A stretch of DNA of 64,000 nucleotides from Vibrio sp. DW001. Lineage in GTDB: Bacteria; Pseudomonadota; Gammaproteobacteria; Enterobacterales; Vibrionaceae. The translations under genes were made by a program, and so were the position numbers. The notes under the pieces are model-generated. The model was not told the DNA's origin, made no database searches, and saw only the letters and a list, made by a program, of their open reading frames with translations. The DNA is taken from the NCBI RefSeq assembly GCF_029016285.1, contig NZ_CP091976.1, forward strand, positions 1,488,001 to 1,552,000, in the 5' to 3' direction. Below are positions 1-64,000 of the stretch, in pieces (the stretch's first letter is position 1; every line of letters begins with the position of its first letter).

Positions 1-479
1 CATGTCCACCCCGCAGGGCAGCTATAGAAGGCATGTTTTTCGTCACTTTCTGGGTGCTCAAATAAACCAGCATGCTTTATGACGCCCTCGATAGTATTCA
101 TCTCTGGGTACTGTTCTACCAAATAACCAGGAACCCAAAATCCTTCCTCACCACCGTCGGACAATGACTTGCCCGCATAGCGAAGTCGTTTGTTTTTGAC
201 GCCTTGGTCAAGCGCGTCTTTAATACTGTTTGTCCATAACTCGGGCGCAACATCGGGTTTACCTTTTTCTATCATTGATGTCCCTGTGGGTAAGCTATCT
301 CCTGGTATCAGTTCTGCTTCACAATTGAAGCCAGTGTTAAGGATGAATTGGTCGATGTGTGCCATAAGACTGGCAGAGTTCCAATTCATGTCAGCGATGG
401 TGACAGTTCCACATTCTGATGCATTCGCTTGAAACGATAATGCCGCTGCTAATAGAGCGGCAGTGGTAGAAGGCTTCAT
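1..479 (-). CDS. ABC transporter substrate-binding protein, glycine betaine/proline (OpuAC/ProX) type, partial
   Basis: The ORF reads leftward from an ATG at 479 and runs off the left edge, so only the first 159 codons are present. The N terminus is a signal peptide ending near SFQANA|SECG, so the protein should be periplasmic. The next stretch (VTIADMNWNSASLMAHIDQF, then GTSMIEKGKPDVAPELW) resembles the OpuAC/ProX fold that binds quaternary amines. The family role is delivery of betaine, choline or proline to a membrane permease. The permease and ATPase genes would lie to the left. A GntR/UTRA regulator starts 230 bp away on the other strand and may control it, which is inference from the layout. 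The exact ligand cannot be told from this fragment. Confidence 0.75.
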   Translation of the reverse strand, partial: MKPSTTAALLAAALSFQANASECGTVTIADMNWNSASLMAHIDQFILNTGFNCEAELIPGDSLPTGTSMIEKGKPDVAPELWTNSIKDALDQGVKNKRLRYAGKSLSDGGEEGFWVPGYLVEQYPEMNTIEGVIKHAGLFEHPESDEKHAFYSCPAGWT

Positions 480-705
480 CTATAAAATTCCTTTCTAACG
501 GATTTAAAAATTGAATATAGACGAAATACAAATATTCTGTATTTCGATTAATAGGTTTAACACGTTGATAGTACAGTTTTAATCGTTTACCCGTTTAGTG
601 TAGAACTTTCACAGAGATTATCAAAGCGAGGGGTCGATATTGACCATGAAATGACCGAAAAATAGACCCAAAGAAGTAAGTATTGGTTATTTTTATGCAT
701 TGACC

Positions 706-1464
706 ATGACTTCTGAGGTAGTATTTCTTGATGATGGTCTACGCGATGTAAAGGGACGTGAAGTGCAGTACGTAAAAATAAAAGAAGCCATTGTTGAGCA
801 GATTGATTCAGGGATGTTAACACCTAGGCAGAAACTTCCAGCAGAAAGAAAGTTTGCAGAACTGTTCAATACGACTCGGGTAACACTTCGTGAAGCGTTG
901 TCATCGCTAGAGGCCGAAGGAAAGATATATCGCGAGGACAGGAGAGGGTGGTTTATCTCACCGGAACCGCTTCTTTATGATCCCATGCGGAAGCTAAGCT
1001 TCCATGAGATGGCGACATTGCAGCAGCGAACTCCCTCAACAGAGGTATTGTCAGCAACCAGCATGCTGGCAACGAAGCAAGCCTGTTTATTGCTTGAGCT
1101 GCCGCCATTTACTGATGTGTATTGCTTAGAACGTGTCCGCTATTTGGAAGGGCGCCCCATTGCCTACACAAAGAAAGTGATAAAATCAGCGTTTTTTCCA
1201 CAGCTTTTGTCGTGTGATTTCTTGCCATCTCTAACCGAGATATATAACAAGAAGTACGGTGTGGTTTATCAAAAGACACGATACAAAATTAGCTCAACAT
1301 CTCTTACCGGCTATGTGGCTCAGATGCTCAGAGCAACGTCTGGTACGCCAGCCATGTTCGTTGAGCGTATCAACTATGACACCTTAGGTCGGCTTGTCGA
1401 TTGTGACATAGAGTATTGGCGACATGATGCAATCTGTATTGAGTCTATCGCCGAATTGGTATAA
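706..1464 (+). CDS. GntR-family transcriptional regulator with UTRA effector domain
   Basis: The first ~75 residues form a GntR winged helix-turn-helix (KIKEAIVEQIDSG, LPAERKFAELFNTTRVTLRE, ALSSLEAEG). About 150 residues follow with the UTRA ligand-binding pattern (YCLERVRYLEGRPIAYTKK, then AMFVERINYDTLGR). This is a PhnF/PhnR/HutC-like one-component regulator that releases DNA when it binds a small effector. I use the ATG at 706; a TTG at 700 is also in frame, and neither has a strong ribosome-binding site. It is divergent from the partial substrate-binding gene, suggesting regulation of that transporter. Effector unknown. Confidence 0.85.
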   Translation: MTSEVVFLDDGLRDVKGREVQYVKIKEAIVEQIDSGMLTPRQKLPAERKFAELFNTTRVTLREALSSLEAEGKIYREDRRGWFISPEPLLYDPMRKLSFHEMATLQQRTPSTEVLSATSMLATKQACLLLELPPFTDVYCLERVRYLEGRPIAYTKKVIKSAFFPQLLSCDFLPSLTEIYNKKYGVVYQKTRYKISSTSLTGYVAQMLRATSGTPAMFVERINYDTLGRLVDCDIEYWRHDAICIESIAELV

Positions 1465-1496
1465 CACGCTCGCTCGATTCCTGACCATGCAGAACG

Positions 1497-1519
1497 AAAA
1501 AGCCACGCGAATGCGTGGC
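1497..1519 (-). terminator. Rho-independent terminator of the DUF333 lipoprotein gene
   Basis: GCCACGC (1502-1508) pairs with GCGTGGC (1513-1519) around a GAAT loop. The A-run at 1497-1501 becomes a U-tract for leftward transcripts, so it suits the minus-strand lipoprotein gene ending at 1527. Confidence 0.7.
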
Positions 1520-1526
1520 CTTGATA

Positions 1527-1796
1527 TTACATCTTGTCTTTTTCTTTATTGTGGTTTTCTTTGTAGTATTCCCACTGCTCATATTTTTCTTCTTCAGAGA
1601 GGACGCAGTACATCACACGTTGGTCGTTTTCATTGAAAGCCTGAAGCTCACCTTTTTGCTGTACACAATAGACTGAAGCGGGGTTTGAGATAGATTCATA
1701 ACTCTCGACATCGTATTCATCTGGCTCACTTGAACCCGCGCAACCAGCCAATACTGCCATTGCACCCAACCCAACCAGCCAATTTAATTTATTCAT
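1527..1796 (-). CDS. Small outer-membrane-type lipoprotein with DUF333 domain
   Basis: The 89-residue product has a lipoprotein signal with lipobox LAGC (Cys19), so it should be acylated. The mature part contains NPASVYCVQQKGELQ and VMYCVLSEEEKYEQWEYY, the pattern of the DUF333 (putative hemolysin-like) family of small lipoproteins. The C terminus is highly charged. GGAGAAA lies 7 bases upstream of the ATG. It is a single-gene unit with its own terminator. Family function is not established. Confidence 0.8.
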   Translation of the reverse strand: MNKLNWLVGLGAMAVLAGCAGSSEPDEYDVESYESISNPASVYCVQQKGELQAFNENDQRVMYCVLSEEEKYEQWEYYKENHNKEKDKM

Positions 1797-1909
1797 TCAC
1801 TTTCTCCAACAGACTTTAGACTATTAACTTAGTATTAATTTTCCTGTAAGTGTAGGTTAATTTTACAAAAAACGGTCTGGATAAAGTAAAAATTCGAAAA
1901 TATGCGGGT

Positions 1910-2527
1910 GTGAATAAGTTTATGGCGGTGCAGAGCCATATAAAAAGGATAATTGAGTATGTTAACATGCGCCATTATCACATAAATCCAGATTTAACAG
2001 ACACTTCTATGAGACACATTCAAACGCAAATTCACCCTGATATTGATCACCTAGATAATAAAACGATATTTAAACGTGCAGCGGCTAGAGCGATTGTGCT
2101 TGATGGCGAAAATATCCTCATGCTTTATACCGAGCGATACCACGACTATACAATACCTGGTGGTGGTTTAGACGAAGGTGAAGATGTCATCTCTGGTATG
2201 GTTCGTGAGTTGCAGGAAGAGACTGGCGCCCAGAACATTCATAAAATTAAGCCGTATGGCATTTATGAAGAGTTTCGCCCTTGGTATAAAGACGATGCCG
2301 ATATAATGCATCAGATATCGTACTGCTACACCTGTAAAATTGATCGTGAGCTAGGTGAAACGGCCTTAGAAGCACATGAAGTAAATAATGGCATGGTGCC
2401 TATCTGGATTAACATCCACGAGGCCATTGCACACAACGAAGAAACCATAGCTAAAAACCCCAAGAAGGGCATGAGCATTGAGCGCGAGACGTATTTGCTT
2501 CATTTGATTGCGAAGGAAATGCTGTAA
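1910..2527 (+). CDS. Nudix hydrolase whose 3' end is supplied by the prophage attachment site
   Basis: The Nudix box is intact (PGGGLDEGEDVISGM followed by RELQEETGA, about residues 86-108), with the G-x5-E-x7-RE-x2-EE-x-G spacing that binds metal and hydrolyses nucleoside diphosphates linked to another group. Substrate unknown. The start is uncertain: GTG at 1910 gives 205 residues, but ATGs at 1922, 1967 and 2009 are in frame and none has a convincing ribosome-binding site. The last ~43 codons lie in attL, and a near-identical copy of the same 3' end sits at attR (38455-38588). The prophage therefore swapped the gene's tail without breaking it. Both differences between copies are silent (GCT/GCC and GCG/GCT, alanine). 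Confidence 0.85.
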   Translation: MNKFMAVQSHIKRIIEYVNMRHYHINPDLTDTSMRHIQTQIHPDIDHLDNKTIFKRAAARAIVLDGENILMLYTERYHDYTIPGGGLDEGEDVISGMVRELQEETGAQNIHKIKPYGIYEEFRPWYKDDADIMHQISYCYTCKIDRELGETALEAHEVNNGMVPIWINIHEAIAHNEETIAKNPKKGMSIERETYLLHLIAKEML

Positions 2528-2530
2528 GGA
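2397..2530 (+). repeat. attL: left attachment repeat (134 bp) overlapping the Nudix 3' end
   Basis: The 134 bases match 38455-38588 with two mismatches, both silent in the Nudix frame. The match starts at the TGCC of codons for Pro-Ile-Trp and runs through the TAA stop to three bases beyond. This is long for an att core, and it means the phage carries a translatable copy of the host gene's tail. The crossover point within the repeat cannot be placed. Confidence 0.95.
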
Positions 2531-2581
2531 TAAACAGGTAAAAATACGCTCAAATGCGCCTTTTTACGCTGTTTTACATTC

Positions 2582-2604
2582 TCTGTCGCCACTTTGTCGC
2601 CACT
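2582..2604 (+). repeat. Integrase arm-type site (P' side), tandem TGTCGCCACT
   Basis: Two direct copies of TGTCGCCACT one base apart (2584-2593 and 2595-2604) lie between attL and int. The whole 23-bp unit recurs exactly, in the same orientation, at 38376-38398 just inside attR. In the circular phage the two units would flank the attP core, as expected of arm-type sites for a tyrosine integrase. Function is inferred from position and exact duplication. Confidence 0.7.
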
Positions 2605-2607
2605 TTT

Positions 2608-3642
2608 TTATAGTCTAATTTGGTTAAGTGGGTTGTAGATAACGGCATCTTCAAGGTGATTCGGCGCGAAGTGAGCATAGCGCATGGTCATGCTAATTTC
2701 GGTATGGCCAAGGATGTTTTTTAACACAATGATGTTGCCGCCATTCATCATAAAATGACTGGCGAAAGTATGACGTAATGTGTGGGTACCTTGTCCTTTA
2801 GGCAAGTTTGGTAGGGCAAGAGAGAACCATTTGTGAGTCAGGCTATAGCTGCAACTAAAAATCTTGCCCGGATCTTCTTTTCTAATGTCGTTATAGAGCG
2901 TGTCTGAGATAGGAATGGTTCTATTTTTTTTGCCCTTGGTTTCTACAAAGGTAATTCGACACTTTGATACCTGAGAGCCCTTAAGGTTAAGAACCTCTCG
3001 AATTCTTGCGCCCGTTGCCAAGCAAACCATAAACACCAGTCGCAGTTCTTCACCCTTCTCACTTTTTAAAACGTAATGTAAGAGACGCTCAATCTCTTCC
3101 AGTTTGAGATAAACAATTTCTGTTTCACTTATTTTAAATTTGCGAATATCGGCAAGTGGGTTAGGCTGTTTCCATTCCTTAAGCCGAATGAGTTCATTGA
3201 ACATGGTTTTTAACCAAATGAGATCATGGTTATGCGTAGACAGCGCAATTGCTTCATGGTTATCTTTTCTTAACGTACTGCTGCCTTTGTAGGTTCGATT
3301 AGCGCGGTAGTGAGCGAACATCCTTTCATTGATATGGCTTGCAATAGGGTTATTGAGTTCCTCACAGACAATTTCCATTCTACGCATTGCCCGTTTACCA
3401 GAACGAGTATTCTTACCATGCAGCTGGTACCACAGTTCGATAAGGTGAAGTAACCTGCGGCTATCCGGTTTATCCCCTAACCATGGTTTATCGTTAATAC
3501 CTTTCATAGTGAACAATTCAAACGCCGCCGCTTCGCCTTTCGTCGCAAATTTCTTACGCACACGCTTACCGTTGCGCCCTATGGGGTAGCATTCGCAGAT
3601 CCAAGGCTTTTTGGTGTTGTCTTTTAGGTTTCTGATGGACAT
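2608..3642 (-). CDS. int: Phage integrase, P2/HP1-type tyrosine recombinase
   Basis: The 344-residue product catalyses site-specific integration and, with Cox, excision. The N terminus (MSIRNLKDNTKKPWICECYP, then GKRVRKKFATKGEA) is typical of P2-like integrases. All catalytic motifs are present: ARIREVL (Arg), ETKGKKN (Lys), HTLRHTF (His and Arg), LGHTEISMTMRYAHF (His and nucleophile Tyr). I use the ATG at 3642, preceded by GAGAGG five bases away; an upstream in-frame start at 3654 lacks this. It reads toward attL. A LexA-type site lies about 16-35 bp upstream of the start codon. Confidence 0.95.
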   Translation of the reverse strand: MSIRNLKDNTKKPWICECYPIGRNGKRVRKKFATKGEAAAFELFTMKGINDKPWLGDKPDSRRLLHLIELWYQLHGKNTRSGKRAMRRMEIVCEELNNPIASHINERMFAHYRANRTYKGSSTLRKDNHEAIALSTHNHDLIWLKTMFNELIRLKEWKQPNPLADIRKFKISETEIVYLKLEEIERLLHYVLKSEKGEELRLVFMVCLATGARIREVLNLKGSQVSKCRITFVETKGKKNRTIPISDTLYNDIRKEDPGKIFSCSYSLTHKWFSLALPNLPKGQGTHTLRHTFASHFMMNGGNIIVLKNILGHTEISMTMRYAHFAPNHLEDAVIYNPLNQIRL

Positions 3643-3657
3643 GGTACCTCTCAAAAG

Positions 3658-3677
3658 TACTGTATTAATAAACAGTA
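3658..3677. promoter_or_regulatory. LexA-type box upstream of int
   Basis: TACTGT-ATTAATAA-ACAGTA is a perfect CTGT-N8-ACAG palindrome extended by TA on both sides, with an A/T-only centre. This is the gamma-proteobacterial SOS-box form. Its position 16 bp from the int start suggests that LexA represses int. Confidence 0.7.
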
Positions 3678-3840
3678 AAATGTTTTGAGATGTTTAACAA
3701 TGTTTGATATTGAGTTTGCGATATAGATAATTAGTCAATTTTGTAAATTATTGATTAATCAGTGTATACAACTCAGACTAAATACATATAGTCCAAGCAA
3801 CTATCGTTTGTATTTTTCAAGCATTTATCATTCTGAGCCT
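3678..3840. other. AT-rich spacer between int and the int remnant
   Basis: No ORF of useful length. Very AT-rich, so it may hold the int promoter and Cox or integrase sites. I could not assign any element with confidence. Confidence 0.4.
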
Positions 3841-4011
3841 GGTTGATTTACCAGAGTGAATACTTCCTCATTCAATTGATATCAAAGCTGGATAAGGTGA
3901 AGAAACTTGCGGCATTTCGGTTTACTCCTCAACCATGGTGTTTTGATGCTGTCCCTTAGGTTACTGATGGGTATAGAGTGTTAACAGGTAAAACTGTATG
4001 TATGAACAGTA
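3841..4011 (-). pseudogene. Degenerate, internally deleted copy of the int 5' region
   Basis: By eye, 3841-3942 aligns with int bases about 3388-3490: shared TTTACCAGA, then GATAAGGTGAAG, then a diverged CTTGCGG, then AACCATGGT. Bases 3943-4011 align with 3610-3677 (TTAGGTT-CTGATGG, then a CTGT-N8-ACAG box). About 120 bp of int between the two blocks is missing. No open frame remains. It looks like the remains of a related phage's int start plus promoter, left by recombination when the neighbouring cargo was acquired. Confidence 0.7.
3992..4011. promoter_or_regulatory. LexA-type box upstream of the ParB-like/Dam cargo
   Basis: AACTGT-ATGTATGA-ACAGTA keeps both CTGT and ACAG half-sites. It lies where the int LexA box lies relative to int, but in the int remnant, and now precedes the rightward cargo operon by about 135 bp (start at 4147). 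It may still bind LexA; whether it controls the cargo depends on the promoter position. Confidence 0.55.
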
Positions 4012-4146
4012 TAAATGCGTCGTAAATTTATAATGAACAAAGAAATTTGTTTCTCTCATCGAATAACGAGATATTTATTCTTAACAATCATAGCGATAGC
4101 GATTACATTATGCCTCAGTATTAATATTAATGGGTGTGATTGCAGT

Positions 4147-5682
4147 ATGGCTAGTGCTAATGATATCTGGTGGAACAAACGTTCACCAAGATCCGTTGAT
4201 TATTTAAAATTATGGAAAGATAACCCACGCTTCGATGGGGCTGAAAGCCACTTGAGAATTAAAGTTGCAGATTTTGCGGATGAAATTTTAACTGAGTCTA
4301 CAGAAAAGAAGCACTTTCAAGACCTTGTTAAATCGATAGTAAGTGATGGTTTTAAGACGTTTGATCCTATTGTTGTTTGGAAAGATGAATCTGACAGTCG
4401 ATACATAATAGCAGAGGGAAACCGTCGCGTATTAGCATTGAAGTTGTTGAGATCACCACATAAAGCTCCTAAAGAAATTAGGAAATTTATGCTTCAACAA
4501 GCATCAATGATAGACCGAAATACTATCGAAAAAATTCCTGTTGCGATAGCTCCTTCAAAAGAAGACACCATCTGGTATGTATTGGAGAGACACTCATCTG
4601 GTTCATCACAGTTCAGATGGCAACGTCTACAGCAGCAAAGATTCATTCAAAGTTTATATGATGATTATAATGAAAATGTGGACTTAGTTGTTGAAACTAC
4701 GAACTTTACTCGTTCTGATGTATTGACTGCACTGCGATATGTACAGTTTAGAGACCATGCAACTAGAAAAGAAGTATTGCAGTTGATGACTCCAGAGGAA
4801 AAAGAATTAATCTATAGTAGACGTATATCAATGACCGTTCTTGAACGCTGGTTTGGTAGTGAGGATGTCAGGCAAGCGTGGGGTATAGAGTTTCATGAAA
4901 CTCAAGTAAAAATTAAATCTATTGAGTCTAGTTTCTTGCATGCTTATGCGCATTTTTTGAAGTTTATGTTTAACATAGTCCCCAATGATTTACAGTTTGT
5001 GGTTAACACTCGTTCTATACCAAGCCATAATATAAAAATATTACAAGCATTGCCTGAAGTAGAGTTTTTGGAAGATTGCGTCGCAATTCCTTTCTCGTCT
5101 GGAAAAAGTACAGAAGAAACAAGTTCATCTGGTGAAGGAAATGGCGAAAAAAACGAGAGTAACCAGAGCGAACTTGGGCAAGGTGAAAAAGTTGAAGAGC
5201 CCCAACCTGACAGAGTTCCGCTGAACACTAATAACAGAAGAAGAGTTATTCCTTTGGGATCTACAATCAAGGTAAAAAGTCACAAACTTAATGCTTTGTT
5301 TAGAGAAATGAAAAGGGTACCGGTATATCTATATACTAATGTCTCTGCAGCTACTCTTCGTGTTATTCTTGATTTATCAGTTGATAGCTATATCAAAAAA
5401 ACAGGGCTAGAAGGGAATTTGGCTAAAACGTATAAGAAAGATTACAATCATACTGTCTTGTTGCAACGTCTAACTTACCTTAAGAACGAACATATTCAAG
5501 ATGGTCAGGCGAAAAAAGTAATAGCTAAATTGCTACAACCTCAGAATGAACATAGTCTAGATACATTAAATAGCTTTGTTCATGGTCATGAAACTCATAA
5601 AATTGATCATAGATTTATTAATGGATTTTGGGATATGCTTACGCCCCTGTTAAAAGTCCTGATTGATTTGAAGGAAAGGTAA
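4147..5682 (+). CDS. ParB/Srx N-terminal-domain protein of a methylase-linked cargo operon
   Basis: From the ATG at 4147 the product has about 511 residues. Residues ~15-100 match a ParB/Srx-type domain (KLWKDNPRF, then FDPIVVWKD, then the signature AEGNRRVLALKLL near 89-101). ParB folds bind DNA or nucleotides and some act as nucleases. A low-complexity, Ser/Glu/Asn-rich hinge (~318-365) leads to a helical C-terminal domain with LNSFVHG near its end. The frame stays open back to 4015 and would add 44 residues with a strong membrane helix. I consider that part less likely because it abuts the int remnant and a ParB-like domain should be cytosolic, but neither start has a good ribosome-binding site. 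Its stop overlaps the methylase start (TAATG), so the two are translationally coupled. Function is not recognised; DNA modification or defence is inferred. Confidence 0.7.
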   Translation: MASANDIWWNKRSPRSVDYLKLWKDNPRFDGAESHLRIKVADFADEILTESTEKKHFQDLVKSIVSDGFKTFDPIVVWKDESDSRYIIAEGNRRVLALKLLRSPHKAPKEIRKFMLQQASMIDRNTIEKIPVAIAPSKEDTIWYVLERHSSGSSQFRWQRLQQQRFIQSLYDDYNENVDLVVETTNFTRSDVLTALRYVQFRDHATRKEVLQLMTPEEKELIYSRRISMTVLERWFGSEDVRQAWGIEFHETQVKIKSIESSFLHAYAHFLKFMFNIVPNDLQFVVNTRSIPSHNIKILQALPEVEFLEDCVAIPFSSGKSTEETSSSGEGNGEKNESNQSELGQGEKVEEPQPDRVPLNTNNRRRVIPLGSTIKVKSHKLNALFREMKRVPVYLYTNVSAATLRVILDLSVDSYIKKTGLEGNLAKTYKKDYNHTVLLQRLTYLKNEHIQDGQAKKVIAKLLQPQNEHSLDTLNSFVHGHETHKIDHRFINGFWDMLTPLLKVLIDLKER

Positions 5683-6563
5683 TGTTCTATTCACCGCTAA
5701 GGTATCCAGGTGGCAAGTCTAAACTTACAGCATATGTTTTGGAAACGTTGAAGCTCAATGAGCTTGAAGGAGGGACATATGTAGAGCCATTTGCAGGTGG
5801 GTGTGCTATAGCTTGGTATTTACTCTTAGAGGGACACGTAAGCAAGGTATATATTAACGACCTAAATCCGTCCATACATGCGTTTTGGTACTCCGTTCTC
5901 AATAAAACAGATGAGCTTTGCGAGCTAATAGAATCCACACCTGTAACTATTGATGAGTGGCATAAACAAAAATTGGTACAATCTCAAGAGCGACCAAACA
6001 TATTGAGTCTAGGTTTTTCCACCTTCTTTTTAAATCGAACAAACCGTTCAGGAATCATAAAAGCGGGTGTCATTGGTGGATTAAAACAAAACGGGAACTA
6101 CTTGTTGGACTGTCGATATCAAAAAGGTAACTTAATCAATAAAATCAGAGCGATTGCTAAAAGGCGAGACGATATTGTTTTGACTAAGGTAGACGCAGCT
6201 GATTTTTTAGATGAGTATTTGCCAGATATTGAAGGAAAATGTCTAATCAATATAGATCCTCCTTACTATGTCAAAGGTAAGGGTTTATATCAGAACTTCT
6301 TTGAACACGATGATCATTTTAGGCTTTATGAAAGTGTAAAACGAATTCAGTCCCCCTGGATTGTTACCTATGACGACACCCCTGAAATAATTGGAATCTA
6401 TTCTGAATTCAAACCACAATCATTTGGTCTAACATATACTGCACAGGTTAAGCGAAAGGGTTCAGAAGTTATTATTCATAACCCTAATATTAAGCGAGTT
6501 CAATTTAAGCCAGATATAACGTTTGCTGAGTTAAAGTTGCTCGCAAAACAAGCTAATATGTAA
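5682..6563 (+). CDS. D12-class (Dam-like) DNA N6-adenine methyltransferase
   Basis: The 293-residue protein has the Dam/D12 order: RYPGGKSKL at 7-15, AdoMet motif VEPFAGG at 34-40, and catalytic DPPY at 192-195 followed by the aromatic KGKGLYQNFF stretch. It should transfer methyl groups to adenine in a short target that the sequence does not reveal. The ATG shares one base with the stop of the ParB-like gene, so the pair is one operon. Host Dam proteins are of similar size, but the linkage to a ParB-domain partner is unusual. It may act in modification, protection from a nuclease, or epigenetic control. Confidence 0.92.
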   Translation: MFYSPLRYPGGKSKLTAYVLETLKLNELEGGTYVEPFAGGCAIAWYLLLEGHVSKVYINDLNPSIHAFWYSVLNKTDELCELIESTPVTIDEWHKQKLVQSQERPNILSLGFSTFFLNRTNRSGIIKAGVIGGLKQNGNYLLDCRYQKGNLINKIRAIAKRRDDIVLTKVDAADFLDEYLPDIEGKCLINIDPPYYVKGKGLYQNFFEHDDHFRLYESVKRIQSPWIVTYDDTPEIIGIYSEFKPQSFGLTYTAQVKRKGSEVIIHNPNIKRVQFKPDITFAELKLLAKQANM

Positions 6564-6569
6564 ATCAAA

Positions 6570-6596
6570 AATGCCCTTAGCGGGCATTGTTTTTTT
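6570..6596. terminator. Terminator between convergent cargo operons
   Basis: AATGCCC (6570-6576) pairs with GGGCATT (6582-6588), loop TTAGC, followed by G and T7. It ends the rightward methylase transcript. The stop codon of the leftward ATPase gene lies in the loop and first stem, and A's on the left also give a short U-run for that strand. Confidence 0.8.
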
Positions 6597-8154
6597 CAAT
6601 GGTTTTATTATATATATTTTCAAATTTATCAAGAAATTTTAGTTTGTCTTGAGGGTTTTTTTCTAGAAAATATCTATATAAATGGCATCCTTGTAGTCCC
6701 CAAACTTTACTTTGTAGTTGTTGATTATACCATTCCTTCGCTTTCTTCCGGTCTGTATTTATTTCTTGAACAGTGAAATCTTTGAAACAAAGTCTTTTGG
6801 AATAATCATCGTGAACTTTTGTCCAAAATAAGTCTGCATCGAGCAATGACTCCAAAAAGTTTGCCACCATACTCTCAGGATTTAAATTACCAGGTAAACA
6901 TATATAATTTTTTAGCTTACTTTTATCTACTTTTGCTCTTGTATCTCCATCCAATATGACAATGGAGTTAGGGAACATAAAGCTAGGGACTTTTCTTTGA
7001 GCCAATTGAACATAGTTGTCACATCCTAGTTTTATATCAGAGAATTCCAAGTTTGGAAATTTCCTCCCTAATAGAGCTTTTGTAAAATGAATACATTCAG
7101 GGTCTTCGGTATAAACAGATATTTTCTTAGGTTTAACAATAATTCCTAACGATACATTTAGATTGCTTAATATTCGTTCGTAATCTGGGGATTCTTCCAC
7201 AGTAACGAAACCATCCAATTTTTTAAGGTATACAGTGTTAAAGTGCTTATCTCGACCTCTTTCCTTTTTTAATATAGATAATTTTTCAAGTAATTGAAGT
7301 GAATGAGTAGTGGCTATTAATTGGACGCTAGCCTCTTTACATAATTTACTAAGAAGCTCAAAAAGTTTTATTTGTGAACCTGGGTATAAAGTCGCGTCGA
7401 TTTCATCAATTGCTAAGATTCCACCTGAATAATTCTCAGGGTATTTTTTCTTTAATCGTTTGAATGAGATAATAGCTAATAATATCTTACTAAGGTTATC
7501 TTGACCTGCTGAATTTGAGTGCCAATCATAATGGTCAGTAGTTACACCTAAGGTGTTTTTATTGGTACTTTCCAAGTAGTCTACAGATGCAATATCATCT
7601 GCACTTATCAAGATTTTGTTATAATACTCAGAGAACCAAATGTTTTCTTCTACTGATAGTTCTGTGTTTTTACTTTTTATTCTACCTGCTTCAGCTATTG
7701 GGATCAGTCGTTTTAAACTGAGATATATTACAGGAAGCTGTATATAACCACTTCCAGCATCTCTTTTACCTTTTTGCCAAAAGCGTATTGAATCTTGTCC
7801 CTTTAATTTTCTTGGAATGCTTTCAATAGTAAACGCTCCATTTTCATTTAGATCCGGGTGTAAATCTCTGTCTTTAAAGTAAAGAGTCCATTCATGTTCA
7901 CCGGAAATATCCAAATTAGGTGATAAACGAAATTTGTCTTGAAATGCAGAACGAAAAGACCCTCCGGTAAGAGGAACCTCATCTGAAAATAAATGTTCTT
8001 TTGATGGTATTGTAAAAGTTTGGCTGAGTATTCCTAATAGCGTACTTTTTTGAGTTCCGTTTTGACCTGCAATTAACGTTATTTGTTCGCCAAGAGAAAA
8101 GCGTACATCACGAAAACCGCGAAATCTTTCAATATGAGCTTTATCAATAATCAT
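6577..8154 (-). CDS. OLD-like ABC-class ATPase with C-terminal TOPRIM-like domain
   Basis: 525 residues. The N-terminal SMC/ABC-type ATPase shows IERFRGFRDVRF, P-loop GQNGTQKST (30-38), signature-like SAGQDN (215-220), Walker B ILAIDEID (246-253) and H-loop ATTHS (281-285). The P-loop has Gln where most have Gly before the Lys, so activity should not be taken for granted. The C-terminal third shows VYTEDPE with Glu350 and ILDGDT with DGD at 402-404, which fits the Glu and DxD of a TOPRIM nuclease centre. This layout matches OLD-family nucleases (P2 Old, GajA, the retron-Eco8 effector), which block phages. Same strand as cI and the membrane gene, so possibly made in the lysogen. Abortive or exclusion defence is inference. 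Confidence 0.8.
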   Translation of the reverse strand: MIIDKAHIERFRGFRDVRFSLGEQITLIAGQNGTQKSTLLGILSQTFTIPSKEHLFSDEVPLTGGSFRSAFQDKFRLSPNLDISGEHEWTLYFKDRDLHPDLNENGAFTIESIPRKLKGQDSIRFWQKGKRDAGSGYIQLPVIYLSLKRLIPIAEAGRIKSKNTELSVEENIWFSEYYNKILISADDIASVDYLESTNKNTLGVTTDHYDWHSNSAGQDNLSKILLAIISFKRLKKKYPENYSGGILAIDEIDATLYPGSQIKLFELLSKLCKEASVQLIATTHSLQLLEKLSILKKERGRDKHFNTVYLKKLDGFVTVEESPDYERILSNLNVSLGIIVKPKKISVYTEDPECIHFTKALLGRKFPNLEFSDIKLGCDNYVQLAQRKVPSFMFPNSIVILDGDTRAKVDKSKLKNYICLPGNLNPESMVANFLESLLDADLFWTKVHDDYSKRLCFKDFTVQEINTDRKKAKEWYNQQLQSKVWGLQGCHLYRYFLEKNPQDKLKFLDKFENIYNKTIEKNNAR

Positions 8155-8320
8155 TGTGAACCTAGCTAGAGTATTATAAATGTATTTTTTATTTTAAGCG
8201 TACATAATAGTGATTAATGTATTGATATAAATAGATAAAACAAAATTTTCAGAGAAAAAGATCAGATATGTGAATGAACGCATAAAAACTTGTAACTAGG
8301 GTTATTCATGATAAAACGAT

Positions 8321-8896
8321 TTATGATTTAGTTGTAAAAGACTTCCATGAAGATGATTTACAAGTGAGTAATAATATAATCGCATATATTCCAGTAAGAG
8401 CCACTGCAATAATTAATTTTTCGTTTGAGCCTAAATATTCGATGTCGCCCATAAATGCTAGCAAATAATTTAGTATCAAACCGATCCAAACAAAAATAGT
8501 GAAATCACTAAGTGCGATAGCTGTTTTACTTACAGAGAACTTACGTGAATTTAACCAACACGTTTTATGTTGCAACGTATCTTTAGCTCTAAAAAGTTCA
8601 CCGACGTTAGCTTTAACTTCAAGCTCAGTAACCATGGATTCCCAATGTTCTTGCCAGTATTTACTTCCTCGGTTAACAAGACTCCAGCAAAGTGAACAGA
8701 TAAGTCCAAAACAAGCAACAACAATAGCAAGGTTAGGTCTAGGGGTGTCTGCCGACATTAATGCGCCATATCCTAATCCAGCAGTCGCAATAAACCCCCA
8801 GAAAAACAATGAGCGTTTCCAATATAAATCTATTTCAAAATTACGAGTCGCTATAGCGATTTTATAAGCTTCAAAATGAGGGTCGTGTTTTGCCAT
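8321..8896 (-). CDS. Four-helix inner membrane protein in the repressor operon (RipA-like)
   Basis: 191 residues from the ATG at 8896. Hydrophobic helices lie at about 29-47, 55-73, 130-150 and 159-176. The loop after helix 2 carries VNRGSKYWQEHWESM and the N terminus FEIDLYWKRSLFFWGFIA, a pattern I associate with RipA-family octameric membrane proteins, though without a search this is only a resemblance. The cI stop and this ATG are one base apart (TGATATG), so the genes are cotranscribed and the protein should be made in the lysogen. K139-type phages carry lysogenic-conversion or exclusion genes at this spot. Superinfection exclusion, or a membrane effector working with the ATPase next door, is inference. 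Confidence 0.65.
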   Translation of the reverse strand: MAKHDPHFEAYKIAIATRNFEIDLYWKRSLFFWGFIATAGLGYGALMSADTPRPNLAIVVACFGLICSLCWSLVNRGSKYWQEHWESMVTELEVKANVGELFRAKDTLQHKTCWLNSRKFSVSKTAIALSDFTIFVWIGLILNYLLAFMGDIEYLGSNEKLIIAVALTGIYAIILLLTCKSSSWKSFTTKS

Positions 8897-8897
8897 A

Positions 8898-9545
8898 TCA
8901 CCCAACCCTCATCCCAACAACAACCTTCCCAACAACCTCAATATCCCCATCAACAACCTCGATAGTCGAACCATCAAAGCTTATGGCCAACTTGCCAGGC
9001 AATCTCTGAATTTGGTTAATGGAGTATCGGCCATCGATGCGGATAAGGTAATTACCACTTACAGGGTCGGTTTGGTTTCTATCAATTAGCGAAATACCTT
9101 CATTAGTCTCTATCTCAACTAAATCCGCGTTCTCCAACTTAAAGCCTCTAATTCTGCGGCTTGGGTAAGGTATCTCACCTGTCGGTAACATCTCACCATT
9201 TGTCAGGCAAAAGCTTTTAAGAATGATTGTTTTTAGCTGCTCATTCGCAGTAGAAGATTCAGGTTCAATGCTCGGCAGGGTAGGCGTCTTTTTTTCGGCG
9301 GCAAGGTGCCATTGTTCTGGCTTTAATGCCAGTTCTTCAATCGGGATACCCGAGGCCAAATGCAGGCGAACCATCAATTCATGTGACGTTCTGTTGTGGG
9401 TGTTCCAAGTGCTAAAAGTTGCCTTTGGCATTTCAAGAAGCTCTGACATCTCCAAAAGAGTTTTGCACTTCGTCAGTTGTTTGAGATTCTCAGTGAAATC
9501 TACGCCACTCAGATAATCAAATGCAGGGATAGTATTATTTGGCAT
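8898..9545 (-). CDS. cI: Prophage CI-type repressor (P2/K139 family), apparently non-cleavable
   Basis: 215 residues. The N-terminal ~75 hold a phage CI helix-turn-helix (LLEMSELLEMPKATFSTWNT, then NRTSHELMVRLHLASGIP). The C terminus has the S24/LexA-like fold (SGNYLIRIDGRYSINQIQRL, ending VVGKVVVG) but lacks the GxSM serine, and the usual Lys in the VKRL position reads INQI. It should not self-cleave on RecA activation, so lifting repression needs another route. It keeps the lysogen silent by binding between 9546 and 9689. Homologous to the chromosomal regulator at 40878-41543. Confidence 0.9.
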   Translation of the reverse strand: MPNNTIPAFDYLSGVDFTENLKQLTKCKTLLEMSELLEMPKATFSTWNTHNRTSHELMVRLHLASGIPIEELALKPEQWHLAAEKKTPTLPSIEPESSTANEQLKTIILKSFCLTNGEMLPTGEIPYPSRRIRGFKLENADLVEIETNEGISLIDRNQTDPVSGNYLIRIDGRYSINQIQRLPGKLAISFDGSTIEVVDGDIEVVGKVVVGMRVG

Positions 9546-9689
9546 CTTTAAAATCCAAAAGTTAGATCTAGATCGTTATTAGGTATTGTAAAAATCCGTT
9601 TGGCGATCTATTATCTGTTTCGTCAACGGTTGTTCTGAGCCACTACTCTGCCAACCATATGTTTACAATCAGTTAATTAGGATACCACC
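9546..9689. promoter_or_regulatory. cI/cox divergent control region
   Basis: The 144-bp gap separates leftward cI from rightward cox and must hold both promoters. TTAGATCTAGATCG (about 9562-9575) and GCGATCTATTATC (about 9603-9615) share GATCT elements and may be repressor operators. The assignment of each site is inference. Confidence 0.5.
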
Positions 9690-9902
9690 ATGCTCTCATT
9701 TCAGTTAGTAATTCCTGCTCCATTTATGACATTCGACGAGTACGCTCGTTTCAGTGGTATGACTCCTCGAACCATCGCCGACTGGGCAAGTAAAGGTAAA
9801 CTCATCATTAAAAAGAAAGAGTTACCAAGAGAAACGCCATTAGTAAATGTGGTTGCAATGACAGAGCTCGCAACCCGCGAAGCTCTAGAGCAAATGGGTT
9901 AG
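9690..9902 (+). CDS. cox: Cox-like excisionase/lytic regulator
   Basis: 70 residues with the small Cox helix-turn-helix: FDEYARFSGMTPRTIADWAS, then the basic GKLIIKKKELPRE and LVNVVAMTELA. First rightward gene opposite cI, the place of cox in P2/HP1/K139 phages. Cox represses the lysogenic promoter and helps integrase excise. AGGA lies 8 bases before the ATG. Confidence 0.85.
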   Translation: MLSFQLVIPAPFMTFDEYARFSGMTPRTIADWASKGKLIIKKKELPRETPLVNVVAMTELATREALEQMG

Positions 9903-9905
9903 CCC

Positions 9906-10007
9906 ATGAATCGCTCAAATCCCAAAAGAGAGCTTTGGACCTTACTAATTGAAATGATCGGTTGGTCCCTTTTTCTCTACTCCATCTTTCCGTTCGTCTT
10001 TTTTTAG
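9906..10007 (+). CDS. Possible 33-residue membrane peptide between cox and cII
   Basis: ATG at 9906, three bases after the cox stop, opens a 33-codon frame: charged MNRSNPKREL followed by a hydrophobic helix (LIEMIGWSLFLYSIFPFVFF). Fits tightly between neighbours. No clear ribosome-binding site apart from coupling to cox. Could be chance. Confidence 0.35.
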   Translation: MNRSNPKRELWTLLIEMIGWSLFLYSIFPFVFF

Positions 10008-10018
10008 GATTGTCGTTT

Positions 10019-10561
10019 ATGGAACAGCATATCGCCATGTGCGAATTACGTGACGTCAAACAGCGAGGCTACGACGCTGCATGTTGTGATTTCGCCATCA
10101 ACCACAACATGGAAAAGCTAGCGGGCAGGGTAGGGATTAAAAGCGGAACCATGCTTCGCAATAAACTAAACCCAGAACAGCCGCATAAGCTAGACCCAAT
10201 TGATTTGGCGTTGCTGTGCAAAGAATCGGGCGACTTTACTATCTTGAATACGCTGATGGCCGACATGGGCGTGATAACCGTTCCCGTCCCAGAAGGTAAA
10301 GACAGCCTTAACCTGTTAGAACGGTTTTTGAAGAACTCAGTTTATGCCGGTGACTTATCACGCGATGCATTGGCCATGGGCCACACCAACAGTGTTCCCC
10401 GAAGCCAAAAACGCAAAACCCTTTCCAAAGCGCAAGCCGCCTTGGGTAATTTGGTTTTGCTTATATCCGACCTAGAAAGCCGAACCACGGGCCTACAACC
10501 ATTAATGCAAATGGGCACAGACTTTCTGGTCAATGGTTCACCCATTCCCGGACTTGCTTAG
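10019..10561 (+). CDS. CII-like phage regulatory protein
   Basis: 180 residues from ATG 10019 (AGGA 9 bases upstream; the longer frame from 9962 is not needed). Contains a DNA-binding helical core (DAACCDFAINHNMEKLAGRV, then SGTMLRNKLNPEQPHKLDPI), as in the P2-like Phage_CII (CP76) family. The position after cox matches K139/HP1 cII. It probably activates or tunes early or lysogenic promoters. Confidence 0.8.
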   Translation: MEQHIAMCELRDVKQRGYDAACCDFAINHNMEKLAGRVGIKSGTMLRNKLNPEQPHKLDPIDLALLCKESGDFTILNTLMADMGVITVPVPEGKDSLNLLERFLKNSVYAGDLSRDALAMGHTNSVPRSQKRKTLSKAQAALGNLVLLISDLESRTTGLQPLMQMGTDFLVNGSPIPGLA

Positions 10562-10570
10562 GAGTTAATT

Positions 10571-10888
10571 ATGTCAGTAGCCAACGTCATTCCTTTATTT
10601 CCCGGCAGAACGCCGGTGATGCACGAGCCAACCAACCCCGCGCACATGCCTTGCCCAGACTTGCCGTGTTATTCGCTAAATCAAGATCAAAAAAATCGGG
10701 GTTTAGAGAACTTAGCCAAGATTCGTGAACAACTTAAAAACAAGCAATTGCAGCCATTGCGAGAAGAAGGTGAAGCACTGCGTGTGCGGGGGAAATATGC
10801 CGTTGAAACGGGCGAACAGGTTCGTATTGCTGATCAAATTAAAAAGTTAAAAAAACAGGCCGAACGAATAAGTGTTCGTTGGTCTTAA
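10571..10888 (+). CDS. Conserved early phage protein, function unknown
   Basis: 105 residues. Pro-rich N terminus, then a highly charged helical stretch (LAKIREQLKNKQLQPLREEG, then DQIKKLKKQAERIS) likely to form a coiled coil. GGAG lies 7 bases upstream. In the early operon between cII and the replication gene. Not recognised beyond that. Confidence 0.65.
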   Translation: MSVANVIPLFPGRTPVMHEPTNPAHMPCPDLPCYSLNQDQKNRGLENLAKIREQLKNKQLQPLREEGEALRVRGKYAVETGEQVRIADQIKKLKKQAERISVRWS

Positions 10889-10911
10889 CCGCAATGTGTA
10901 GGAGAAAAACC

Positions 10912-11181
10912 ATGGACAAAATACTAGCCATATTCAACACACTTATCGAGATGTCGATTACCAACCGTGAACTCATCTTTATTTATTGCCGCTATTCACC
11001 AATGGACCATCAAGTTCTGATTTATGCCTATGAGAAAAACAGCAGCGAAATGCTTTACAAGCAAGAGGTGGATTTAGCCGGAGAAAACCCACTTGATGAG
11101 TTACTTATCGCGGAAGACAAGCTGATAAATTTTATCTGCCTCGCGAAAGAAAACCATCAGACAGTGGAGGACGCAGCATGA
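10912..11181 (+). CDS. Early phage protein, function unknown
   Basis: 89 residues from ATG 10912, preceded by AGGAG. Acidic, soluble, with no known motif (ends LAKENHQTVEDAA). Overlaps the next gene by four bases (ATGA). Probably an accessory early protein. Confidence 0.65.
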   Translation: MDKILAIFNTLIEMSITNRELIFIYCRYSPMDHQVLIYAYEKNSSEMLYKQEVDLAGENPLDELLIAEDKLINFICLAKENHQTVEDAA

Positions 11182-11405
11182 TGTTCGCGGCGGTTTCTCT
11201 TTGCCCAATGGGCGGTATCGTTCGAGATGAAGAAACGATGGAAGCATTAACCGAAGAAGTGGGTAATTTTGAATCGGAGAACGAAGCGATTGCCCACGCT
11301 TGCCTCAACCTGCAATGTGACCATTTACACAATGGTGTCATTAGCCGAGGGAAAGGCAAGGGTGGTTATATGGTGGTGACTACGCAGGAGTTAGAGGAAG
11401 TGTAG
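11178..11405 (+). CDS. Small early phage protein, function unknown
   Basis: 75 residues; the start could be either of two adjacent ATGs (11178 or 11181). Acidic centre, Gly/Lys-rich C-terminal hairpin (SRGKGKGGYMVVT). Its stop overlaps the GTG start of the replication gene (TAGTG). No family recognised. Confidence 0.6.
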   Translation: MMFAAVSLCPMGGIVRDEETMEALTEEVGNFESENEAIAHACLNLQCDHLHNGVISRGKGKGGYMVVTTQELEEV

Positions 11406-13438
11406 TGCAAGAAAAACAGATACTTTATGTCGCTGGGGCCGTAATGCCCCACGACAAAATCAGAAAAAACATCGCCAGCTCTCATGCTGGTTTTTTAGGT
11501 TCCAAAATCTACACCGACCAAGAACAACAACTTTTGGATTCCGGTGTTGTTAAGAAAATCCCAATTTATGATCGCGTGCTTGGCCGAAAGGACAAACACA
11601 TTGTCGAAATTGAAAAAGAGACCGATTACTACCGCGCACACCATGCCAAAAAAGCCGAGCAACGCGAGGGAAGGCCTAGGCTTGTCCAAGGGCGCAAAAG
11701 TCCGACAGGCCGATATTACATTGATAACTTCGATTTCTATAGGCGCTATTTCGTCTCTAAACCCGTGTGTCAGCACGTTCAGACCATTCTTGCTAGCCAT
11801 GAAGCGCACGACAACTTTGATTCAATCTACGCAAGCTGCGAGCGAAATAAGGCGGGCATCTATCGCAGTCTTGAAGAGCGAACCTATAAAATTGAGCCAA
11901 TAATTTCACCTGTGTCGCTTCAATTGCAAAAAAAAGATTGGTCTGGGCAGTATCGAGCTCAAGTTGTCACTCAAATTCCATCAAGTAGCCCGCCGCCACC
12001 TATTGAAGGTGAACGATATACCGACAGCCTTAAGGCGAGAGCCGTTTCTAAAATTTTTGAATCTGGCGCCTATGTATCAACCTGCCATGAAGGCTTTACC
12101 ACATTCATCACACTCACGTTCGACCAGGAGCAGCGCAAAAAATTATTTGGTGGCTACAAGGAATCGTTTAGTGAATTCGAAAACTACTACGAAGAGTTCT
12201 TTTTAAAAGATGATTTTCTGTGTGAACTAAAAAATTACAAAGCATTTACGCCACTAGAATACGAACGAAATATGGGTGGAGTGGTGAGAGATATTGCTGG
12301 TCCTTATACCACGCTGCCTATTCGAAAAAGAATGCCCAAACTTATGAATGCATCGGGTGCAATCGCAGGCGATTTTTGTTTGCTTTCCCAAAAGCCAGAA
12401 ACTGAGTTTAAACGGACCAAAACCAATGAAACAACTATAGGCAAAGAAGTCGGTCGTTTTTTAGATGGCTGTAAAAAAATGTACCACCGTGGATGGAAAG
12501 CGGGTGATGAAAAGGTAGATGGCCATAACACCAAACCTTCTGAGTTTGGGCCAACGCGGGACAAAGCCGATTTCCATAGTATTTGGGTGGCGGAGTGTCC
12601 GCCGAATCAAGATGGAGAACCTAACCCGCATGTTCATATTTTATTGAAATGGACAGTTGAACCTCATTTGTTTAAAGCCTGGGCAAAACGGCTTGAAGGA
12701 ATTTGGGGTCATGGTATGGCCCATATTGAACGCATTCGAGAACCCAAAGCGGCCAGTTCTTACTTAATCAAAGCGTTGGGTTATGCCACGAAGGGTGAAA
12801 ATGCAGATCAGGGTTTGATAAGGGGCAATCGATACAATATTGCTCAGTGTTCACGCGCCCCAGAGTGGGAAACACTGGCGTCGTTCGAAGTCGGAAATAT
12901 AACGGCGGTTATCAAAGAACTTGGCTACAAGTTAGAGCAATGGAAAAGGCCGATAGAACGGCAGATAGCCAAGATGCATTATAAGAAATCCATTCTCAAA
13001 AAAGATCACAATATCGCTAAGAAATCGGGCAAACCGGAGGAGTACACAAACAAGCTATACCAGAAAATCATTCGATTAGAAAAGTCGGCTATCAAAGCCA
13101 AGGAAACCATGAAATCTCGCGGTGTTCATGCGTCTACCAAAAACCGTTTTTCAGTTTCGTTCGATGGGGAAGAAGCCGAGAAAAAGCTCGACGATTTTTT
13201 AATGTGGGCAGCTGGGGCTCGTGGTTGGTCGATGGAATGCAAAGATATCGATTTATCAGATCTAAAGGAATGGGCAGATGAAAACTATCACCATGAGTTT
13301 ATCCGATTCCAGGATAAACGCGCCTACTGGAAGGCCGTGATCGAAGCGGGCCCGCTAAGGGAAGAGCCTGATGAAGATGAGGTTTTATATTGGCGGAATA
13401 TTCAATATGAATATACGGAAGGTAGGGCTTGCGCCTAA
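11405..13438 (+). CDS. HUH-type rolling-circle replication initiator
   Basis: 677 residues, the size of P2-like GpA/Rep proteins. The HUH metal motif is at about 404-412 (EPNPHVHILLKW), and the tyrosine helix follows near 450-460 (SSYLIKALGYATKG) with two Tyr seven positions apart. Such enzymes nick the plus origin and covalently hold the 5' end. The GTG start overlaps the previous stop, so translation is coupled. The origin is often inside the initiator gene but I did not locate a nick site. Last gene of the early operon. Confidence 0.88.
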   Translation: MQEKQILYVAGAVMPHDKIRKNIASSHAGFLGSKIYTDQEQQLLDSGVVKKIPIYDRVLGRKDKHIVEIEKETDYYRAHHAKKAEQREGRPRLVQGRKSPTGRYYIDNFDFYRRYFVSKPVCQHVQTILASHEAHDNFDSIYASCERNKAGIYRSLEERTYKIEPIISPVSLQLQKKDWSGQYRAQVVTQIPSSSPPPPIEGERYTDSLKARAVSKIFESGAYVSTCHEGFTTFITLTFDQEQRKKLFGGYKESFSEFENYYEEFFLKDDFLCELKNYKAFTPLEYERNMGGVVRDIAGPYTTLPIRKRMPKLMNASGAIAGDFCLLSQKPETEFKRTKTNETTIGKEVGRFLDGCKKMYHRGWKAGDEKVDGHNTKPSEFGPTRDKADFHSIWVAECPPNQDGEPNPHVHILLKWTVEPHLFKAWAKRLEGIWGHGMAHIERIREPKAASSYLIKALGYATKGENADQGLIRGNRYNIAQCSRAPEWETLASFEVGNITAVIKELGYKLEQWKRPIERQIAKMHYKKSILKKDHNIAKKSGKPEEYTNKLYQKIIRLEKSAIKAKETMKSRGVHASTKNRFSVSFDGEEAEKKLDDFLMWAAGARGWSMECKDIDLSDLKEWADENYHHEFIRFQDKRAYWKAVIEAGPLREEPDEDEVLYWRNIQYEYTEGRACA

Positions 13439-13514
13439 GTTCTGCTGAGGAAGGATAAACTTGATTTGATCGTCATACCAATTTGAAAAACACCTGTATA
13501 AAAACCCATTAAAA

Positions 13515-13534
13515 TACTGTATATATGTACAGGT
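13515..13534. promoter_or_regulatory. LexA-type box for the two-gene operon at 13554
   Basis: TACTGT-ATATATGT-ACAGGT: both half-sites are intact with an alternating A/T core very close to the SOS consensus. It ends 19 bp before the start codon of the 73-codon gene, where a repressor would block the promoter. Confidence 0.75.
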
Positions 13535-13553
13535 ATATTTGGAGGGGCTAGGT

Positions 13554-13775
13554 ATGCCATTAAAACAAAAAGATATTTTTTTACAAGCTTTAGAACTGAT
13601 CATCGATGGTGTCGCGCTTAGTACACCCGTGGAAAACCGTGCATCGGTGGGTGTTTACCTGATGAGTTTGGTGATTTCAGACACCAAAGGACAGTTAGAT
13701 GCGGACAAGATAAAAGCGATGATGAGTATTATCGAATTGGCGGATGAAGCTGATAGTCCAGCTTTCAAACTATAA
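13554..13775 (+). CDS. SOS-regulated small phage protein, candidate antirepressor
   Basis: 73 residues from ATG 13554 with GGAGGGG upstream. Helical and acidic at the C terminus (IELADEADSPAFKL); no motif recognised. A near-consensus LexA box covers its promoter. In phage 186, a LexA-controlled small gene (tum) makes an antirepressor for a non-cleavable CI. Since this prophage's CI also looks non-cleavable, the same role is a reasonable inference, but I see no sequence similarity to rely on. Followed 19 bp later by a second small gene. Confidence 0.65.
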   Translation: MPLKQKDIFLQALELIIDGVALSTPVENRASVGVYLMSLVISDTKGQLDADKIKAMMSIIELADEADSPAFKL

Positions 13776-13794
13776 GGATTTTAGGGGGAACAAC

Positions 13795-14028
13795 ATGGAA
13801 ATGGCCTCATCAGACGATATCGCGTACTTAAGAATGCTCTTTTCTCCTTTTGACACAAGGATATCAGCAGTAGACCCAGAGAAAATTTCGCGTATGCATA
13901 AATTATTTTTAGGACAAGAAAGAGGAATAGTGCACCCAACCTTAATCTATAGGTACCTGACGGAATCAACACCATTACCTAAATCAGGTTATGACATGAT
14001 TGTTGAGCTACTAACGGTAGGTGAATAG
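13795..14028 (+). CDS. Second small protein of the LexA-box operon, function unknown
   Basis: 77 residues from ATG 13795, with AGGGGGAA upstream. No family recognised. Likely cotranscribed with the 73-codon gene and so SOS-induced with it. Converges with ogr. Confidence 0.6.
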   Translation: MEMASSDDIAYLRMLFSPFDTRISAVDPEKISRMHKLFLGQERGIVHPTLIYRYLTESTPLPKSGYDMIVELLTVGE

Positions 14029-14059
14029 TCTGTTCAGATAGACGTTCTAGCGTTAAGAA

Positions 14060-14311
14060 TTACAGCATATTCAATTGGTGTTTAAGTTCTTGTCTCTTTT
14101 CTGGTGGCAGAGCTTTCACCAAGTCAAATGCAATTTGAGAAGTCGTTTTTGCTGATGGGCTTAGGCTATGAGCAAAACTCAAATTCATTACAAACGTATG
14201 CCCGCATTCTGGGTCACTGCAAGAGCAGTAAAGATCGGAATAGGATGATGAAATTCTATTCGTTTTTTGGATACGGGCTTTTGCTGAACATTCTGGACAA
14301 AGTACACGCAT
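14060..14311 (-). CDS. ogr: Ogr/Delta-type zinc-finger activator of late genes
   Basis: 83 residues from ATG 14311. It begins MRVLCPECSAKARIQKTNR and has a second Cys pair in SCSDPEC, then GHTFVMNLSF: the C-x2-C...C-x4-C zinc finger of P2 Ogr and P4 Delta. The protein binds late promoters and contacts RNA polymerase to switch on capsid, tail and lysis genes. Located beside the portal gene as in K139/P2 relatives. A LexA-like palindrome lies 46-65 bp upstream. Confidence 0.9.
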   Translation of the reverse strand: MRVLCPECSAKARIQKTNRISSSYSDLYCSCSDPECGHTFVMNLSFAHSLSPSAKTTSQIAFDLVKALPPEKRQELKHQLNML

Positions 14312-14356
14312 AAAATAACCTAACATAAACGACTGACCGCTTAATATTACGTCAGT

Positions 14357-14376
14357 ACCTGTGTTTTTGTACAGTT
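14357..14376. promoter_or_regulatory. LexA-like box upstream of ogr
   Basis: ACCTGT-GTTTTTGT-ACAGTT keeps the CTGT-N8-ACAG frame but has a less ideal core than the other three sites. It lies 46 bp from the ogr start and touches the portal stop codon. Confidence 0.45.
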
Positions 14377-15405
14377 TTATGTGTCTGAATCTGTTGAGAT
14401 ATTAAACTCTAAATGTAGGCTTATTGGTATCTCTGGGTCATTGTTCACTTCATCCATGATGAGTTGGCATACAGGAATAATTTCGTCTTTCGCATATTCG
14501 CTGCCAATCTTGATCGGGTCACCTAAATTGGTGGTGCCTTCTGGTATCAAACCAGCTTTACCAATAGGGAAACGATGAGATACTAAAATATCTTGAGCGG
14601 TAATATTCTTGATACGCTCAAATTCATCTTTAGTCGCAATGTCACCGACAGGAATAAGTTGAATGCCTTTCTCTGCGCCGTTAGGAATATTCACAAACAT
14701 ACTTCGGAAATTTCCAACACCTCTCGAACCTGCAATTTTTTCCTTTAGCATTTCTTCGTCTTCATCACTAAGGTTTGGGTCAGTGGCGTAGAATATAAAT
14801 CCCATGTGGGCGCCGTTCTTGTAGTAGCGACGGCGAAATAAAGTGGCGTCTTTGTTCAATAGGCTGCTTTGAATACCCCCTAAATAATCGGCCAAACCAT
14901 AAATTTGTTGTTCTGGGTCGTATTGGGGAAGGTAGATAACGTCTTTTTTCTTATAAGATTTTTGTTTGTTATCTCTTTCTAAAATAACAAAATCACCATT
15001 TTTACGTTGTCGTAAATGCATAGCTGGCAATGGGTGAAGTCGCACGACTTTGCCGAAGTGATTGCGTATTTTAACAAATGCCGCGTCACCAAAAGTGAAG
15101 TAATCACGGCAAAATGCTTGGATATGTCTGCGTCGAGTGCCGCCGCCATGATTAAATCGAGCTGCAACATAATTGGCTCGCGCGATAAGCAATGAACAAT
15201 GATAAGCGTTTGCTCTGGCCACATCGGCCAAACCAGAGCGAGAGATAGGGGGCTCCCAGTAATTGTCGGCATCGTTGTAAAACAAATCGTTATAAGCTGT
15301 CATCCAACTATTGCTGTCTACCGTTTCAGCTGTATTGTCGATTGAATAAACCGACTCAGAATGTTGAGTGTCTTTTTCAGTGATGATATGTTTTTTTTTG
15401 GTCAT
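14377..15405 (-). CDS. Portal protein (GpQ family)
   Basis: 342 residues from ATG 15405, which overlaps the terminase stop by four bases (ATGA). Shows the PBSX/P2 portal pattern ([65 protein letters not shown]). Forms the dodecameric ring through which DNA enters the capsid. Transcribed leftward with terminase as in all P2-like phages. Confidence 0.93.
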
Positions 15406-17198
15406 GCTGCAGTGGCCCATGTTGATTTGGTAGGAGTGAGATCTAACGGTTCGTTTATGATGGCGTGTGAGATAGCCCAAAATGCATCGGCATGGCCAGT
15501 GGTGTCGCTTCGTTCAGCTTTAAATGTCATCATGTTTCCACTTGCGGTTGGTACGCGTTTAATTGCCATGAATGCCATGGCTATGTCTTTATGTTCAGCA
15601 TCGAATTGAAGTCGATTAGACTCGACCACATCAATCATCTTGAGTACCAGGCGGTTTTTATTTTCATTGCTGTAGTGAATGGCGTGCGCTTCTCGCGGGT
15701 ATTTTTTGGAAATTAGATCCCATACACCGCCACCGATACCCGTGGTATCAACCCCTATATGAGTAACGTTGTATTTTTTAAATACCTTGTCTATTTCCGC
15801 TACGTGATACTGAAAATTAAGCCCTTTCCAATAATGTTTTTCTAATACGCGAAACATTTCTGGTGCAACAATAGGAGGTGCAATGACAACCAAACACGCG
15901 TTGTCTCGAGTTCGACTTGGGTCGTAACCTAACCAAACCTCACGACGGTCAAATGGCTGTTTGTATTTCGGTTTAAAATCTTGCCAATGATCGATATCAA
16001 CCATCGCTTTTTCAAGATCAGAAAACTTGAATACCGAGGCATTTCCATCAACAAACAGGCACATGAATAGGTTGTCGAAATCGTCTTTGCTGTATTCATC
16101 GCGCAACTCGTCAATATCAAAGAGATCACACCCACCGGAAACCGCATCTTCAATAGTCACGACATAACGCCACTGTTTATCCGGGCAAAGAACGCCGCCT
16201 TTTCTAAATTCTTCAAAGCTTGGGAATTCAACCTTTTCACGAGAATCTTTGCCCTTACGCCATTTATCACCCGTCCAAAATGGGTAAGCCTGGTGCATTT
16301 TAGAAGAGGGGGTCGAAAAGTAGGTTTTTCGCCATTTGGTGTGAGTGGCCATGGCCGAGGCAAGTTTGTTTAGCTCATCGAATTTGGGTATCCAGAAATA
16401 CTCATCTATATAAACATGGCCATGGTAACTCTGTGCGGTTTTACTGTTTGTAGAAAGGAAACGTAATTCAGCGCCATTGGAAAGAACAATAGGGTTACCG
16501 CTTAACTCGATATCTAAAAACTCTTTACCAATGGCAATAATATAGCTGCGGAACACTTCGGCTTGAGCGCGAGAGGCCGATAAGAATATCTGGTTGTCGC
16601 CTGTGAGAATCGCGTCTTCTAATGCTTCACCGCTAAAGTAATACGTTGCGCCAATCTGACGAGATTTAAGAATATTTCGAATGCGCTGCTTAATGTTATT
16701 GCGCATTGTATGTTGGTATTCAAAAAGTGAGTCATGCCAGCTGCCAAAGTCGTCTTTATCAAACTCACTAACATCGTTCTTTTTCCGGCTCTTTTTACGC
16801 TTGTTTTCTGATGACTGGTCAGAACTTGAATTGCTGCCGCTTCCAGATGGTTGTTCCAAATATCGTTCGGCTTTTGCTTTTGCGTCTGAGTTGGCTTTTA
16901 GTAACTTAACGTGATGGTCTATTAGTTTATCCATCTCCTTAAGTTGCTGATCGCTTTTATCATCCCTATCGATAAGCACGGCCAATCGACGGTTGATCAT
17001 ATCTTCTACTGACAGTTCATTAACCAGTAATGCCCAGCCGTGTTTTTTTGCCCACTCATAGATAATGCGCTCACTATTTAAAGAAAGCTGCATTTGTATT
17101 TCTTTAGGAAGAACACCGCGTAAATAAAGCTTTTTCGCGGTCTCTTTTACTTCATTGGAATATGCCATGGCTGAATCATACGCGTCAAAATCACTCAA
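15402..17198 (-). CDS. Terminase large ATPase subunit (GpP family)
   Basis: 598 residues. N-terminal helix-turn-helix ([20 protein letters not shown]), a Ser-rich linker near 115-130, ATPase motifs [14 protein letters not shown] (P-loop region) and [10 protein letters not shown] (Walker B), and nuclease residues in [13 protein letters not shown] and [11 protein letters not shown]. It drives DNA into the prohead and cuts cos ends with the small subunit (GpM, 19217). Directly coupled to the portal gene. Confidence 0.94.
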
Positions 17199-17343
17199 AT
17201 AACAAAGTGAAATTCGGCCAATTTCGGATACGGCCTATATCCGAATTGGTAGGAACAGAAGTGGCTGAAAGCACCTATTCAAAGGCGTATTGTTGGCTGC
17301 AATTAAGATTTATTTGACGTAATGACTTAGGCAAATACCAACA
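17199..17343. promoter_or_regulatory. Divergent late promoter region
   Basis: The 145-bp gap separates leftward terminase from rightward scaffold and should contain both Ogr-dependent late promoters. A dyad, TTCGGATA (17223-17230) and TATCCGAA (17238-17245), is widened by CCAAT/ATTGG flanks, and TGTTGG (about 17290) faces CCAACA (about 17338). Which one Ogr binds is not clear. Confidence 0.5.
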
Positions 17344-18216
17344 ATGAGTAAAACCAGTGATTGGAAAATAGTAGCAACTGAAGGTTCTACCGTTGACGGC
17401 AGAAAAATCACCGCGTCTTGGATAAAGGATATGGCAGAGCTCTATTCTACTTCTGAATACACCGCCATGGTTTGGCCTGAACATTATCGTTCTTCTTGGG
17501 CACCATTTGAAGGTAAAAACTGGGGTGTGGTTGAAGAGCTAAAGTCTGGAAAAATGGACGATAAATTGCGCCTATTTGCCAAAATTACGCCTAATAAATA
17601 TCTGCTCGATTCCAATAAAGACGGTCAAAAACTCTTTACCTCAATAGAACCAAACCCAGATTATAAAGGCGAAGGCCGTTGTTACCTTGAGGGCCTAGCT
17701 GTGACTGACTCCCCAGCATCTACAGGTACAACGCGCCTTACTTTTTCCCGTAATAACCAAGACACAGATATTGAATGCAGTGATCTTGAAGAGCTCAATT
17801 TTTCTGAGTGCTTTTCTCGGTCTGACCGCTTCTTTTCTTTGTGCAAAGATTTCTTTGGCTCTGAAGAAAACAACTCAGAGCAACCCATTAACCCAGAGGA
17901 CACCGACGTGACCAAAGAAGAACTGACCGCCGCATTGAAGGAACAATTCAGTGCGCTTAAAGGTGAGTTGAAAACGGAGCTATCTGCAGAATTTGCTACT
18001 AAGTTCTCGGTAAATAAGCCCGACTCACAAGAAAAACCAGAAGGCAAAAATGAAGGTGCAACAGTAGAACAGTTCTCTGCGGCTCTGGATGAAAAGCTGA
18101 ATCCACTTATGGAGAAAGTAACTGGTTTAGAAACTAAATTCGCTGAACTTTCACAAGAAGTACCAGGTCAAGAACCCGGTGCCGAAGGGTCAAGTTCTAA
18201 AATGGAGGTATGTTAA
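17344..18216 (+). CDS. Capsid scaffolding protein/protease (GpO family)
   Basis: 290 residues. The first ~150 match the GpO serine-protease domain (TASWIKDMAELYSTSEYTAM, WPEHYRSSWAPFEGKNWG with a candidate His, GLAVTDSPASTGTTRL with a candidate Ser). The C-terminal half is a charged coiled coil that scaffolds prohead assembly. First gene of the rightward late operon, ending one base before the capsid start. Confidence 0.92.
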   Translation: MSKTSDWKIVATEGSTVDGRKITASWIKDMAELYSTSEYTAMVWPEHYRSSWAPFEGKNWGVVEELKSGKMDDKLRLFAKITPNKYLLDSNKDGQKLFTSIEPNPDYKGEGRCYLEGLAVTDSPASTGTTRLTFSRNNQDTDIECSDLEELNFSECFSRSDRFFSLCKDFFGSEENNSEQPINPEDTDVTKEELTAALKEQFSALKGELKTELSAEFATKFSVNKPDSQEKPEGKNEGATVEQFSAALDEKLNPLMEKVTGLETKFAELSQEVPGQEPGAEGSSSKMEVC

Positions 18217-19209
18217 ATGCTGAATGCCGTATCTACTGCTTACTTAGCTGAGTTCAGCTTATCGGTTGCTCAAGCTGCAGGCGTTGACGCTCCTTATGGT
18301 ACGTTCAATATCACGCCTCCAATGGAAACAAAGCTACGCCAATGGATTCTAGAATCACATGATTTCTTGAAGATGGTGTCTCTACTTCCTGTTCAACAAA
18401 TTAAGGGTCAAGTTGTCGATGTTGGTAACGATGGTCTTTCAACTGGTCGCACCGAAAATGGTCGATTTAGTCGTGAAATGGGTCAAGCAGGCAATACCTA
18501 CGAATTGATTAAAACCGATTCAGGCGCTCATATTATGTGGGAAACCATGACTCAATGGGCTAACTCCGGCAAGAAAGACGAATGGTTAAAATTAATGCTG
18601 AGTGCGATTACTCGTATTTTTGCATTGGATATTTTACGCGTCGGCTTCAATGGTACTTCCGCTGCAACACCAACTGATCCGCAAGCTAATCCGTTAGGAC
18701 AGGATGTGAATAAGGGCTGGTTAACTATCGTTAAAGAGAAAAAAGCCGCGCAAGTTCTTGCCGCCGCTAAATTAGACCCAACAGGGGAAACTGCAGATTC
18801 GTATAAGAATTTGGACTCGCTTGCTCAAGACCTTATCAACACCACTATTGCGTCGGAACACCGTCAAGACCCTGACTTGGTGATCTTAGTTGGTTCTGAT
18901 TTGGTAGCCGCAGAGCAACATCGTCTATTGGAAGCGGCAGACAAACCAACTGAGCACAAAGCAGCTCAATCTCTGGCGAAAACCATTGCAGGTAAAAAAG
19001 CGTATACACCGCCATTCTTCCCTGCAAAAGGCATTTGGATCACCAATACGAAGAACTTACAGGTTCTTACTCAGACGGGTACTCAACGACGTCGCCAAAA
19101 GAACAACGAAGACCAAGACCGCTATGAGTCAAACCATCTTCGTATGGAAGGTTACGCAGTAGGTAATTTGAATAAGTTTGCGGCAATCGAAACTGTAACA
19201 GTAGTGTAG
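18217..19209 (+). CDS. Major capsid protein (GpN family)
   Basis: 330 residues, close to P2 GpN. Recognisable by FNITPPMETKLRQWILESHDF, DVGNDGLSTGRT and VLVGSDLVAAE-type segments (here LVILVGSDLVAAEQ). Builds the icosahedral head. Starts immediately after the scaffold stop, with GGAGG 8 bases upstream. Confidence 0.93.
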   Translation: MLNAVSTAYLAEFSLSVAQAAGVDAPYGTFNITPPMETKLRQWILESHDFLKMVSLLPVQQIKGQVVDVGNDGLSTGRTENGRFSREMGQAGNTYELIKTDSGAHIMWETMTQWANSGKKDEWLKLMLSAITRIFALDILRVGFNGTSAATPTDPQANPLGQDVNKGWLTIVKEKKAAQVLAAAKLDPTGETADSYKNLDSLAQDLINTTIASEHRQDPDLVILVGSDLVAAEQHRLLEAADKPTEHKAAQSLAKTIAGKKAYTPPFFPAKGIWITNTKNLQVLTQTGTQRRRQKNNEDQDRYESNHLRMEGYAVGNLNKFAAIETVTVV

Positions 19210-19216
19210 GTGAATC

Positions 19217-19933
19217 ATGGTTAGCCCATTAGCAAGACAGCGTCAGGAATTACTAAAGAAGCAAGCTAACCAGTTTACGCCAGAGGTTCCTGGCGTGAAC
19301 ACCGACAGCCTGCATATTAAGTTGATTGAATTTGAAGAAGACCGTAAATACCTGCGCTCTAACTTCAATTCTATTGGCGCCCGTATTGAGCACAAACGGA
19401 ACGTCCTTATCCCCAAATACAAACCGTTGGTTGAAGCGTATTTAGCAAGTGGCGAGTCGTTTGAAAACCCAATCTTTACCAATTTGGTTGTCTGGTTATT
19501 CGACATTAAAGACTTGGATAATGCTATCGAGTGGTGCTTGAAAGCCATTGAATTGGACTTGCCAACACCGGATAACTTCCGACGAGATTGGCCAACGTTC
19601 TGCGCCGATGAAGTGTTGGATTGGGCTGAAACAGAAGCAGGGCGTGGTAACTCAGTAGAGCCTTACTTTAGCCAGGTATTCGAGAAGGTTGAAAAGCAAT
19701 GGGAGCTACATGAAGCGGTTCACGCTAAGTGGTTCAAGTTTGCCGGCTTAAATCTGATCCGAAACCAAGAAGGAAGCCCGCAAGCTACGGCTATCGGAAA
19801 CCTAGAAACCTTAGAGAAAGCATTGGGTTTCCTTAATCATGCGCACGATAAGAGCAGCAAGGTGGGTGTGGGCACACAAATTAAGAAGATAGAGCAACGT
19901 ATTAGAGCCCTGAAGGACGGTAAAAACCTTTAG
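19217..19933 (+). CDS. Terminase endonuclease small subunit (GpM family)
   Basis: 238 residues, beginning MVSPLARQRQELLKKQ. Has the GpM pattern NPIFTNLVVWLFDIKDLDNA and PDNFRRDWPTFCADEVLDWA. Makes the cos cuts with the large subunit. Follows the capsid gene as in P2. A 129-bp gap without an ORF separates it from the next gene. Confidence 0.92.
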   Translation: MVSPLARQRQELLKKQANQFTPEVPGVNTDSLHIKLIEFEEDRKYLRSNFNSIGARIEHKRNVLIPKYKPLVEAYLASGESFENPIFTNLVVWLFDIKDLDNAIEWCLKAIELDLPTPDNFRRDWPTFCADEVLDWAETEAGRGNSVEPYFSQVFEKVEKQWELHEAVHAKWFKFAGLNLIRNQEGSPQATAIGNLETLEKALGFLNHAHDKSSKVGVGTQIKKIEQRIRALKDGKNL

Positions 19934-20062
19934 GTGCGCAACGGCTCCTACCAACGCCGAGCCTCCTCTGGCGAGGATACGACAGCTTTTAAGCTCATCG
20001 TGATCCGTCGACCCAGTGGTTAGAGGCTTACCCATTTAAATTTTAGACAGGCAGGAATGGCA

Positions 20063-20527
20063 ATGTTAACTGGCTCATCGGGTCCCGACTATCAAGACAC
20101 TGAAATCACCAATGATGGCTTTTGGCCAAACATTAACGCCGGTGATTTTGAAAAGCGTCGCGGTATTCCCGCCGCTCAAGATTCGGAGCGAATTGCTATC
20201 GCGTTAGTGAATGCCACGTCTGAAATTAATGACCAATTGGAAAAGCAGAAAGCCAAGTTTATAAAGCTTGGCCATGCGACCGCGAATGATATACCCGCGT
20301 TCCCGAAGTTGAACGGGAAAAACAAGGTGCTTTATCAATATGAGTCAGCCGTGTTTGCCAGGGCGAAAGCCGATTTACTGCCAGACATTGCAACGGTGCA
20401 CACCAAAGACAAGGGTGATCATTTAGCCGAGCGCAGCGACGAAACCAAGCGAGAATTGTTAGCCGAAAGCCAACGCATCGTGCGCAATATCAAAGGGCTT
20501 AACCGCTCATCGGTGGAACTGATATGA
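20063..20527 (+). CDS. Head completion/stabilisation protein (GpL family)
   Basis: 154 residues. ATG 20063 is preferred over 20057 because AGGA lies 6 bases before it. Segments WPNINAGDFEKRRGIPA and ALVNATSEINDQLEKQK match GpL, which seals filled heads before tail joining. Position after terminase small subunit supports this. Confidence 0.88.
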   Translation: MLTGSSGPDYQDTEITNDGFWPNINAGDFEKRRGIPAAQDSERIAIALVNATSEINDQLEKQKAKFIKLGHATANDIPAFPKLNGKNKVLYQYESAVFARAKADLLPDIATVHTKDKGDHLAERSDETKRELLAESQRIVRNIKGLNRSSVELI

Positions 20528-20540
20528 GTGAGTCTTCGTT

Positions 20541-21023
20541 ATGAATGAGCAGTACCAAGCGGGTTACAAGTTAAGGGATTTGAAAGCCTTTTTAGATGTG
20601 GTGTTAGGTCCAAAAATCGCCAAGGGTTTAGAGGTTGAAATGACCAATATAGAACTCATTTTAACGCCTAAAAATATGGGGCATGGGTTCGTCATTATGA
20701 ATCAACGTTATATGGCGGAGATCTATATCGACCGTCTGCCATTTAACAAATATAACCCAGCGGTGCTGTTTGCCAATGTGGGTGCCTGGCTAATGGATAA
20801 CGACAGCCAACGAGAAGACAACGACAACCTAGACGACCCTGAAATTGAAGTGACCATTGATGATGAAGATAGTGCCGAAATCCTTATCAATGTTCATTTT
20901 GAAGAGCCAGTGAAAATAGTCGAAAACCCAGAGGGCGATATCTACTGGCGCAATAAACGCTGGTCGATTGAAGAGTACGAAATATGGGTGGCTAAAAAGC
21001 TTGTTGATGTAGTGAACCAATGA
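20541..21023 (+). CDS. Tail completion protein (GpR-like)
   Basis: 160 residues: KLRDLKAFLDVVLGPKIAK and AEIYIDRLPFNKYNPAVL fit HP1/P2 tail-completion proteins at this map place. Acidic centre (REDNDNLDDPEIEV). Overlaps the next gene by four bases. Confidence 0.75.
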   Translation: MNEQYQAGYKLRDLKAFLDVVLGPKIAKGLEVEMTNIELILTPKNMGHGFVIMNQRYMAEIYIDRLPFNKYNPAVLFANVGAWLMDNDSQREDNDNLDDPEIEVTIDDEDSAEILINVHFEEPVKIVENPEGDIYWRNKRWSIEEYEIWVAKKLVDVVNQ

Positions 21024-21679
21024 TCACGTTTAAAGCCGATGAACGGAGCTTTTTAAGGGCGAAAGAACAACTAGCGCTGGTTGGTCTACCGACTAAATCG
21101 AGACAGCGGATCTTAAAAGAGATTGGCAAAGTTATCGCCAAGCAGACGAAAAAGAATATCCGAGCTCAACGTGATCCAGAAGGTCGGTCATGGAAGAAAC
21201 GAAAAAACGGTAGAAAGAAAGTACTTCGAGGCTTTACTAAAAAGCTAAAGCATTACCAGAGAAAGAGTAACCGAGAGGTGGTGATTGGTTGGCCAAGTGC
21301 TCGAGGAACGATAGCACAAGCGCACCATTCGGGTATTGATGAACCAAGCGGATTATCAAAACGTAAACGCCAGGCTAAAAAGCAAAATGAGCCAACAAAG
21401 AATGACCCGGCAACACGAGATCAAGCGAAAGAGCTTAGAGACTTGGGTTATCGACTTGAAAAGCAAGGCAGGCAAAAAAGAGGCAAGAAACCAACGGTTA
21501 AGTTCATCATGCAGAATTTCACTCTTGGAGAAGCCGCTAAAAAGATACAAGAGCTAGAGAATAAATCTCCGGCTAGAAGTTGGGACATTAACCGCCCAGA
21601 ACGTCGCTTGATAGGCGCAAGCCCTAAACGGGTCGCCATGATTATCAAACGAGAAATGAAGCGAATCAGGAGTAAGTAA
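21020..21679 (+). CDS. Phage virion morphogenesis protein (GpS-like tail completion)
   Basis: 219 residues, very basic. N terminus matches the tail completion S family (LPTKSRQRILKEIGKVIAKQ, then KKNIRAQRDPEGRSWKKRK). Needed for correct tail ends. Coupled to the previous gene. Confidence 0.82.
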   Translation: MITFKADERSFLRAKEQLALVGLPTKSRQRILKEIGKVIAKQTKKNIRAQRDPEGRSWKKRKNGRKKVLRGFTKKLKHYQRKSNREVVIGWPSARGTIAQAHHSGIDEPSGLSKRKRQAKKQNEPTKNDPATRDQAKELRDLGYRLEKQGRQKRGKKPTVKFIMQNFTLGEAAKKIQELENKSPARSWDINRPERRLIGASPKRVAMIIKREMKRIRSK

Positions 21680-21680
21680 C

Positions 21681-22814
21681 ATGGCATGGCCTACCGTCAT
21701 AATTAACATTTTGAACATGATGCGCGGACCGATTCCGGGCGTTGAATTCCATTTCCTATTTGTGGGTTATGGAAATGTACCAGAAGGTGCGGCGCGTAAT
21801 CTCATCATGGTCGATAACACCAGTGATCTTGATAAGGTCCTTGCTAAAGCTGATGCGTCGCTATTGCAAACGGTCAAAGCGGCGCAGCTCAATGGTAAAC
21901 AGAGTTGGACCGCAGGCGTCATGATCCTAAAGGAAGGTGACAACCTTAAAGACGCTGCATTCAAAGCCAATGAAGTATCCAGCTTTGAAGCCATTCTTTT
22001 CAATATGCCTGCACCAGACAAAGCATTCTTAGAAGAAAAAATAGCCCTTCGTCACGAACTAAAAGCCAAACTTGGCCGTGAAGTCTTTGTTATCTGCACC
22101 ACGGCCGCCATTGATAACACCGCTGAAACGGGCGATACATGGGCAGAATGGTTACCCAACGTCGTCGCAGTTCAAAGCGGCGTGGCGAGTGAGTACATCA
22201 CCGTGGTACCGCAGCTGCATAAAGCGAACTCTACCGTTGGTATTTACGCGGGCCGACTAGCAAACCAAGAAGTCTCTATTGCCGATTCTCCTGCTCGAGT
22301 AAAGACGGGAAGCATCTTAGGCAACAGTGAATTAATAGCAGATAAAAGCGGCGCTGCTTTAGATTTAGCCACACTCAAAACCTTAGAAACAAACCGTTAC
22401 GCCGTTCCTATGTGGTACCCCGATTATCCGGGTCAATACTGGACAACGGGACGCACGTTAGATGTGCCAGGGGGCGACTTTCAAGATATTCGCCATATCC
22501 GTGTGGCAATGAAAGCGGCTCGTAAGGTTCGTATTCGCGGTATCGCTCGAATCGCCGATCGAGAATTTAACTCCACGCCGGGCAGTACCGAAGCCGCCAA
22601 ACTTTATTTCACTCAAGACCTGCGTGAAATGGCGATAGTTAAAAAAATCGGTGATTACGAATTCCCCGGAGAGATAAAAGCGCCACTGGATGAAGACATT
22701 ACGATTACGTGGATTAGCAGTGATGAAGTGGAAATTCTACTGGCGGTTACCCCTTATGAATGTCCGGTAAAAATCACCATCGGCATCATGCTCAATAAAC
22801 GTTTAGGAGAATAA
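21681..22814 (+). CDS. Contractile tail sheath protein (DUF2586 family)
   Basis: 377 residues with PGVEFHFLFVGYGN, YPDYPGQYWTTGRTLDVPGG and QDIRHIRVAMKAARKVRIRG, typical of the HP1-type sheath. Forms the contractile tube around the tail core. Followed two bases later by the tube gene. Confidence 0.88.
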   Translation: MAWPTVIINILNMMRGPIPGVEFHFLFVGYGNVPEGAARNLIMVDNTSDLDKVLAKADASLLQTVKAAQLNGKQSWTAGVMILKEGDNLKDAAFKANEVSSFEAILFNMPAPDKAFLEEKIALRHELKAKLGREVFVICTTAAIDNTAETGDTWAEWLPNVVAVQSGVASEYITVVPQLHKANSTVGIYAGRLANQEVSIADSPARVKTGSILGNSELIADKSGAALDLATLKTLETNRYAVPMWYPDYPGQYWTTGRTLDVPGGDFQDIRHIRVAMKAARKVRIRGIARIADREFNSTPGSTEAAKLYFTQDLREMAIVKKIGDYEFPGEIKAPLDEDITITWISSDEVEILLAVTPYECPVKITIGIMLNKRLGE

Positions 22815-22816
22815 CG

Positions 22817-23266
22817 ATGTCTCGATTTTCTGGACAAAATTTCGATGTGACCATTTTAGGCGTCATGGTTCATGTGGAAAGCGCGAGCGCCACGATTAGC
22901 GACGAATCTGATGTGGCCAAAAGTCGCGGTATTCCCGACGGTTTCACCTTCGGCGCCGTTGGCTGTGAAGTGGAATACGAACTGGATTTGAATAACTTTC
23001 GCAAGCTTCAGCAAGAAGCGCGTTCGGCAGGTAGCTGGCGCGGTATTAAACCTCATGATTGTCTGTTTTACGCCAACAATGGCGACGATGCCGACAAGAT
23101 TGAATTGTTTGGAGTGAAGCTGAAGATAGAAGACTTGCTCAGTGTTGATCCATCCAGTGCGGATAAGACCAAACGTAAGCTAAAGGGCTTTGTAACCAGT
23201 CCGCACTTTGTACGCATCAATGGCATCTCATATCTGAGTGCCGACGATACACGGAACCTCATTTAA
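22817..23266 (+). CDS. Tail tube protein (DUF2597 family)
   Basis: 149 residues starting MSRFSGQNFDVTILGVMVHV, with SDVAKSRGIPDGF and VEYELDLNNF. Forms the inner tail tube. Position directly after sheath. Confidence 0.87.
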   Translation: MSRFSGQNFDVTILGVMVHVESASATISDESDVAKSRGIPDGFTFGAVGCEVEYELDLNNFRKLQQEARSAGSWRGIKPHDCLFYANNGDDADKIELFGVKLKIEDLLSVDPSSADKTKRKLKGFVTSPHFVRINGISYLSADDTRNLI

Positions 23267-23268
23267 CT

Positions 23269-23475
23269 ATGCCGGACTTATTTGATCATGCTAGCGGTCT
23301 TGAAACCAAATTCACCGAAATGGCGATTGCTCGTCAGCTTCAACGGACGAGACAAAATGCCACAAAGGAAAGTGAAGAGTCCTGTCTTGGTTGCGGAGTA
23401 CAAATTCCGCAACCAAGACGAGAGCTCGTACCAGGTTGTGAATACTGCGTTGAATGTCAGGCATTGCGGGAGTAA
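23269..23475 (+). CDS. TraR/DksA-type C4 zinc-finger protein
   Basis: 68 residues ending in a four-cysteine finger: CLGCGVQIPQPRRELVPGCE followed by YCVEC. Phage TraR-like proteins bind the RNA polymerase secondary channel. Lies between tube and holin, a common place in this phage group. Confidence 0.88.
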   Translation: MPDLFDHASGLETKFTEMAIARQLQRTRQNATKESEESCLGCGVQIPQPRRELVPGCEYCVECQALRE

Positions 23476-23478
23476 TCA

Positions 23479-23688
23479 ATGAAAGATTGGTACGACAGAC
23501 TAACCAGTTATATCGCCTATGGGATATCCCTAACTGGTATGACGGTAAGTAAATTGACCTTAGAACAGTGGTATTTCCTTTTGTCTTTGCTTATCGGTTT
23601 TATCGCGCTTGGTCTGAATTTTTGGCACAAACGAGCGATGCAAAAAATCGCCCGTGAAAAAGGAGTCGCTATAAATGAAGTTGACTAA
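23479..23688 (+). CDS. HP1-type holin
   Basis: 69 residues with one strong helix (WYFLLSLLIGFIALGLNFW) and a weaker N-terminal hydrophobic stretch, then a charged tail. Overlaps lysozyme by 14 bases, the usual holin-endolysin pairing. Confidence 0.85.
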   Translation: MKDWYDRLTSYIAYGISLTGMTVSKLTLEQWYFLLSLLIGFIALGLNFWHKRAMQKIAREKGVAINEVD

Positions 23689-24274
23689 AAAAGTTGTATG
23701 TTCAGTCGTTGCGGTTATCGGGCTTGTGACAGGTGGTGTGAGCGTGGGCACTTCTATCGCACCAATTGGAGAGGTTGTTATTGATGGACAATCAATCGCT
23801 GAACTTCGTATTAGCCAAGTAGGGCTAGAAATCATTGGTAATGCAGAAGGGTGTCGCCAATCGCCTTATACCTGCCCGTCGGGTCTTGCGACCAACGGCA
23901 TCGGTAATACACATGGTGTTAAAAATAAGGTGATTTCGTTAGAGCAGGTGGCGATGGATTGGGTGAAAAACATTCAAGAGTCAGAACGATGTATTACAGA
24001 TGCAGAAATCGTTGCAGGTAAAACAATGACTCAAGGTGAGTTTGATGCCTTTACGTCCTTTAGTTTCAATACTGGATGTCGTCGGTTTATGCAGAACCCT
24101 GACGGCAGTTCAACCAGAATTTATCGTTACATAACATCCGGGGACTTTATTAAGGCATGTAAAGAACTGCCTAAATGGGTATATGGCGCAGGTGTGAAGT
24201 TGCCCGGACTGATTAATCGGCGAGGGCTTGAATATGAGCGTTGCGTATTTAGCAACAAGCATGAAATGGGGTAA
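23675..24274 (+). CDS. Endolysin, GH24 lysozyme with N-terminal signal-anchor
   Basis: 199 residues. The first ~30 form a weakly hydrophobic Gly/Ser-rich helix typical of a SAR signal, so export may be Sec-dependent and release triggered by the holin. Catalytic triad Glu58-x8-Cys67-x5-Thr73 is in the R21-like form. Several further Cys suggest disulfide control of activity. Degrades the murein at lysis. Confidence 0.9.
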   Translation: MKLTKKVVCSVVAVIGLVTGGVSVGTSIAPIGEVVIDGQSIAELRISQVGLEIIGNAEGCRQSPYTCPSGLATNGIGNTHGVKNKVISLEQVAMDWVKNIQESERCITDAEIVAGKTMTQGEFDAFTSFSFNTGCRRFMQNPDGSSTRIYRYITSGDFIKACKELPKWVYGAGVKLPGLINRRGLEYERCVFSNKHEMG

Positions 24275-24599
24275 ATGGGCTCTACTGGTTGGAGTGTTTG
24301 TTGCGATGGTTTCGATGTGGTTGATGCTAAAAGCAAGCAAGGCAGAACAAATGGCTTTGAATGGAAGGTTAGAAAATGCACTTTCCGCCAATCAAGTTAG
24401 TCAAGCAAGCATCAATACATTAACGGATGAGAAGAACCAGATAAATCAGTTGCTCGTAGATAGAGCGCGTAAGTACAACAAAGTAGAGGGAAAGTTGAAT
24501 GCTGATATTAAAACGCTTAGGACTGAATTGGCGGGTTATGAGTGTTATCAGCAGCCTTGGCCTAGTGATGTTATTGACAGGCTGCGCGAACCCTATTGA
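24234..24599 (+). CDS. Inner-membrane spanin (Rz-like)
   Basis: 121 residues from ATG 24234, overlapping the lysozyme end. An N-terminal membrane helix (WALLVGVFVAMVSMWLML) is followed by a long coiled coil (QASINTLTDEKNQINQLLVD). Works with the lipoprotein spanin encoded in the overlapping frame to fuse the membranes at lysis. Confidence 0.85.
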   Translation: MSVAYLATSMKWGKWALLVGVFVAMVSMWLMLKASKAEQMALNGRLENALSANQVSQASINTLTDEKNQINQLLVDRARKYNKVEGKLNADIKTLRTELAGYECYQQPWPSDVIDRLREPY

Positions 24600-24801
24600 A
24601 TCCCAAACGACAGTAATTATAGAAAAGTTACCGCCTGCAGGGCTAATTGTCCCGTGTAACAAGCCAATTATCAAAGCGGATAATCCGTTAGTGACGGCAA
24701 GCGAAGATGTACCAAAACTTAAGGCTGCTTTGGGGAAATGCGCAGAGCAAGCCGAAGACTATTTGAAATGGCGTGCAGAGCACGAAATAAATAAGGACTA
24801 A
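24499..24801 (+). CDS. Outer-membrane spanin lipoprotein (Rz1-like), overlapping Rz
   Basis: Up to 100 residues, starting inside the Rz-like gene in another frame. Basic n-region and hydrophobic core end in lipobox LLTGC, so it should be lipidated. GAGGG lies 8 bases before the ATG at 24499; ATG 24538 is an alternative. About 100 bases overlap Rz, a typical overlapping spanin pair. Confidence 0.82.
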   Translation: MLILKRLGLNWRVMSVISSLGLVMLLTGCANPIESQTTVIIEKLPPAGLIVPCNKPIIKADNPLVTASEDVPKLKAALGKCAEQAEDYLKWRAEHEINKD

Positions 24802-24805
24802 CAGC

Positions 24806-25099
24806 ATGAAAACCGAAAATAAAGCCGTAGTACTTACCATTGGCGCAACAGATTTCAACTTTACGCCAACGGTTCAAGATCATAACAACTACATGAACGA
24901 GCTCATGCCCAATAACAAAGTGGCACCGATGCACCTGTACTTGTCGCGAACGGTCGCGCCTGAACAAAAAGAAGCATTGGTTGCGCTGCTTGATACGGTG
25001 CCAGGTTTAACCTCTGAAATCTTTGCCGAAGTAACGAGTGCGTCAAAGGGTGGCATTACGGTAACGCTAAAAAACTCACCAGTCGTGCTGCTCGCATAG
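24806..25099 (+). CDS. Tail assembly chaperone, zero-frame product
   Basis: 97 residues, beginning MKTENKAVVLTIGATDFNF. Lies just before the tape measure gene where the G/E-type chaperone is found. Near its end the codons CTA AAA AAC contain an A AAA AAC slippery heptamer (25069-25075); the zero frame then stops at 25099. The short product should bind the tape measure during tail assembly. Confidence 0.82.
   Translation: MKTENKAVVLTIGATDFNFTPTVQDHNNYMNELMPNNKVAPMHLYLSRTVAPEQKEALVALLDTVPGLTSEIFAEVTSASKGGITVTLKNSPVVLLA
25069..25075 (+). promoter_or_regulatory. -1 programmed frameshift site (A AAA AAC)
   Basis: The heptamer is in the correct zero-frame phase (CTA AAA AAC). Slipping one base back continues CTC ACC AGT and stays open through 25272. 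AGGAG at 25099-25103 is downstream, so it does not help this slip. Confidence 0.8.
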
Positions 25100-25272
25100 G
25101 AGAAAACTCGATAGAACAAGCGTTAACGCTGCGTCGTCATTATCTGCCAAGTGAAGAAGATGACGAACAAAACCTAGCCAGAGCACTCTGGCTTGATAAG
25201 CATTTTAAAGAACGCCAAGAAATTGCCATCAATAATGGCGTGGTGAATGTACTTAACCAGCTTAGGAAGTAG
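25075..25272 (+). CDS. Frameshift extension of the tail chaperone (-1 frame)
   Basis: 65 sense codons with no ATG, GTG or TTG early enough to serve as an independent start; the frame joins exactly to the slippery site. The conserved-looking part (RRHYLPSEEDDEQN, then LARALWLDKHFKERQEIAIN) resembles the small DUF6890-type proteins found before tape measure genes. The fusion of about 155 residues would be the long chaperone, as GpE' is in P2. An ATA initiation codon after AGGAG is the less likely alternative. Confidence 0.78.
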   Translation, partial: LTSRAARIGENSIEQALTLRRHYLPSEEDDEQNLARALWLDKHFKERQEIAINNGVVNVLNQLRK

Positions 25273-25284
25273 TGCTTAGAACTC

Positions 25285-27114
25285 ATGAATGAAAAGCTAC
25301 TAATGCAGATTGGTTTGGTTGATCAAGTGACCAAACCATTGCGAGGTGTCACCAAAGATATGCAATCTTCTATGGATTTAGGCCGTAGAGGGGTGCGTAA
25401 CGTTGCGACAGGCGCAGCGGGTTTGGTGGCGACCGGATTGGCGATTCAAAATGCACTCATGCCGGCTATCGAAATTGATAGAAAGATAGGTGAAGTAAAA
25501 TCACTGGGTGTGGTTCAGCAAGATTTAGACAAGCTAGAGAAAACCGCTTTGTCTTTCTCTGCTCAGTATGGCAAATCCGCCACGGAATTTATTGGCGCTT
25601 CTTACGATATCAAATCGGCGATGGGCAATATTAACGGTGATCAACTCGCCGACATTACCAATAGCTCTGCGGTGCTCGCCGCTGCCACTAAAGCCGATAC
25701 CGCAACCATCACCAATTACATGGGTACCATGTACGGCGTGTTTAAAAATCATGCCGATGAAATGGGTGTGGGTATTTGGTCTAAAACCGTGGCAGGTATG
25801 ACGGCGCAATCGGTAGAGATGTTTAAAACCACGGGCTCAGGCATGAGCAGTGCGTTTACCAGTGTGGGCGCCGACGCAACCAGCGCAGGCATTGCCATGG
25901 AAGAACAGATGGCGATTCTAGGCACATTGCAATCGACCATGAGCGGCAGTGAAGCGGGTACCAAATACCGGGCATTCATTGGTGGTGTATCCAAAGCTCA
26001 GGACAAACTCAATTTAAGCTTTACCGATAGCCAAGGGGAAATGCTCCCCATGCTCGATATCCTAGATAAATTAAAGGGTAAATACGGCGATACGTTAGAT
26101 GTGGCCGAATCGGCCGAGCTTAAAGAAGCCTTTGGTACCAAAGAAGCCAGCGCCATGATCAAGCTATTGATGGCCGATACCGATGGTTTGGCGGCGAGTA
26201 TCGAAACACTGGGTAATGTTCAGGGTATGGCGAAAGCCGAAGAAATGGCCGCAGCCATGACCGACCAATGGCAGCGTTTAGAATCGGTTTGGTTTGCGGT
26301 TCGAGCCTCTGTTTTTGGCGCTGTATTGCCTTCCATTAATGCCGTTATCGGTTCAATGGCGGATGGCATGATGGTCATTGTAGGTTGGGTAGATGAGTTC
26401 CCAATCTTAGGTCAAATCCTTGGTTGGGTCGCACTGGCAGGCTTGTCTTTGGGTGGAGTTGTTGCAGCGTTGTCGCTGAGTATGGGCATTGCGCAAATGA
26501 TGTCTGCAGGTTGGGGCGTCACCATGGGTGTACTCAAGGCCATTATGCTTGTCACAAGAGTGGCAACATTAGGGCTGACCTCGGCGGTGTGGACATTTGG
26601 CGCGGCTTTACTTGCTACGCCTATTGGTTGGGTTATCGGTATTGTCGCGCTGCTCGTTGGCGCGATAGCCGCCGCTATCTATTGGTGGGACGACTTGAAA
26701 GCGACGTTCGGAGATTCAACGATTTTTAAGATGCTTGGCAATGTTATTGAATGGATTGTCGACAAGCTCAACATGATACCGGGTATCGATATCGAGTTTA
26801 ACGCCTCGAGTATGCCAGATCTTGATGCGGCAACGGCCGCGCAAACCGTTGAACGAACGGCGCCCAAAGAAATCACCGCCGCCGCGATTGCCTCCGACAG
26901 CGCCATGATGCCGACATCAGATTCAACAGAACTGTTTGCTTATAAGAATGCGCAAAACATCGCGAAGCCGTCACCTTCTGCTATCTCGCAGCTCACAACA
27001 AACAATAATCAACAGGGTGGAAAGGTGAATTCCTACGGCGACGTGTACATCACCGCACCAAATGGAATGACACCTGATCAACTTGCTGAATGGGATGAAC
27101 TCAATGCTGGATAG
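25285..27114 (+). CDS. Tail tape measure protein
   Basis: 609 residues, TP901-type N terminus (ALSFSAQYGKSATEFIGASY, EEQMAILGTLQSTMSGSEAG, KYRAFIGGVSKAQDKL). Hydrophobic helices occur at about 380-470. Sets tail length and passes DNA through the inner membrane. Shorter than P2 GpT, suggesting a shorter tail. Confidence 0.9.
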   Translation: MNEKLLMQIGLVDQVTKPLRGVTKDMQSSMDLGRRGVRNVATGAAGLVATGLAIQNALMPAIEIDRKIGEVKSLGVVQQDLDKLEKTALSFSAQYGKSATEFIGASYDIKSAMGNINGDQLADITNSSAVLAAATKADTATITNYMGTMYGVFKNHADEMGVGIWSKTVAGMTAQSVEMFKTTGSGMSSAFTSVGADATSAGIAMEEQMAILGTLQSTMSGSEAGTKYRAFIGGVSKAQDKLNLSFTDSQGEMLPMLDILDKLKGKYGDTLDVAESAELKEAFGTKEASAMIKLLMADTDGLAASIETLGNVQGMAKAEEMAAAMTDQWQRLESVWFAVRASVFGAVLPSINAVIGSMADGMMVIVGWVDEFPILGQILGWVALAGLSLGGVVAALSLSMGIAQMMSAGWGVTMGVLKAIMLVTRVATLGLTSAVWTFGAALLATPIGWVIGIVALLVGAIAAAIYWWDDLKATFGDSTIFKMLGNVIEWIVDKLNMIPGIDIEFNASSMPDLDAATAAQTVERTAPKEITAAAIASDSAMMPTSDSTELFAYKNAQNIAKPSPSAISQLTTNNNQQGGKVNSYGDVYITAPNGMTPDQLAEWDELNAG

Positions 27115-27448
27115 TGATGATAAATACACTGATATTAAAGTGATCGATGGCGGTTGGGATCTGGATTCAGGCCAACAAGCCACCTTGTGCAATAACCTTT
27201 ATAGCGTGGCTCAAGATATTAAACACGCGATCATGGAATCGGGGTTGGCTCGTTTATTGGTTGCCGAACGAAACCCCGCATTACGCGCCGATGTCTTTGT
27301 CCAGATAGAGCAAAAAGCCGAGCTGGACACGCGAATTGTTCCGGGTAGTGCAACCGTAACGGAACTATCACCAGGTGAAATATTATTAACCGCAACCGCC
27401 TATGAATTTGGCGGGCTAGAACTGTCAGTTTTAGAGGACAACGTATGA
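27104..27448 (+). CDS. Baseplate/tail protein, DUF2590 family
   Basis: 114 residues from ATG 27104, overlapping the tape measure stop. IKVIDGGWDLDSGQQATLCN, then MESGLARLLVAERNPALRAD is the DUF2590 pattern. Between tape measure and baseplate J, where the GpW-like wedge protein lies. Confidence 0.78.
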   Translation: MLDSDDKYTDIKVIDGGWDLDSGQQATLCNNLYSVAQDIKHAIMESGLARLLVAERNPALRADVFVQIEQKAELDTRIVPGSATVTELSPGEILLTATAYEFGGLELSVLEDNV

Positions 27449-28650
27449 GTAAAAGACCGACAGCTGATTTTGTAAAAATCTTATCTGATGCCGGTGTGCC
27501 GGTGACAGAAGCGGAACTGGAAACAAAGTTAAAACAAGAAGTTTCTGGGGCTGGCAGTGAAGTGTCTAACGATTCGAAAATGTCACCGTTCTGGCGTTGG
27601 GTGAGCGCGGCTGTGGTTAAGCCTGTTCTTTGGTTGATTGAAATATTGTTAGCCGCGCATGTTATGCCAAATATGTTTGTCGGTACCGCAGAGCGTTGGG
27701 CGTTAGAGCTTAAAGCATGGGAGTTGGATGTAGAACCTAAAGGCGCCGTAAAAACACAGGGTCAAATTACCCTAACGAAAGCCAATCAAGCTGACGCGGT
27801 CACCGTGGCCGAAGGGGCCATTATTCAAACCTTGCCGATTGATGGCGTGATTTACCGCGTTAAAGTATTGGCCCAAAGCGTGATTGATGTGGGCAATGCC
27901 ACGGGTAAAGTATTGGTTGAAGCCTTGGAAGCAGGCGCGGCCTATAACTTACCCGCCGGCTATTTTAATATCTTGCCAGAAGCGCTACCGGGTATTGTCG
28001 CCGCAGAAAATGAACCCGACTGGATAACCCAATTGGGCGCCAACGCCGAAACCGATGAAGAGTTGGCCTTAAGGCTACAAAACGCGTTTACCAGCTCTGG
28101 CGAGTGGCATATTGATGACGCTTATCGTTCTATTATTTCCAGTGAAGCGGGTGTGCGTAGCGACAATGTTTACTTCAAGAACACCGGTCATATTCAGCCT
28201 GGTACGGCCGACGCCTTAATCGTGATGGAAGTGGGGCCAACCCCTCAAGCGACGTTAGACAAATTAAATACGCATATTATGGATAACGGCCATCATGGCC
28301 ATGGTGATGTGCTCACTTGTAAAGCGATGCCAGATAGTGATCAGGATGTGATTGCCGATGTGGTGTTGGTGACTAACTTAGATGAACAACAAAAAGCGGA
28401 TGAGTTGACCGAAGTTGAAAATCGTATTCGAGCGGCATTTCGTGAAACCGAAGGCTATCCAGAAATGACCAGAGCAAAGCCCAATAGCCGCTTTAGCTTG
28501 TCACTACTTGGCAGTGAAATTCATACCAATATGACCAGGGTTGCATCGGTGAAGTTCACCGTGGGTGAAAAGGTACAGGAAGATATTACAAGCCAGTTAG
28601 AGCAGCCTCGTATTAACTCGTTAATCGTTCGGGAGTTGGTGAATGGATAA
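27445..28650 (+). CDS. Baseplate J-like wedge protein
   Basis: 401 residues. MFVGTAERWALELKAWELDV, then a beta-rich domain (AVTVAEGAIIQTLPIDG, YNLPAGYFNILPEALPGI) and the GpJ-type AETDEELALRLQNAF. Part of the baseplate wedge that triggers sheath contraction. ATGA overlap upstream and 8-base overlap downstream. Confidence 0.9.
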   Translation: MSKRPTADFVKILSDAGVPVTEAELETKLKQEVSGAGSEVSNDSKMSPFWRWVSAAVVKPVLWLIEILLAAHVMPNMFVGTAERWALELKAWELDVEPKGAVKTQGQITLTKANQADAVTVAEGAIIQTLPIDGVIYRVKVLAQSVIDVGNATGKVLVEALEAGAAYNLPAGYFNILPEALPGIVAAENEPDWITQLGANAETDEELALRLQNAFTSSGEWHIDDAYRSIISSEAGVRSDNVYFKNTGHIQPGTADALIVMEVGPTPQATLDKLNTHIMDNGHHGHGDVLTCKAMPDSDQDVIADVVLVTNLDEQQKADELTEVENRIRAAFRETEGYPEMTRAKPNSRFSLSLLGSEIHTNMTRVASVKFTVGEKVQEDITSQLEQPRINSLIVRELVNG

Positions 28651-29314
28651 TCAAAACCAACACGCCCCTAAACTACCAAAAACCGTGATCCCTTGGTGGC
28701 AAGATGGCAACACCACATCAGAAGAGAAGAAAGAACCCTTCTTTTTATCCGGTGGCGTATTTACCTTTATTCAATTGGTGTGGGGATGGTTGTTGTTTCC
28801 CCTGCAGCAGATGGACGCATTAACGTGCAGCGAACCGTTGTTAAACTTATTAGCATGGGACCGAGACATTCAACGTTTTAATGGTGAGCCACTAGCCTTA
28901 TTTCGTAAGCGGGTGAAGTACGCCGCTATCAATGCCAAAGACGCCGGAAGCGTGGCGGGATTTAAACGAATATTTGAACGTTTAGGTATCGGTATTGTGG
29001 ACTTTAAAGAACGTGAAGATGTGGTGCAGTGGGATGTGTGCACCATTGAGTTAACCGACAGCGATGTTTCACAAAACAGTAAGCTGGTTCAAACCCTCAT
29101 TGAACAATATGGCCGAACCTGCAGACGCTATCGCTTTCAGGTGACCTACCCAGCAACAATTTTTTTAGCGTGTGGGGAATTCTCTCACTCCTTTGCTATC
29201 TACCATGCTGCAAACAAGCTTGAAACTTCGGTTCGGTTTGTGGCCAATTCCATTGAACATCAGCAGCAGGTATTTACTGCGAGTCTTTCTTCCGTCAATA
29301 AGGGGAGTAATTAA
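28643..29314 (+). CDS. Tail protein I (GpI-like)
   Basis: 223 residues: CSEPLLNLLAWDRDIQRF and FRKRVKYAAINAKDAGSVAG match GpI, which joins baseplate wedge to fibre. Follows GpJ with overlap. Confidence 0.88.
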   Translation: MDNQNQHAPKLPKTVIPWWQDGNTTSEEKKEPFFLSGGVFTFIQLVWGWLLFPLQQMDALTCSEPLLNLLAWDRDIQRFNGEPLALFRKRVKYAAINAKDAGSVAGFKRIFERLGIGIVDFKEREDVVQWDVCTIELTDSDVSQNSKLVQTLIEQYGRTCRRYRFQVTYPATIFLACGEFSHSFAIYHAANKLETSVRFVANSIEHQQQVFTASLSSVNKGSN

Positions 29315-29316
29315 TC

Positions 29317-30636
29317 ATGAGCCAAGCGGCTATCCCATTACAGTTTGAACAATATATGCAAAATCAGATCAGTGTTGGCAAATCACCAGATATGAATGAA
29401 ATGGTTTTTGCCTATATTCCTGACCTCGATTTAGAACAACCCATCGACAGAACGCAGGGTTTACCTGATGTGGCTAAGTGGGTGTATCAACAAGACATTG
29501 ACCAGGTTGGTAAAGTGTGTGACAACGCTCTAGCCTATTCGGTGGTGATTGCTGGCAGTGTGGCTGAATTTACATTCAACGCTATTTATCTGCGTGACAA
29601 AAACGTACCAAATTCGTGCGGCATGGTGGTGCATAAACCCGATGAAACCAAAGAAAACGGCTCAAGCGTCACCAAATCACTGCTTCAAGAATACGTGGGC
29701 GCGGCCGAAATTGTAGGTGTAATTGTTGATGCAGGAACCTGGCAAATAGATTATCAAGCCAGGTTAAAAGGCATTGAAGAAGACCACCGTTTGGCCTGCT
29801 TAGATACTTACGGCCATACCGCTTTTGTTGATGGTTTTGATGTTACCCAACAAGCCGATGTTACTAAATATCTAATTTCACCTGGTGTGGTTTATGTAGG
29901 CGGTTTACGTGGTGTGCTTACCAACGAAATTATTCAAACCATTGTGACCAAACCTACCGACATTTATTTGGATGTTCACCGCGCAGGTACCAGTACCTCT
30001 AAGTGGGAGAATATTCTAGAGGTTCGTGTTTCTGATGTGGTACTAGCTGATCATGTTGTGAATGGTGTTCAGCATTATGTGGCGAAATTAGTGGGTATTG
30101 ATGCTGATGGTTCGGTAGATGATTGGCGGATTAAAGGGGGATTGGCTGAACATGAGCAGCAAACTGACCCTCATCAGCAATACGCTAAAAGAACTGATTT
30201 ATACAGCCGTACGCTAGTTACGCCTCTTGTTGAGCAGAAGGGACAAGATTGGTTAGGTGTTGATTATGATGATTCAGATGCAGTGGGAGCGAATCCTACA
30301 GCGAAGATATACCCAGATGGCACTATTATAGGGTCAACAGAAAATGGCTCCTACATTAAATACCCAAACGGTGATCTTGAGTGCAGTGTATATACAGTAG
30401 GCACATTTTCCTTTGCGCCATTTGGAAACACCGCTTATGCCGATGTAAGACAAACCTTTCCAATAGCATTCATCGACTTACCAAAAGTAAATCCATCTGC
30501 AAACATAAACAACCAAGTGTCATATACAGGGCATTGCATCCCGTTTAATGGCTACAGTGACATTAGAGTCTGTGCAGACTCTGCAGGAACCTACACTACA
30601 AATTATGGCTATATCGCTAAAGGCAGGTGGAAATAA
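29317..30636 (+). CDS. Tail fibre (receptor-binding) protein
   Basis: 439 residues. The N-terminal part (FEQYMQNQISVGKSPDMNEM, GTWQIDYQARLKGIEE) is a tail-attachment domain like DUF3751. The fibre motif HEQQTDPHQQYAKR lies near 285-298. The C-terminal ~150 residues are beta-rich and look different in composition (SENGSYIKYPNGDLE, GYIAKGRWK), so this is the likely host-range tip. Its TAA stop shares a base with the next ATG. Confidence 0.87.
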   Translation: MSQAAIPLQFEQYMQNQISVGKSPDMNEMVFAYIPDLDLEQPIDRTQGLPDVAKWVYQQDIDQVGKVCDNALAYSVVIAGSVAEFTFNAIYLRDKNVPNSCGMVVHKPDETKENGSSVTKSLLQEYVGAAEIVGVIVDAGTWQIDYQARLKGIEEDHRLACLDTYGHTAFVDGFDVTQQADVTKYLISPGVVYVGGLRGVLTNEIIQTIVTKPTDIYLDVHRAGTSTSKWENILEVRVSDVVLADHVVNGVQHYVAKLVGIDADGSVDDWRIKGGLAEHEQQTDPHQQYAKRTDLYSRTLVTPLVEQKGQDWLGVDYDDSDAVGANPTAKIYPDGTIIGSTENGSYIKYPNGDLECSVYTVGTFSFAPFGNTAYADVRQTFPIAFIDLPKVNPSANINNQVSYTGHCIPFNGYSDIRVCADSAGTYTTNYGYIAKGRWK

Positions 30637-31175
30637 TGAGATTCTATGATTTGATGCTTACACCACTGACGGGTAAAACATTTTTGCAGCAGAATGAAGC
30701 TGGAACGTGCATAGAACAGATAGATGAGCGTGTGTCTGTTTATTTCCAATCTGTAGATTTAAAAAAATATGAGCGTACCTTTGATATTGAGGGTTACCCG
30801 ACTCTCAAGGAGTACGCCCTAGATGACAATGGGGAGCGTTATAGCTTTTACCTGATTGAACCTGATAGCAATGGTGTATATCAGCCAGATGAGAAAGCGA
30901 TTGAACTAACTCAAAACCAAACATTTTATAAAGCAGAATATGATTGGGCTGCATCTCAGTTGGACTTTGTAGACTTGCAGTTGAAATATATAGCAAGCTC
31001 CGATAGTCGGGCTGTTTCTACTAGTGATGCTTGGTTCGAGTACGCTAGAGCACTGAGAGACTATTGCTCGAAAACGACCGATATGAATGGCAGAAAAACA
31101 TATATCGTTAATGATATTTCTTCGAAGTGCGTTGTTGGAGTGAATGGCAGACCTGTCGCTCCAGACGAGGTTTAA
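30636..31175 (+). CDS. Tail fibre assembly-like protein
   Basis: 179 residues from ATG 30636, overlapping the fibre stop (TAATG). The motif WFEYARALRDYC is like the W-x-Y-x-x-x-L-x-x-Y of fibre assembly chaperones. AT-rich and likely exchanged together with the fibre tip. Without a search the family is tentative. Confidence 0.6.
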   Translation: MRFYDLMLTPLTGKTFLQQNEAGTCIEQIDERVSVYFQSVDLKKYERTFDIEGYPTLKEYALDDNGERYSFYLIEPDSNGVYQPDEKAIELTQNQTFYKAEYDWAASQLDFVDLQLKYIASSDSRAVSTSDAWFEYARALRDYCSKTTDMNGRKTYIVNDISSKCVVGVNGRPVAPDEV

Positions 31176-32066
31176 ATGAGTTGGAAACAATCCCCACTAA
31201 GTTGGCCTAGCCGTTCGCAAGCAATTCAAACCAGTGCCGAGCAGGTAACAGATCTAATCGGCACAACGATGAATGATGCCGTTAGCCGTTTGACTACTCT
31301 TGAAAGTGACGCCAATTACGGGCGTCACGCTTTAAGTACCGAAGCCGAGGCATTGTTGGGGCTTCGTGCTGATCTGGAATTATTGCTTAATCAAGGAACC
31401 GTGTTGAGTGTTTCGCCTTATCAGTTTCAAGTCGGCAGCTCATTAGACTCGGGACATTATCTAAACCCGCAAGCGGCCATCAATGTACTTAAGGCCAAAT
31501 TGCGGGACCATACAGATACGTATAGACCGATTGGTGAGTTGCATTGTATTGCTGTCATGGTGACGTCCTCACAATTGGCCACGTTCGCGAGTAATTTGGC
31601 CGAACTGGTGTCGGCTTTTCCGTTGCCAGAATGGTGTCAGGTGGCAAGACAATCCAAAGCGCTAACCACAAATGAAACAAACAAGTTTCACCAACCTGCG
31701 GAGATTGTTCAACCCCGCTTTAAGCCTACGGCGAGTCTCAACGTTAATCCGCTAGGTGACTACTTAACGCTGCAAGGTGCTCAATTAGCCACCCTTGAAT
31801 CATTGGCCAATGACAAAACCAACGTGATCGATAAGTTGCAGACACTTGCGACAAAACGAGCCACTAAGTTGAGTGATATTCAAAATCAGATTAATGCACT
31901 TAAAAATCTAAAAGGGTCGGTTTGGTCGATGAGTTTAACGGGTAATGCCGAAAGTATAGCGACACAACTATCGCAAGCTGGCGTACCTAATACTCATCAA
32001 CATACGTTAGCCAGTCTATTGATTAGCGATAAACCACTGACGTTCTTTAAAGACTTACTTTGTTAG
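31176..32066 (+). CDS. Tail/baseplate-region protein, function unknown
   Basis: 296 residues. Helical N terminus (AVSRLTTLESDANYGRHAL), a conserved-looking YQFQVGSSLDSGHYLNPQAA, and a long C-terminal helical part. Sits between the fibre and baseplate hub genes as in HP1/K139. Structural role is inferred from place. Confidence 0.65.
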   Translation: MSWKQSPLSWPSRSQAIQTSAEQVTDLIGTTMNDAVSRLTTLESDANYGRHALSTEAEALLGLRADLELLLNQGTVLSVSPYQFQVGSSLDSGHYLNPQAAINVLKAKLRDHTDTYRPIGELHCIAVMVTSSQLATFASNLAELVSAFPLPEWCQVARQSKALTTNETNKFHQPAEIVQPRFKPTASLNVNPLGDYLTLQGAQLATLESLANDKTNVIDKLQTLATKRATKLSDIQNQINALKNLKGSVWSMSLTGNAESIATQLSQAGVPNTHQHTLASLLISDKPLTFFKDLLC

Positions 32067-32076
32067 GAGAAATGCG

Positions 32077-32556
32077 ATGTTAGCGTTAGACGGTATCGTG
32101 ATAGGTTTGGATTCAATGAAGGTCGATATGTCGATGGAACTTAAAGACCAGGACATGAGCGGCCAATCTTCTGGTACCGATGCGGCAGAGCAAGGTGATA
32201 AGGGGAAAAAGTTAACCATTAGTGGGCGAATTCCGTTTATCAGCATGGCTAATCTGACGCTACTCTATTCAATGGCTTCTGACAAAGACGACACCAATGC
32301 ACGTAAAATCTACCGCATTGGTAACGACATTGCGCTGGCGCTGAAAATTCGCCAGGTGAAATTTACGGGCCGAATCAGCGCCCGTGAGCATGACAGCTTG
32401 CAGGCGTGGAATGTCTCTTTTGAACTGCGAGAGCATAACAGCGTAGCGGAACAAAAAGAGCAGCGAACCAAAGAACAAACCAAGCCAGAGCAAAGGGAAA
32501 ATACGCAACTTAAACAAGCCTTAGCCCAAGCCCAAGCCGATGAGGCAACCCAATGA
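32077..32556 (+). CDS. Baseplate-complex protein
   Basis: 159 residues: LALDGIVIGLDSMKVDMSM, ISGRIPFISMANLTLLYSMA, then a Gln/Glu/Lys-rich tail (~120-159). Overlaps the hub-spike gene (ATGA). Probably a tube-terminator or adaptor near the hub. Confidence 0.65.
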   Translation: MLALDGIVIGLDSMKVDMSMELKDQDMSGQSSGTDAAEQGDKGKKLTISGRIPFISMANLTLLYSMASDKDDTNARKIYRIGNDIALALKIRQVKFTGRISAREHDSLQAWNVSFELREHNSVAEQKEQRTKEQTKPEQRENTQLKQALAQAQADEATQ

Positions 32557-34199
32557 AGCTAGAGAAACGCCTTTACATCAGTAATGAAGAAGTGAGTTTG
32601 GTCAGCAACATGGTGAGCCTAAAACTGTCTCTTGGTGGTGTTGGTATCTTTAAAATCAAGGCACAGTTACCGCCAGAAAGGTTTGACTCGGTTCGCCTTG
32701 ATATTGGTTACGAGAATAAAATGCAGCCCTGGTTTGAGGGGTATATTGATAAGGTTCAACCTGCAGAAAACGGCTTCTATAAAGTGAACGTAAAAGAGCT
32801 TTCGGGCATTCTTGCCAAGCGTTGGCCGATTAGCCTAGAGCACCCAACAGTGAAAGAGGTGATCGATAAACTGGCTGCGTTAACCGGATTAGAATTCAAA
32901 CTGCCTCAGCAAGATTACATCAATAAAACCATCCCAAACTTTGTGTGTCAGGGTAGCGGCTATCAATGTTTAGAGCAGATAGCGAAAGCATTTTCCATTA
33001 ATGATTATGCCTGGTACCAACATACCGATCAGGTGGTTCATTTTGGTTGTTATCAAGATTCGATATTTTTCAATAAACCCATCACAGTACCACCGGAATT
33101 TAGCACCAGACAACAAGGTGACAATATTACCTTCGTCCCGTTCCCGATGCTTAGACCGGGTAGGGTAATGAACGATAAACGTATTATTCGCCTTGATCTG
33201 ATTGAAGATGAAATGACGGCCTATTGGAAAGCCACGGAAACCGACATTTCGCCAAAGAAGCGCGAAACACTGCAAAACTTCCCTGAACTCGCGGCAGGTT
33301 TTCATTTGCCCAAATTTGGCCGAGTGGAAGCCGTGCGAGATAACGCCAAAGCAGGCCAGGTGAATGACCCGTTTCGGCCTCGCTACGCCATCGATGTTCA
33401 AATGCTCGATGAAAACCTTGAACCCGACAACAAAGTGCCCGTATATAAATCCATACCGATGCCGGTCACCATGAGCGGCCATGAATCTGGTTTACTGGCC
33501 TACCCACTAGAAGGCACATTAGTTGAAATCGCTTTTGCTTATGGCCGTAACGATAGACCAATTATTCGCTGCATTTACGGTCGTGATTACGCACTGCCAA
33601 CCATTGAACCAGGCGAACAACTTCAGCAGCAGCGCGAAGAAGTAAGCCGCCGCATCGATGCCGCTGGAAATATCACAGAAAAAACAGACCAAACTTACAC
33701 TCAATCCGCCTTTGAAATTCTGGATAAAGCGAGCCAATACAAAGGTGAATTTGGCAAGCATCACATCACTGTCGATGAACATAGCCTAGAGGAAATAGTA
33801 GGCAAGAAAGTGATAGAAGCCCTTGGCGCCATAGAACTATTAGCAGGTGATGATGTAACGTTAGGTAGCTTAGGCAATATGCAGGTTGCGACTGCAGGTG
33901 AATTAATTGAAACCATTGGTAAAGTTAGGCGCAGTATTGCTGCAGAACATCAGTGGCTACAAGCACCAAAGACTTGGATAGGCTCTAAAGAAGAAAATGT
34001 GTTGATTTTACTTAGCGAATTGATGCAAGTGGTGAAAGAACTGGCTGATACTGCGGCGAGTCATTCACATCCTTATTCATGGAGTGACCCCGCAGGTGCA
34101 GGTAGCACATCACCACCTAGTCAGTCAGGTGATTTCGCGGGACATGGTGGTGATAGTGGGGCATTGAAAGCAAGACTAGACCCAATAACTAAAACATAG
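32553..34199 (+). CDS. Baseplate hub and spike protein (GpD-GpV-like fusion)
   Basis: 548 residues. The N-terminal ~330 resemble a GpD/gp27 hub (IDKVQPAENGFYKVNVKELS, LEQIAKAFSINDYAWYQ). Next is a gp5-like OB part (PVTMSGHESGLLAYPLEGT, AYGRNDRPIIRCIYG). Near residue 505 the tip motif SHSHPYSW suggests a metal-binding His-x-His apex. This is the membrane-piercing device. Last gene of the late operon, followed by a terminator. Confidence 0.85.
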   Translation: MKLEKRLYISNEEVSLVSNMVSLKLSLGGVGIFKIKAQLPPERFDSVRLDIGYENKMQPWFEGYIDKVQPAENGFYKVNVKELSGILAKRWPISLEHPTVKEVIDKLAALTGLEFKLPQQDYINKTIPNFVCQGSGYQCLEQIAKAFSINDYAWYQHTDQVVHFGCYQDSIFFNKPITVPPEFSTRQQGDNITFVPFPMLRPGRVMNDKRIIRLDLIEDEMTAYWKATETDISPKKRETLQNFPELAAGFHLPKFGRVEAVRDNAKAGQVNDPFRPRYAIDVQMLDENLEPDNKVPVYKSIPMPVTMSGHESGLLAYPLEGTLVEIAFAYGRNDRPIIRCIYGRDYALPTIEPGEQLQQQREEVSRRIDAAGNITEKTDQTYTQSAFEILDKASQYKGEFGKHHITVDEHSLEEIVGKKVIEALGAIELLAGDDVTLGSLGNMQVATAGELIETIGKVRRSIAAEHQWLQAPKTWIGSKEENVLILLSELMQVVKELADTAASHSHPYSWSDPAGAGSTSPPSQSGDFAGHGGDSGALKARLDPITKT

Positions 34200-34221
34200 A
34201 CCTATAAACACTCACACAATC

Positions 34222-34250
34222 AACGCAGTCAATCGGCTGCGTTTTCTTTT
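34222..34250 (+). terminator. Late operon terminator
   Basis: AACGCAG (34222-34228) pairs with CTGCGTT (34237-34243), followed by TTTCTTTT. Located 23 bp after the spike gene stop. Confidence 0.8.
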
Positions 34251-34351
34251 ACCTTGCATCTAAGTATCACGCAGAACCATGCACGAGTGACAGCGCGAAG
34301 ATATAGCTACGGAATAACACAACCAAGTGACGGAATCCGCACTCCTCTACA

Positions 34352-34370
34352 CCCGCCTGCGCGGTTTTTT
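34352..34370 (+). terminator. Second terminator-like hairpin after the late operon
   Basis: CCGC pairs with GCGG around CTGC, followed by six T's. A back-up terminator; the stem is short. Confidence 0.5.
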
Positions 34371-34821
34371 GAGTGTTTTTTTTGCAGTTTTGGATTACTG
34401 AAATTTCGCCATTAATCTCGAAGCACAAACAACGCTACAAGCCTTACGGTATATAAGGTCTAGCAAACCATTAAAGTAGCCTAAAACGGCTTAAAATCGC
34501 TTAAATAAAAGATCAACGATTACATGTTTTATGCGGTTTTTTGCAAAAATAGCGCTAATAAAGATCTAGTGTAAAAAGGTAACTTATTGAAAAATAGTTA
34601 TTTAATGATTTTCCGTCAGAAAATAGAATGATCTGATAGTGAGATTAAAGATCTATTTGAATGGCGGTGAAGCTAGGTGGAGTATGGCTTTAGAGGGAAT
34701 TTCAATCCTTTTACAAAATTTCAATTTTGAAAAAATGGTTTGTTATGAATTCGATGAAAAGTAAGGGATGAAATTGTCGAAGAAAGTTGGAGTTTCGTGG
34801 GAATTAAAAGCCTGTCTCATT
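34371..34821. other. AT-rich spacer at the start of the right cargo block
   Basis: No substantial ORF. A 26-codon frame at 34684-34764 has GGTGGAG before its ATG, but the peptide has no recognisable feature. CAAAAT-TTCA-ATTTTG forms a small hairpin. Sequence composition changes sharply here from the late genes. Confidence 0.4.
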
Positions 34822-35523
34822 CTATTTTAGATGATCGAGTAACTTAAATGCGTATTCTTCAATGATAGCATTTGACCAAACATCCTTCATTTTGACAGTT
34901 TTAGCCGCATTGGAGTATTTGTCTTTATTACTGACAATATCTTCTAATGAGATTATCAAATCATTAATAATTGTGGTTTCACCATAATGGTTTCCAGCTA
35001 ACTTAAATGCAGCTTGAGGGATATGTCCCCACTCTTTGTACATGGCTAATATATCAAAAATGTCTTTGTATGGAGCCGTGAATTTTCTATCGGAGTTTGC
35101 TAGTAACTTTGTATAAAAACAAGATGTTTGATCTAGGAAAGGTACGGGGAATCTATTCGTGTCATATTCGTAAGTTAGATCATAGTCATCGCAACTAAGA
35201 AACTCCAACTTGATGTTAGTGCCATTAAGAGTGATGAATGTTCGAACGGCGTCTCTATCGGCCCTAATCTCGCGAGCATAAGTAAACTCCTTTTTGACTA
35301 GTTCACCAAGAGATATGTTGGTTACATGCTCTCTTATTGCTCTATAAGATGCTTTGTTTGGGCAGAGAAAATCAATATCTATCGATTCTCGATACTCATC
35401 AAGTTCTAAGGCGATGCGAGTACCGCCTCCGAACAAAATATTATTTTCACAAAAAAAGTCAGCGTTAAAATTCTCTAACGCTGACTCTATAATTTGATGA
35501 TGTGGGATTTTGTATTTTGCCAT
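34822..35523 (-). CDS. Nucleotidyltransferase of AbiEii/AbiGii toxin type
   Basis: 233 residues from ATG 35523, which follows the partner stop by one base (TGATATG). The NTase signature is FGGGTRIALELDEYRESIDI followed by DF (Asp pair), then IKLEFLSCDD. AbiEii toxins are type IV toxin partners that transfer nucleotides to tRNA or other targets and cause abortive infection. The gene before it is the presumed antitoxin. Location in phage cargo fits an anti-phage or maintenance role; the partner is not an obvious AbiEi. Confidence 0.8.
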   Translation of the reverse strand: MAKYKIPHHQIIESALENFNADFFCENNILFGGGTRIALELDEYRESIDIDFLCPNKASYRAIREHVTNISLGELVKKEFTYAREIRADRDAVRTFITLNGTNIKLEFLSCDDYDLTYEYDTNRFPVPFLDQTSCFYTKLLANSDRKFTAPYKDIFDILAMYKEWGHIPQAAFKLAGNHYGETTIINDLIISLEDIVSNKDKYSNAAKTVKMKDVWSNAIIEEYAFKLLDHLK

Positions 35524-35524
35524 A

Positions 35525-35770
35525 TCAATGGCTTGCTGGCATGAATACACCATTACCATATTCCTTGGTAAGCATTTCGATAAGTTGTTTTTCTTTTTTA
35601 CCTAGTTTAGTTGTATCAACATAAGCCCAGCGCTTTTCATAAAGTTCAAAAGCAGTTTTAGGTGCGATATATTTAACGTGCATATCCCACAAAAGCTGAT
35701 TTAGCTCGTGATATTTAGTACGATTGATATTGCCCATGTCTATCACATTCTCTGTTTTGGGTTTGTACAT
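35525..35770 (-). CDS. Partner (putative antitoxin) of the AbiEii-type nucleotidyltransferase
   Basis: Up to 81 residues; starts at 35770 or 35737 (MGNINRTKYHELNQLL) are both possible. Helical; WAYVDTTKLGKKEKQLIEML looks like a DNA-binding or regulatory segment. Shorter than AbiEi antitoxins (about 190-270 residues), so it may be a different antitoxin. Coupled to the NTase, with a perfect palindrome 50 bp upstream that may be its operator. Confidence 0.65.
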   Translation of the reverse strand: MYKPKTENVIDMGNINRTKYHELNQLLWDMHVKYIAPKTAFELYEKRWAYVDTTKLGKKEKQLIEMLTKEYGNGVFMPASH

Positions 35771-35819
35771 CTAGGTAATGGTACTATCACGGTAGGTAAC
35801 CACCAGATGATAAATACAC

Positions 35820-35845
35820 AATATATATCAGTACTGATATATATT
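35820..35845. promoter_or_regulatory. 26-bp perfect palindrome, putative operator of the NTase operon
   Basis: Each 13-base arm reads AATATATATCAGT; the centre is AGTACT. The palindrome starts 50 bp upstream of the partner gene's first ATG, where autoregulated toxin-antitoxin operators lie. No T-tract follows, so it is not a terminator. Confidence 0.6.
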
Positions 35846-35931
35846 GATTATTGTAGCTACTTTCTGACCACTACGTCAACTACACTTGGATGGTTTCGAC
35901 TGAGAATGGTGTATATAGAGAGGTATTGAAG

Positions 35932-36009
35932 CTGAGAGTAACATCCGGTCAGTACTACGAGACTTGCATAGTACCACCTTTGTAGGAGTCTCATATGAGG
36001 GACTCTCAG
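35932..36009. repeat. Nested inverted repeats in a non-coding gap
   Basis: CTGAGAGT (35932-35939) pairs with ACTCTCAG (36002-36009), enclosing GAGACT (35959-35964) and AGTCTC (35987-35992). Two stems in register suggest a folded RNA or a protein site. No reverse transcriptase is nearby, so a retron RNA is unlikely. Confidence 0.5.
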
Positions 36010-36081
36010 TAGTATCGATCATAAAAAGTACAATGAATTAGTAACTCCCTAAGTTGAGTCATTAATGCCATAGGAATCCTT

Positions 36082-36207
36082 ATGCAAAATAGTGAAATTA
36101 AACCAACATGGCCGGAAGCATTTCAAAACGTCATGTTCCGGCTTATCGATTCAATTCCAGAGCTGATGATTGGGACCGTTGTTCTTGCTTTGTTATTTTT
36201 CGGTTAG
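36082..36207 (+). CDS. Small membrane peptide (41 residues) in the right cargo
   Basis: ATG 36082 with AGGAA seven bases upstream. Soluble MQNSEIKPTWPEAF, amphipathic middle, then a C-terminal helix MIGTVVLALLFFG. Single-helix peptides of this type can be toxins or regulators, but nothing proves it. It is rightward while its larger neighbours are leftward. Confidence 0.5.
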   Translation: MQNSEIKPTWPEAFQNVMFRLIDSIPELMIGTVVLALLFFG

Positions 36208-36257
36208 GTTAAAGTGCCTGTCTTTTAGTATCGCTCTTAATATTTTTGTTAAAACTT

Positions 36258-37340
36258 CTATAATTCAATGTAACTAGCAAATATATCTTTTAATACTCTG
36301 AGACGGATATCCGATGAAGAAAGAACTATCCCCTGTGTATAATATTTCTCTAGTTTCGCATAATCAGACGAAGGAACGTAAGCAGAAATTCTATCAGCGG
36401 AATAATTGAGCATTAGGTCATTGTCTACGTCTAATCCTTCGCATTCATACATTGGAAGCTTTTGAAGATATCCGAGCAAACTATGTTTATCAGGTGATAT
36501 TTCTGAATTATTTATAAGCTCTATTTCAGTAAATGAAACTGCCACTTCGACATCTAAACCATCCTCGTCTTCAGTAAGAATATCAGTACCAATATTCTCA
36601 ATTAAAATCTCAAAGAAGTTACGACAAGCCTGCTCAATATGGTTTTGTACAATTATTGCGTTCGTTGCCTCTTCTCCTACTTCATGAGTATGTAAGTTCT
36701 CAACCATAGTTTCTAATACAGAAGTAGAGCCAATAAGCTTCTCGATAGCATTTGACATGCTTTCTACTCGATCTTGCTCTTTTCTACGTTCTAGAAAGGA
36801 GTAGAACATTCCCGCCCATTGCTTTTTTAAGTGTTGTTCAATATCTGTAAATGAAGTGTACTTTTCTAGTCCATTATTCCTTTGGGAACGTGTAACCTGT
36901 TGAATAAAACTAAAAATAAAAGAAGCGTCATCTTGTTTATCTATTGCTGGGTAGTTTATTTTCTTTGCAAAGTCATCCCCATGTAATTGGGCATTCTCTC
37001 TATATAGATATTGAGCAGAAAGAACCTCATTCTTTACAAATGCAAAAATTGGCAATTTCAACTTTCTAGCTTCTAGATACTCAGCTTGGGTAATCGACTC
37101 TCCGGAACCTCCTTTGAGCTTTCCCCCAAACCTTCCAGATATAATCAATATGAATAAGTCACAGTGTGATACTTCTTTTACACAAGCTTGATGTGTATGC
37201 TCATCAACGTCATAATAGACACCACTATATTCACTCAATATAGGCTGAAACCCATACCCAGAAATAAATCTTTCTAGTTGAGCTCGCTCTTCCTGCAAGT
37301 CATAGCATGTGGAACTAACAAAAACCTTCGGTATAGCCAT
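36258..37340 (-). CDS. DUF4062-domain protein, candidate defence protein
   Basis: 360 residues from ATG 37340 (AAAGG upstream). N-terminal DUF4062 signature PKVFVSSTCYDLQEERAQLE, then FILIISGRFGG and SITQAEYLEARKLKLPIFAF. DUF4062 is a TIR-like Rossmann domain found in NLR-like and other immunity proteins. The C-terminal ~200 residues are helical and then acidic (TDILTEDEDGLDVEV), with no known effector. Defence is inferred from the domain and cargo location. Confidence 0.75.
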   Translation of the reverse strand: MAIPKVFVSSTCYDLQEERAQLERFISGYGFQPILSEYSGVYYDVDEHTHQACVKEVSHCDLFILIISGRFGGKLKGGSGESITQAEYLEARKLKLPIFAFVKNEVLSAQYLYRENAQLHGDDFAKKINYPAIDKQDDASFIFSFIQQVTRSQRNNGLEKYTSFTDIEQHLKKQWAGMFYSFLERRKEQDRVESMSNAIEKLIGSTSVLETMVENLHTHEVGEEATNAIIVQNHIEQACRNFFEILIENIGTDILTEDEDGLDVEVAVSFTEIELINNSEISPDKHSLLGYLQKLPMYECEGLDVDNDLMLNYSADRISAYVPSSDYAKLEKYYTQGIVLSSSDIRLRVLKDIFASYIEL

Positions 37341-37440
37341 CAATTTACCTTTATTTTTAATTATATACTGACGATATAAAACGATATGCACCGATACTAA
37401 CCGATTGACAACCTAATACCTTGATCGTAATCTAAAAACG

Positions 37441-37688
37441 CACTGGCAAAATCCAGTGTCAGGATTCGAACCCTGCATTTTATTCACGGCACATCGATGC
37501 CAGCTTTTGCTGGTCTTTTTATATGTGCGGCTTCGGCACACCTAAACATGGTGAATTTGTCTAAACAAACGACAATAAACTGAATTATGGTGGGCTGGGC
37601 GAGGCAGCTTAGGCTGGCCGTGTCGTGAATGCGGTAGTTCGAACCTTGTTCAGTTCACCACCCTTTGATTCGAACCTCTGAGTGGTGA
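37441..37688 (+). ncRNA. Structured leader resembling C4 antisense RNA ahead of the BRO-N gene
   Basis: Hairpins: CACTGG/CCAGTG (37441-37458), CAGG/CCTG around an ATTCGAAC loop (37460-37475), a GCCAGC-TTTT-GCTGGT hairpin with a T-run (37499-37520) enclosed by GCACAT/ATGTGC, and TCACCAC/GTGGTGA (37656-37688). TTCGAAC appears in three loops or loop-like places. CGTGAAT (37624-37630) is complementary to ATTCACG in the ribosome-binding region of the BRO-N gene (37703-37713). C4 RNA represses antirepressor genes in P1/P22-like phages by such pairing. Assignment is by structure and context only. Confidence 0.55.
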
Positions 37689-37718
37689 TTTTGGTTAAAA
37701 TCATTCACGGAGGTCACT

Positions 37719-38357
37719 ATGACTTCAGCACTAACATTTCAAAATACACACTTCGATGTGATCGAACAAAAGAAACGTACTTGGTTAACCGCAACTCAAA
37801 TTAGCGCAGCTTTGGGCTATAAAACTGATGACGCGGTTAGTCGGATATACAGACGTAATTCAGATGAGTTTTCTAACGAGATGACTCAGACGGTCAAATT
37901 GACCGCCTCAGGAAACTACCAAAAAACAGTCCGTATTTTCTCCCTTCGTGGTGCACACCTAATCGCCATGTTCAGCAGAACGCCAATAGCCAAAGAGTTC
38001 AGAAAATGGGTACTCGATGTACTTGACCAAGAAAGTCGACCAGCGGCCATTGTACCCATAATAAAAAGACCACAATACAAAGCCGTCTGGCCAACCCATT
38101 TTCGATCCAATTGGAACGGCGCCTACTTCCCCTATAATGGCGAAATCATAGGTAATATTTGCTTTGAAATTGCCCCAATAGGAAAAACGGATAAATACAG
38201 TGCCATATTCCGGTTCTCTAACGAAGAACACCAGGTCATTTTAGTGGGGGAACGGCTAGGGGACTTTGGTTACTTCGAATCCACGTTATTAGATGAAGTA
38301 TGGGAGTTCGCCATCAAGTTTTGTGGCAGGTGCAATAGTAAGTGTGCGCATATATAA
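37719..38357 (+). CDS. BRO-N domain protein, antirepressor-like
   Basis: 212 residues. The BRO-N domain is at 1-110 (NTHFDVIEQKKRTWLTATQI, SAALGYKTDDAVSRIY, then RIFSLRGAHLIAMFSRTPIA, KEFRKWVLDVLDQE). Such domains bind DNA and occur in phage antirepressors. The C-terminal half (WPTHFRSNWNGAYFPYNGE) is not recognised. CGGAGG lies 7 bases before the ATG and within the presumed antisense target. Last phage gene before attR. Confidence 0.85.
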   Translation: MTSALTFQNTHFDVIEQKKRTWLTATQISAALGYKTDDAVSRIYRRNSDEFSNEMTQTVKLTASGNYQKTVRIFSLRGAHLIAMFSRTPIAKEFRKWVLDVLDQESRPAAIVPIIKRPQYKAVWPTHFRSNWNGAYFPYNGEIIGNICFEIAPIGKTDKYSAIFRFSNEEHQVILVGERLGDFGYFESTLLDEVWEFAIKFCGRCNSKCAHI

Positions 38358-38375
38358 ATCTAAGGCGGCAGAAAA

Positions 38376-38398
38376 TCTGTCGCCACTTTGTCGCCACT
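38376..38398 (+). repeat. Integrase arm-type site (P side), tandem TGTCGCCACT
   Basis: Exact 23-bp copy of 2582-2604 in the same orientation, 56 bp inside attR. Together they would flank the attP core. Confidence 0.7.
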
Positions 38399-38454
38399 GA
38401 TAGATGGTAATGCTACCTAACTAATTGTAATTATTGTCTTTTATATTGGCGGCA

Positions 38455-38588
38455 TGCCTATCTGGATTAACATCCACGAGGCCATTGCACACAACGAAGA
38501 AACCATAGCCAAAAACCCCAAGAAGGGCATGAGCATTGAGCGCGAGACGTATTTGCTTCATTTGATTGCTAAGGAAATGCTGTAAGGA
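38455..38588 (+). repeat. attR: right attachment repeat, displaced 3' end of the Nudix gene
   Basis: 132 of 134 bases equal attL. It holds the last 43 codons and stop of the Nudix gene without its body. An ATG at 38454 is accidental, made by the phage-side sequence, and could give a 43-residue fragment that I do not consider a gene. Confidence 0.95.
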
Positions 38589-38657
38589 CAGACGGGATGA
38601 AACGCGTATAAAAACGTGTCTATCCCGAACTATATCTTCGATGACTGTTTTTCAGCA

Positions 38658-39626
38658 TCACACTTTAGATTGATATATCGCTAAAATAAGTTCCGTGGTT
38701 ACCCGAGCAGATTCAGCATTTACCAACGGTTGTTCACCGGTTTTAACCGCATGTTCAAAATCAATGAGTATGGATTTGTGGCAACGGGTGTCAGCCACTG
38801 TTGCGCTGGTGGCACCATCGTGTTGGTAGTCGTACAGGGGATCTGTCGGGTTGAGTAAGCCATCGATATGCCAGTCGGTAATGATGTCATCGGTTAATGT
38901 AAAGCTGCCTTTCTCTGTATGCACTTGTATCTGAGCGGAGAAGCCGGGTCTAGTGGCGGTTGAGGCAATGACAGTCCCTATCATGCCATTGTCGTGCCGA
39001 AATAAAGCAGCGCCGTGATCCTCTGCGTCCATCTTGTGTGCAAACGTATCTAGCATACTGATCACTTGCTTGGGCATACCAAAAAACCACGTGTATAAAT
39101 CTAGGTTATGGCAAGCCTGCTGCATAAATACACCGCCACCGTCTATCTCGTATCCGCCACGGTATTGCGCACTGTCATAATAAGACTGTGCTCGATAGAA
39201 TTTCGCTGTGATATCGGCGGAATAAACCCGACCAAATGCACCGCTGTCCATTAACCTTTTTACGGCCGCGTTATCCGGTGCGGTACGTCGTTGATAAGAG
39301 ATAGCAAGCGTAACCCCCGCTGTTTTACAAACCTCGATGCAACGATCAATCGCTTCTAATGAGATATCCAATGGTTTTTCAGTAACGACATGCTTGCCTA
39401 ACTTTGCTGCGGTTAAAATACTTTGGTGATGTAAGCCGTTCGGAGTCGTCACAATTACGGCATCAAACGGAACATCAACATGGTCTAAGTGCTTCCAAAC
39501 AGGGCATTCGTTCTTTGTATTTTTTCCGCTGCGAGAAACAAAGCCGACGACGTGTCCCTTTAATTCTGCAACAACGTTAAACCATGTTTGGCTAATGTTA
39601 CCGGAACCCACAATTATATATTTCAT
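38658..39626 (-). CDS. Gfo/Idh/MocA-family NAD(P)-dependent oxidoreductase
   Basis: 322 residues. Rossmann start (KYIIVGSGNISQTWFN), DAVIVTTPNGLHHQSILTAA, and the catalytic GKHVVTEKPLDISLEA with its EKP motif. Central GGGVFMQQACHNLDLYTWFF matches sugar dehydrogenases of the family. Probably oxidises a sugar or inositol-like substrate. Single gene next to attR; substrate unknown. Confidence 0.9.
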   Translation of the reverse strand: MKYIIVGSGNISQTWFNVVAELKGHVVGFVSRSGKNTKNECPVWKHLDHVDVPFDAVIVTTPNGLHHQSILTAAKLGKHVVTEKPLDISLEAIDRCIEVCKTAGVTLAISYQRRTAPDNAAVKRLMDSGAFGRVYSADITAKFYRAQSYYDSAQYRGGYEIDGGGVFMQQACHNLDLYTWFFGMPKQVISMLDTFAHKMDAEDHGAALFRHDNGMIGTVIASTATRPGFSAQIQVHTEKGSFTLTDDIITDWHIDGLLNPTDPLYDYQHDGATSATVADTRCHKSILIDFEHAVKTGEQPLVNAESARVTTELILAIYQSKV

Positions 39627-40162
39627 ATCGACCTTCTTTTCGTTATTAAAGTTACTATTTAAAATACATCAAATTTATCGAGGTTCCTAAATAAGAACAT
39701 GGCGCAACTTTTCGCGCCTTTAAAGTGTAAAATTACACCTAAAATCCAGACTAAAGATCTACTTTTTTTAGATCGTACTCCAATACTCAATGACAACAAC
39801 TAAAGTTAATATACTGACTAAATCGATACGTTACCTTGTCTTAGGTCTAACGTTATAAATGTATGTATCCAGAAACTGAAATAGTCGAATGAATAGTGCT
39901 CAATATCATGCGTTAATATTCATCCGAAAGAACAGCGAATATTTATGAAAAAAGACGATAGAAATGAAGTTGGGTATGTTGAGGTATGAAATAATGCTTA
40001 AAAAGCTCATATGAACCAAAGGTTACTCTCTTACACATTGGAATAAGCGGAAAGCCACTCATTTCTGGGTGTTCATGTATAAACAAAATTGACATTAAAT
40101 TGGCATTGAAGAAATTATTTGCATTTATAGTCATGAAGTCTACTTGAATGAAGAGAATGATA
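39627..40162. other. Intergenic region with no supported gene
   Basis: AT-rich. AGATCTACTTTTTTTAGATC (39756-39775) is a small inverted repeat. No convincing small ORF. It should hold promoters for the genes on either side. Confidence 0.4.
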
Positions 40163-40375
40163 ATGAAGTTAAATATGAAGAGATGGTTAATTGTTTTTTC
40201 TGCTGTGACTCTTGGGTTATTTACGTTGGTTTTTAGCCTGTTAGTGGCGATACCAATTACAATTGCCGCACTGATTACGGGTAGAAAACTACAAAAAGAT
40301 CGAAAAAAAGCGCGCTTTGATACAGGACAAGAGAACGTTATCGAAGGGGAATACCAGGATGTTTCAGTTAAATAA
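40163..40375 (+). CDS. Small integral membrane protein
   Basis: 70 residues from ATG 40163 (40148 also possible). Two hydrophobic stretches run nearly together (WLIVFSAVTLGLFTLVFSLL, VAIPITIAALI), then a basic tail and VIEGEYQDVSVK, an ending seen in small Vibrio membrane proteins. Function unknown. I reject the long opposite-strand frame here. Confidence 0.65.
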   Translation: MKLNMKRWLIVFSAVTLGLFTLVFSLLVAIPITIAALITGRKLQKDRKKARFDTGQENVIEGEYQDVSVK

Positions 40376-40424
40376 TGGTTATATCTATCTGGTGAGTACC
40401 AGAGCATTTCGCTTTTAGGGAAAC

Positions 40425-40796
40425 TCAATCGTCAGGAACAATAGTCATGTTCACATTCTGAACTTTCTTTCGCGTTCTCTCTGATAAAAAATCCACCCTA
40501 AATGGCTGAGCTTGCTCAATAGCAAGTTTACCGTAGTGCTCTAACTCGGGCTCCCCGGAACTTTCGATTAATTGAATATCCAAAACCTCACCAACGTCAT
40601 TTAACGTTACATTAAACGTGACTAAGTGGCCAAAGCATTCTTCGCAACGATACAGCCGTCGCTTTACCGAAGTGCGAGCGAGTTCGCTCCATAGATTGAG
40701 TTCTGCTTTCTCTTGGTTTGAAAGTGGTATGTGTAGCACATCAGCAGAGAATGAGTGACACGCAACCAAGATCAAAAACAGTATCGTCGTTCGCAC
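40425..40796 (-). CDS. Secreted protein with TonB C-terminal-like domain
   Basis: 123 residues. Signal peptide (MRTTILFLILVACHSFSA). The rest has VTFNVTLNDVGEVLDIQLIE, then SSGEPELEHYGKLAIEQAQP, the beta-alpha-beta pattern of TonB C-terminal domains, and a CEECFG cysteine pair. With no membrane anchor or Pro-rich linker it is not a classical TonB. Periplasmic role unknown. Confidence 0.7.
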   Translation of the reverse strand: MRTTILFLILVACHSFSADVLHIPLSNQEKAELNLWSELARTSVKRRLYRCEECFGHLVTFNVTLNDVGEVLDIQLIESSGEPELEHYGKLAIEQAQPFRVDFLSERTRKKVQNVNMTIVPDD

Positions 40797-40877
40797 GCAT
40801 TCCCCCTCAACAACTCAACATGTTCCATCACCAGTAATTATCACTTACTAATCATAGCTGAATGTTTGCAACTCTGA

Positions 40878-41543
40878 TCAATCCAAAACACTCTTTATTT
40901 CAGTCACTACTTTTCCTACAACAGAGATATCGTCTTCGCCTACGTTTAATGTCGAATTATTGAATGCGATAGCAACCTTTTTTCCTGGTATTCGTTGGAC
41001 CTGATTAAGGGAGAGTAGGCCATCAATATTCACGAGATAAAGGCCACTTATTGCCTGATTGGCTCCTGTGTTGATAAGAAATACCTGATTGCGATCTTTG
41101 ATGGCCAATAATTCTTGATCGTTGAATTCAACAAGCAAATCTGAATCAAATAAGGTGGCATGTCGGTTGACGAGTTGCCCATTTTTCAGGTCAAAACTCT
41201 CTAGTAGGGAAGAAGCCCGGCTTTGTGCTAGTGCGGATAATTTGCTATCTATCATGTAATTCGTCGATTTTTCCTCGACTTGAAGTGCCTCTTTAACGTC
41301 GTTCGAGATTTGATAGCCCAATGATAGATCTTTCATTGGAATACCTAGCGTCAAATGAATTTTGATTAAAAGCTCAAATGACGTTCTGTTTTTCATGTTC
41401 CACGTGCTAAATGTGGATGTCGGTACACCTGTTACTTTAGAAAGCTCTTGTAGGTTCTTACAACCAAGTATCGTTTTCAGGTTATTAGTGAAGTCATGGC
41501 CCTTTAAAAATGTATATTCTGGAATCTTTTTATTGTAACCCAT
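40878..41543 (-). CDS. Chromosomal CI-family repressor, paralogue of the prophage CI
   Basis: 221 residues. N-terminal helix-turn-helix VTGVPTSTFSTWNMKNRTSF, then ELLIKIHLTLGIP is closely similar to prophage CI. The C terminus keeps SGLYLVNIDGLLSLNQVQRI and also lacks the S24 dyad (LNQV where VKRL is usual). It lies 2.3 kb outside attR with no other phage gene, so it is an orphan, domesticated or from an older prophage. An inverted repeat 30-95 bp upstream is the likely self-operator. Confidence 0.85.
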   Translation of the reverse strand: MGYNKKIPEYTFLKGHDFTNNLKTILGCKNLQELSKVTGVPTSTFSTWNMKNRTSFELLIKIHLTLGIPMKDLSLGYQISNDVKEALQVEEKSTNYMIDSKLSALAQSRASSLLESFDLKNGQLVNRHATLFDSDLLVEFNDQELLAIKDRNQVFLINTGANQAISGLYLVNIDGLLSLNQVQRIPGKKVAIAFNNSTLNVGEDDISVVGKVVTEIKSVLD

Positions 41544-41571
41544 ACTGTTTAACTTATTTTATTGGATAAAG

Positions 41572-41637
41572 ATCTCAAATGAATGGCAATGAGCTCAATT
41601 AAAATATATTTTTCATTGATTAATATTCATTTGAGAT
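41572..41637. promoter_or_regulatory. Perfect 13-bp inverted repeat upstream of the CI paralogue
   Basis: ATCTCAAATGAAT (41572-41584) is repeated in reverse as ATTCATTTGAGAT (41625-41637) 40 bp away. The spacing suits two dimers forming a loop or one operator at each side of the promoter. Autoregulation is inferred. Confidence 0.6.
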
Positions 41638-41967
41638 TTAATATCTCGTTAGTTCTTTGGTTGATATAGAGCTGCAACTCAATCAACCACATAAAAAGTG
41701 ATAGGTGAAAATAATACCATCTTGTATCTCTATCAAATAGTACTAGTTTCTACTTTTGTAGTTTCTTGGGCGCATGCCTAATTATTTCTAGAGAGAGTCG
41801 ATGTGTATTACCAATATGGAGGGATATACTGACAATAAATTCAGTCACTTACATGGAGTAAAGTGGCTACTAATGTTCTAAACCACGGAAGGGGCAACAA
41901 ACACCTCTGAATTATATACCGTAACGTTTAGTAGAGAAGGATTACCGTTTCTTCTCTACTTTTTTTC
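41638..41967 (+). ncRNA. Possible small RNA or short transcript ending in a strong terminator
   Basis: The gap has no good ORF (the best is 26 codons at 41801), but ends in a strong rightward terminator: AGTAGAGAAG (41930-41939), CTTCTCTACT (41951-41960), then T7. The EAL gene at the right reads leftward, so this T-tract does not serve it. A rightward transcript beginning somewhere in 41640-41900 is implied. Start not placed. Confidence 0.4.
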
Positions 41968-42013
41968 GTCTGCGCCATGCAATTTTGAATGCAATTGAAG
42001 TACGGTCAAAATC

Positions 42014-43570
42014 TTAACCAAGGTATTCGATCAGTTCTGCCTGTGGTAATGGTTTAGAATAGTAGTAACCTTGAATGTAAACAAAACCTAATCTATCGAG
42101 TATTTCCAGTTGATATTTTTCTTCGACTCCTTCTACGATGGTTTTCATGTTCAGTTGTGTTGCCAGTGACATCATGGAATCCAATAGGGGAATGATAGTC
42201 GAGTCATCATAAAGACTTTTAACGAACACGCGGTCAATTTTCACGTAATCAAAAGGGAACTGACGTATGAAATCTAGCCCCGAATACCCAGTACCGAAAT
42301 CGTCTATGGCAAATTTGAAACCATAGGCAGACAGTGTGTTCAAATGAAGCTTGAGTGTGCCTAACTCGTCTTGAGAAAAATTATTGTCTTCCGTTATTTC
42401 AAAGACTATTTTTTGAGCCAGCACCGGTTGGCTTTCCACTAATGCATCTATGAAGGTAACGAAAGACGGCTTAAGAATGACACTGCGACTTATGTTCACG
42501 CTGATATAAACCGTTGAGAAGAGCGATGGGTGTTCAGATATAAATAGCGCGACCTTGCCTATGACCAACTTGGTGATGTCTTCAATAAGATCTACTTTCT
42601 CTGCCAATGGAATAAATATATCAGGAGAAATGTAACCTTGAGTAGGATCTCTCCAACGCAGCAGTGATTCACAACCGACGGTTTTACCTGATTTTTGATT
42701 AACAATGGGTTGGTAATGAAGTTCCAAAAAATCATTGTTAATCGCGTAACGCAATGAGTTTTCTAAGCTGTTGTTGTTTAATCGTTTCTGGCGACTGAAT
42801 AAGTAGCAAATAGTGACCAAGCTTGCTAACACCAAGGTCACCCACAAATAACGCCAAAATTGCATGAAGTAGTACATTGATGTGGTGCTGACTTCGAGTT
42901 CTAGTGGGTACCTATCTGATTGAGCAGAATAGAATTTAATCCCATCTGAGAATGTCTTGTTGCCCAACTCTCTTGAAATAACACGGAGTTTATAATTGAT
43001 ATAATCATCGGCCAGTAGTCGGTCGATATCTTGAACCAGATAGCGTGGAGGAATAAGAACACTAAGGCCCTGTCCGAATTCGTTTGTAAATATAAGGGCA
43101 ATACTTCGTGTACGGCTCAGTTTGGTTTTAGTGTAACTGAGTGTTATATGATTAGGGCTATTTTTTAGTCGATTGATTATAGTCTGATAAAGATGAAAAG
43201 AGGTATCTCCGTTGTTACTGGTACAATATATTTTGCCATTTTGGTCAAATACTCCGATTTCTTTCGCTCGCTCAGAATTAAATATACTTTTTCTTAAATC
43301 AGCAAGAATTTCATTACATGAGATGGACGTTTTTTCGGGTGTTAATAAATAAGAGAACTGCGAAATGGATTGATCAAATTCATTTTCCATCGCACGTAAC
43401 AATGTTTTTGTCTTTGTTTCAATAAGTTTATTGGAGACAGGAACTAAGAAAAGTAGCGAGACGATAATAGCAAGGATAAATATTTGTAAAATTCTGATAC
43501 CAAATTTATCGTCATTATATATCAATGTATGAGGTGCAATGAATTTCAGAGCTTTAATTTTAGGCATCAA
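42014..43570 (-). CDS. Membrane c-di-GMP phosphodiesterase, CSS-motif sensor plus EAL domain
   Basis: 518 residues. Two membrane helices (about 25-45 and 238-260) bracket a periplasmic domain with Cys in SCNEILADLR and IYCTSNNGD, as in CSS-motif sensors whose disulfide state controls activity. The EAL domain has ELHYQPIVNQKSGKTVGCES (ESL in place of EAL), VFEITEDN and FAIDDFGTGYSGL, so the metal-binding residues seem present. Lowers c-di-GMP and so favours motility. Single gene. Confidence 0.88.
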   Translation of the reverse strand: MMPKIKALKFIAPHTLIYNDDKFGIRILQIFILAIIVSLLFLVPVSNKLIETKTKTLLRAMENEFDQSISQFSYLLTPEKTSISCNEILADLRKSIFNSERAKEIGVFDQNGKIYCTSNNGDTSFHLYQTIINRLKNSPNHITLSYTKTKLSRTRSIALIFTNEFGQGLSVLIPPRYLVQDIDRLLADDYINYKLRVISRELGNKTFSDGIKFYSAQSDRYPLELEVSTTSMYYFMQFWRYLWVTLVLASLVTICYLFSRQKRLNNNSLENSLRYAINNDFLELHYQPIVNQKSGKTVGCESLLRWRDPTQGYISPDIFIPLAEKVDLIEDITKLVIGKVALFISEHPSLFSTVYISVNISRSVILKPSFVTFIDALVESQPVLAQKIVFEITEDNNFSQDELGTLKLHLNTLSAYGFKFAIDDFGTGYSGLDFIRQFPFDYVKIDRVFVKSLYDDSTIIPLLDSMMSLATQLNMKTIVEGVEEKYQLEILDRLGFVYIQGYYYSKPLPQAELIEYLG

Positions 43571-43734
43571 TATGTATTTTCTCGGCGCAAATGTATCGTT
43601 ATGTTTTTACACTAATCGAAATAGAATGGTCGAGTCAACGCTATATAGAAGTCTATGTTATAAAACAAAATGTTACGCTTGATAATGAGAAGTGCTCGTA
43701 TGCAAGTATATGTACTTGTATGTAAATACAGTGC

Positions 43735-44361
43735 TTATCGACTTAATGCCAAATAAGCACCCGCCAGCATCATAATGCTTCCAGCACCTCTATTAAGCCT
43801 TTTATGTGCAAGCGGCGTTTTTAATGCACTTGCCATACGAGCCGCGCCGAATGCAATCAACATTAAACCCGCCATTAAGGCGACAGTCGCTAGAGAGGCG
43901 ACAAGGACAATATCTTGCGATTGCAATACCGTTAGATCGATGAAGGTTGGTAAGAATGCGATATAGAAAAGTATTACTTTAGGGTTCGATGCTGAAATCA
44001 AAAAACCTTGAGTGAAACTAGCGAACAAAGAACCTTTATGTTTGGCCACTTCCGAGTCAATGTCTTTTTTTACTTGTGGCAGTGTTTTAAACATTCTATA
44101 GCCAAGAAAAACTAGGTAAGCTGCTCCGACATAACGGATGGCCAAGAATACTTCTGTCCAGTTTTCTGCGATGGTCGCTAGGCCAAAACAGGCTAGAACA
44201 AGGTAAACCAGATCGCTCATCGCCATACCAAAAGCGAGCATAGCGCAATTTTTAGCCCCATAGACAAGTGCTCTTGCAAGGATAGCGAACACACCGGGTC
44301 CCGGGGTAATGCCAAATATAAATATCGCGATAAAAAAGGTAATTGCGCTTTCTAATGACAT
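43735..44361 (-). CDS. LysE/RhtB-family amino acid exporter
   Basis: 208 residues from ATG 44361. FGITPGPGVFAILARAL and FLISASNPKVILFYIAFLPT are the LysE family signatures, with six hydrophobic helices. Exports an amino acid or derivative from the cytoplasm. Substrate unknown; not obviously tied to the arabinose genes next door. Confidence 0.88.
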   Translation of the reverse strand: MSLESAITFFIAIFIFGITPGPGVFAILARALVYGAKNCAMLAFGMAMSDLVYLVLACFGLATIAENWTEVFLAIRYVGAAYLVFLGYRMFKTLPQVKKDIDSEVAKHKGSLFASFTQGFLISASNPKVILFYIAFLPTFIDLTVLQSQDIVLVASLATVALMAGLMLIAFGAARMASALKTPLAHKRLNRGAGSIMMLAGAYLALSR

Positions 44362-44521
44362 CCTGTCTACCTGTGTTTGCAGAGAATAATAGCAATAACA
44401 TAAACGAGTTTTCATTTCGTGGCTAGTAAGTAATAAAACACGAACCTCAATGGTTACTTTTTGATGATTAGCGTGCGTTGACTACCGGCATGAGAAGGGG
44501 TGAGTGGTCGGTCGACTTTCG

Positions 44522-45358
44522 TTATGTAATGTGTTGTCTAAAGTACTTTGGGCTGACACCTGCTTTTCGTTTAAATACTCGCGAAAAATAAAGTGGGTCC
44601 CCATAGCCAATAATTCGGCCAATTTGATTTATGGAATAGTTTGTTGTTAACAACAGGTGTTTGGCGCGACTAATTCGTTGGTCGTCTCGCCATTGCGTTA
44701 TGGACATATTCATTTCACCGCGAAATAAATGACCTAGCCGTGAAGGAGACAAGCAAATGTGCGAAGAAACATCTTCAATTGTAAAATCTTCGTTTAAATG
44801 CTGTGTCATATAATTCATAGCGTCATTCACTCTTGGGTCGAGCCTTTTACTTATAACGTCGGGCTGTAAGGTTTTACAGCGAATCAATAACTGCTCGAGA
44901 AGGTTGATGGCGAGATCGTTGCGATAAGGGACTTCAGACTTTGATGTATATTCGATATCAACAAACAGTTTCTCTAGTTCTTTTTGCGTCTGCGAGTCTA
45001 GTCCTCGGGTAATAAATACGCCATCGATTTCATCGTGCCAATTTAACCAGTCATGCCAAAATGCACGAGGGCGAAAATATATCCATCGATGAAACCATGA
45101 GGAGCACTGATCCTTCCTATGATAATAATGTGCTGCACTCGGTGGGAATAACAGTAGCTCTCCACTTTTCACATTGAACGCTTTGTCATCGGAAAAAACA
45201 GTGCCTTCTCCTTTACTGGTTATATTGATGATAAAGCCCTTCATCCCCCCTGGCCGATTGATAATAAAATCTAGTTCATCGCCTTCAATAATAGGTGTGA
45301 GGCCCGCGACTAAATGCGCATCGAAATTGTAGCCGGGTTTAAGAGGGTTATTTTGCAT
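44522..45358 (-). CDS. araC: Arabinose operon regulator AraC
   Basis: 278 residues. It begins NPLKPGYNFDAHLVAGLTPI, very like E. coli AraC. The cupin part has GELLLFPPSAAHYYHR and WIYFRPRAFWHDWLNW. The C-terminal DNA-binding domain has LSPSRLGHLFRGEM and GYGDPLYFSRVFKRKAGVSP. Arabinose converts it from repressor to activator. Here it follows araBDA on the same strand, not divergently next to araB as in E. coli. Half-sites at 50040-50229 support its role. Confidence 0.93.
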   Translation of the reverse strand: MQNNPLKPGYNFDAHLVAGLTPIIEGDELDFIINRPGGMKGFIINITSKGEGTVFSDDKAFNVKSGELLLFPPSAAHYYHRKDQCSSWFHRWIYFRPRAFWHDWLNWHDEIDGVFITRGLDSQTQKELEKLFVDIEYTSKSEVPYRNDLAINLLEQLLIRCKTLQPDVISKRLDPRVNDAMNYMTQHLNEDFTIEDVSSHICLSPSRLGHLFRGEMNMSITQWRDDQRISRAKHLLLTTNYSINQIGRIIGYGDPLYFSRVFKRKAGVSPKYFRQHIT

Positions 45359-45421
45359 ATTAAGTACTTATTATTTTTCTATAAGTTTACGTGGCTATAG
45401 CTTTGACTACGCGTTTGCACA

Positions 45422-45952
45422 TCACATTTCTTGTTCAAGGACGATCCACTGCGTGCTGCTAAATGCTTCACGAAATTCTGTTTTGTTAGACTCAAGTAAA
45501 TAGGCACTCGGTTTATCATCTTTTTCATGCTCCCACGGTTTTAGCTTAGAGAGCATGTTGCTTTGTTCGCTTTTGAGTTGATAAGAGTGCTCTACTTGCT
45601 CAATGCTATGACGAATGTCTAATCGTGTTGGATTAGAGCTTCTTGCGAGATAATCGATCACCAGAGCACCTTGTCGAAAGGAGTACGTCATGCTAATTGA
45701 AATAGAGGTGCTCATTTGAAGGTTACACCACTGTTCTAATTTGTTCTTTTTCGTCCGAAACTGCCATGAGATTTGCTCTGAATCTAACTCAGCGAGATTG
45801 TTGACTAACTCAAAGTGCCCCTTAAAAATGGCTTGAGACAGATAAAAAAGCTGAAAATCATTGGGAGATGATGTAGATATCTGCAAACTCCAATCAAGAT
45901 ATGTGAGTTCATTAGATTGTTCAGTTATAAGGTTTTTAGCTAATGTATTCAA
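45422..45952 (-). CDS. Unknown protein in the arabinose cluster
   Basis: 176 residues, soluble, with no signal peptide. Contains YLDWSLQISTSSPNDFQLFY and WCNLQMSTSISISMTYSFR. Lies 51 bp after araA and before araC, same strand, so is probably coexpressed. Not recognised. Confidence 0.7.
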   Translation of the reverse strand: MNTLAKNLITEQSNELTYLDWSLQISTSSPNDFQLFYLSQAIFKGHFELVNNLAELDSEQISWQFRTKKNKLEQWCNLQMSTSISISMTYSFRQGALVIDYLARSSNPTRLDIRHSIEQVEHSYQLKSEQSNMLSKLKPWEHEKDDKPSAYLLESNKTEFREAFSSTQWIVLEQEM

Positions 45953-46003
45953 GGTTGTACCTAATAAGGCTCCCTAAGGAGCCTCCAAATAACGAGGATG
46001 ATT

Positions 46004-47491
46004 TTATTTGTAGTAAGCGCGGTTATTTTTTAACTCAGTTTTAAATTGACGCAACCGTGTTTCGTGGTCAATAAGAACCATCTCAATACCCGCTATATCG
46101 GCATAATCCGTTAGCATATCCACAGATACAGACTGGCTATATACTGTATGGTGAGCTCCTCCGGAAAGTATCCAAGCTGCGGCTGCCGTTTCAAGATTAG
46201 GTTGAGGTGTCCATAACGCGTGAGCAACGGGCAAGTGAGGTAGTTTCTGTGGAGGTAAGATCGTATCAACGCAGTTTACAATCATGCGGTAATGAGTACC
46301 CAGATCGATAACAGACACATTGAGACCTGCCCCCTCTTTACCATTGAAAATCATCCTAGCAATATCGCACTTGCAACCAATAGTATGAGGATGGATTTCA
46401 ATCTTTGGTTTTTGAGCGGCGATAGTTGGGCACACTTCTAACATGTGAGCACCCAATACTTGGCTCTGTTCACCAAAGTTATAGGTATAATCTTCCATAA
46501 AAGAGGTGCCACCAATTTTGCCTTGTCCCATGACTTTCATAATGCGAGCCATAGCCGCTGTTTTCCAGTCTCCCTCTCCACCATACCCGTATCCCTTTTC
46601 CATTAGCCTTTGAGTCGCAAGCCCCGGCAAATTAGTAAGCCCGGTTAAGTTTTCAAAGGTGTTGGTAAATGCATTCGCTCCTACGGACGTTAAGAACTGT
46701 GCCATTCCCAATTCGAGACGAGCTTCTTGCTGGAGTATTTGCAAGCTATCTTTGTTCTGATACAAGGCCGGTTCTATATCGTAAGCAGAGGCATATTCAT
46801 CTAATAAAGCACTAACATCACCCTTTGCCACCTGATTAACACTCTCGGCTAATTCACCTAATCCATATGCATTTACTTCGTAACCGAATTGGATTTGTGC
46901 TGAGACTTTATCACCTTCCGTTACGGCTACTTGGCGCATGTTGTCACCAAATCTCGCGACCTTGAGGTTTTTACCTTCGTCGATTCCTATTGTGGCGCGA
47001 CACCAATCATCAACCTGATGATGAACAATCGGGTTCTCCCAATGGCCGACCACCACTTTACGGTCTAGTCCCATGCGCGTTCCAATATATCCAAATTCGC
47101 GGCACCCATGAGCACTTTGATTCGTATTCATAAAGTTCATATCAATGTCGTCCCACGGTAGGGCGGCATTAAACTGAGTATGCAGATGCAAGAATGGTTT
47201 GTTTAAGATACCTAATCCTGCAATCCACATTTTTGCGGGTGAAAATGTATGCATCCATAGCATTAAGCCAATACAATCAGGGTCGTTATTTGCTTCACGA
47301 CATATTGTTGATATTTCGTCGGGTGTTTTTACAATACCTTTATTCACTATAGGTGCTGAAATGCGTTGAGTTTGGTTAAGACCAGTGACAATTTGCTGGC
47401 TATTTTGAGCAACATTAGCCAGTACTTGTGGACCATATAGGTGTTGAGAACCAGTGACAAACCAAACGTGTTTCGCTGAATATGTTTTCAT
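46004..47491 (-). CDS. araA: L-arabinose isomerase
   Basis: 495 residues, full length. [57 protein letters not shown] and [19 protein letters not shown] are hallmark segments containing the metal ligands. Converts L-arabinose to L-ribulose in the cytoplasm. Second enzyme position in the araBDA order (B-D-A). Confidence 0.97.
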
Positions 47492-47514
47492 AAGAGACCT
47501 TTCATGTTCGTAAA

Positions 47515-48261
47515 TTATTTTTGTCCGTAGTACGCATTGTCGCCGTGCTTTCTAAGGTAGTGTTTGTCTAATAACGCTTGATTGATGAACTCTACTTTCG
47601 GGTTGATTTGTATGGTTTTCCACGCCATGCTCGCCACGGCCTCCATTACAACAGCATTATGAACGGCCTGTTGCGGGGTTTCTCCCCAGCTAAATGGCCC
47701 ATGTTCCTTGACAATAATCCCTGGTTTCTCCATTGGATTGCTGTTCCCAATTGTTTCCACAATTACCTTGCCAGTGTTCAATTCATAATCCGATGCAATT
47801 TCGCTATCTGTCAGTGCCCGGGTGCACAAAATGCTGCCGTAGAAGTAGTCTGCGTGGGTTGTACCTAATGCTGGAATCGCCTGACCAGCTTGTGCCCAAG
47901 ATGTAGCATTGGGCGAGTGAGTATGTACCACACCGCCGACAGTCGGATAAGTTCGATAAAGCTCTATGTGCGTGTCGGTATCAGAAGAGGGACGGAGTTC
48001 TCCTTCGATGATATTTCCTTCTAGATCGATAACCACCATATTCTCAGCACTAAGATCTTTATAAGCGACACCGCTCGGTTTAATCACAACAAGGCCAGAC
48101 TTACGGTCGATTCCTGAAACGTTCCCCCAAGTAAAAGTGACAAGATTGTGCGTCTGTAATGCCATATTTTCTTGCCAGACTTGATGACGCAAAGTTCTTA
48201 GTCGAATGGCGGTATCGTGGGGTTCGTTGATAGTATTTTTAGTTGGTTCATTGTTATCCAT
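47515..48261 (-). CDS. araD: L-ribulose-5-phosphate 4-epimerase
   Basis: 248 residues from ATG 48261. [38 protein letters not shown] and zinc ligands in [16 protein letters not shown] and HADYFYGS place it in the class II aldolase/epimerase family. Converts L-ribulose-5-P to D-xylulose-5-P. Its start overlaps the end of araB by eight bases, so it is translationally coupled. Confidence 0.96.
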
Positions 48262-49957
48262 TTGCTTGTTCCTGTAATAATTGAAACTCAGTGAGCGCTT
48301 CAATTTGGCAACCTAACTGTCGATAAGTCTGCGCACGATTTTCTCGTAATTTGGCGATCTTCTTATTCGGCTGATATACATGGGAAACGGGGCTAGCCAT
48401 GACCTTCTGAGCGGCTTGAGTATTGGGGTAAATACCAGCTGCCACGGCGGCTAATATTGCAGAACCAAGAGCACAACATTGTTCTGAAGACGACACCACA
48501 ATGTCTCTACCGATTACATCCGCACATGTTTGCATGACTAGCGGTGATTTTTGAGAGATTCCACCAATGGCGATGACGCGCTCTACTCTAATATCTTGGT
48601 CAATAAAACTGTCGACAATGGCATTCGCGCCATGAGCCGTAGATTCAACTAATGCGTTGAACAAATCTGGAGCGCTTGAACCTAGATTAAGATTAGCAAT
48701 TGCGCCTTTCAGTCGCTGATTTGCGTAAGGGGTGCGTCTGCCGTTGTGCCAATCCATCCCTATAGGTGAATTCTGGTTTAATTCGCCATCTGCTGCTGCT
48801 TTTGATAGCTCGGGTATTATGTTTTGCTCGATATGATCTAAGGGAAGTTTTAGTTGAGGGTTTTGTTTCGCAAACTGTTCAATGGGCCACATCAATACAC
48901 GTTTGTACCACGCAAATATGTCACCAAATGCGGATTGCCCAGCCTCTAACGCCAGCAGTTCAGGCGTTGCGCTTCCTTGAACTTGCCCGCAAATCCCATT
49001 AATGGTCCGTTCTCCAACATCTTGTGCATCTACCATGAGAATGTCGCAGGTTGATGTACCAATAACTTTGACTAGGTCATATTTTCCAGCCCCGGCACCA
49101 ACCGCCCCCATGTGGCAGTCGAACGCGCCAATGGCTACGGTTATGCCCTCGGACAAACCTAACGTCTCTGCCCATTCCGCACACAATCCACCAGCTGCTT
49201 GATCAGAGGTAAACACTTCATTAAACATACGGTCGCGTATTCCGTCTAATGACGGTGATATTGCGTTTAAGAACTCTTGAGATGGTAAGCCAGCCCAACT
49301 TTCATGCCACATTGCTTTATGGCCCGCGGCGCAAACGCCACGTTTCAATCGAGAAGGGTGTTGATTCCCAGAAAGCAAAGCAGGAATCCAGTCACATAAT
49401 TCAACCCAGCTGTGAATGTGTTGTGCCATGTCATGGTCTTGCTCTGATATCCATGCGGCCTTGGCCCAAAACCATTCTGAAGAGTAGACGCCACCTACAA
49501 ATTTGGTGTAATCAGGGAACTCCCCAGAATGCGCTAACTCATTAATTCTTTCTGCTTTTTTGATCGATGTGTGGTCTTTCCATAGGATAAACATGGCATT
49601 GGGATTATGCTCATGTTCTGGTGTCAGTGCTAACACTTCCCCTTGTGAATTTACTGGTGCGGGTGTTGAGCCTGTCGTATCTACACCTATACTCACTATG
49701 GCCTTTGCTACTGCTTTAGGCACTTTAGAAACGGCCGTACAGATAGCGTCCGTCATTGCTTCTATATAATCCCTTGGATGGTGGCGAAACATAGAGATAG
49801 CAGACTTGCTGTATTTTCCTTCCATCCACCTTGGATAATAGGTTACGGCGGTGGCGACTTCTGAACCATCGTTTGTATTAACTATTAATGCGCGAACGGA
49901 GTCAGAACCAAAGTCTAACCCTATAACGAACTGTTGCTTCTCAATTATCTTGTCCAT
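48254..49957 (-). CDS. araB: L-ribulokinase
   Basis: 567 residues from ATG 49957 (GGAG upstream). FGGY kinase signatures: [51 protein letters not shown], and [16 protein letters not shown]. Phosphorylates L-ribulose. First gene of araBDA, with an AraC half-site about 85 bp upstream. Confidence 0.97.
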
Positions 49958-50240
49958 GAACACTCCACTTAGCCATCAGTATTTCTTTTTATTTATAACG
50001 AGAATTGGGCCTGTTCACCATGAATGTAATCGCTATAAATATGGACAAATTAGTTGGCGGTCAAAATATGAAGGTTTACTGTAATTTTGATAACTCTTTG
50101 TTTGATAATTACTTGAAATGGCGTATAACGCCTATTTTTCGACCATTTCGAGTGTGTGGGTATTTTATTGAAGAGAAAGTGAGATCTAAATCATGGTCAA
50201 GCCCGCTAAATGCATGGACAAAATAGCTACAGATTTTTAA
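49958..50240. promoter_or_regulatory. Divergent araB-araF control region with AraC half-sites
   Basis: Three 17-bp sequences resemble the E. coli AraC half-site: one starting TATGGACAAATTAG (50040-50056), one starting CATGGTCAAGCC (50192-50208) and one starting CATGGACAAAATAGC (50213-50229). The last two are direct repeats 21 bp apart, the spacing of I1-I2, facing araF. The first faces araB in the reverse sense. The short frames in this gap are not genes. Confidence 0.7.
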
Positions 50241-50256
50241 TGTGATTGCGGTCACT
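50241..50256. promoter_or_regulatory. CRP-cAMP site upstream of araF
   Basis: TGTGA-TTGCGG-TCACT matches the CRP palindrome with one mismatch. It is 11 bp after the second AraC half-site and 70 bp before the araF start, fitting catabolite control. Confidence 0.75.
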
Positions 50257-50325
50257 TCAATCGCATGAATTTCTCTTTAATAATGAATAAGAACATCAAT
50301 CCTCACCAGTAAATGGAATCACAAA

Positions 50326-51327
50326 ATGAGTAAAATAAGAAAAACATTAACCCTAACTGCCCTCATGGGAGCGACACTATTAAGTACTTCAGTCAGCGCA
50401 TTTTTTGGAGGCGATGACGGTCTGAAATTAGGTTATTTAGTCAAGCAACCAGAGGAACCATGGTTTCAAACAGAATGGAATTTTGCCGAAAAAGCGGGCG
50501 AAAAATATGATTTTGAAGTTATTAAGATGGCGGTACCAGACGGAGAGAAAACGCTAAATGCAATAGACACTCTTGCAGCCAGCGGAGCTAAGGGCTTTGT
50601 AATATGTACACCAGATCCTAAATTGGGACCGGCGATTATGGCAAAAGCTAAGAGCTACGGCCTTAAAGTTGTCACTGTTGATGACCAATTTTTGAATGCT
50701 AAAGGTGAACCCATGTTAGACGTGCCACTCGTCATGATGGCCGCTAGCCAGATTGGTGGAAGACAGGGTACGGAGCTTTATGAAGAAATGAAAAAACGCG
50801 GTTGGGATGAGTCTACAACGGGTGTAATGGCTATTACTGCTGATGAACTCGATACGGCACGTCGTCGTGTAAACGGTTCTGTTAAAGCATTAGGCGATTT
50901 AGGTTTTCCTAAAGACCAAGTTTACCGCATACCGACCAAATCTAATGATATCCCTGGCGCACTCGATGCTGCTAACTCGCTACTTGTTCAACATCCAGAT
51001 GTCAAACAATGGTTGATTGTCGGAATGAACGACAACACGGTACTTGGTGGTGTTCGTGCAACTGAAGGTCAAGGTTTTGCCGCTAGTGACATTATAGGTA
51101 TTGGTATAAACGGTGTTGATGCTGTGAACGAATTAGCGAAATCAAAAGCGACGGGTTTCTATGGGTCATTGCTTCCTAGCCCAGACGTTCATGGTTTCAA
51201 AAGTATTGAATCATTATACAACTGGGTAGAAAAAGGCATCGCACCGGAAAAGTTCGTTGAAGTGACGGATGTTGTGTTAATTACACGTGAAAACTTTAAA
51301 GAAGAACTGGCAAAAAAAGGACTTTAG
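50326..51327 (+). CDS. araF: L-arabinose ABC transporter substrate-binding protein
   Basis: 333 residues. Signal peptide ([20 protein letters not shown]) then the periplasmic binding fold: [60 protein letters not shown]. Strongly AraF-like. Binds arabinose and delivers it to AraGH. First gene of araFGH. Confidence 0.94.
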
Positions 51328-51385
51328 AGGCCACCAAGCAAGCGGCAGAATTACTGCCGCTCTAGATGTAATCAGGAGAAAAAGT

Positions 51386-52900
51386 ATGACTGCTTCGCCC
51401 ACGTACTTAGAGTTTTGTAATATATCCAAACATTTTCCGGGTGTTAAAGCGCTTTCGAATATCAGTTTTCGAACCAACCGCGGCAGCATTCATGCACTCA
51501 TGGGTGAAAACGGTGCCGGAAAATCGACCCTTCTAAAGACACTTAGTGGCTTGCATCAAGCAACAGAGGGTGAACTGATTATAGATGGAAAAGCGTTTAG
51601 CTTTTCTTGTGCAACAGATGCATTGGATCAGGGTATTGCCATCATCTATCAAGAGTTAAATTTGGTACCAGAACTCAGTGTCGCGGAAAATATATATCTT
51701 GGTCAACTACCGACAAAAAAAGGCCGTGTGGATACGGAAACACTCAACAAAAATGCACGTCAACAGTTACTGAGGTTAGGTGAAAACTTTGACCCATCTC
51801 GTCCATTGAAAGAGTTCTCTATTGGTCAGTGGCAGATGGTAGAAATAGCAAAAGCATTGAGTCGAAACGCTCAGATTATCGCCTTTGATGAACCGACAAG
51901 TAGTCTGTCTCTACGTGAAATAGAAAGCTTATTTAAGGTAATTCGTGAACTTCGTGATGAAGGGAAGATAATTATGTATGTTTCCCATCGAATGGAAGAG
52001 ATTTTTAAGTTATGTGATGCGATTACGGTCTTTAAAGACGGTAAGCATGTGCAAACCTTTGATGATATGTCGGCTCTAACTCATGACCGACTGGTCGAGT
52101 TAATGGTGGGGCGTGAGATCAACGATATATATAATTACCGCCCACGTTCTCATGGTAGCAGTGGCCTCGAACTTGCCAATCTAATCGGTCCCGGATTAAC
52201 CACTCCTGTATCTCTCAACATCAACAAAGGTGAAATATTGGGTTTATTTGGTCTTGTGGGTGCGGGCAGAACGGAACTAACCCGGCTTATATTTGGTGCA
52301 GAGAGAGCAGTGGGTGGTGACATCCTTATTGACGGTGCGCCAATAAAAATTAGAAATCCGGAAGATGCAATTAAAGCAGGAATTACCTTGTGTCCAGAGG
52401 ATAGAAAATCCGACGGCATCGTGCCAATACTTTCGGTTCAGGAGAATACCAATATTAGTGCTCGGCCATGGAATCTTAATCTAGGTAGTTTGATTGATTT
52501 TAAGTGGGAAAGAGAGAATGCATCCAAGCAAGTAGAGGCATTGAATGTAAAAACGCCATCGCTTGACCAATCTATCGGTAACCTGTCTGGTGGTAATCAA
52601 CAGAAAGTTATTTTAGGACGTTGGCTGTCTACAGATATGCGCGTCATTTTACTCGACGAACCCACTCGCGGAATAGATGTTGGAGCTAAGTCAGAGATCT
52701 ACGAACTGATTTTTAAGCTTGCTGAAAGCGGGGTCACAGTGCTTGTTGTGTCCAGTGATTTGCCTGAAGTGCTCGGTATCTCAGACCGATTACTTGTAAT
52801 GAAAGATGGTGCAATAACGGGCGAACTAAGTCGAACAGAATTTCATGAACAAACTGCGCTACGTCTTGCCATGATTGGCGAAGCTTCTGACGCCGCATAA
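51386..52900 (+). CDS. araG: L-arabinose ABC transporter ATP-binding protein
   Basis: 504 residues from ATG 51386 with AGGAG upstream; the longer frame back into araF is spurious. Two ABC modules: first with [24 protein letters not shown] and FDEPTSSL; second with degenerate P-loop [25 protein letters not shown] and [13 protein letters not shown]. Supplies energy for arabinose uptake. Confidence 0.95.
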
Positions 52901-52915
52901 CAAAGGATTATCATC

Positions 52916-53908
52916 ATGTCTGCAACGAGCAACACGAAAACTATGAATAATAAAAATCGGAAAGTGGAATTTAAGTTTTCCCACCTATGGGACAGATTCG
53001 GCATGCTTATGGTATTTGCTGCTCTGTTTTTAGTCTGTGCTTTTTTTGTACCTTATTTTGCAACTTTCATTAACATGAAAGGGTTGGGACTCGCGATATC
53101 AATGAGTGGAATGGTCGCTTGTGCCATGCTGTTCTGTTTGGCGTGCGGTGATTTGGACCTTTCCATCGCGTCAATCATTGCGTGTTCCGGTGTCGTAACC
53201 GCAGTCGCCATTAACGCAACGGGAAGCGTAGTATTGGGTGTGGGTGCCGGGCTTTTCTCTGGTGCGGCGTTTGGTTTCTTAAATGGATTCATTATCGCTA
53301 AACTACAAATCAATGCATTAATCACGACGTTAGCAACGATGCAGATCGCTCGTGGTCTTGGCTATATTATTTCGGATGGTAAAGCCGTTGGCATTACGGA
53401 AGAAAGTTTCTTTGCTATAGGAAACTCGTCAATAATTGGCATACCAACACCTATTTGGCTCACCATCATCACGTTCGCTATTTTTGCATTTTTGCTAAAT
53501 CGCACTGTTTATGGGCGAAATACATTGGCTATTGGAGGGAACGAGGAAGCCGCTCGACTCGCTGGTGTTAATGTCGTGAGGACGAAAATTATCATCTTCA
53601 CTGTATCAGGATTTATTTCAGCACTTGCAGGCGTAATTCTTGCCGCTCGAATGACGAGTGGACAGCCGATGACGTCAGTCGGGTTTGAATTGGTGGTCAT
53701 TTCAGCTTGTGTACTTGGCGGGGTTTCTCTTAAAGGCGGGATAGGTAAGGTTTCTTATGTTATTGCTGGTGTTCTAATACTAGGGACAGTAGAAAATGCG
53801 ATGAACCTGTTGAATATGTCTCCTTTTGCTCAATATGTCGTTCGGGGCATCATCCTGCTTGCGGCGGTAATATTTGACCGTTATAAGCAAAAATCAAGTA
53901 AGTCTTAA
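52916..53908 (+). CDS. araH: L-arabinose ABC transporter permease
   Basis: 330 residues, multi-helix sugar permease of the RbsC/AraH family: ACGDLDLSIASIIACSGVV, NTLAIGGNEEAARLAGVNV, ISACVLGGVSLKGGIGKV. Forms the inner-membrane channel. Follows araG by 15 bp. Confidence 0.95.
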   Translation: MSATSNTKTMNNKNRKVEFKFSHLWDRFGMLMVFAALFLVCAFFVPYFATFINMKGLGLAISMSGMVACAMLFCLACGDLDLSIASIIACSGVVTAVAINATGSVVLGVGAGLFSGAAFGFLNGFIIAKLQINALITTLATMQIARGLGYIISDGKAVGITEESFFAIGNSSIIGIPTPIWLTIITFAIFAFLLNRTVYGRNTLAIGGNEEAARLAGVNVVRTKIIIFTVSGFISALAGVILAARMTSGQPMTSVGFELVVISACVLGGVSLKGGIGKVSYVIAGVLILGTVENAMNLLNMSPFAQYVVRGIILLAAVIFDRYKQKSSKS

Positions 53909-53933
53909 TACGACTATTTCATACCTAAACTTA

Positions 53934-53960
53934 AAAAGCGCATCCAACCGGACGCGCTTT
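53934..53960 (+). terminator. araFGH terminator
   Basis: AAAGCGC pairs with GCGCTTT, with TCC/GGA continuing the stem around AACC. A's on the left and T's on the right suit termination in either direction. Confidence 0.6.
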
Positions 53961-54111
53961 ATAAGTTTTACTATCTGTGATTCTTTCTATATACGAATAG
54001 CAGATTAGTTTTCCAATACGTATGTTAGTGAAATCGTTTCTTAGATACAGGCAAAGTGGCTGTTGAAATAGTGATAAGACGAGATGTATCGGTTAGACGG
54101 GTTGTTCTTTG

Positions 54112-55008
54112 TTAACCTTGCCTGTTTAAGAAATGCTTTAACGCCCCAATAAGGTTTGCATTGTTGCCAAATTTTGACGCTTCAAGTTTTGGATAAACGG
54201 TTGCGTGAGGTAACGCCGCCATAATGCCATCAAGTTTATTATTGATCTGACTAACCAGATTGGGACGTTGGCTAATGGCACCGCCAATGACGATCAACTC
54301 TGGGTCAATATGATACTGAATATTAAATAGTCCTATGGCTAACTCAGAGAACCAATTATGTACTATGAGCTGTATTTCGTCATGTTGTTGATCATAGAGA
54401 TTAAAGACATCTAACCCATTTAACTGACTCTTATCAATACCTAATTGGTCTGCAGCGGCGTCGACCAAAGCCTGTGTTGACGCCACGTGACCCAATATCT
54501 TGGGCTTACCATTGACGTATCCCTGAATAGCAAAACCAAATTCTCCACCATGAAGGTGATGACCTTTTTGTATTTTTTGTTGAGTGACGATTGCCCCTCC
54601 AATACCACTACCAACAACAACGGAACAAAAATGGTTTGAGTTCTTACCTTTACCAAGCCAAGACTCTGCTAGTGCAGCACAGCATGCATCGTTTTCTAAT
54701 TCAGTTGTAACGCCAAACTTATCTTCATAAAGGGTTTTTATATCAATACCGTGTATATAAGGAAGGGCACTTGATCCATGAATGACGCCGCTTTCGACGT
54801 CAACCGCCCCACAGGTGCTGATTGCAATTCCTTGCACCTCATACTGCTTCTGGCATCGCTTAAAATGAGATGAAAACATATGCAGCCATTTAGGATAAGA
54901 ATCAGCATGGCTAGGCAATGTAAACTGTTCGACAAACTCCGCGCATTCATTCATGACGGCACATTTCACCGAAGTACCACCAAAATCTAAAACAAGATAA
55001 TTTTTCAT
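54112..55008 (-). CDS. ROK-family sugar kinase, likely beta-glucoside kinase type
   Basis: 298 residues. ATP-binding LVLDFGGTSVKCAVMNEC, catalytic VTTELENDACCAALAESWLG, then VVGSGIGGAIV. The ROK zinc motif CxCGxxGC is missing, as in BglK-like kinases. Beside a GntR regulator and a GH1 enzyme, it may phosphorylate cellobiose, a glucoside or glucose. No PTS gene is next to it. Confidence 0.82.
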   Translation of the reverse strand: MKNYLVLDFGGTSVKCAVMNECAEFVEQFTLPSHADSYPKWLHMFSSHFKRCQKQYEVQGIAISTCGAVDVESGVIHGSSALPYIHGIDIKTLYEDKFGVTTELENDACCAALAESWLGKGKNSNHFCSVVVGSGIGGAIVTQQKIQKGHHLHGGEFGFAIQGYVNGKPKILGHVASTQALVDAAADQLGIDKSQLNGLDVFNLYDQQHDEIQLIVHNWFSELAIGLFNIQYHIDPELIVIGGAISQRPNLVSQINNKLDGIMAALPHATVYPKLEASKFGNNANLIGALKHFLNRQG

Positions 55009-55074
55009 TGTCTTAACCGGGTTACCATATTAGAGCCTCAAATAGTGTTTTCTTACGGGTAAATTAGGTATTCA

Positions 55075-55779
55075 CTACATCTTTACAAAATTAGTAGAGA
55101 ATCTAAATTTCTCACACACTTGTTTAACATTCGAGTATTCAAAAATCTCACCATCGTCAAGATAAGCGACCTGTTCAACATTCACTATCTTGTCTCCCAC
55201 AGTTAGAATTAGATGCTCAGCATCTTTTTCGTTAGCATCAATAACCGTAATTTCCATCATAGAGCTGTGGATTTTAAGGTGAAGACCTTCAGTGATATAT
55301 TGGTAAATTGAGCTCTCTATATGTTTTTTAGATAATCCAGAGATTACGTTTATTGGCATATAGGTTTCTTCGATGGCATAGGGTTCATTGTCAATAAAGC
55401 GAACACGAATTATGTGATAGAGCATGTCCCCTTCTTGACAGTTTAACCTATCAGCAAGAAAACGACTCGCAGGGTCTACACTGTAATTGAGCACATTTGT
55501 GTCTAGTTTTTGTCCCTGCGCCTCTGCATTGACTTTGGTTCCATAGAGATGTTTTGACCCTCGCATACTTAATGGACGCTTTACAAATGAACCCGAGCCT
55601 CTTTTTCTCACCACAAGGCCATCTTTAACTAATATATCCAACGCTTTTTTAATGGTTAGTTCACTACAATTGAACTCGTTTGCGAGTGAGGTACCGTCTG
55701 GTAGTTTTTCGTTGTATTTGTATTCCGACTTGACTATCCGAGATCTAATTGTCTCATAAATATCTAAGTACTTAACCAT
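55075..55779 (-). CDS. GntR-family regulator with UTRA domain for the beta-glucoside cluster
   Basis: 234 residues. Winged helix-turn-helix (YEKYNEK-like start; LPDGTSLANEFNCSELTIKK, ALDILVKDGLVVRKRGSGSF) and a UTRA domain (HIIRVRFIDNEPYAIEETYM, then YLDDGEIFEYSNVKQ). Resembles BglR-type regulators that sense a phosphorylated sugar. Two palindromes lie between it and the GH1 gene. Confidence 0.86.
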   Translation of the reverse strand: MVKYLDIYETIRSRIVKSEYKYNEKLPDGTSLANEFNCSELTIKKALDILVKDGLVVRKRGSGSFVKRPLSMRGSKHLYGTKVNAEAQGQKLDTNVLNYSVDPASRFLADRLNCQEGDMLYHIIRVRFIDNEPYAIEETYMPINVISGLSKKHIESSIYQYITEGLHLKIHSSMMEITVIDANEKDAEHLILTVGDKIVNVEQVAYLDDGEIFEYSNVKQVCEKFRFSTNFVKM

Positions 55780-55929
55780 GTAAGCTTCCGTTCATGTTGG
55801 TTGTTATGCAGGATTGAACAAAGATTCTGCGATTTGATTATCTTAACGCCATCTCTATGATAGTCGTTATTTATCTGATCAAATAATCGCGTTAACACAC
55901 GCAGAATAAAACAATATGTATAGAAATTA

Positions 55930-55969
55930 AAACCATATAGGTTTAAAAAAATACACTGTATTATAGTGT
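55930..55969. promoter_or_regulatory. Two palindromes, putative GntR operators
   Basis: AAACC-ATATA-GGTTT (55930-55944) and ACACT-GTATTAT-AGTGT (55953-55969) lie 70-110 bp before the GH1 start and 150 bp from the divergent regulator. Either could be its operator. Confidence 0.5.
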
Positions 55970-56038
55970 GACGAAGGTTAACTATTTGTCGCGATAGCCT
56001 TTTGATTTAAAATCGATCTAATAGGTAAGGTTTGTCTA

Positions 56039-57436
56039 ATGACTCAATATGTTTTTCCAGAAAATTTTTTATGGGGTGCGGCGGCATCAGGTATTCAAAC
56101 TGAAGGTATCACCAACAAGGCAAACCCGTCTATTTGGGATCGTTGGCACGAACAGTCACCAGAACGGTTTTATCGTGAAATTGGCTCTCAGGTTGTGACG
56201 GATACCTACCATCGCTACAAAGAAGATGTAAAATTAATGAAACAGGTGGGTTTCAATTCGTTTCGTACCTCTATTCAATGGTCGCGTTTGATCAAAAATT
56301 ATGAAACGGGTGAAGTCTGTGAAGATGCAGTCGAATTCTACAATAACTACCTCGACGAAATGATTGCTAATGGCATAGAACCTATGATGAATCTGTATCA
56401 TTTCGATATGCCAGCTGAGCTACAGGAGAGGTTTGGCGGATTTGAGTCAAAGAAAGTGGTTGATCTTTATGTCGATTACGCGTCGAAAGCCTTCAAGCTG
56501 TTTGGTAATAAAGTAAAATACTGGATCACGTTCAATGAACCTATTGTTCCTGTTGAAGGTGGCTATTTATATGATTTCCATTACCCATGCAAGAAAGATG
56601 GAAAATTGGCTGTGCAAGTCGCGTTTAATATTATCTTAGCGCATGCAAAAGCGGTTCATGCTTTTAATAAACTGGGTTTAAAAAAAACGAAAATTGGTGT
56701 CGTACTTAACCTGACGCCTTCATATACTCGTAATGACAGTGAAGAAGATAAAAAAGCAGCGTGGTACGCAGATCTGCTATTTAATCGTAGTTTCTTAGAC
56801 CCAATGGTGAAGAACGAATTCCCTAAAGCGTTGTGTGACGTATTAGAAGAACAGGGCGTGACACCTGAAAGCACTCAAACTGAACGAGATGCGATTACGT
56901 CAGCGAAAATAGAATTTCTAGGTGTTAATTATTACGTACCACGTCGAGTAAAAGCACGGGAATCTGAGTACGAGTTAGATTACTTTACACCAGAAGTGTA
57001 CTTCGAGAATCACGTTAATCCGGATGGTCGATTTAACCCATACCGCGATAACAATGAGATTTTGCCGACGGCTATCTATGACATCGCCACTAACGTTAAA
57101 GACAACTATGGAAATATTCCTTGGTTTTTGGCCGAGATAGGTATTGCTATGGACGAAGAGTCCGAAGGAGAGCCTCAGAACAATGGTATTATTGACGATG
57201 GTTTTCGTACTGAACTGATGAAAGAGCATCTTGTTCAATTACATAAAGCGATTGAAGATGGCGCAAATTGCTTCGGAATTCACCAATGGACATTCATTGA
57301 TAATTGGTCGTGGACGAACTCATTCAAACGTCGCTATGGCTTCTATCGCTTGGATTTGAAAACAGGTGACAGAATTCCTAAAAAGCATAGTGTTTGGTTT
57401 AAGAAATTGGCGACGTCTGGTTCGTTTTCAGATTGA
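56039..57436 (+). CDS. Family 1 glycoside hydrolase (beta-glucosidase or 6-phospho-beta-glucosidase)
   Basis: 465 residues. GH1 start FPENFLWGAAASGIQTEG, then FRTSIQWSRL, acid/base YWITFNEPIVP, and nucleophile region WFLAEIGIAM where most members read ENG. Cytosolic, no signal peptide. The ROK kinase nearby suggests a phosphorylated substrate, but this is not decided. A terminator follows. Confidence 0.88.
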   Translation: MTQYVFPENFLWGAAASGIQTEGITNKANPSIWDRWHEQSPERFYREIGSQVVTDTYHRYKEDVKLMKQVGFNSFRTSIQWSRLIKNYETGEVCEDAVEFYNNYLDEMIANGIEPMMNLYHFDMPAELQERFGGFESKKVVDLYVDYASKAFKLFGNKVKYWITFNEPIVPVEGGYLYDFHYPCKKDGKLAVQVAFNIILAHAKAVHAFNKLGLKKTKIGVVLNLTPSYTRNDSEEDKKAAWYADLLFNRSFLDPMVKNEFPKALCDVLEEQGVTPESTQTERDAITSAKIEFLGVNYYVPRRVKARESEYELDYFTPEVYFENHVNPDGRFNPYRDNNEILPTAIYDIATNVKDNYGNIPWFLAEIGIAMDEESEGEPQNNGIIDDGFRTELMKEHLVQLHKAIEDGANCFGIHQWTFIDNWSWTNSFKRRYGFYRLDLKTGDRIPKKHSVWFKKLATSGSFSD

Positions 57437-57472
57437 TCAGAGACCGGTTTGAATAGGTCTCTAACGTTTGTT

Positions 57473-57496
57473 AGCACGGAAAATCGGGTGCTTTTT
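57473..57496 (+). terminator. Terminator of the GH1 gene
   Basis: AGCAC (57473-57477) pairs with GTGCT (57488-57492), followed by a T-run. Confidence 0.6.
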
Positions 57497-57501
57497 AACC
57501 T

Positions 57502-57529
57502 AAAAAAGGCTGCTCAATGAGCAGCCTTT
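57502..57529 (-). terminator. Terminator of maeA
   Basis: AAAGGCTGCTC (57505-57515) pairs perfectly with GAGCAGCCTTT (57519-57529). The A-run at 57502-57507 gives the U-tract for leftward maeA transcripts. Confidence 0.85.
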
Positions 57530-57550
57530 AAGCGTTAAACCACGCCAATA

Positions 57551-59242
57551 TTAGAACGAAGTACGTTTATAAGGACGATAATCTGGTGTCCAGAAGTTCT
57601 CCTTGATCTTCTGCATGATCCTTTCGTCGGTACGTTGCGACGCGACACCTTGCTCCATTGCTTTTTTCGCAACCGCAAATGCGATCTTAACCGACACATC
57701 GCGGATATCTTCCAATGGCGGTAAGAGTGCGCCTTTACCATTGATGGCCAGCGGTGAACATTCCGCTAACGCGCGACTAGACGCCATTAACATCTCATCG
57801 GTTACTCGGCGAGCTCTTGCTGCCAATACACCCAAACCGATACCTGGGAATATATAGCTATTATTACACTGCGCGATTGGGTAGGTTTTATCACCAATGA
57901 CAACAGGATCAAATGGGCTACCCGTCGCTACGAGTGCCTCGCCATTTGTCCAACGTAGGATATCTTCGGGTAATGCTTCTACACGACTTGTTGGATTTGA
58001 CAGCGGGAACACAATAGGGCGTTTACAGTGTTTATGCATCTCAGTAATGATGTCTTCACTAAACAGACCCGGTGCACCGGAGACACCAATAAGCACCGTT
58101 GGTTTACCATTCTTCATTACTTCGAAGAGCGATACATCGTTGCCTTCCGTATCCCATTCATTGAGAATCGCGCGTTTCTGAACCAGTTTTTTCTGGAAGT
58201 CTAAGAGGTTAGGCATGTCGTCGGTTAAGATACCCCAACGATCAACCATAAATACTTGTGAACGAGCTTGCTCGTCGCTAACCCCTTCGGATACCATTTG
58301 AGCGATAATCGCTTCGGCGATACCACACCCCGCAGAGCCTGCGCCTAAAAACGCAATACGTTGTTCACTTATTTTAGATTTTGCCGCCTTACATGCCGCC
58401 AATAGTGAACCAACAGATACCGCTGCGGTACCTTGAATATCATCATTAAAGCAACATACTTCATCTTTGTAACGCTCAAGCAAAGGCATGGCATTTTTCT
58501 GAGCAAAATCTTCAAACTGTATTAATGCTTCTGGCCAACGACTTTTTACGGCTTGAATAAATTCGTCTACAAAGGCGTTATAGTCTTGTTTGCTGACGCG
58601 AGGATGACGCCAACCCATATACATTGGGTCAGAAAGTCTTTGTGGATTATTCGTACCTACATCAAGCACAACAGGTAAGCAATAAGCAGGGCTAATACCA
58701 CCACACGCGGTGTAAAGTGCTAGCTTACCAATGGGAATACCCATGCCGCCAATACCCTGATCACCTAACCCGAGAATACGTTCGCCATCGGTAACAACGA
58801 TCACTTTTACTTTATTACGAGAAGCGTTGTTGAGCATATCTTCAATATGTTCACGGTTTGGATAAGAGATAATCAATCCGCGAGCACGGCGATAAATATT
58901 AGAGAAATTTTCGCACGCAGCACCTACTGTTGGGGTGTAGATGATCGGCATCATCTCAGTGATATGATTTTCAACCAAGCGGTAAAAAAGGGTTTCGTTT
59001 GTATCTTGAATGTTGCGCAAATAGATATGTTTGTCCATATCTGATTCGAAGCTTTGGTATTGTAAGTAGGCGCGCTCTACTTGCTCTTCAATCGACTCGA
59101 TCGCCTCAGGAAGCAGACCATCTAGATTGAATAGAGCGCGTTCTTCTTTGTTAAACGCGTTACCTTTGTTGAGTAAAGGTGCTTCTAGTAGGGCTCGACC
59201 TGCATAGGGAATATAGAGTGGGCGTTGGCTTTTGTTATTCAT
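57551..59242 (-). CDS. maeA: NAD-dependent malic enzyme
   Basis: 563 residues. [76 protein letters not shown] and [17 protein letters not shown] are the malic enzyme signatures. Oxidatively decarboxylates malate to pyruvate. Single gene with its own terminator. Confidence 0.96.
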
Positions 59243-59579
59243 TTATAACTCTTATTGGCAGACTTTATTGATGGAAGTAACAATTGTTACAAAACGAACG
59301 CATTTTATTACATATGCGGGTAAAAGGTAATCGATTATCTATGATTTAAATGGTCAAAACTCATTTATTACTTATTAATGGCAAAAACTGCATTGATTAT
59401 AGTTCTACATCTTGTTGTTTGCTCGCAATGCACTTTGAATATCCTATTCTACAGATGTCAATCACATTGAGTTAGTGAGCTAAACTATTCGATGGTTGTT
59501 GTTGCCGATTGCTTTGATTGTAAAGTAGCCGCTAATATGCTTCAGTATAGATATATAATGATTCTCATTTACGGAAACG
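59243..59579. other. maeA-selO divergent promoter region
   Basis: No gene seen. Should contain both promoters. A Fur-like site lies at its right end. Confidence 0.6.
59554..59572. promoter_or_regulatory. Fur-box-like site upstream of selO
   Basis: TATAATGATTCTCATTTAC matches 14 of 19 positions of the Fur consensus, with conserved TAATGAT and TCATT. It ends 7 bp before the selO start codon. Confidence 0.45.
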
Positions 59580-61013
59580 ATGATTGTGAAATTAGAAAAT
59601 ACCTACCAACAGTTAGGCACGGCGTTTTATCAACAAATTGAGCCTATTCCGGTTATACACCCCGTACTTTTTTTATGGAATGCTCCGTTAGCTAAGCAGC
59701 TTACGCTGCCAGACAATGTGGAATCTAATGCGGCGCGATTGTTTTCGGGCAACCAGTTATTAGAAGGTTCAATCCCCATCGCATTAGCGTACGCCGGACA
59801 TCAGTTCGGTGGATTCAGTCCACAGCTTGGTGATGGGCGTGCCCATTTATTGGGTGAAGTACTCATGGCGGATAATCGTCGACTGGACATACAGCTGAAA
59901 GGTTCTGGTCAGACGAAGTATTCTCGTCGAGGGGATGGGCGATGCGCGATTAAACCCGCCATCCGAGAATATATAATGAGCGAGGCGATGTATGCATTGA
60001 GGGTTCCGACAACCCGTACACTTGCGGTTGTTACGACGGGTGAAGATCTTTATCGAGGGCTATCGGAGCCTGGTGCCGTTGTTACTCGTGTGGCGCAAAG
60101 TCACATCAGAGTTGGTACATTTCAATACTTCGCGGCTCAAGGCGAGACAGATTCTCTAGCAAAACTACTCGATTACGCCATTGAAAGACATTATCCAGAT
60201 ATCGACCTAACGGACGAGCATCGGGCTCTTGTTTTCTTAGATGCCGTTATCGACAAGCAGATAGAAACCATTGTGCATTGGATGCGAGTGGGCTTTATTC
60301 ACGGAGTAATGAATACAGATAATGTGACTATTTCGGGGGAAACCATCGATTATGGTCCTTGTGCCATGTTAGGTATTTATCACCCAGAAACGGTGTTTAG
60401 CTCGATTGATACGAATGGACGTTACTGTTTCGGTAATCAGCCTTCAATTATGCAGTGGAATATGGCGCGACTTGCTGAGTGTCTGATACCGCTAATCGGC
60501 GGTGAGAAAAACGATATTATGACATTACTCGAAAGTCGGATACTCAATATCACAGATAGATACCAAACCGCCTACTACCAGATGATGCACAATAAACTGG
60601 GTTTACTAGAGGCCTCTAACAATGAATTAATTGATGACCTTCTCACTCTATTGCTCGATAATAATTTGGATTACACTCAATCATTTATCGATCTAACTCA
60701 AGTGTTGAATCAGGATGATCTGTCCGTTTCTGGGATTGATAGTGAATGGATAGAAAAATGGTTGTCGCAAATAAAACAAGAGGATAGGCTGACCTCATTG
60801 AAGCTTATGCAGCAAAGCAATCCCGTTGTTATTCCGCGTAATCATCATGTAGAACGAGTGTTGGAAGAATGCAAAGCGAGTGGAAACAACGCATCTGCTC
60901 TCAATTATTTGAACGTTTTGCTGTCTCCTTATCAAGAAATTCCAGAGACTAGTGATTATAATGATCTTCCGATAGACCGTGATGTTAGCTACCAAACCTT
61001 TTGCGGTACTTAG
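59580..61013 (+). CDS. selO: SelO-family protein adenylyltransferase (YdiU)
   Basis: 477 residues. IALAYAGHQFGGFSPQLGDG, RRLDIQLKGSGQTKYSRRGD, GRCAIKPAIREYIMSEAMYA and HGVMNTDNVTISGETIDYGP are SelO pseudokinase signatures. The enzyme transfers AMP to Ser/Thr/Tyr of target proteins, with roles in redox stress. It ends YQTFCGT; the Cys stands where animal SelO has selenocysteine. Confidence 0.94.
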   Translation: MIVKLENTYQQLGTAFYQQIEPIPVIHPVLFLWNAPLAKQLTLPDNVESNAARLFSGNQLLEGSIPIALAYAGHQFGGFSPQLGDGRAHLLGEVLMADNRRLDIQLKGSGQTKYSRRGDGRCAIKPAIREYIMSEAMYALRVPTTRTLAVVTTGEDLYRGLSEPGAVVTRVAQSHIRVGTFQYFAAQGETDSLAKLLDYAIERHYPDIDLTDEHRALVFLDAVIDKQIETIVHWMRVGFIHGVMNTDNVTISGETIDYGPCAMLGIYHPETVFSSIDTNGRYCFGNQPSIMQWNMARLAECLIPLIGGEKNDIMTLLESRILNITDRYQTAYYQMMHNKLGLLEASNNELIDDLLTLLLDNNLDYTQSFIDLTQVLNQDDLSVSGIDSEWIEKWLSQIKQEDRLTSLKLMQQSNPVVIPRNHHVERVLEECKASGNNASALNYLNVLLSPYQEIPETSDYNDLPIDRDVSYQTFCGT

Positions 61014-61030
61014 TGCCAGAATATGTAGAG

Positions 61031-61972
61031 ATGACAATAATGAACGAATTTTATCCCATTGGTAAAAAAGACCAAAAATGGGGCGAGTCAGAAAAAGCAG
61101 AGTGGCTTAAGCAAATCAGCGCGAAGAGAAACTACCACGATGAAGTGGTCACCAAAATTGTTGCTTTAGCCGATCGTTTTCTGGTCGATCAATATGGCAT
61201 GTTGCAATATGGTGCAAAAACGTTCCCACTTTACGTTCTAAAAAGCCTTGATTGGGATTCAAGTAAACCAACCGTATTGATTACGGGTGGTGTTCATGGG
61301 TATGAAACTAGCGGTGTACAAGGTGCGTTATTATTTTTGGAAGCAGAAGCGCACCACTACCAGGACAGTTTTAACATCCTTGCGGTACCATGTGTTAGCC
61401 CGTGGGGTTATGAAGTTATTAACCGGTGGAACGCATTGGCTATCGATCCTAATCGCTCGTTTTATCCTGAGAGTCCGGCTCCAGAGTCAGCAAATCTCCT
61501 AAAACTTATTGAAAAATACAGAGACTCGATAGTCGTGCATTTTGACCTTCATGAGACGACGGACAGTGACGAAACGGAATTTCGTAGAGCGTTAGCCGCG
61601 AGAGACGGTGTTGAGTTTGTCCCGTGCAGTATTCCAGACGGATTTTACACAGTAGGGGATACTGAGAACCCGCAAACCAGTTTTCAAAAAGCCGTTATTG
61701 AATCGGTGAGCCTTGTGACTCATATAGCCGACGCAGATAGTGAGGGGAATATCATTGGGTCACCTATCACTCAAAATGGTGTGATTAACTACCCAATGAA
61801 ACAACTTGGTTTGTGTGGCGGCATGACAAATGGCATGTTTACCACGACAACCGAGGTGTATCCTGACAGTGATAAGGTGACAAACGACGATTGCAATAGG
61901 GCCCAAGTTGCGGCGATCTCTGGTGGTTTGGATTATGTGTCGGATTGGATGAGTAAGAATGAACTATATTAA
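61031..61972 (+). CDS. M14-family zinc carboxypeptidase-like protein
   Basis: 313 residues from ATG 61031 (61040 also possible). Zinc residues appear in TGGVHGYETSGVQG (His-x-x-Glu) and VVHFDLHETTD. TEVYP near the C terminus could hold the catalytic Glu. No signal peptide, so cytosolic, closer to the succinylglutamate desuccinylase/AstE-like branch than to secreted enzymes. Overlaps the next small gene by 14 bases. Confidence 0.85.
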   Translation: MTIMNEFYPIGKKDQKWGESEKAEWLKQISAKRNYHDEVVTKIVALADRFLVDQYGMLQYGAKTFPLYVLKSLDWDSSKPTVLITGGVHGYETSGVQGALLFLEAEAHHYQDSFNILAVPCVSPWGYEVINRWNALAIDPNRSFYPESPAPESANLLKLIEKYRDSIVVHFDLHETTDSDETEFRRALAARDGVEFVPCSIPDGFYTVGDTENPQTSFQKAVIESVSLVTHIADADSEGNIIGSPITQNGVINYPMKQLGLCGGMTNGMFTTTTEVYPDSDKVTNDDCNRAQVAAISGGLDYVSDWMSKNELY

Positions 61973-62168
61973 CTTGCAACTAGACTCAGAGGCTCAAGCT
62001 ATTGTAGGTGAGTTGCTTGATGGGTTAGATGACGTTGATGGTTGGCTTAAGATGACCGCCCGAATTGCTGCACAAATAGACGCAAAGTTAAGCGAAAGTC
62101 TTTACGTTGGCAACGTGCAGTGGTTTAGTGATTCTGACTACATTGAAAAAGAAATTGAATATCAATAA
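61959..62168 (+). CDS. Small hypothetical protein downstream of the M14 peptidase
   Basis: 69 residues, acidic, helical (GELLDGLDDVDGWLKMTARI). Overlaps the M14 gene, so is cotranscribed. Not recognised. Confidence 0.6.
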   Translation: MNYINLQLDSEAQAIVGELLDGLDDVDGWLKMTARIAAQIDAKLSESLYVGNVQWFSDSDYIEKEIEYQ

Positions 62169-62198
62169 CAAAGATATTGCCATACTAGCATCTTTCTA

Positions 62199-62597
62199 TC
62201 AGTAGCTTGGAGGACGACTATCTTGCATCAATAAATCGAGCTTTAATTGTGCTTGTTTCGGCTTCTCCAAGTCTACAACTTCAATCATTTCACATTCATC
62301 CCTAATCATTTCAGAAATAAGGCTAGGGTAATGACGACAATCTTCAGGTCTGTCTAAGTAAATACTGCATGTATACTTTTTTGGCGCGAGCGCGTTTTTA
62401 TTAGGTACAATTTCAAGAAAAGGGCATCGTTTAAGTCTCATACCAGATTCAGGATCGAACCAAATTTCGTCGTTCTTAACGTATTCGAAAATGTTGGGGT
62501 TAAATATTTCCCATAGGTCAATCTCATCTTTTGTCGCCCAAATGTCGCCATCCCCGTATTTGATACAACATTTACCACATTGATTACAATCTTTCAT
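62199..62597 (-). CDS. YkgJ-family cysteine-cluster protein
   Basis: 132 residues with CNQCGKCCIKYGDGDIW at the N terminus, RCPFLE, YTCSIYLDRPEDCRHYP: the cysteine pattern of YkgJ-type zinc or iron-sulfur cluster proteins. Cytosolic. Exact role unknown. Confidence 0.88.
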   Translation of the reverse strand: MKDCNQCGKCCIKYGDGDIWATKDEIDLWEIFNPNIFEYVKNDEIWFDPESGMRLKRCPFLEIVPNKNALAPKKYTCSIYLDRPEDCRHYPSLISEMIRDECEMIEVVDLEKPKQAQLKLDLLMQDSRPPSY

Positions 62598-62762
62598 CGT
62601 TCGCTATTTAACAGGATGTACACTTTCGTAGTGTACCACTGATGATATTTTTGGAACGTGAATTGTTTTGGTAACAAACAAATAGAGATGGTTTTTGACG
62701 CTAGATATGTAATTATTGTGGTTCCAAGCGTGGCACGGATTTTACGGTAAGGTTTTATTGAT

Positions 62763-63218
62763 ATGGACATCAAAATAGATAACTTGGAAAGCGGTGACGT
62801 TATCCAACTTTTACAAGAGCATATGCAAGATATGCTTGCGACATCTCCTGCAGAGAGCGTACATGCCCTAGATGTACCGGCTTTAAAGGCACCTTCTATT
62901 ACGTTTTTTAGCGCAAGAGAATGCGGTCAACTACTCGGTTGCGTCGCCATTAAAGAGCTTTCAACGACCAATGCAGAGATCAAGTCCATGCGCACTCATT
63001 CTCATGCGCGTAACAGTGGCGTCGCCTCCACGTTACTTGAGCATGTTTTGGTTGTGGCTAAAAAGAGAGGCTATGAGTCACTGAGTTTAGAGACTGGCTC
63101 AATGGCGTTTTTTAAACCAGCACGAAAGCTATACATAAAGTATGGCTTTACACCTTGCGAACCTTTTTCTAATTATCAGTCTGACCCCAATAACACATTT
63201 ATGTCTATCGATCTTTAA
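62763..63218 (+). CDS. GNAT-family N-acetyltransferase
   Basis: 151 residues. LLGCVAIKELSTTNAEIKSM, then the acetyl-CoA motif RTHSHARNSGVASTLLEHVL and YIKYGFTPCEPFSNY. Transfers an acetyl group to an amine of unknown identity. Followed by a HAD gene 32 bp later. Confidence 0.9.
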   Translation: MDIKIDNLESGDVIQLLQEHMQDMLATSPAESVHALDVPALKAPSITFFSARECGQLLGCVAIKELSTTNAEIKSMRTHSHARNSGVASTLLEHVLVVAKKRGYESLSLETGSMAFFKPARKLYIKYGFTPCEPFSNYQSDPNNTFMSIDL

Positions 63219-63250
63219 GTAAGAATCTAGAATTTTGATAGGAAATGAAG

Positions 63251-63718
63251 ATGAAAACGTATCTGTTTGATTGGGGTGACACCCTTATGATTGATTATCC
63301 GCACACCTCTGGGAAGATGTGCGATTGGCCACATGTACAAGCGGTTGAGGGTGCACCAGAAACATTGAAGTACCTTTCACAACGGCATCGTATATATGTT
63401 GCGACCAATGCTGCCGAGTCATCTGAAAAAGATATCCGACTCGCCTTTGAGCGGGTGGGGTTGGCGGAATATATTACTGGTTATTTTTGCAAAGCAAATT
63501 TAGGCGTAGGAAAACGATCACCTGAATTCTTCTTAGCGGTACTGAACCAATTAAATCTGCCTGCTGAACAAGTCACGATGGTGGGGGACACCTTAGAAAA
63601 TGATGTTCTTCCAGCTCAACAATTGGGCATAAAGGCTATTTGGTTCAATAAAGAAGCGAAGCCTCATCAATGTGAAGCTTCGATCACTCAAATTTGCAAA
63701 CTCACTGAGTTGTGTTGA
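63251..63718 (+). CDS. HAD-family hydrolase
   Basis: 155 residues from ATG 63251 (AGGAA 6 bases upstream; 63245 also in frame). Motif I is FDWGDTLM (WGD in place of the common DGD), motif II VATNAAES, motif III region GKRSPEFFLAVL, motif IV MVGDTLENDVLPAQQ. Phosphatase of small substrate, unknown. Confidence 0.9.
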   Translation: MKTYLFDWGDTLMIDYPHTSGKMCDWPHVQAVEGAPETLKYLSQRHRIYVATNAAESSEKDIRLAFERVGLAEYITGYFCKANLGVGKRSPEFFLAVLNQLNLPAEQVTMVGDTLENDVLPAQQLGIKAIWFNKEAKPHQCEASITQICKLTELC

Positions 63719-63742
63719 CAGGCTGGCCGTATTTTATGGGGC

Positions 63743-64000
63743 CTATCGACGCATATTTTTCCCGGCCGCTTTTTTTGCTTTGTACGAAGACGCCGCTTTA
63801 GCTTGAGAGTCCAATATAGATTCGACAGTGAGTTTCATCGGTTCTCTTGGTGTTATATCGGCCGCGTAGGTGCGCATACGAGGCGGTATTTCTCTTTCTT
63901 CTTCCGTTGGTCGTGGCATTCTTTTAAATCGATTTAGGTAGAATGCCTCTAGCTTCTCTCTCGCCCATTCCGATTTTCGCAGGTATTTTACACTGCTCGC
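63743..64000 (-). CDS. Unrecognised protein, C-terminal part only
   Basis: An open minus-strand frame of 85 sense codons enters from the right edge and stops at 63745-63743. Arg/Lys-rich (KYLRKSEWAREKLEAFYLNR, RPTEEEREIPPRMRTYAA, ending KKAAGKNMRR), with the feel of a nucleic-acid-binding tail. Family not recognised. Confidence 0.6.
   Translation of the reverse strand, partial: ASSVKYLRKSEWAREKLEAFYLNRFKRMPRPTEEEREIPPRMRTYAADITPREPMKLTVESILDSQAKAASSYKAKKAAGKNMRR

Follow-up and report, generated by a model that had tools for sequence, protein, structure and literature searches.

Members of a broadly distributed family of OLD-like ATPase-TOPRIM proteins are tightly linked to the DNA methyltransferase family of the phage-defence system PD-Lambda-5, and a Vibrio prophage carries representatives of both families together with the ParB-like partner of the methylase. 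The prophage lies in the window, i.e., the whole 64-kb stretch of DNA that was analysed, from a genome of two contigs and 5.46 Mb. The ParB-like protein, the methylase and the OLD-like ATPase probably constitute one defence module. Our preferred reading, to which we give a probability of roughly 0.6, is an extended PD-Lambda-5, in which a P2-like prophage carries a phage-defence module with two effectors guarded by methylation. The apparently new part is the OLD-methylase linkage; the PD-Lambda-5 half was already known.

A preliminary description of this DNA had placed four genes, encoding a ParB-domain protein, an adenine methylase, an OLD-like ATPase and a membrane protein, between int and cI as a left cargo block. 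All four are real and lie where it had put them, which is the left arm of a P2-like prophage of Vibrio (Table 1). Genes for portal, terminase, scaffold, major head, tail sheath, tape-measure and baseplate proteins were found in the prophage. The nearest phage record sharing the ParB/methylase/ATPase block, ValB1MD-2, is classed under Peduoviridae, and for this reason the prophage is called P2-like. The pair of repeats in Table 1 implies an element of about 36 kb. High similarity between the repeats continues beyond the exact 55 bp, up to about position 2530, and the left copy sits within the 3′ end of an ORF (1910-2527) that we take, from reading its sequence, to be a NUDIX-like gene. The G+C content is 0.353 over the cargo (4147-8154), against 0.447 from cI to rep and 0.453 in the structural genes. 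The ATPase-TOPRIM gene is convergent with the ParB-like/methylase pair, with a hairpin at the meeting point; eight terminator-like sites were found in the region versus 3.5 expected.

Table 1. Features of the prophage cargo slot and its borders (window coordinates)
Feature	Position	Strand	Evidence
Probable left attachment-site repeat	2397..2451	.	Exact 55-bp copy at 38455-38509
Phage integrase, left border of cargo slot	2608..3654	-	Pfam Int_N 108.4 bits, Phage_integrase 79.9 bits
ParB-like protein, C-terminal HEPN-like fold; PD-Lambda-5 component A	4147..5682	+	ORF open from 4015
D12-class adenine-N6 DNA methyltransferase; PD-Lambda-5 component B	5682..6563	+	PADLOC, Pfam
Hairpin flanked by T-runs, perhaps a terminator common to the converging methylase and ATPase genes	6570..6588	.	
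OLD-like ABC ATPase-TOPRIM protein (phrog_3940)	6577..8154	-	phrog_3940 377.8 bits; Pfam AAA_15 63.2 bits
8xMP-family membrane protein	8321..8896	-	Pfam PF24838 115.1 bits (cut-off 30)
cI-type repressor	8898..9545	-	Pfam Phage_CI_repr 62.9 bits, Phage_CI_C 33.4 bits

The earlier suggestion that this is defence-type cargo is supported. The ParB-like protein matches the PADLOC model PDLC03995 with 615.3 bits (E 2.5e-185) over positions 1-502 of the 503-position profile, and the methylase matches PDLC04018 (PD-Lambda-5_B) with 395.8 bits (E 2.6e-119). The methylase also matches the Type II methylase model PDLC03358 (375.8 bits) and Pfam MethyltransfD12 (66.7 bits). As the two genes match the models over nearly their full length, side by side on one strand with a one-base overlap, the pair is assigned by these profile matches to PD-Lambda-5, a named and tested defence system (Vassallo et al. 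2022, PMC9519451), and the idea that the combination contains no named system is not supported. PD-Lambda-5 was discovered through functional selection, the E. coli system is experimentally anti-phage, with K-12 MG1655 lacking the mrr region as the host used, and its authors see in it what looks like an RM+Abi system compacted into prophage form; the word ParB is absent from the main text of that paper (PMC9519451). In a survey of V. europaeus, PD-Lambda-5 is reported in prophages and other islands (PMC12824646).

The ParB-like protein has a predicted KorB/ParB fold over residues 11-301, and residues 375-511 resemble a Csm6-HEPN/HEPN-MNT fold. Invariant in 46 of 46 sequences are N26, R28, GNRR91-94, K99, W158 and R405. 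The canonical HEPN motif is Rx4-6H. It is absent from the window protein, where no R lies 4-6 residues before H479 and the invariant R405 of the C-terminal part stands 74 residues upstream of it. The label "ParB" rests on weak profile matches and on the fold: a profile search of the PDB gave ParB 4umk at E 0.0095, a PDB search with the single sequence gave no credible match, and a Pfam scan of the 46 relatives found no family in common. A chromosome-partitioning gene is not favoured, as parA is absent among the eight window genes scanned and the C-terminal part fails to align with ParB structures. As a lead only, the PADLOC PDC-M38A model PDLC04607 matches both the N-terminal part of the window ParB-like protein and the C-terminal part of the ATPase of a relative; no ParB-ATPase fusion was found among the ORFs of loci L001-L173.

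The third protein has a confident predicted structure (AF2 pLDDT 94.2), with retron Eco8, GajA and TsOLD among the top Foldseek matches. In its ATPase part, G30, N32, K36, S215, G217, D219, N220, D250 and H284 are invariant in 65 of 65 sequences, and E251 is kept in at least 90% of them; the invariant residues presumably represent Walker A, signature, Walker B and H-loop. In the predicted TOPRIM part, E350, D402 and D404 are likewise invariant (65/65), each just after a predicted strand, and residues 239-422 match PADLOC ATPase-Toprim_I-B with 66.1 bits. The TOPRIM assignment is thus a prediction resting on the motifs, one PADLOC model and Foldseek. A VIA comparison covered residues 1-336, and OLD and GajA were not among the 50 matches listed; no model specific for this protein was found among the best 25 of 104 PADLOC matches. 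We infer an OLD-like protein that is probably a nuclease, so that the effector role proposed in the preliminary description is supported as a possibility.

Linkage was assessed by scanning 84,980 species genomes (74 loci) and viral contigs (52 loci) with an alignment of 20 ATPases, including three phage relatives (1592 found, 120 listed). Viral scans with either the ATPase or the ParB-like protein as a single query found nothing. Two loci lacking an ATPase ORF above 100 bits (L118 and L119) were left out of the linkage counts, and loci with less than 1.5 kb of flank on either side (11/72 genome, 7/52 viral) were set apart from the full-flank loci. Methylase neighbours were scored with HMMs built from scan matches. 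A PD-Lambda-5-type methylase lies within 5 kb of the ATPase in 61 of 61 full-flank genome loci (within 2 kb in 58 and within 500 bp in 44). All 45 full-flank viral loci have one no further than 500 bp away, one of these methylases being only a fragment. With the short-flank loci added, the methylase is present in 70/72 genome and 47/52 viral loci, and each of the seven without it (L051, L120, L136, L142, L146, L153 and L162) ends, on one side, within 66 bases of the ATPase gene. Among the full-flank methylases 103 of 106 score above 250 bits; weak ones are those of L101 (204 bits), L112, which is split (173 bits), and L172, where a 63-aa piece next door scores 97 bits and a more distant match 171 bits. 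In the genome loci, the DNA up to 1 kb from the ATPase (138 kb in all) contains 53 methylase matches and that at 4-8 kb (423 kb) none; the corresponding viral figures are 47 in 99 kb versus one in 293 kb. As a background control, none of 63 viral loci of the membrane protein family 8xMP has a methylase match above 80 bits, although a match of 44 bits is present in one.

The linked methylases belong to a single family. After reduction of 121 methylases from partly redundant loci to those below 95% identity, keeping only sequences above 250 bits and 250 aa, 96 remain, 92 from ATPase loci and four from loci without an intact ATPase. All 96 are PD-Lambda-5_B by PADLOC (E <= 1e-50), all 96 also match the Type II model PDLC03358, and all contain the DPPY motif. 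Methylases from two ATPase loci that lack ParB are of the same family, with 408.8 and 377.3 bits against PD-Lambda-5_B. The arrangement itself varies: with A for ATPase, M for methylase and P for ParB, the gene orders observed include A-M, P-M-A, A-P-M, P-A-M and M-A, compared with the convergent A><M-P of the window. The hosts include Bacteroidota, Pseudomonadota, Bacillota, Chloroflexota, Deferribacterota and Planctomycetota, as well as the archaeon Methanococcoides. Distances between ATPases and between methylases are correlated (r=0.56, n=89 of 96), and none of 1000 permutations exceeds 0.13. Common descent accounts for some of this correlation.

The ParB-like gene is an exchangeable partner. 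It lies within 2 kb in 34/61 full-flank genome loci and in 1/45 full-flank viral loci, counts from a scan that was anchored on the ATPase and under-samples ParB-only loci. Among 296 Vibrionaceae genomes (including that of the window), the ATPase is found in 5, the ParB-like protein in 6 (by PDLC03995, one of them a weak match) and the methylase in 9; none of the genomes with the ATPase or the ParB-like protein lacks the methylase. A methylase-anchored search of 394 genomes of the order gave 13 places in 11 genomes. Within about 1.5 kb of flank, eight of these have a ParB-like gene and three the ATPase (two have both), three have a HerA-type or HerA-associated gene, and one has no clear partner. 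The HerA context was read from blastp for L256 (80% to the L052 protein) and L257 (40-43% to HerA-type proteins), and by eye for L258. OLD is therefore a minority partner of the methylase in this sample (3/13), yet the methylase stands near every OLD. On a tree of the 96 methylases, the distribution of the partner labels A, AP and P takes 14 changes to explain, compared with 34.9 after shuffling, and for A and AP at least 8-9 changes are forced by well-supported branches. These changes suggest that ParB was gained and lost repeatedly around a methylase that seems to have been retained. A two-gene OLD+methylase form also exists in E. coli, where it adjoins an integrase (read in E. coli 042) and is matched over at least 80% of its length in 85 of 5426 complete genomes. 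With a diverged query from E. coli, 126 genomes matched, all over less than 80% of the query length. The methylase looks like a hub, with the ParB-like protein with its HEPN-like end and the OLD nuclease as optional effectors.

Comparison with known systems may help to place this arrangement. PADLOC models PD-Lambda-5 with two components, whereas the window adds a third conserved partner, the OLD-like ATPase-TOPRIM protein. OLD classes 1-4 include P2 Old, Gabija GajA, retron Eco8 and PARIS: the gene stands alone, lies beside a helicase, belongs to a retron or is split in two as in PARIS. The review of these classes never uses the word methyltransferase (PMC10568477). The window protein shares the family layout of an N-terminal ABC ATPase and a C-terminal TOPRIM part with invariant E and DxD. 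Unlike the isolated genes of class 1, its family has the methylase at hand in all full-flank genome loci. In class 2 (Gabija) the adjacent gene encodes a UvrD/PcrA/Rep-like helicase, whereas in the window the OLD-like gene is flanked by the D12 methylase and 8xMP genes; the best GajA model reaches 49.2 bits among the best 25 of 104 PADLOC matches. A reverse transcriptase, as in class 3, is absent among the window neighbours. In class 4, PARIS (AriA/AriB), ATPase and TOPRIM are separate genes, whereas the window has a single gene, and its AriA match of 61.9 bits is one of many generic ATPase matches. Type II restriction-modification offers a parallel in that the methylase family is also modelled as Type II (PDLC03358) and is linked to a putative nuclease; the window partner, however, is an ATP-binding OLD and/or ParB-HEPN-like protein rather than a recognised site-specific endonuclease. 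No OLD-methylase system was found in the literature searched, the coverage of which was partial. The pairing may be covered already by the survey of ABC-ATPase conflict systems by Krishnan et al. (2020).

In an extended PD-Lambda-5, the methylase would mark host and prophage DNA at its motif, a role in marking self that the preliminary description had raised and that the sequence supports as a possibility. The OLD-like ATPase would monitor incoming DNA and be held in check by the methylase. The ParB-like protein, with an NTPase/DNA-loading N-terminal part and a HEPN-like C-terminal part, would monitor the same DNA as a second reader and effector. Where the mark is missing, or the complex is disturbed by phage activity, both effectors would be released, OLD acting as a nuclease and ParB through its HEPN-like domain, possibly with an abortive outcome for the cell. 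The prophage would thereby exclude rivals, its own DNA being already marked. More tentatively, and with rather less than even odds, the family may form a fifth class beside the known OLD proteins, nucleases that are paired with a DNA adenine methylase and tell self from non-self by methylation; the ParB-HEPN proteins and, in other lineages, HerA-type ATPases would then be exchangeable second arms, and PD-Lambda-5 one of several configurations.

The main rival is that OLD acts as a guard: it would sense anti-restriction factors of the phage rather than methylation, and would kill the cell once the methylase/ParB arm has been blocked, in the way that PARIS guards restriction. There are precedents: in PARIS the trigger is an anti-restriction protein (PMC9122126), and OLD-type ATPases have been proposed as back-up effectors beside BREX and related systems (PMC12839542). 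However, OLD and methylase occur without a ParB-like gene in 44 of the 45 full-flank viral loci, which would seem to fit a direct relation between OLD and methylase better, and we regard the guard model as unlikely. Much less plausible is that two independent defence genes, PD-Lambda-5 and a stand-alone OLD nuclease, share one slot. The convergent orientation with a hairpin between, and the separate occurrence of ParB+methylase and of OLD+methylase, are consistent with independence, but the presence of the family methylase near OLD in every full-flank locus, in several gene orders and across phyla, strongly disfavours it.

The preferred module consists of three genes; the fourth, 8xMP, appears to follow the repressor instead. 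The window 8xMP gene adjoins the phage cI gene, starting one base after the cI stop (junction TGATATG), and the two are probably translationally coupled. The same cI-8xMP arrangement is found in L012, L013 and L042, which have cox and CII-like genes in common with the window prophage and in which 8xMP is 59-63% and cI 33-37% identical to the window proteins. It is also present in five viral contigs (L231 and L234-L237) at about 29% identity. By the cI model, cI lies directly upstream in 7 of 63 viral 8xMP loci; two of the seven, L183 and L184, come from the same contigs as L012 and L013, and L231 and L234-L237 resemble one another. The L042 slot from integrase to 8xMP is occupied by Nsn genes (PADLOC NsnA 398.7, NsnB 342.6 and NsnC 295.6 bits) and a cytosine methylase. 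As the cargo differs while cI-8xMP persists, the slot seems to be swappable. The earlier expectation that the four genes co-occur elsewhere holds for ParB, methylase and ATPase and fails for the membrane gene, which, judged by its neighbourhoods, is cargo separate from the triad. A four-gene system with 8xMP as membrane effector, although suggested by the adjacency in the window (same strand as the ATPase, 166 bases apart) and by one viral locus with 8xMP 2.2 kb from the ATPase (L159), is rejected as the least credible reading of all, since L159 is the only one of 124 ATPase loci with 8xMP within 8 kb, the cI-8xMP pairs occur with other cargo, and ValB1MD-2 carries the triad and cI without 8xMP. 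Perhaps 8xMP is a superinfection-exclusion protein. Comparison with solved structures, by sequence and by profile, gave no credible match, tblastn in phage records found none, and a limited literature search found no tested function for phage members. Some relatives carry the source name "RipA family octameric membrane protein".

How Gabija distinguishes foreign from own DNA is described as an open question (PMC12407980). With an OLD family that spans distant phyla and keeps to one methylase family, the question of self and foreign becomes testable, namely whether the methylase is the antidote. The two-gene OLD+methylase form in E. coli means that this can be done in a laboratory strain. The annotation of PD-Lambda-5 may also change, from a two-component system to a hub methylase with swappable effectors.

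The open frame preceding the likely start of the ParB-like gene encodes a hydrophobic, signal-like stretch, which is probably not translated. For phage ValB1MD-2 (L001 3132-4684) the annotation splits the ParB-like gene into two ORFs that do not share a reading frame; in a prophage (L037) 99.9% identical to ValB1MD-2 this gene is a single ORF.

The D12 methylase family is also found in other surroundings. A HerA-type ATPase and/or a protein of 451-491 aa lies beside it at L038, L052, L256, L257, L258 and L246, and the variants at L038 and L052 contain the OLD-like ATPase as well. In E. coli 042, an OLD-like ATPase and a DNA adenine methylase form a stretch that was found, over at least 80% of its length, in 85 of 5426 complete E. 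coli genomes. The slot between the integrase gene and the cI-coupled membrane gene can also be filled differently: in another prophage with this cI-membrane gene pair (L042 3737-8410), it holds Nsn genes and a cytosine methylase. L012 and L013 look similar to L042 in this slot; the scan for Nsn and cytosine methylase genes was confined to L042.

Coordinates of features in the window and at related loci
Feature	Location	Strand	Remarks
Open frame before likely ParB start	window 4015-4146	+	
Replication protein (probable)	window 11405-13438	+	phrog_38601, 416.9 bits; weak Pfam REP_ORF2-G2P
AbiEii-type nucleotidyltransferase with overlapping upstream ORF	window 34822-35770	-	PADLOC AbiEii, 270.7 bits
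DUF4062 protein	window 36258-37391	-	79.3 bits
isrK RNA	window 37440-37519	+	
C4 antisense RNA	window 37583-37665	+	
Bro-N domain gene	window 37719-38357	+	
HerA-type/methylase variant	L038 10022-14684		HerA-type ATPase: Pfam DUF87, 48.2 bits
Methylase variant with HerA-type ATPase and/or 451-491 aa protein	L052 8001-14131		
OLD-like ATPase + DNA adenine methylase	L259 5069-7781 (E. coli 042)		flanked by two integrase genes

Elsewhere in the Vibrio prophage, the family matched by the probable replication protein carries the PHROG label 'unknown function'. The AbiEii-type locus at the right end is probably a second defence cargo of the same prophage; a small ORF (window 35525-35770) lies upstream of the AbiEii-type gene and overlaps it. 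The DUF4062 gene sits within the low-G+C right cargo. Finally, the Bro-N gene lies downstream of both the isrK and C4 antisense RNA matches, and together the three look like a C4/antirepressor immunity module within the P2-like prophage.
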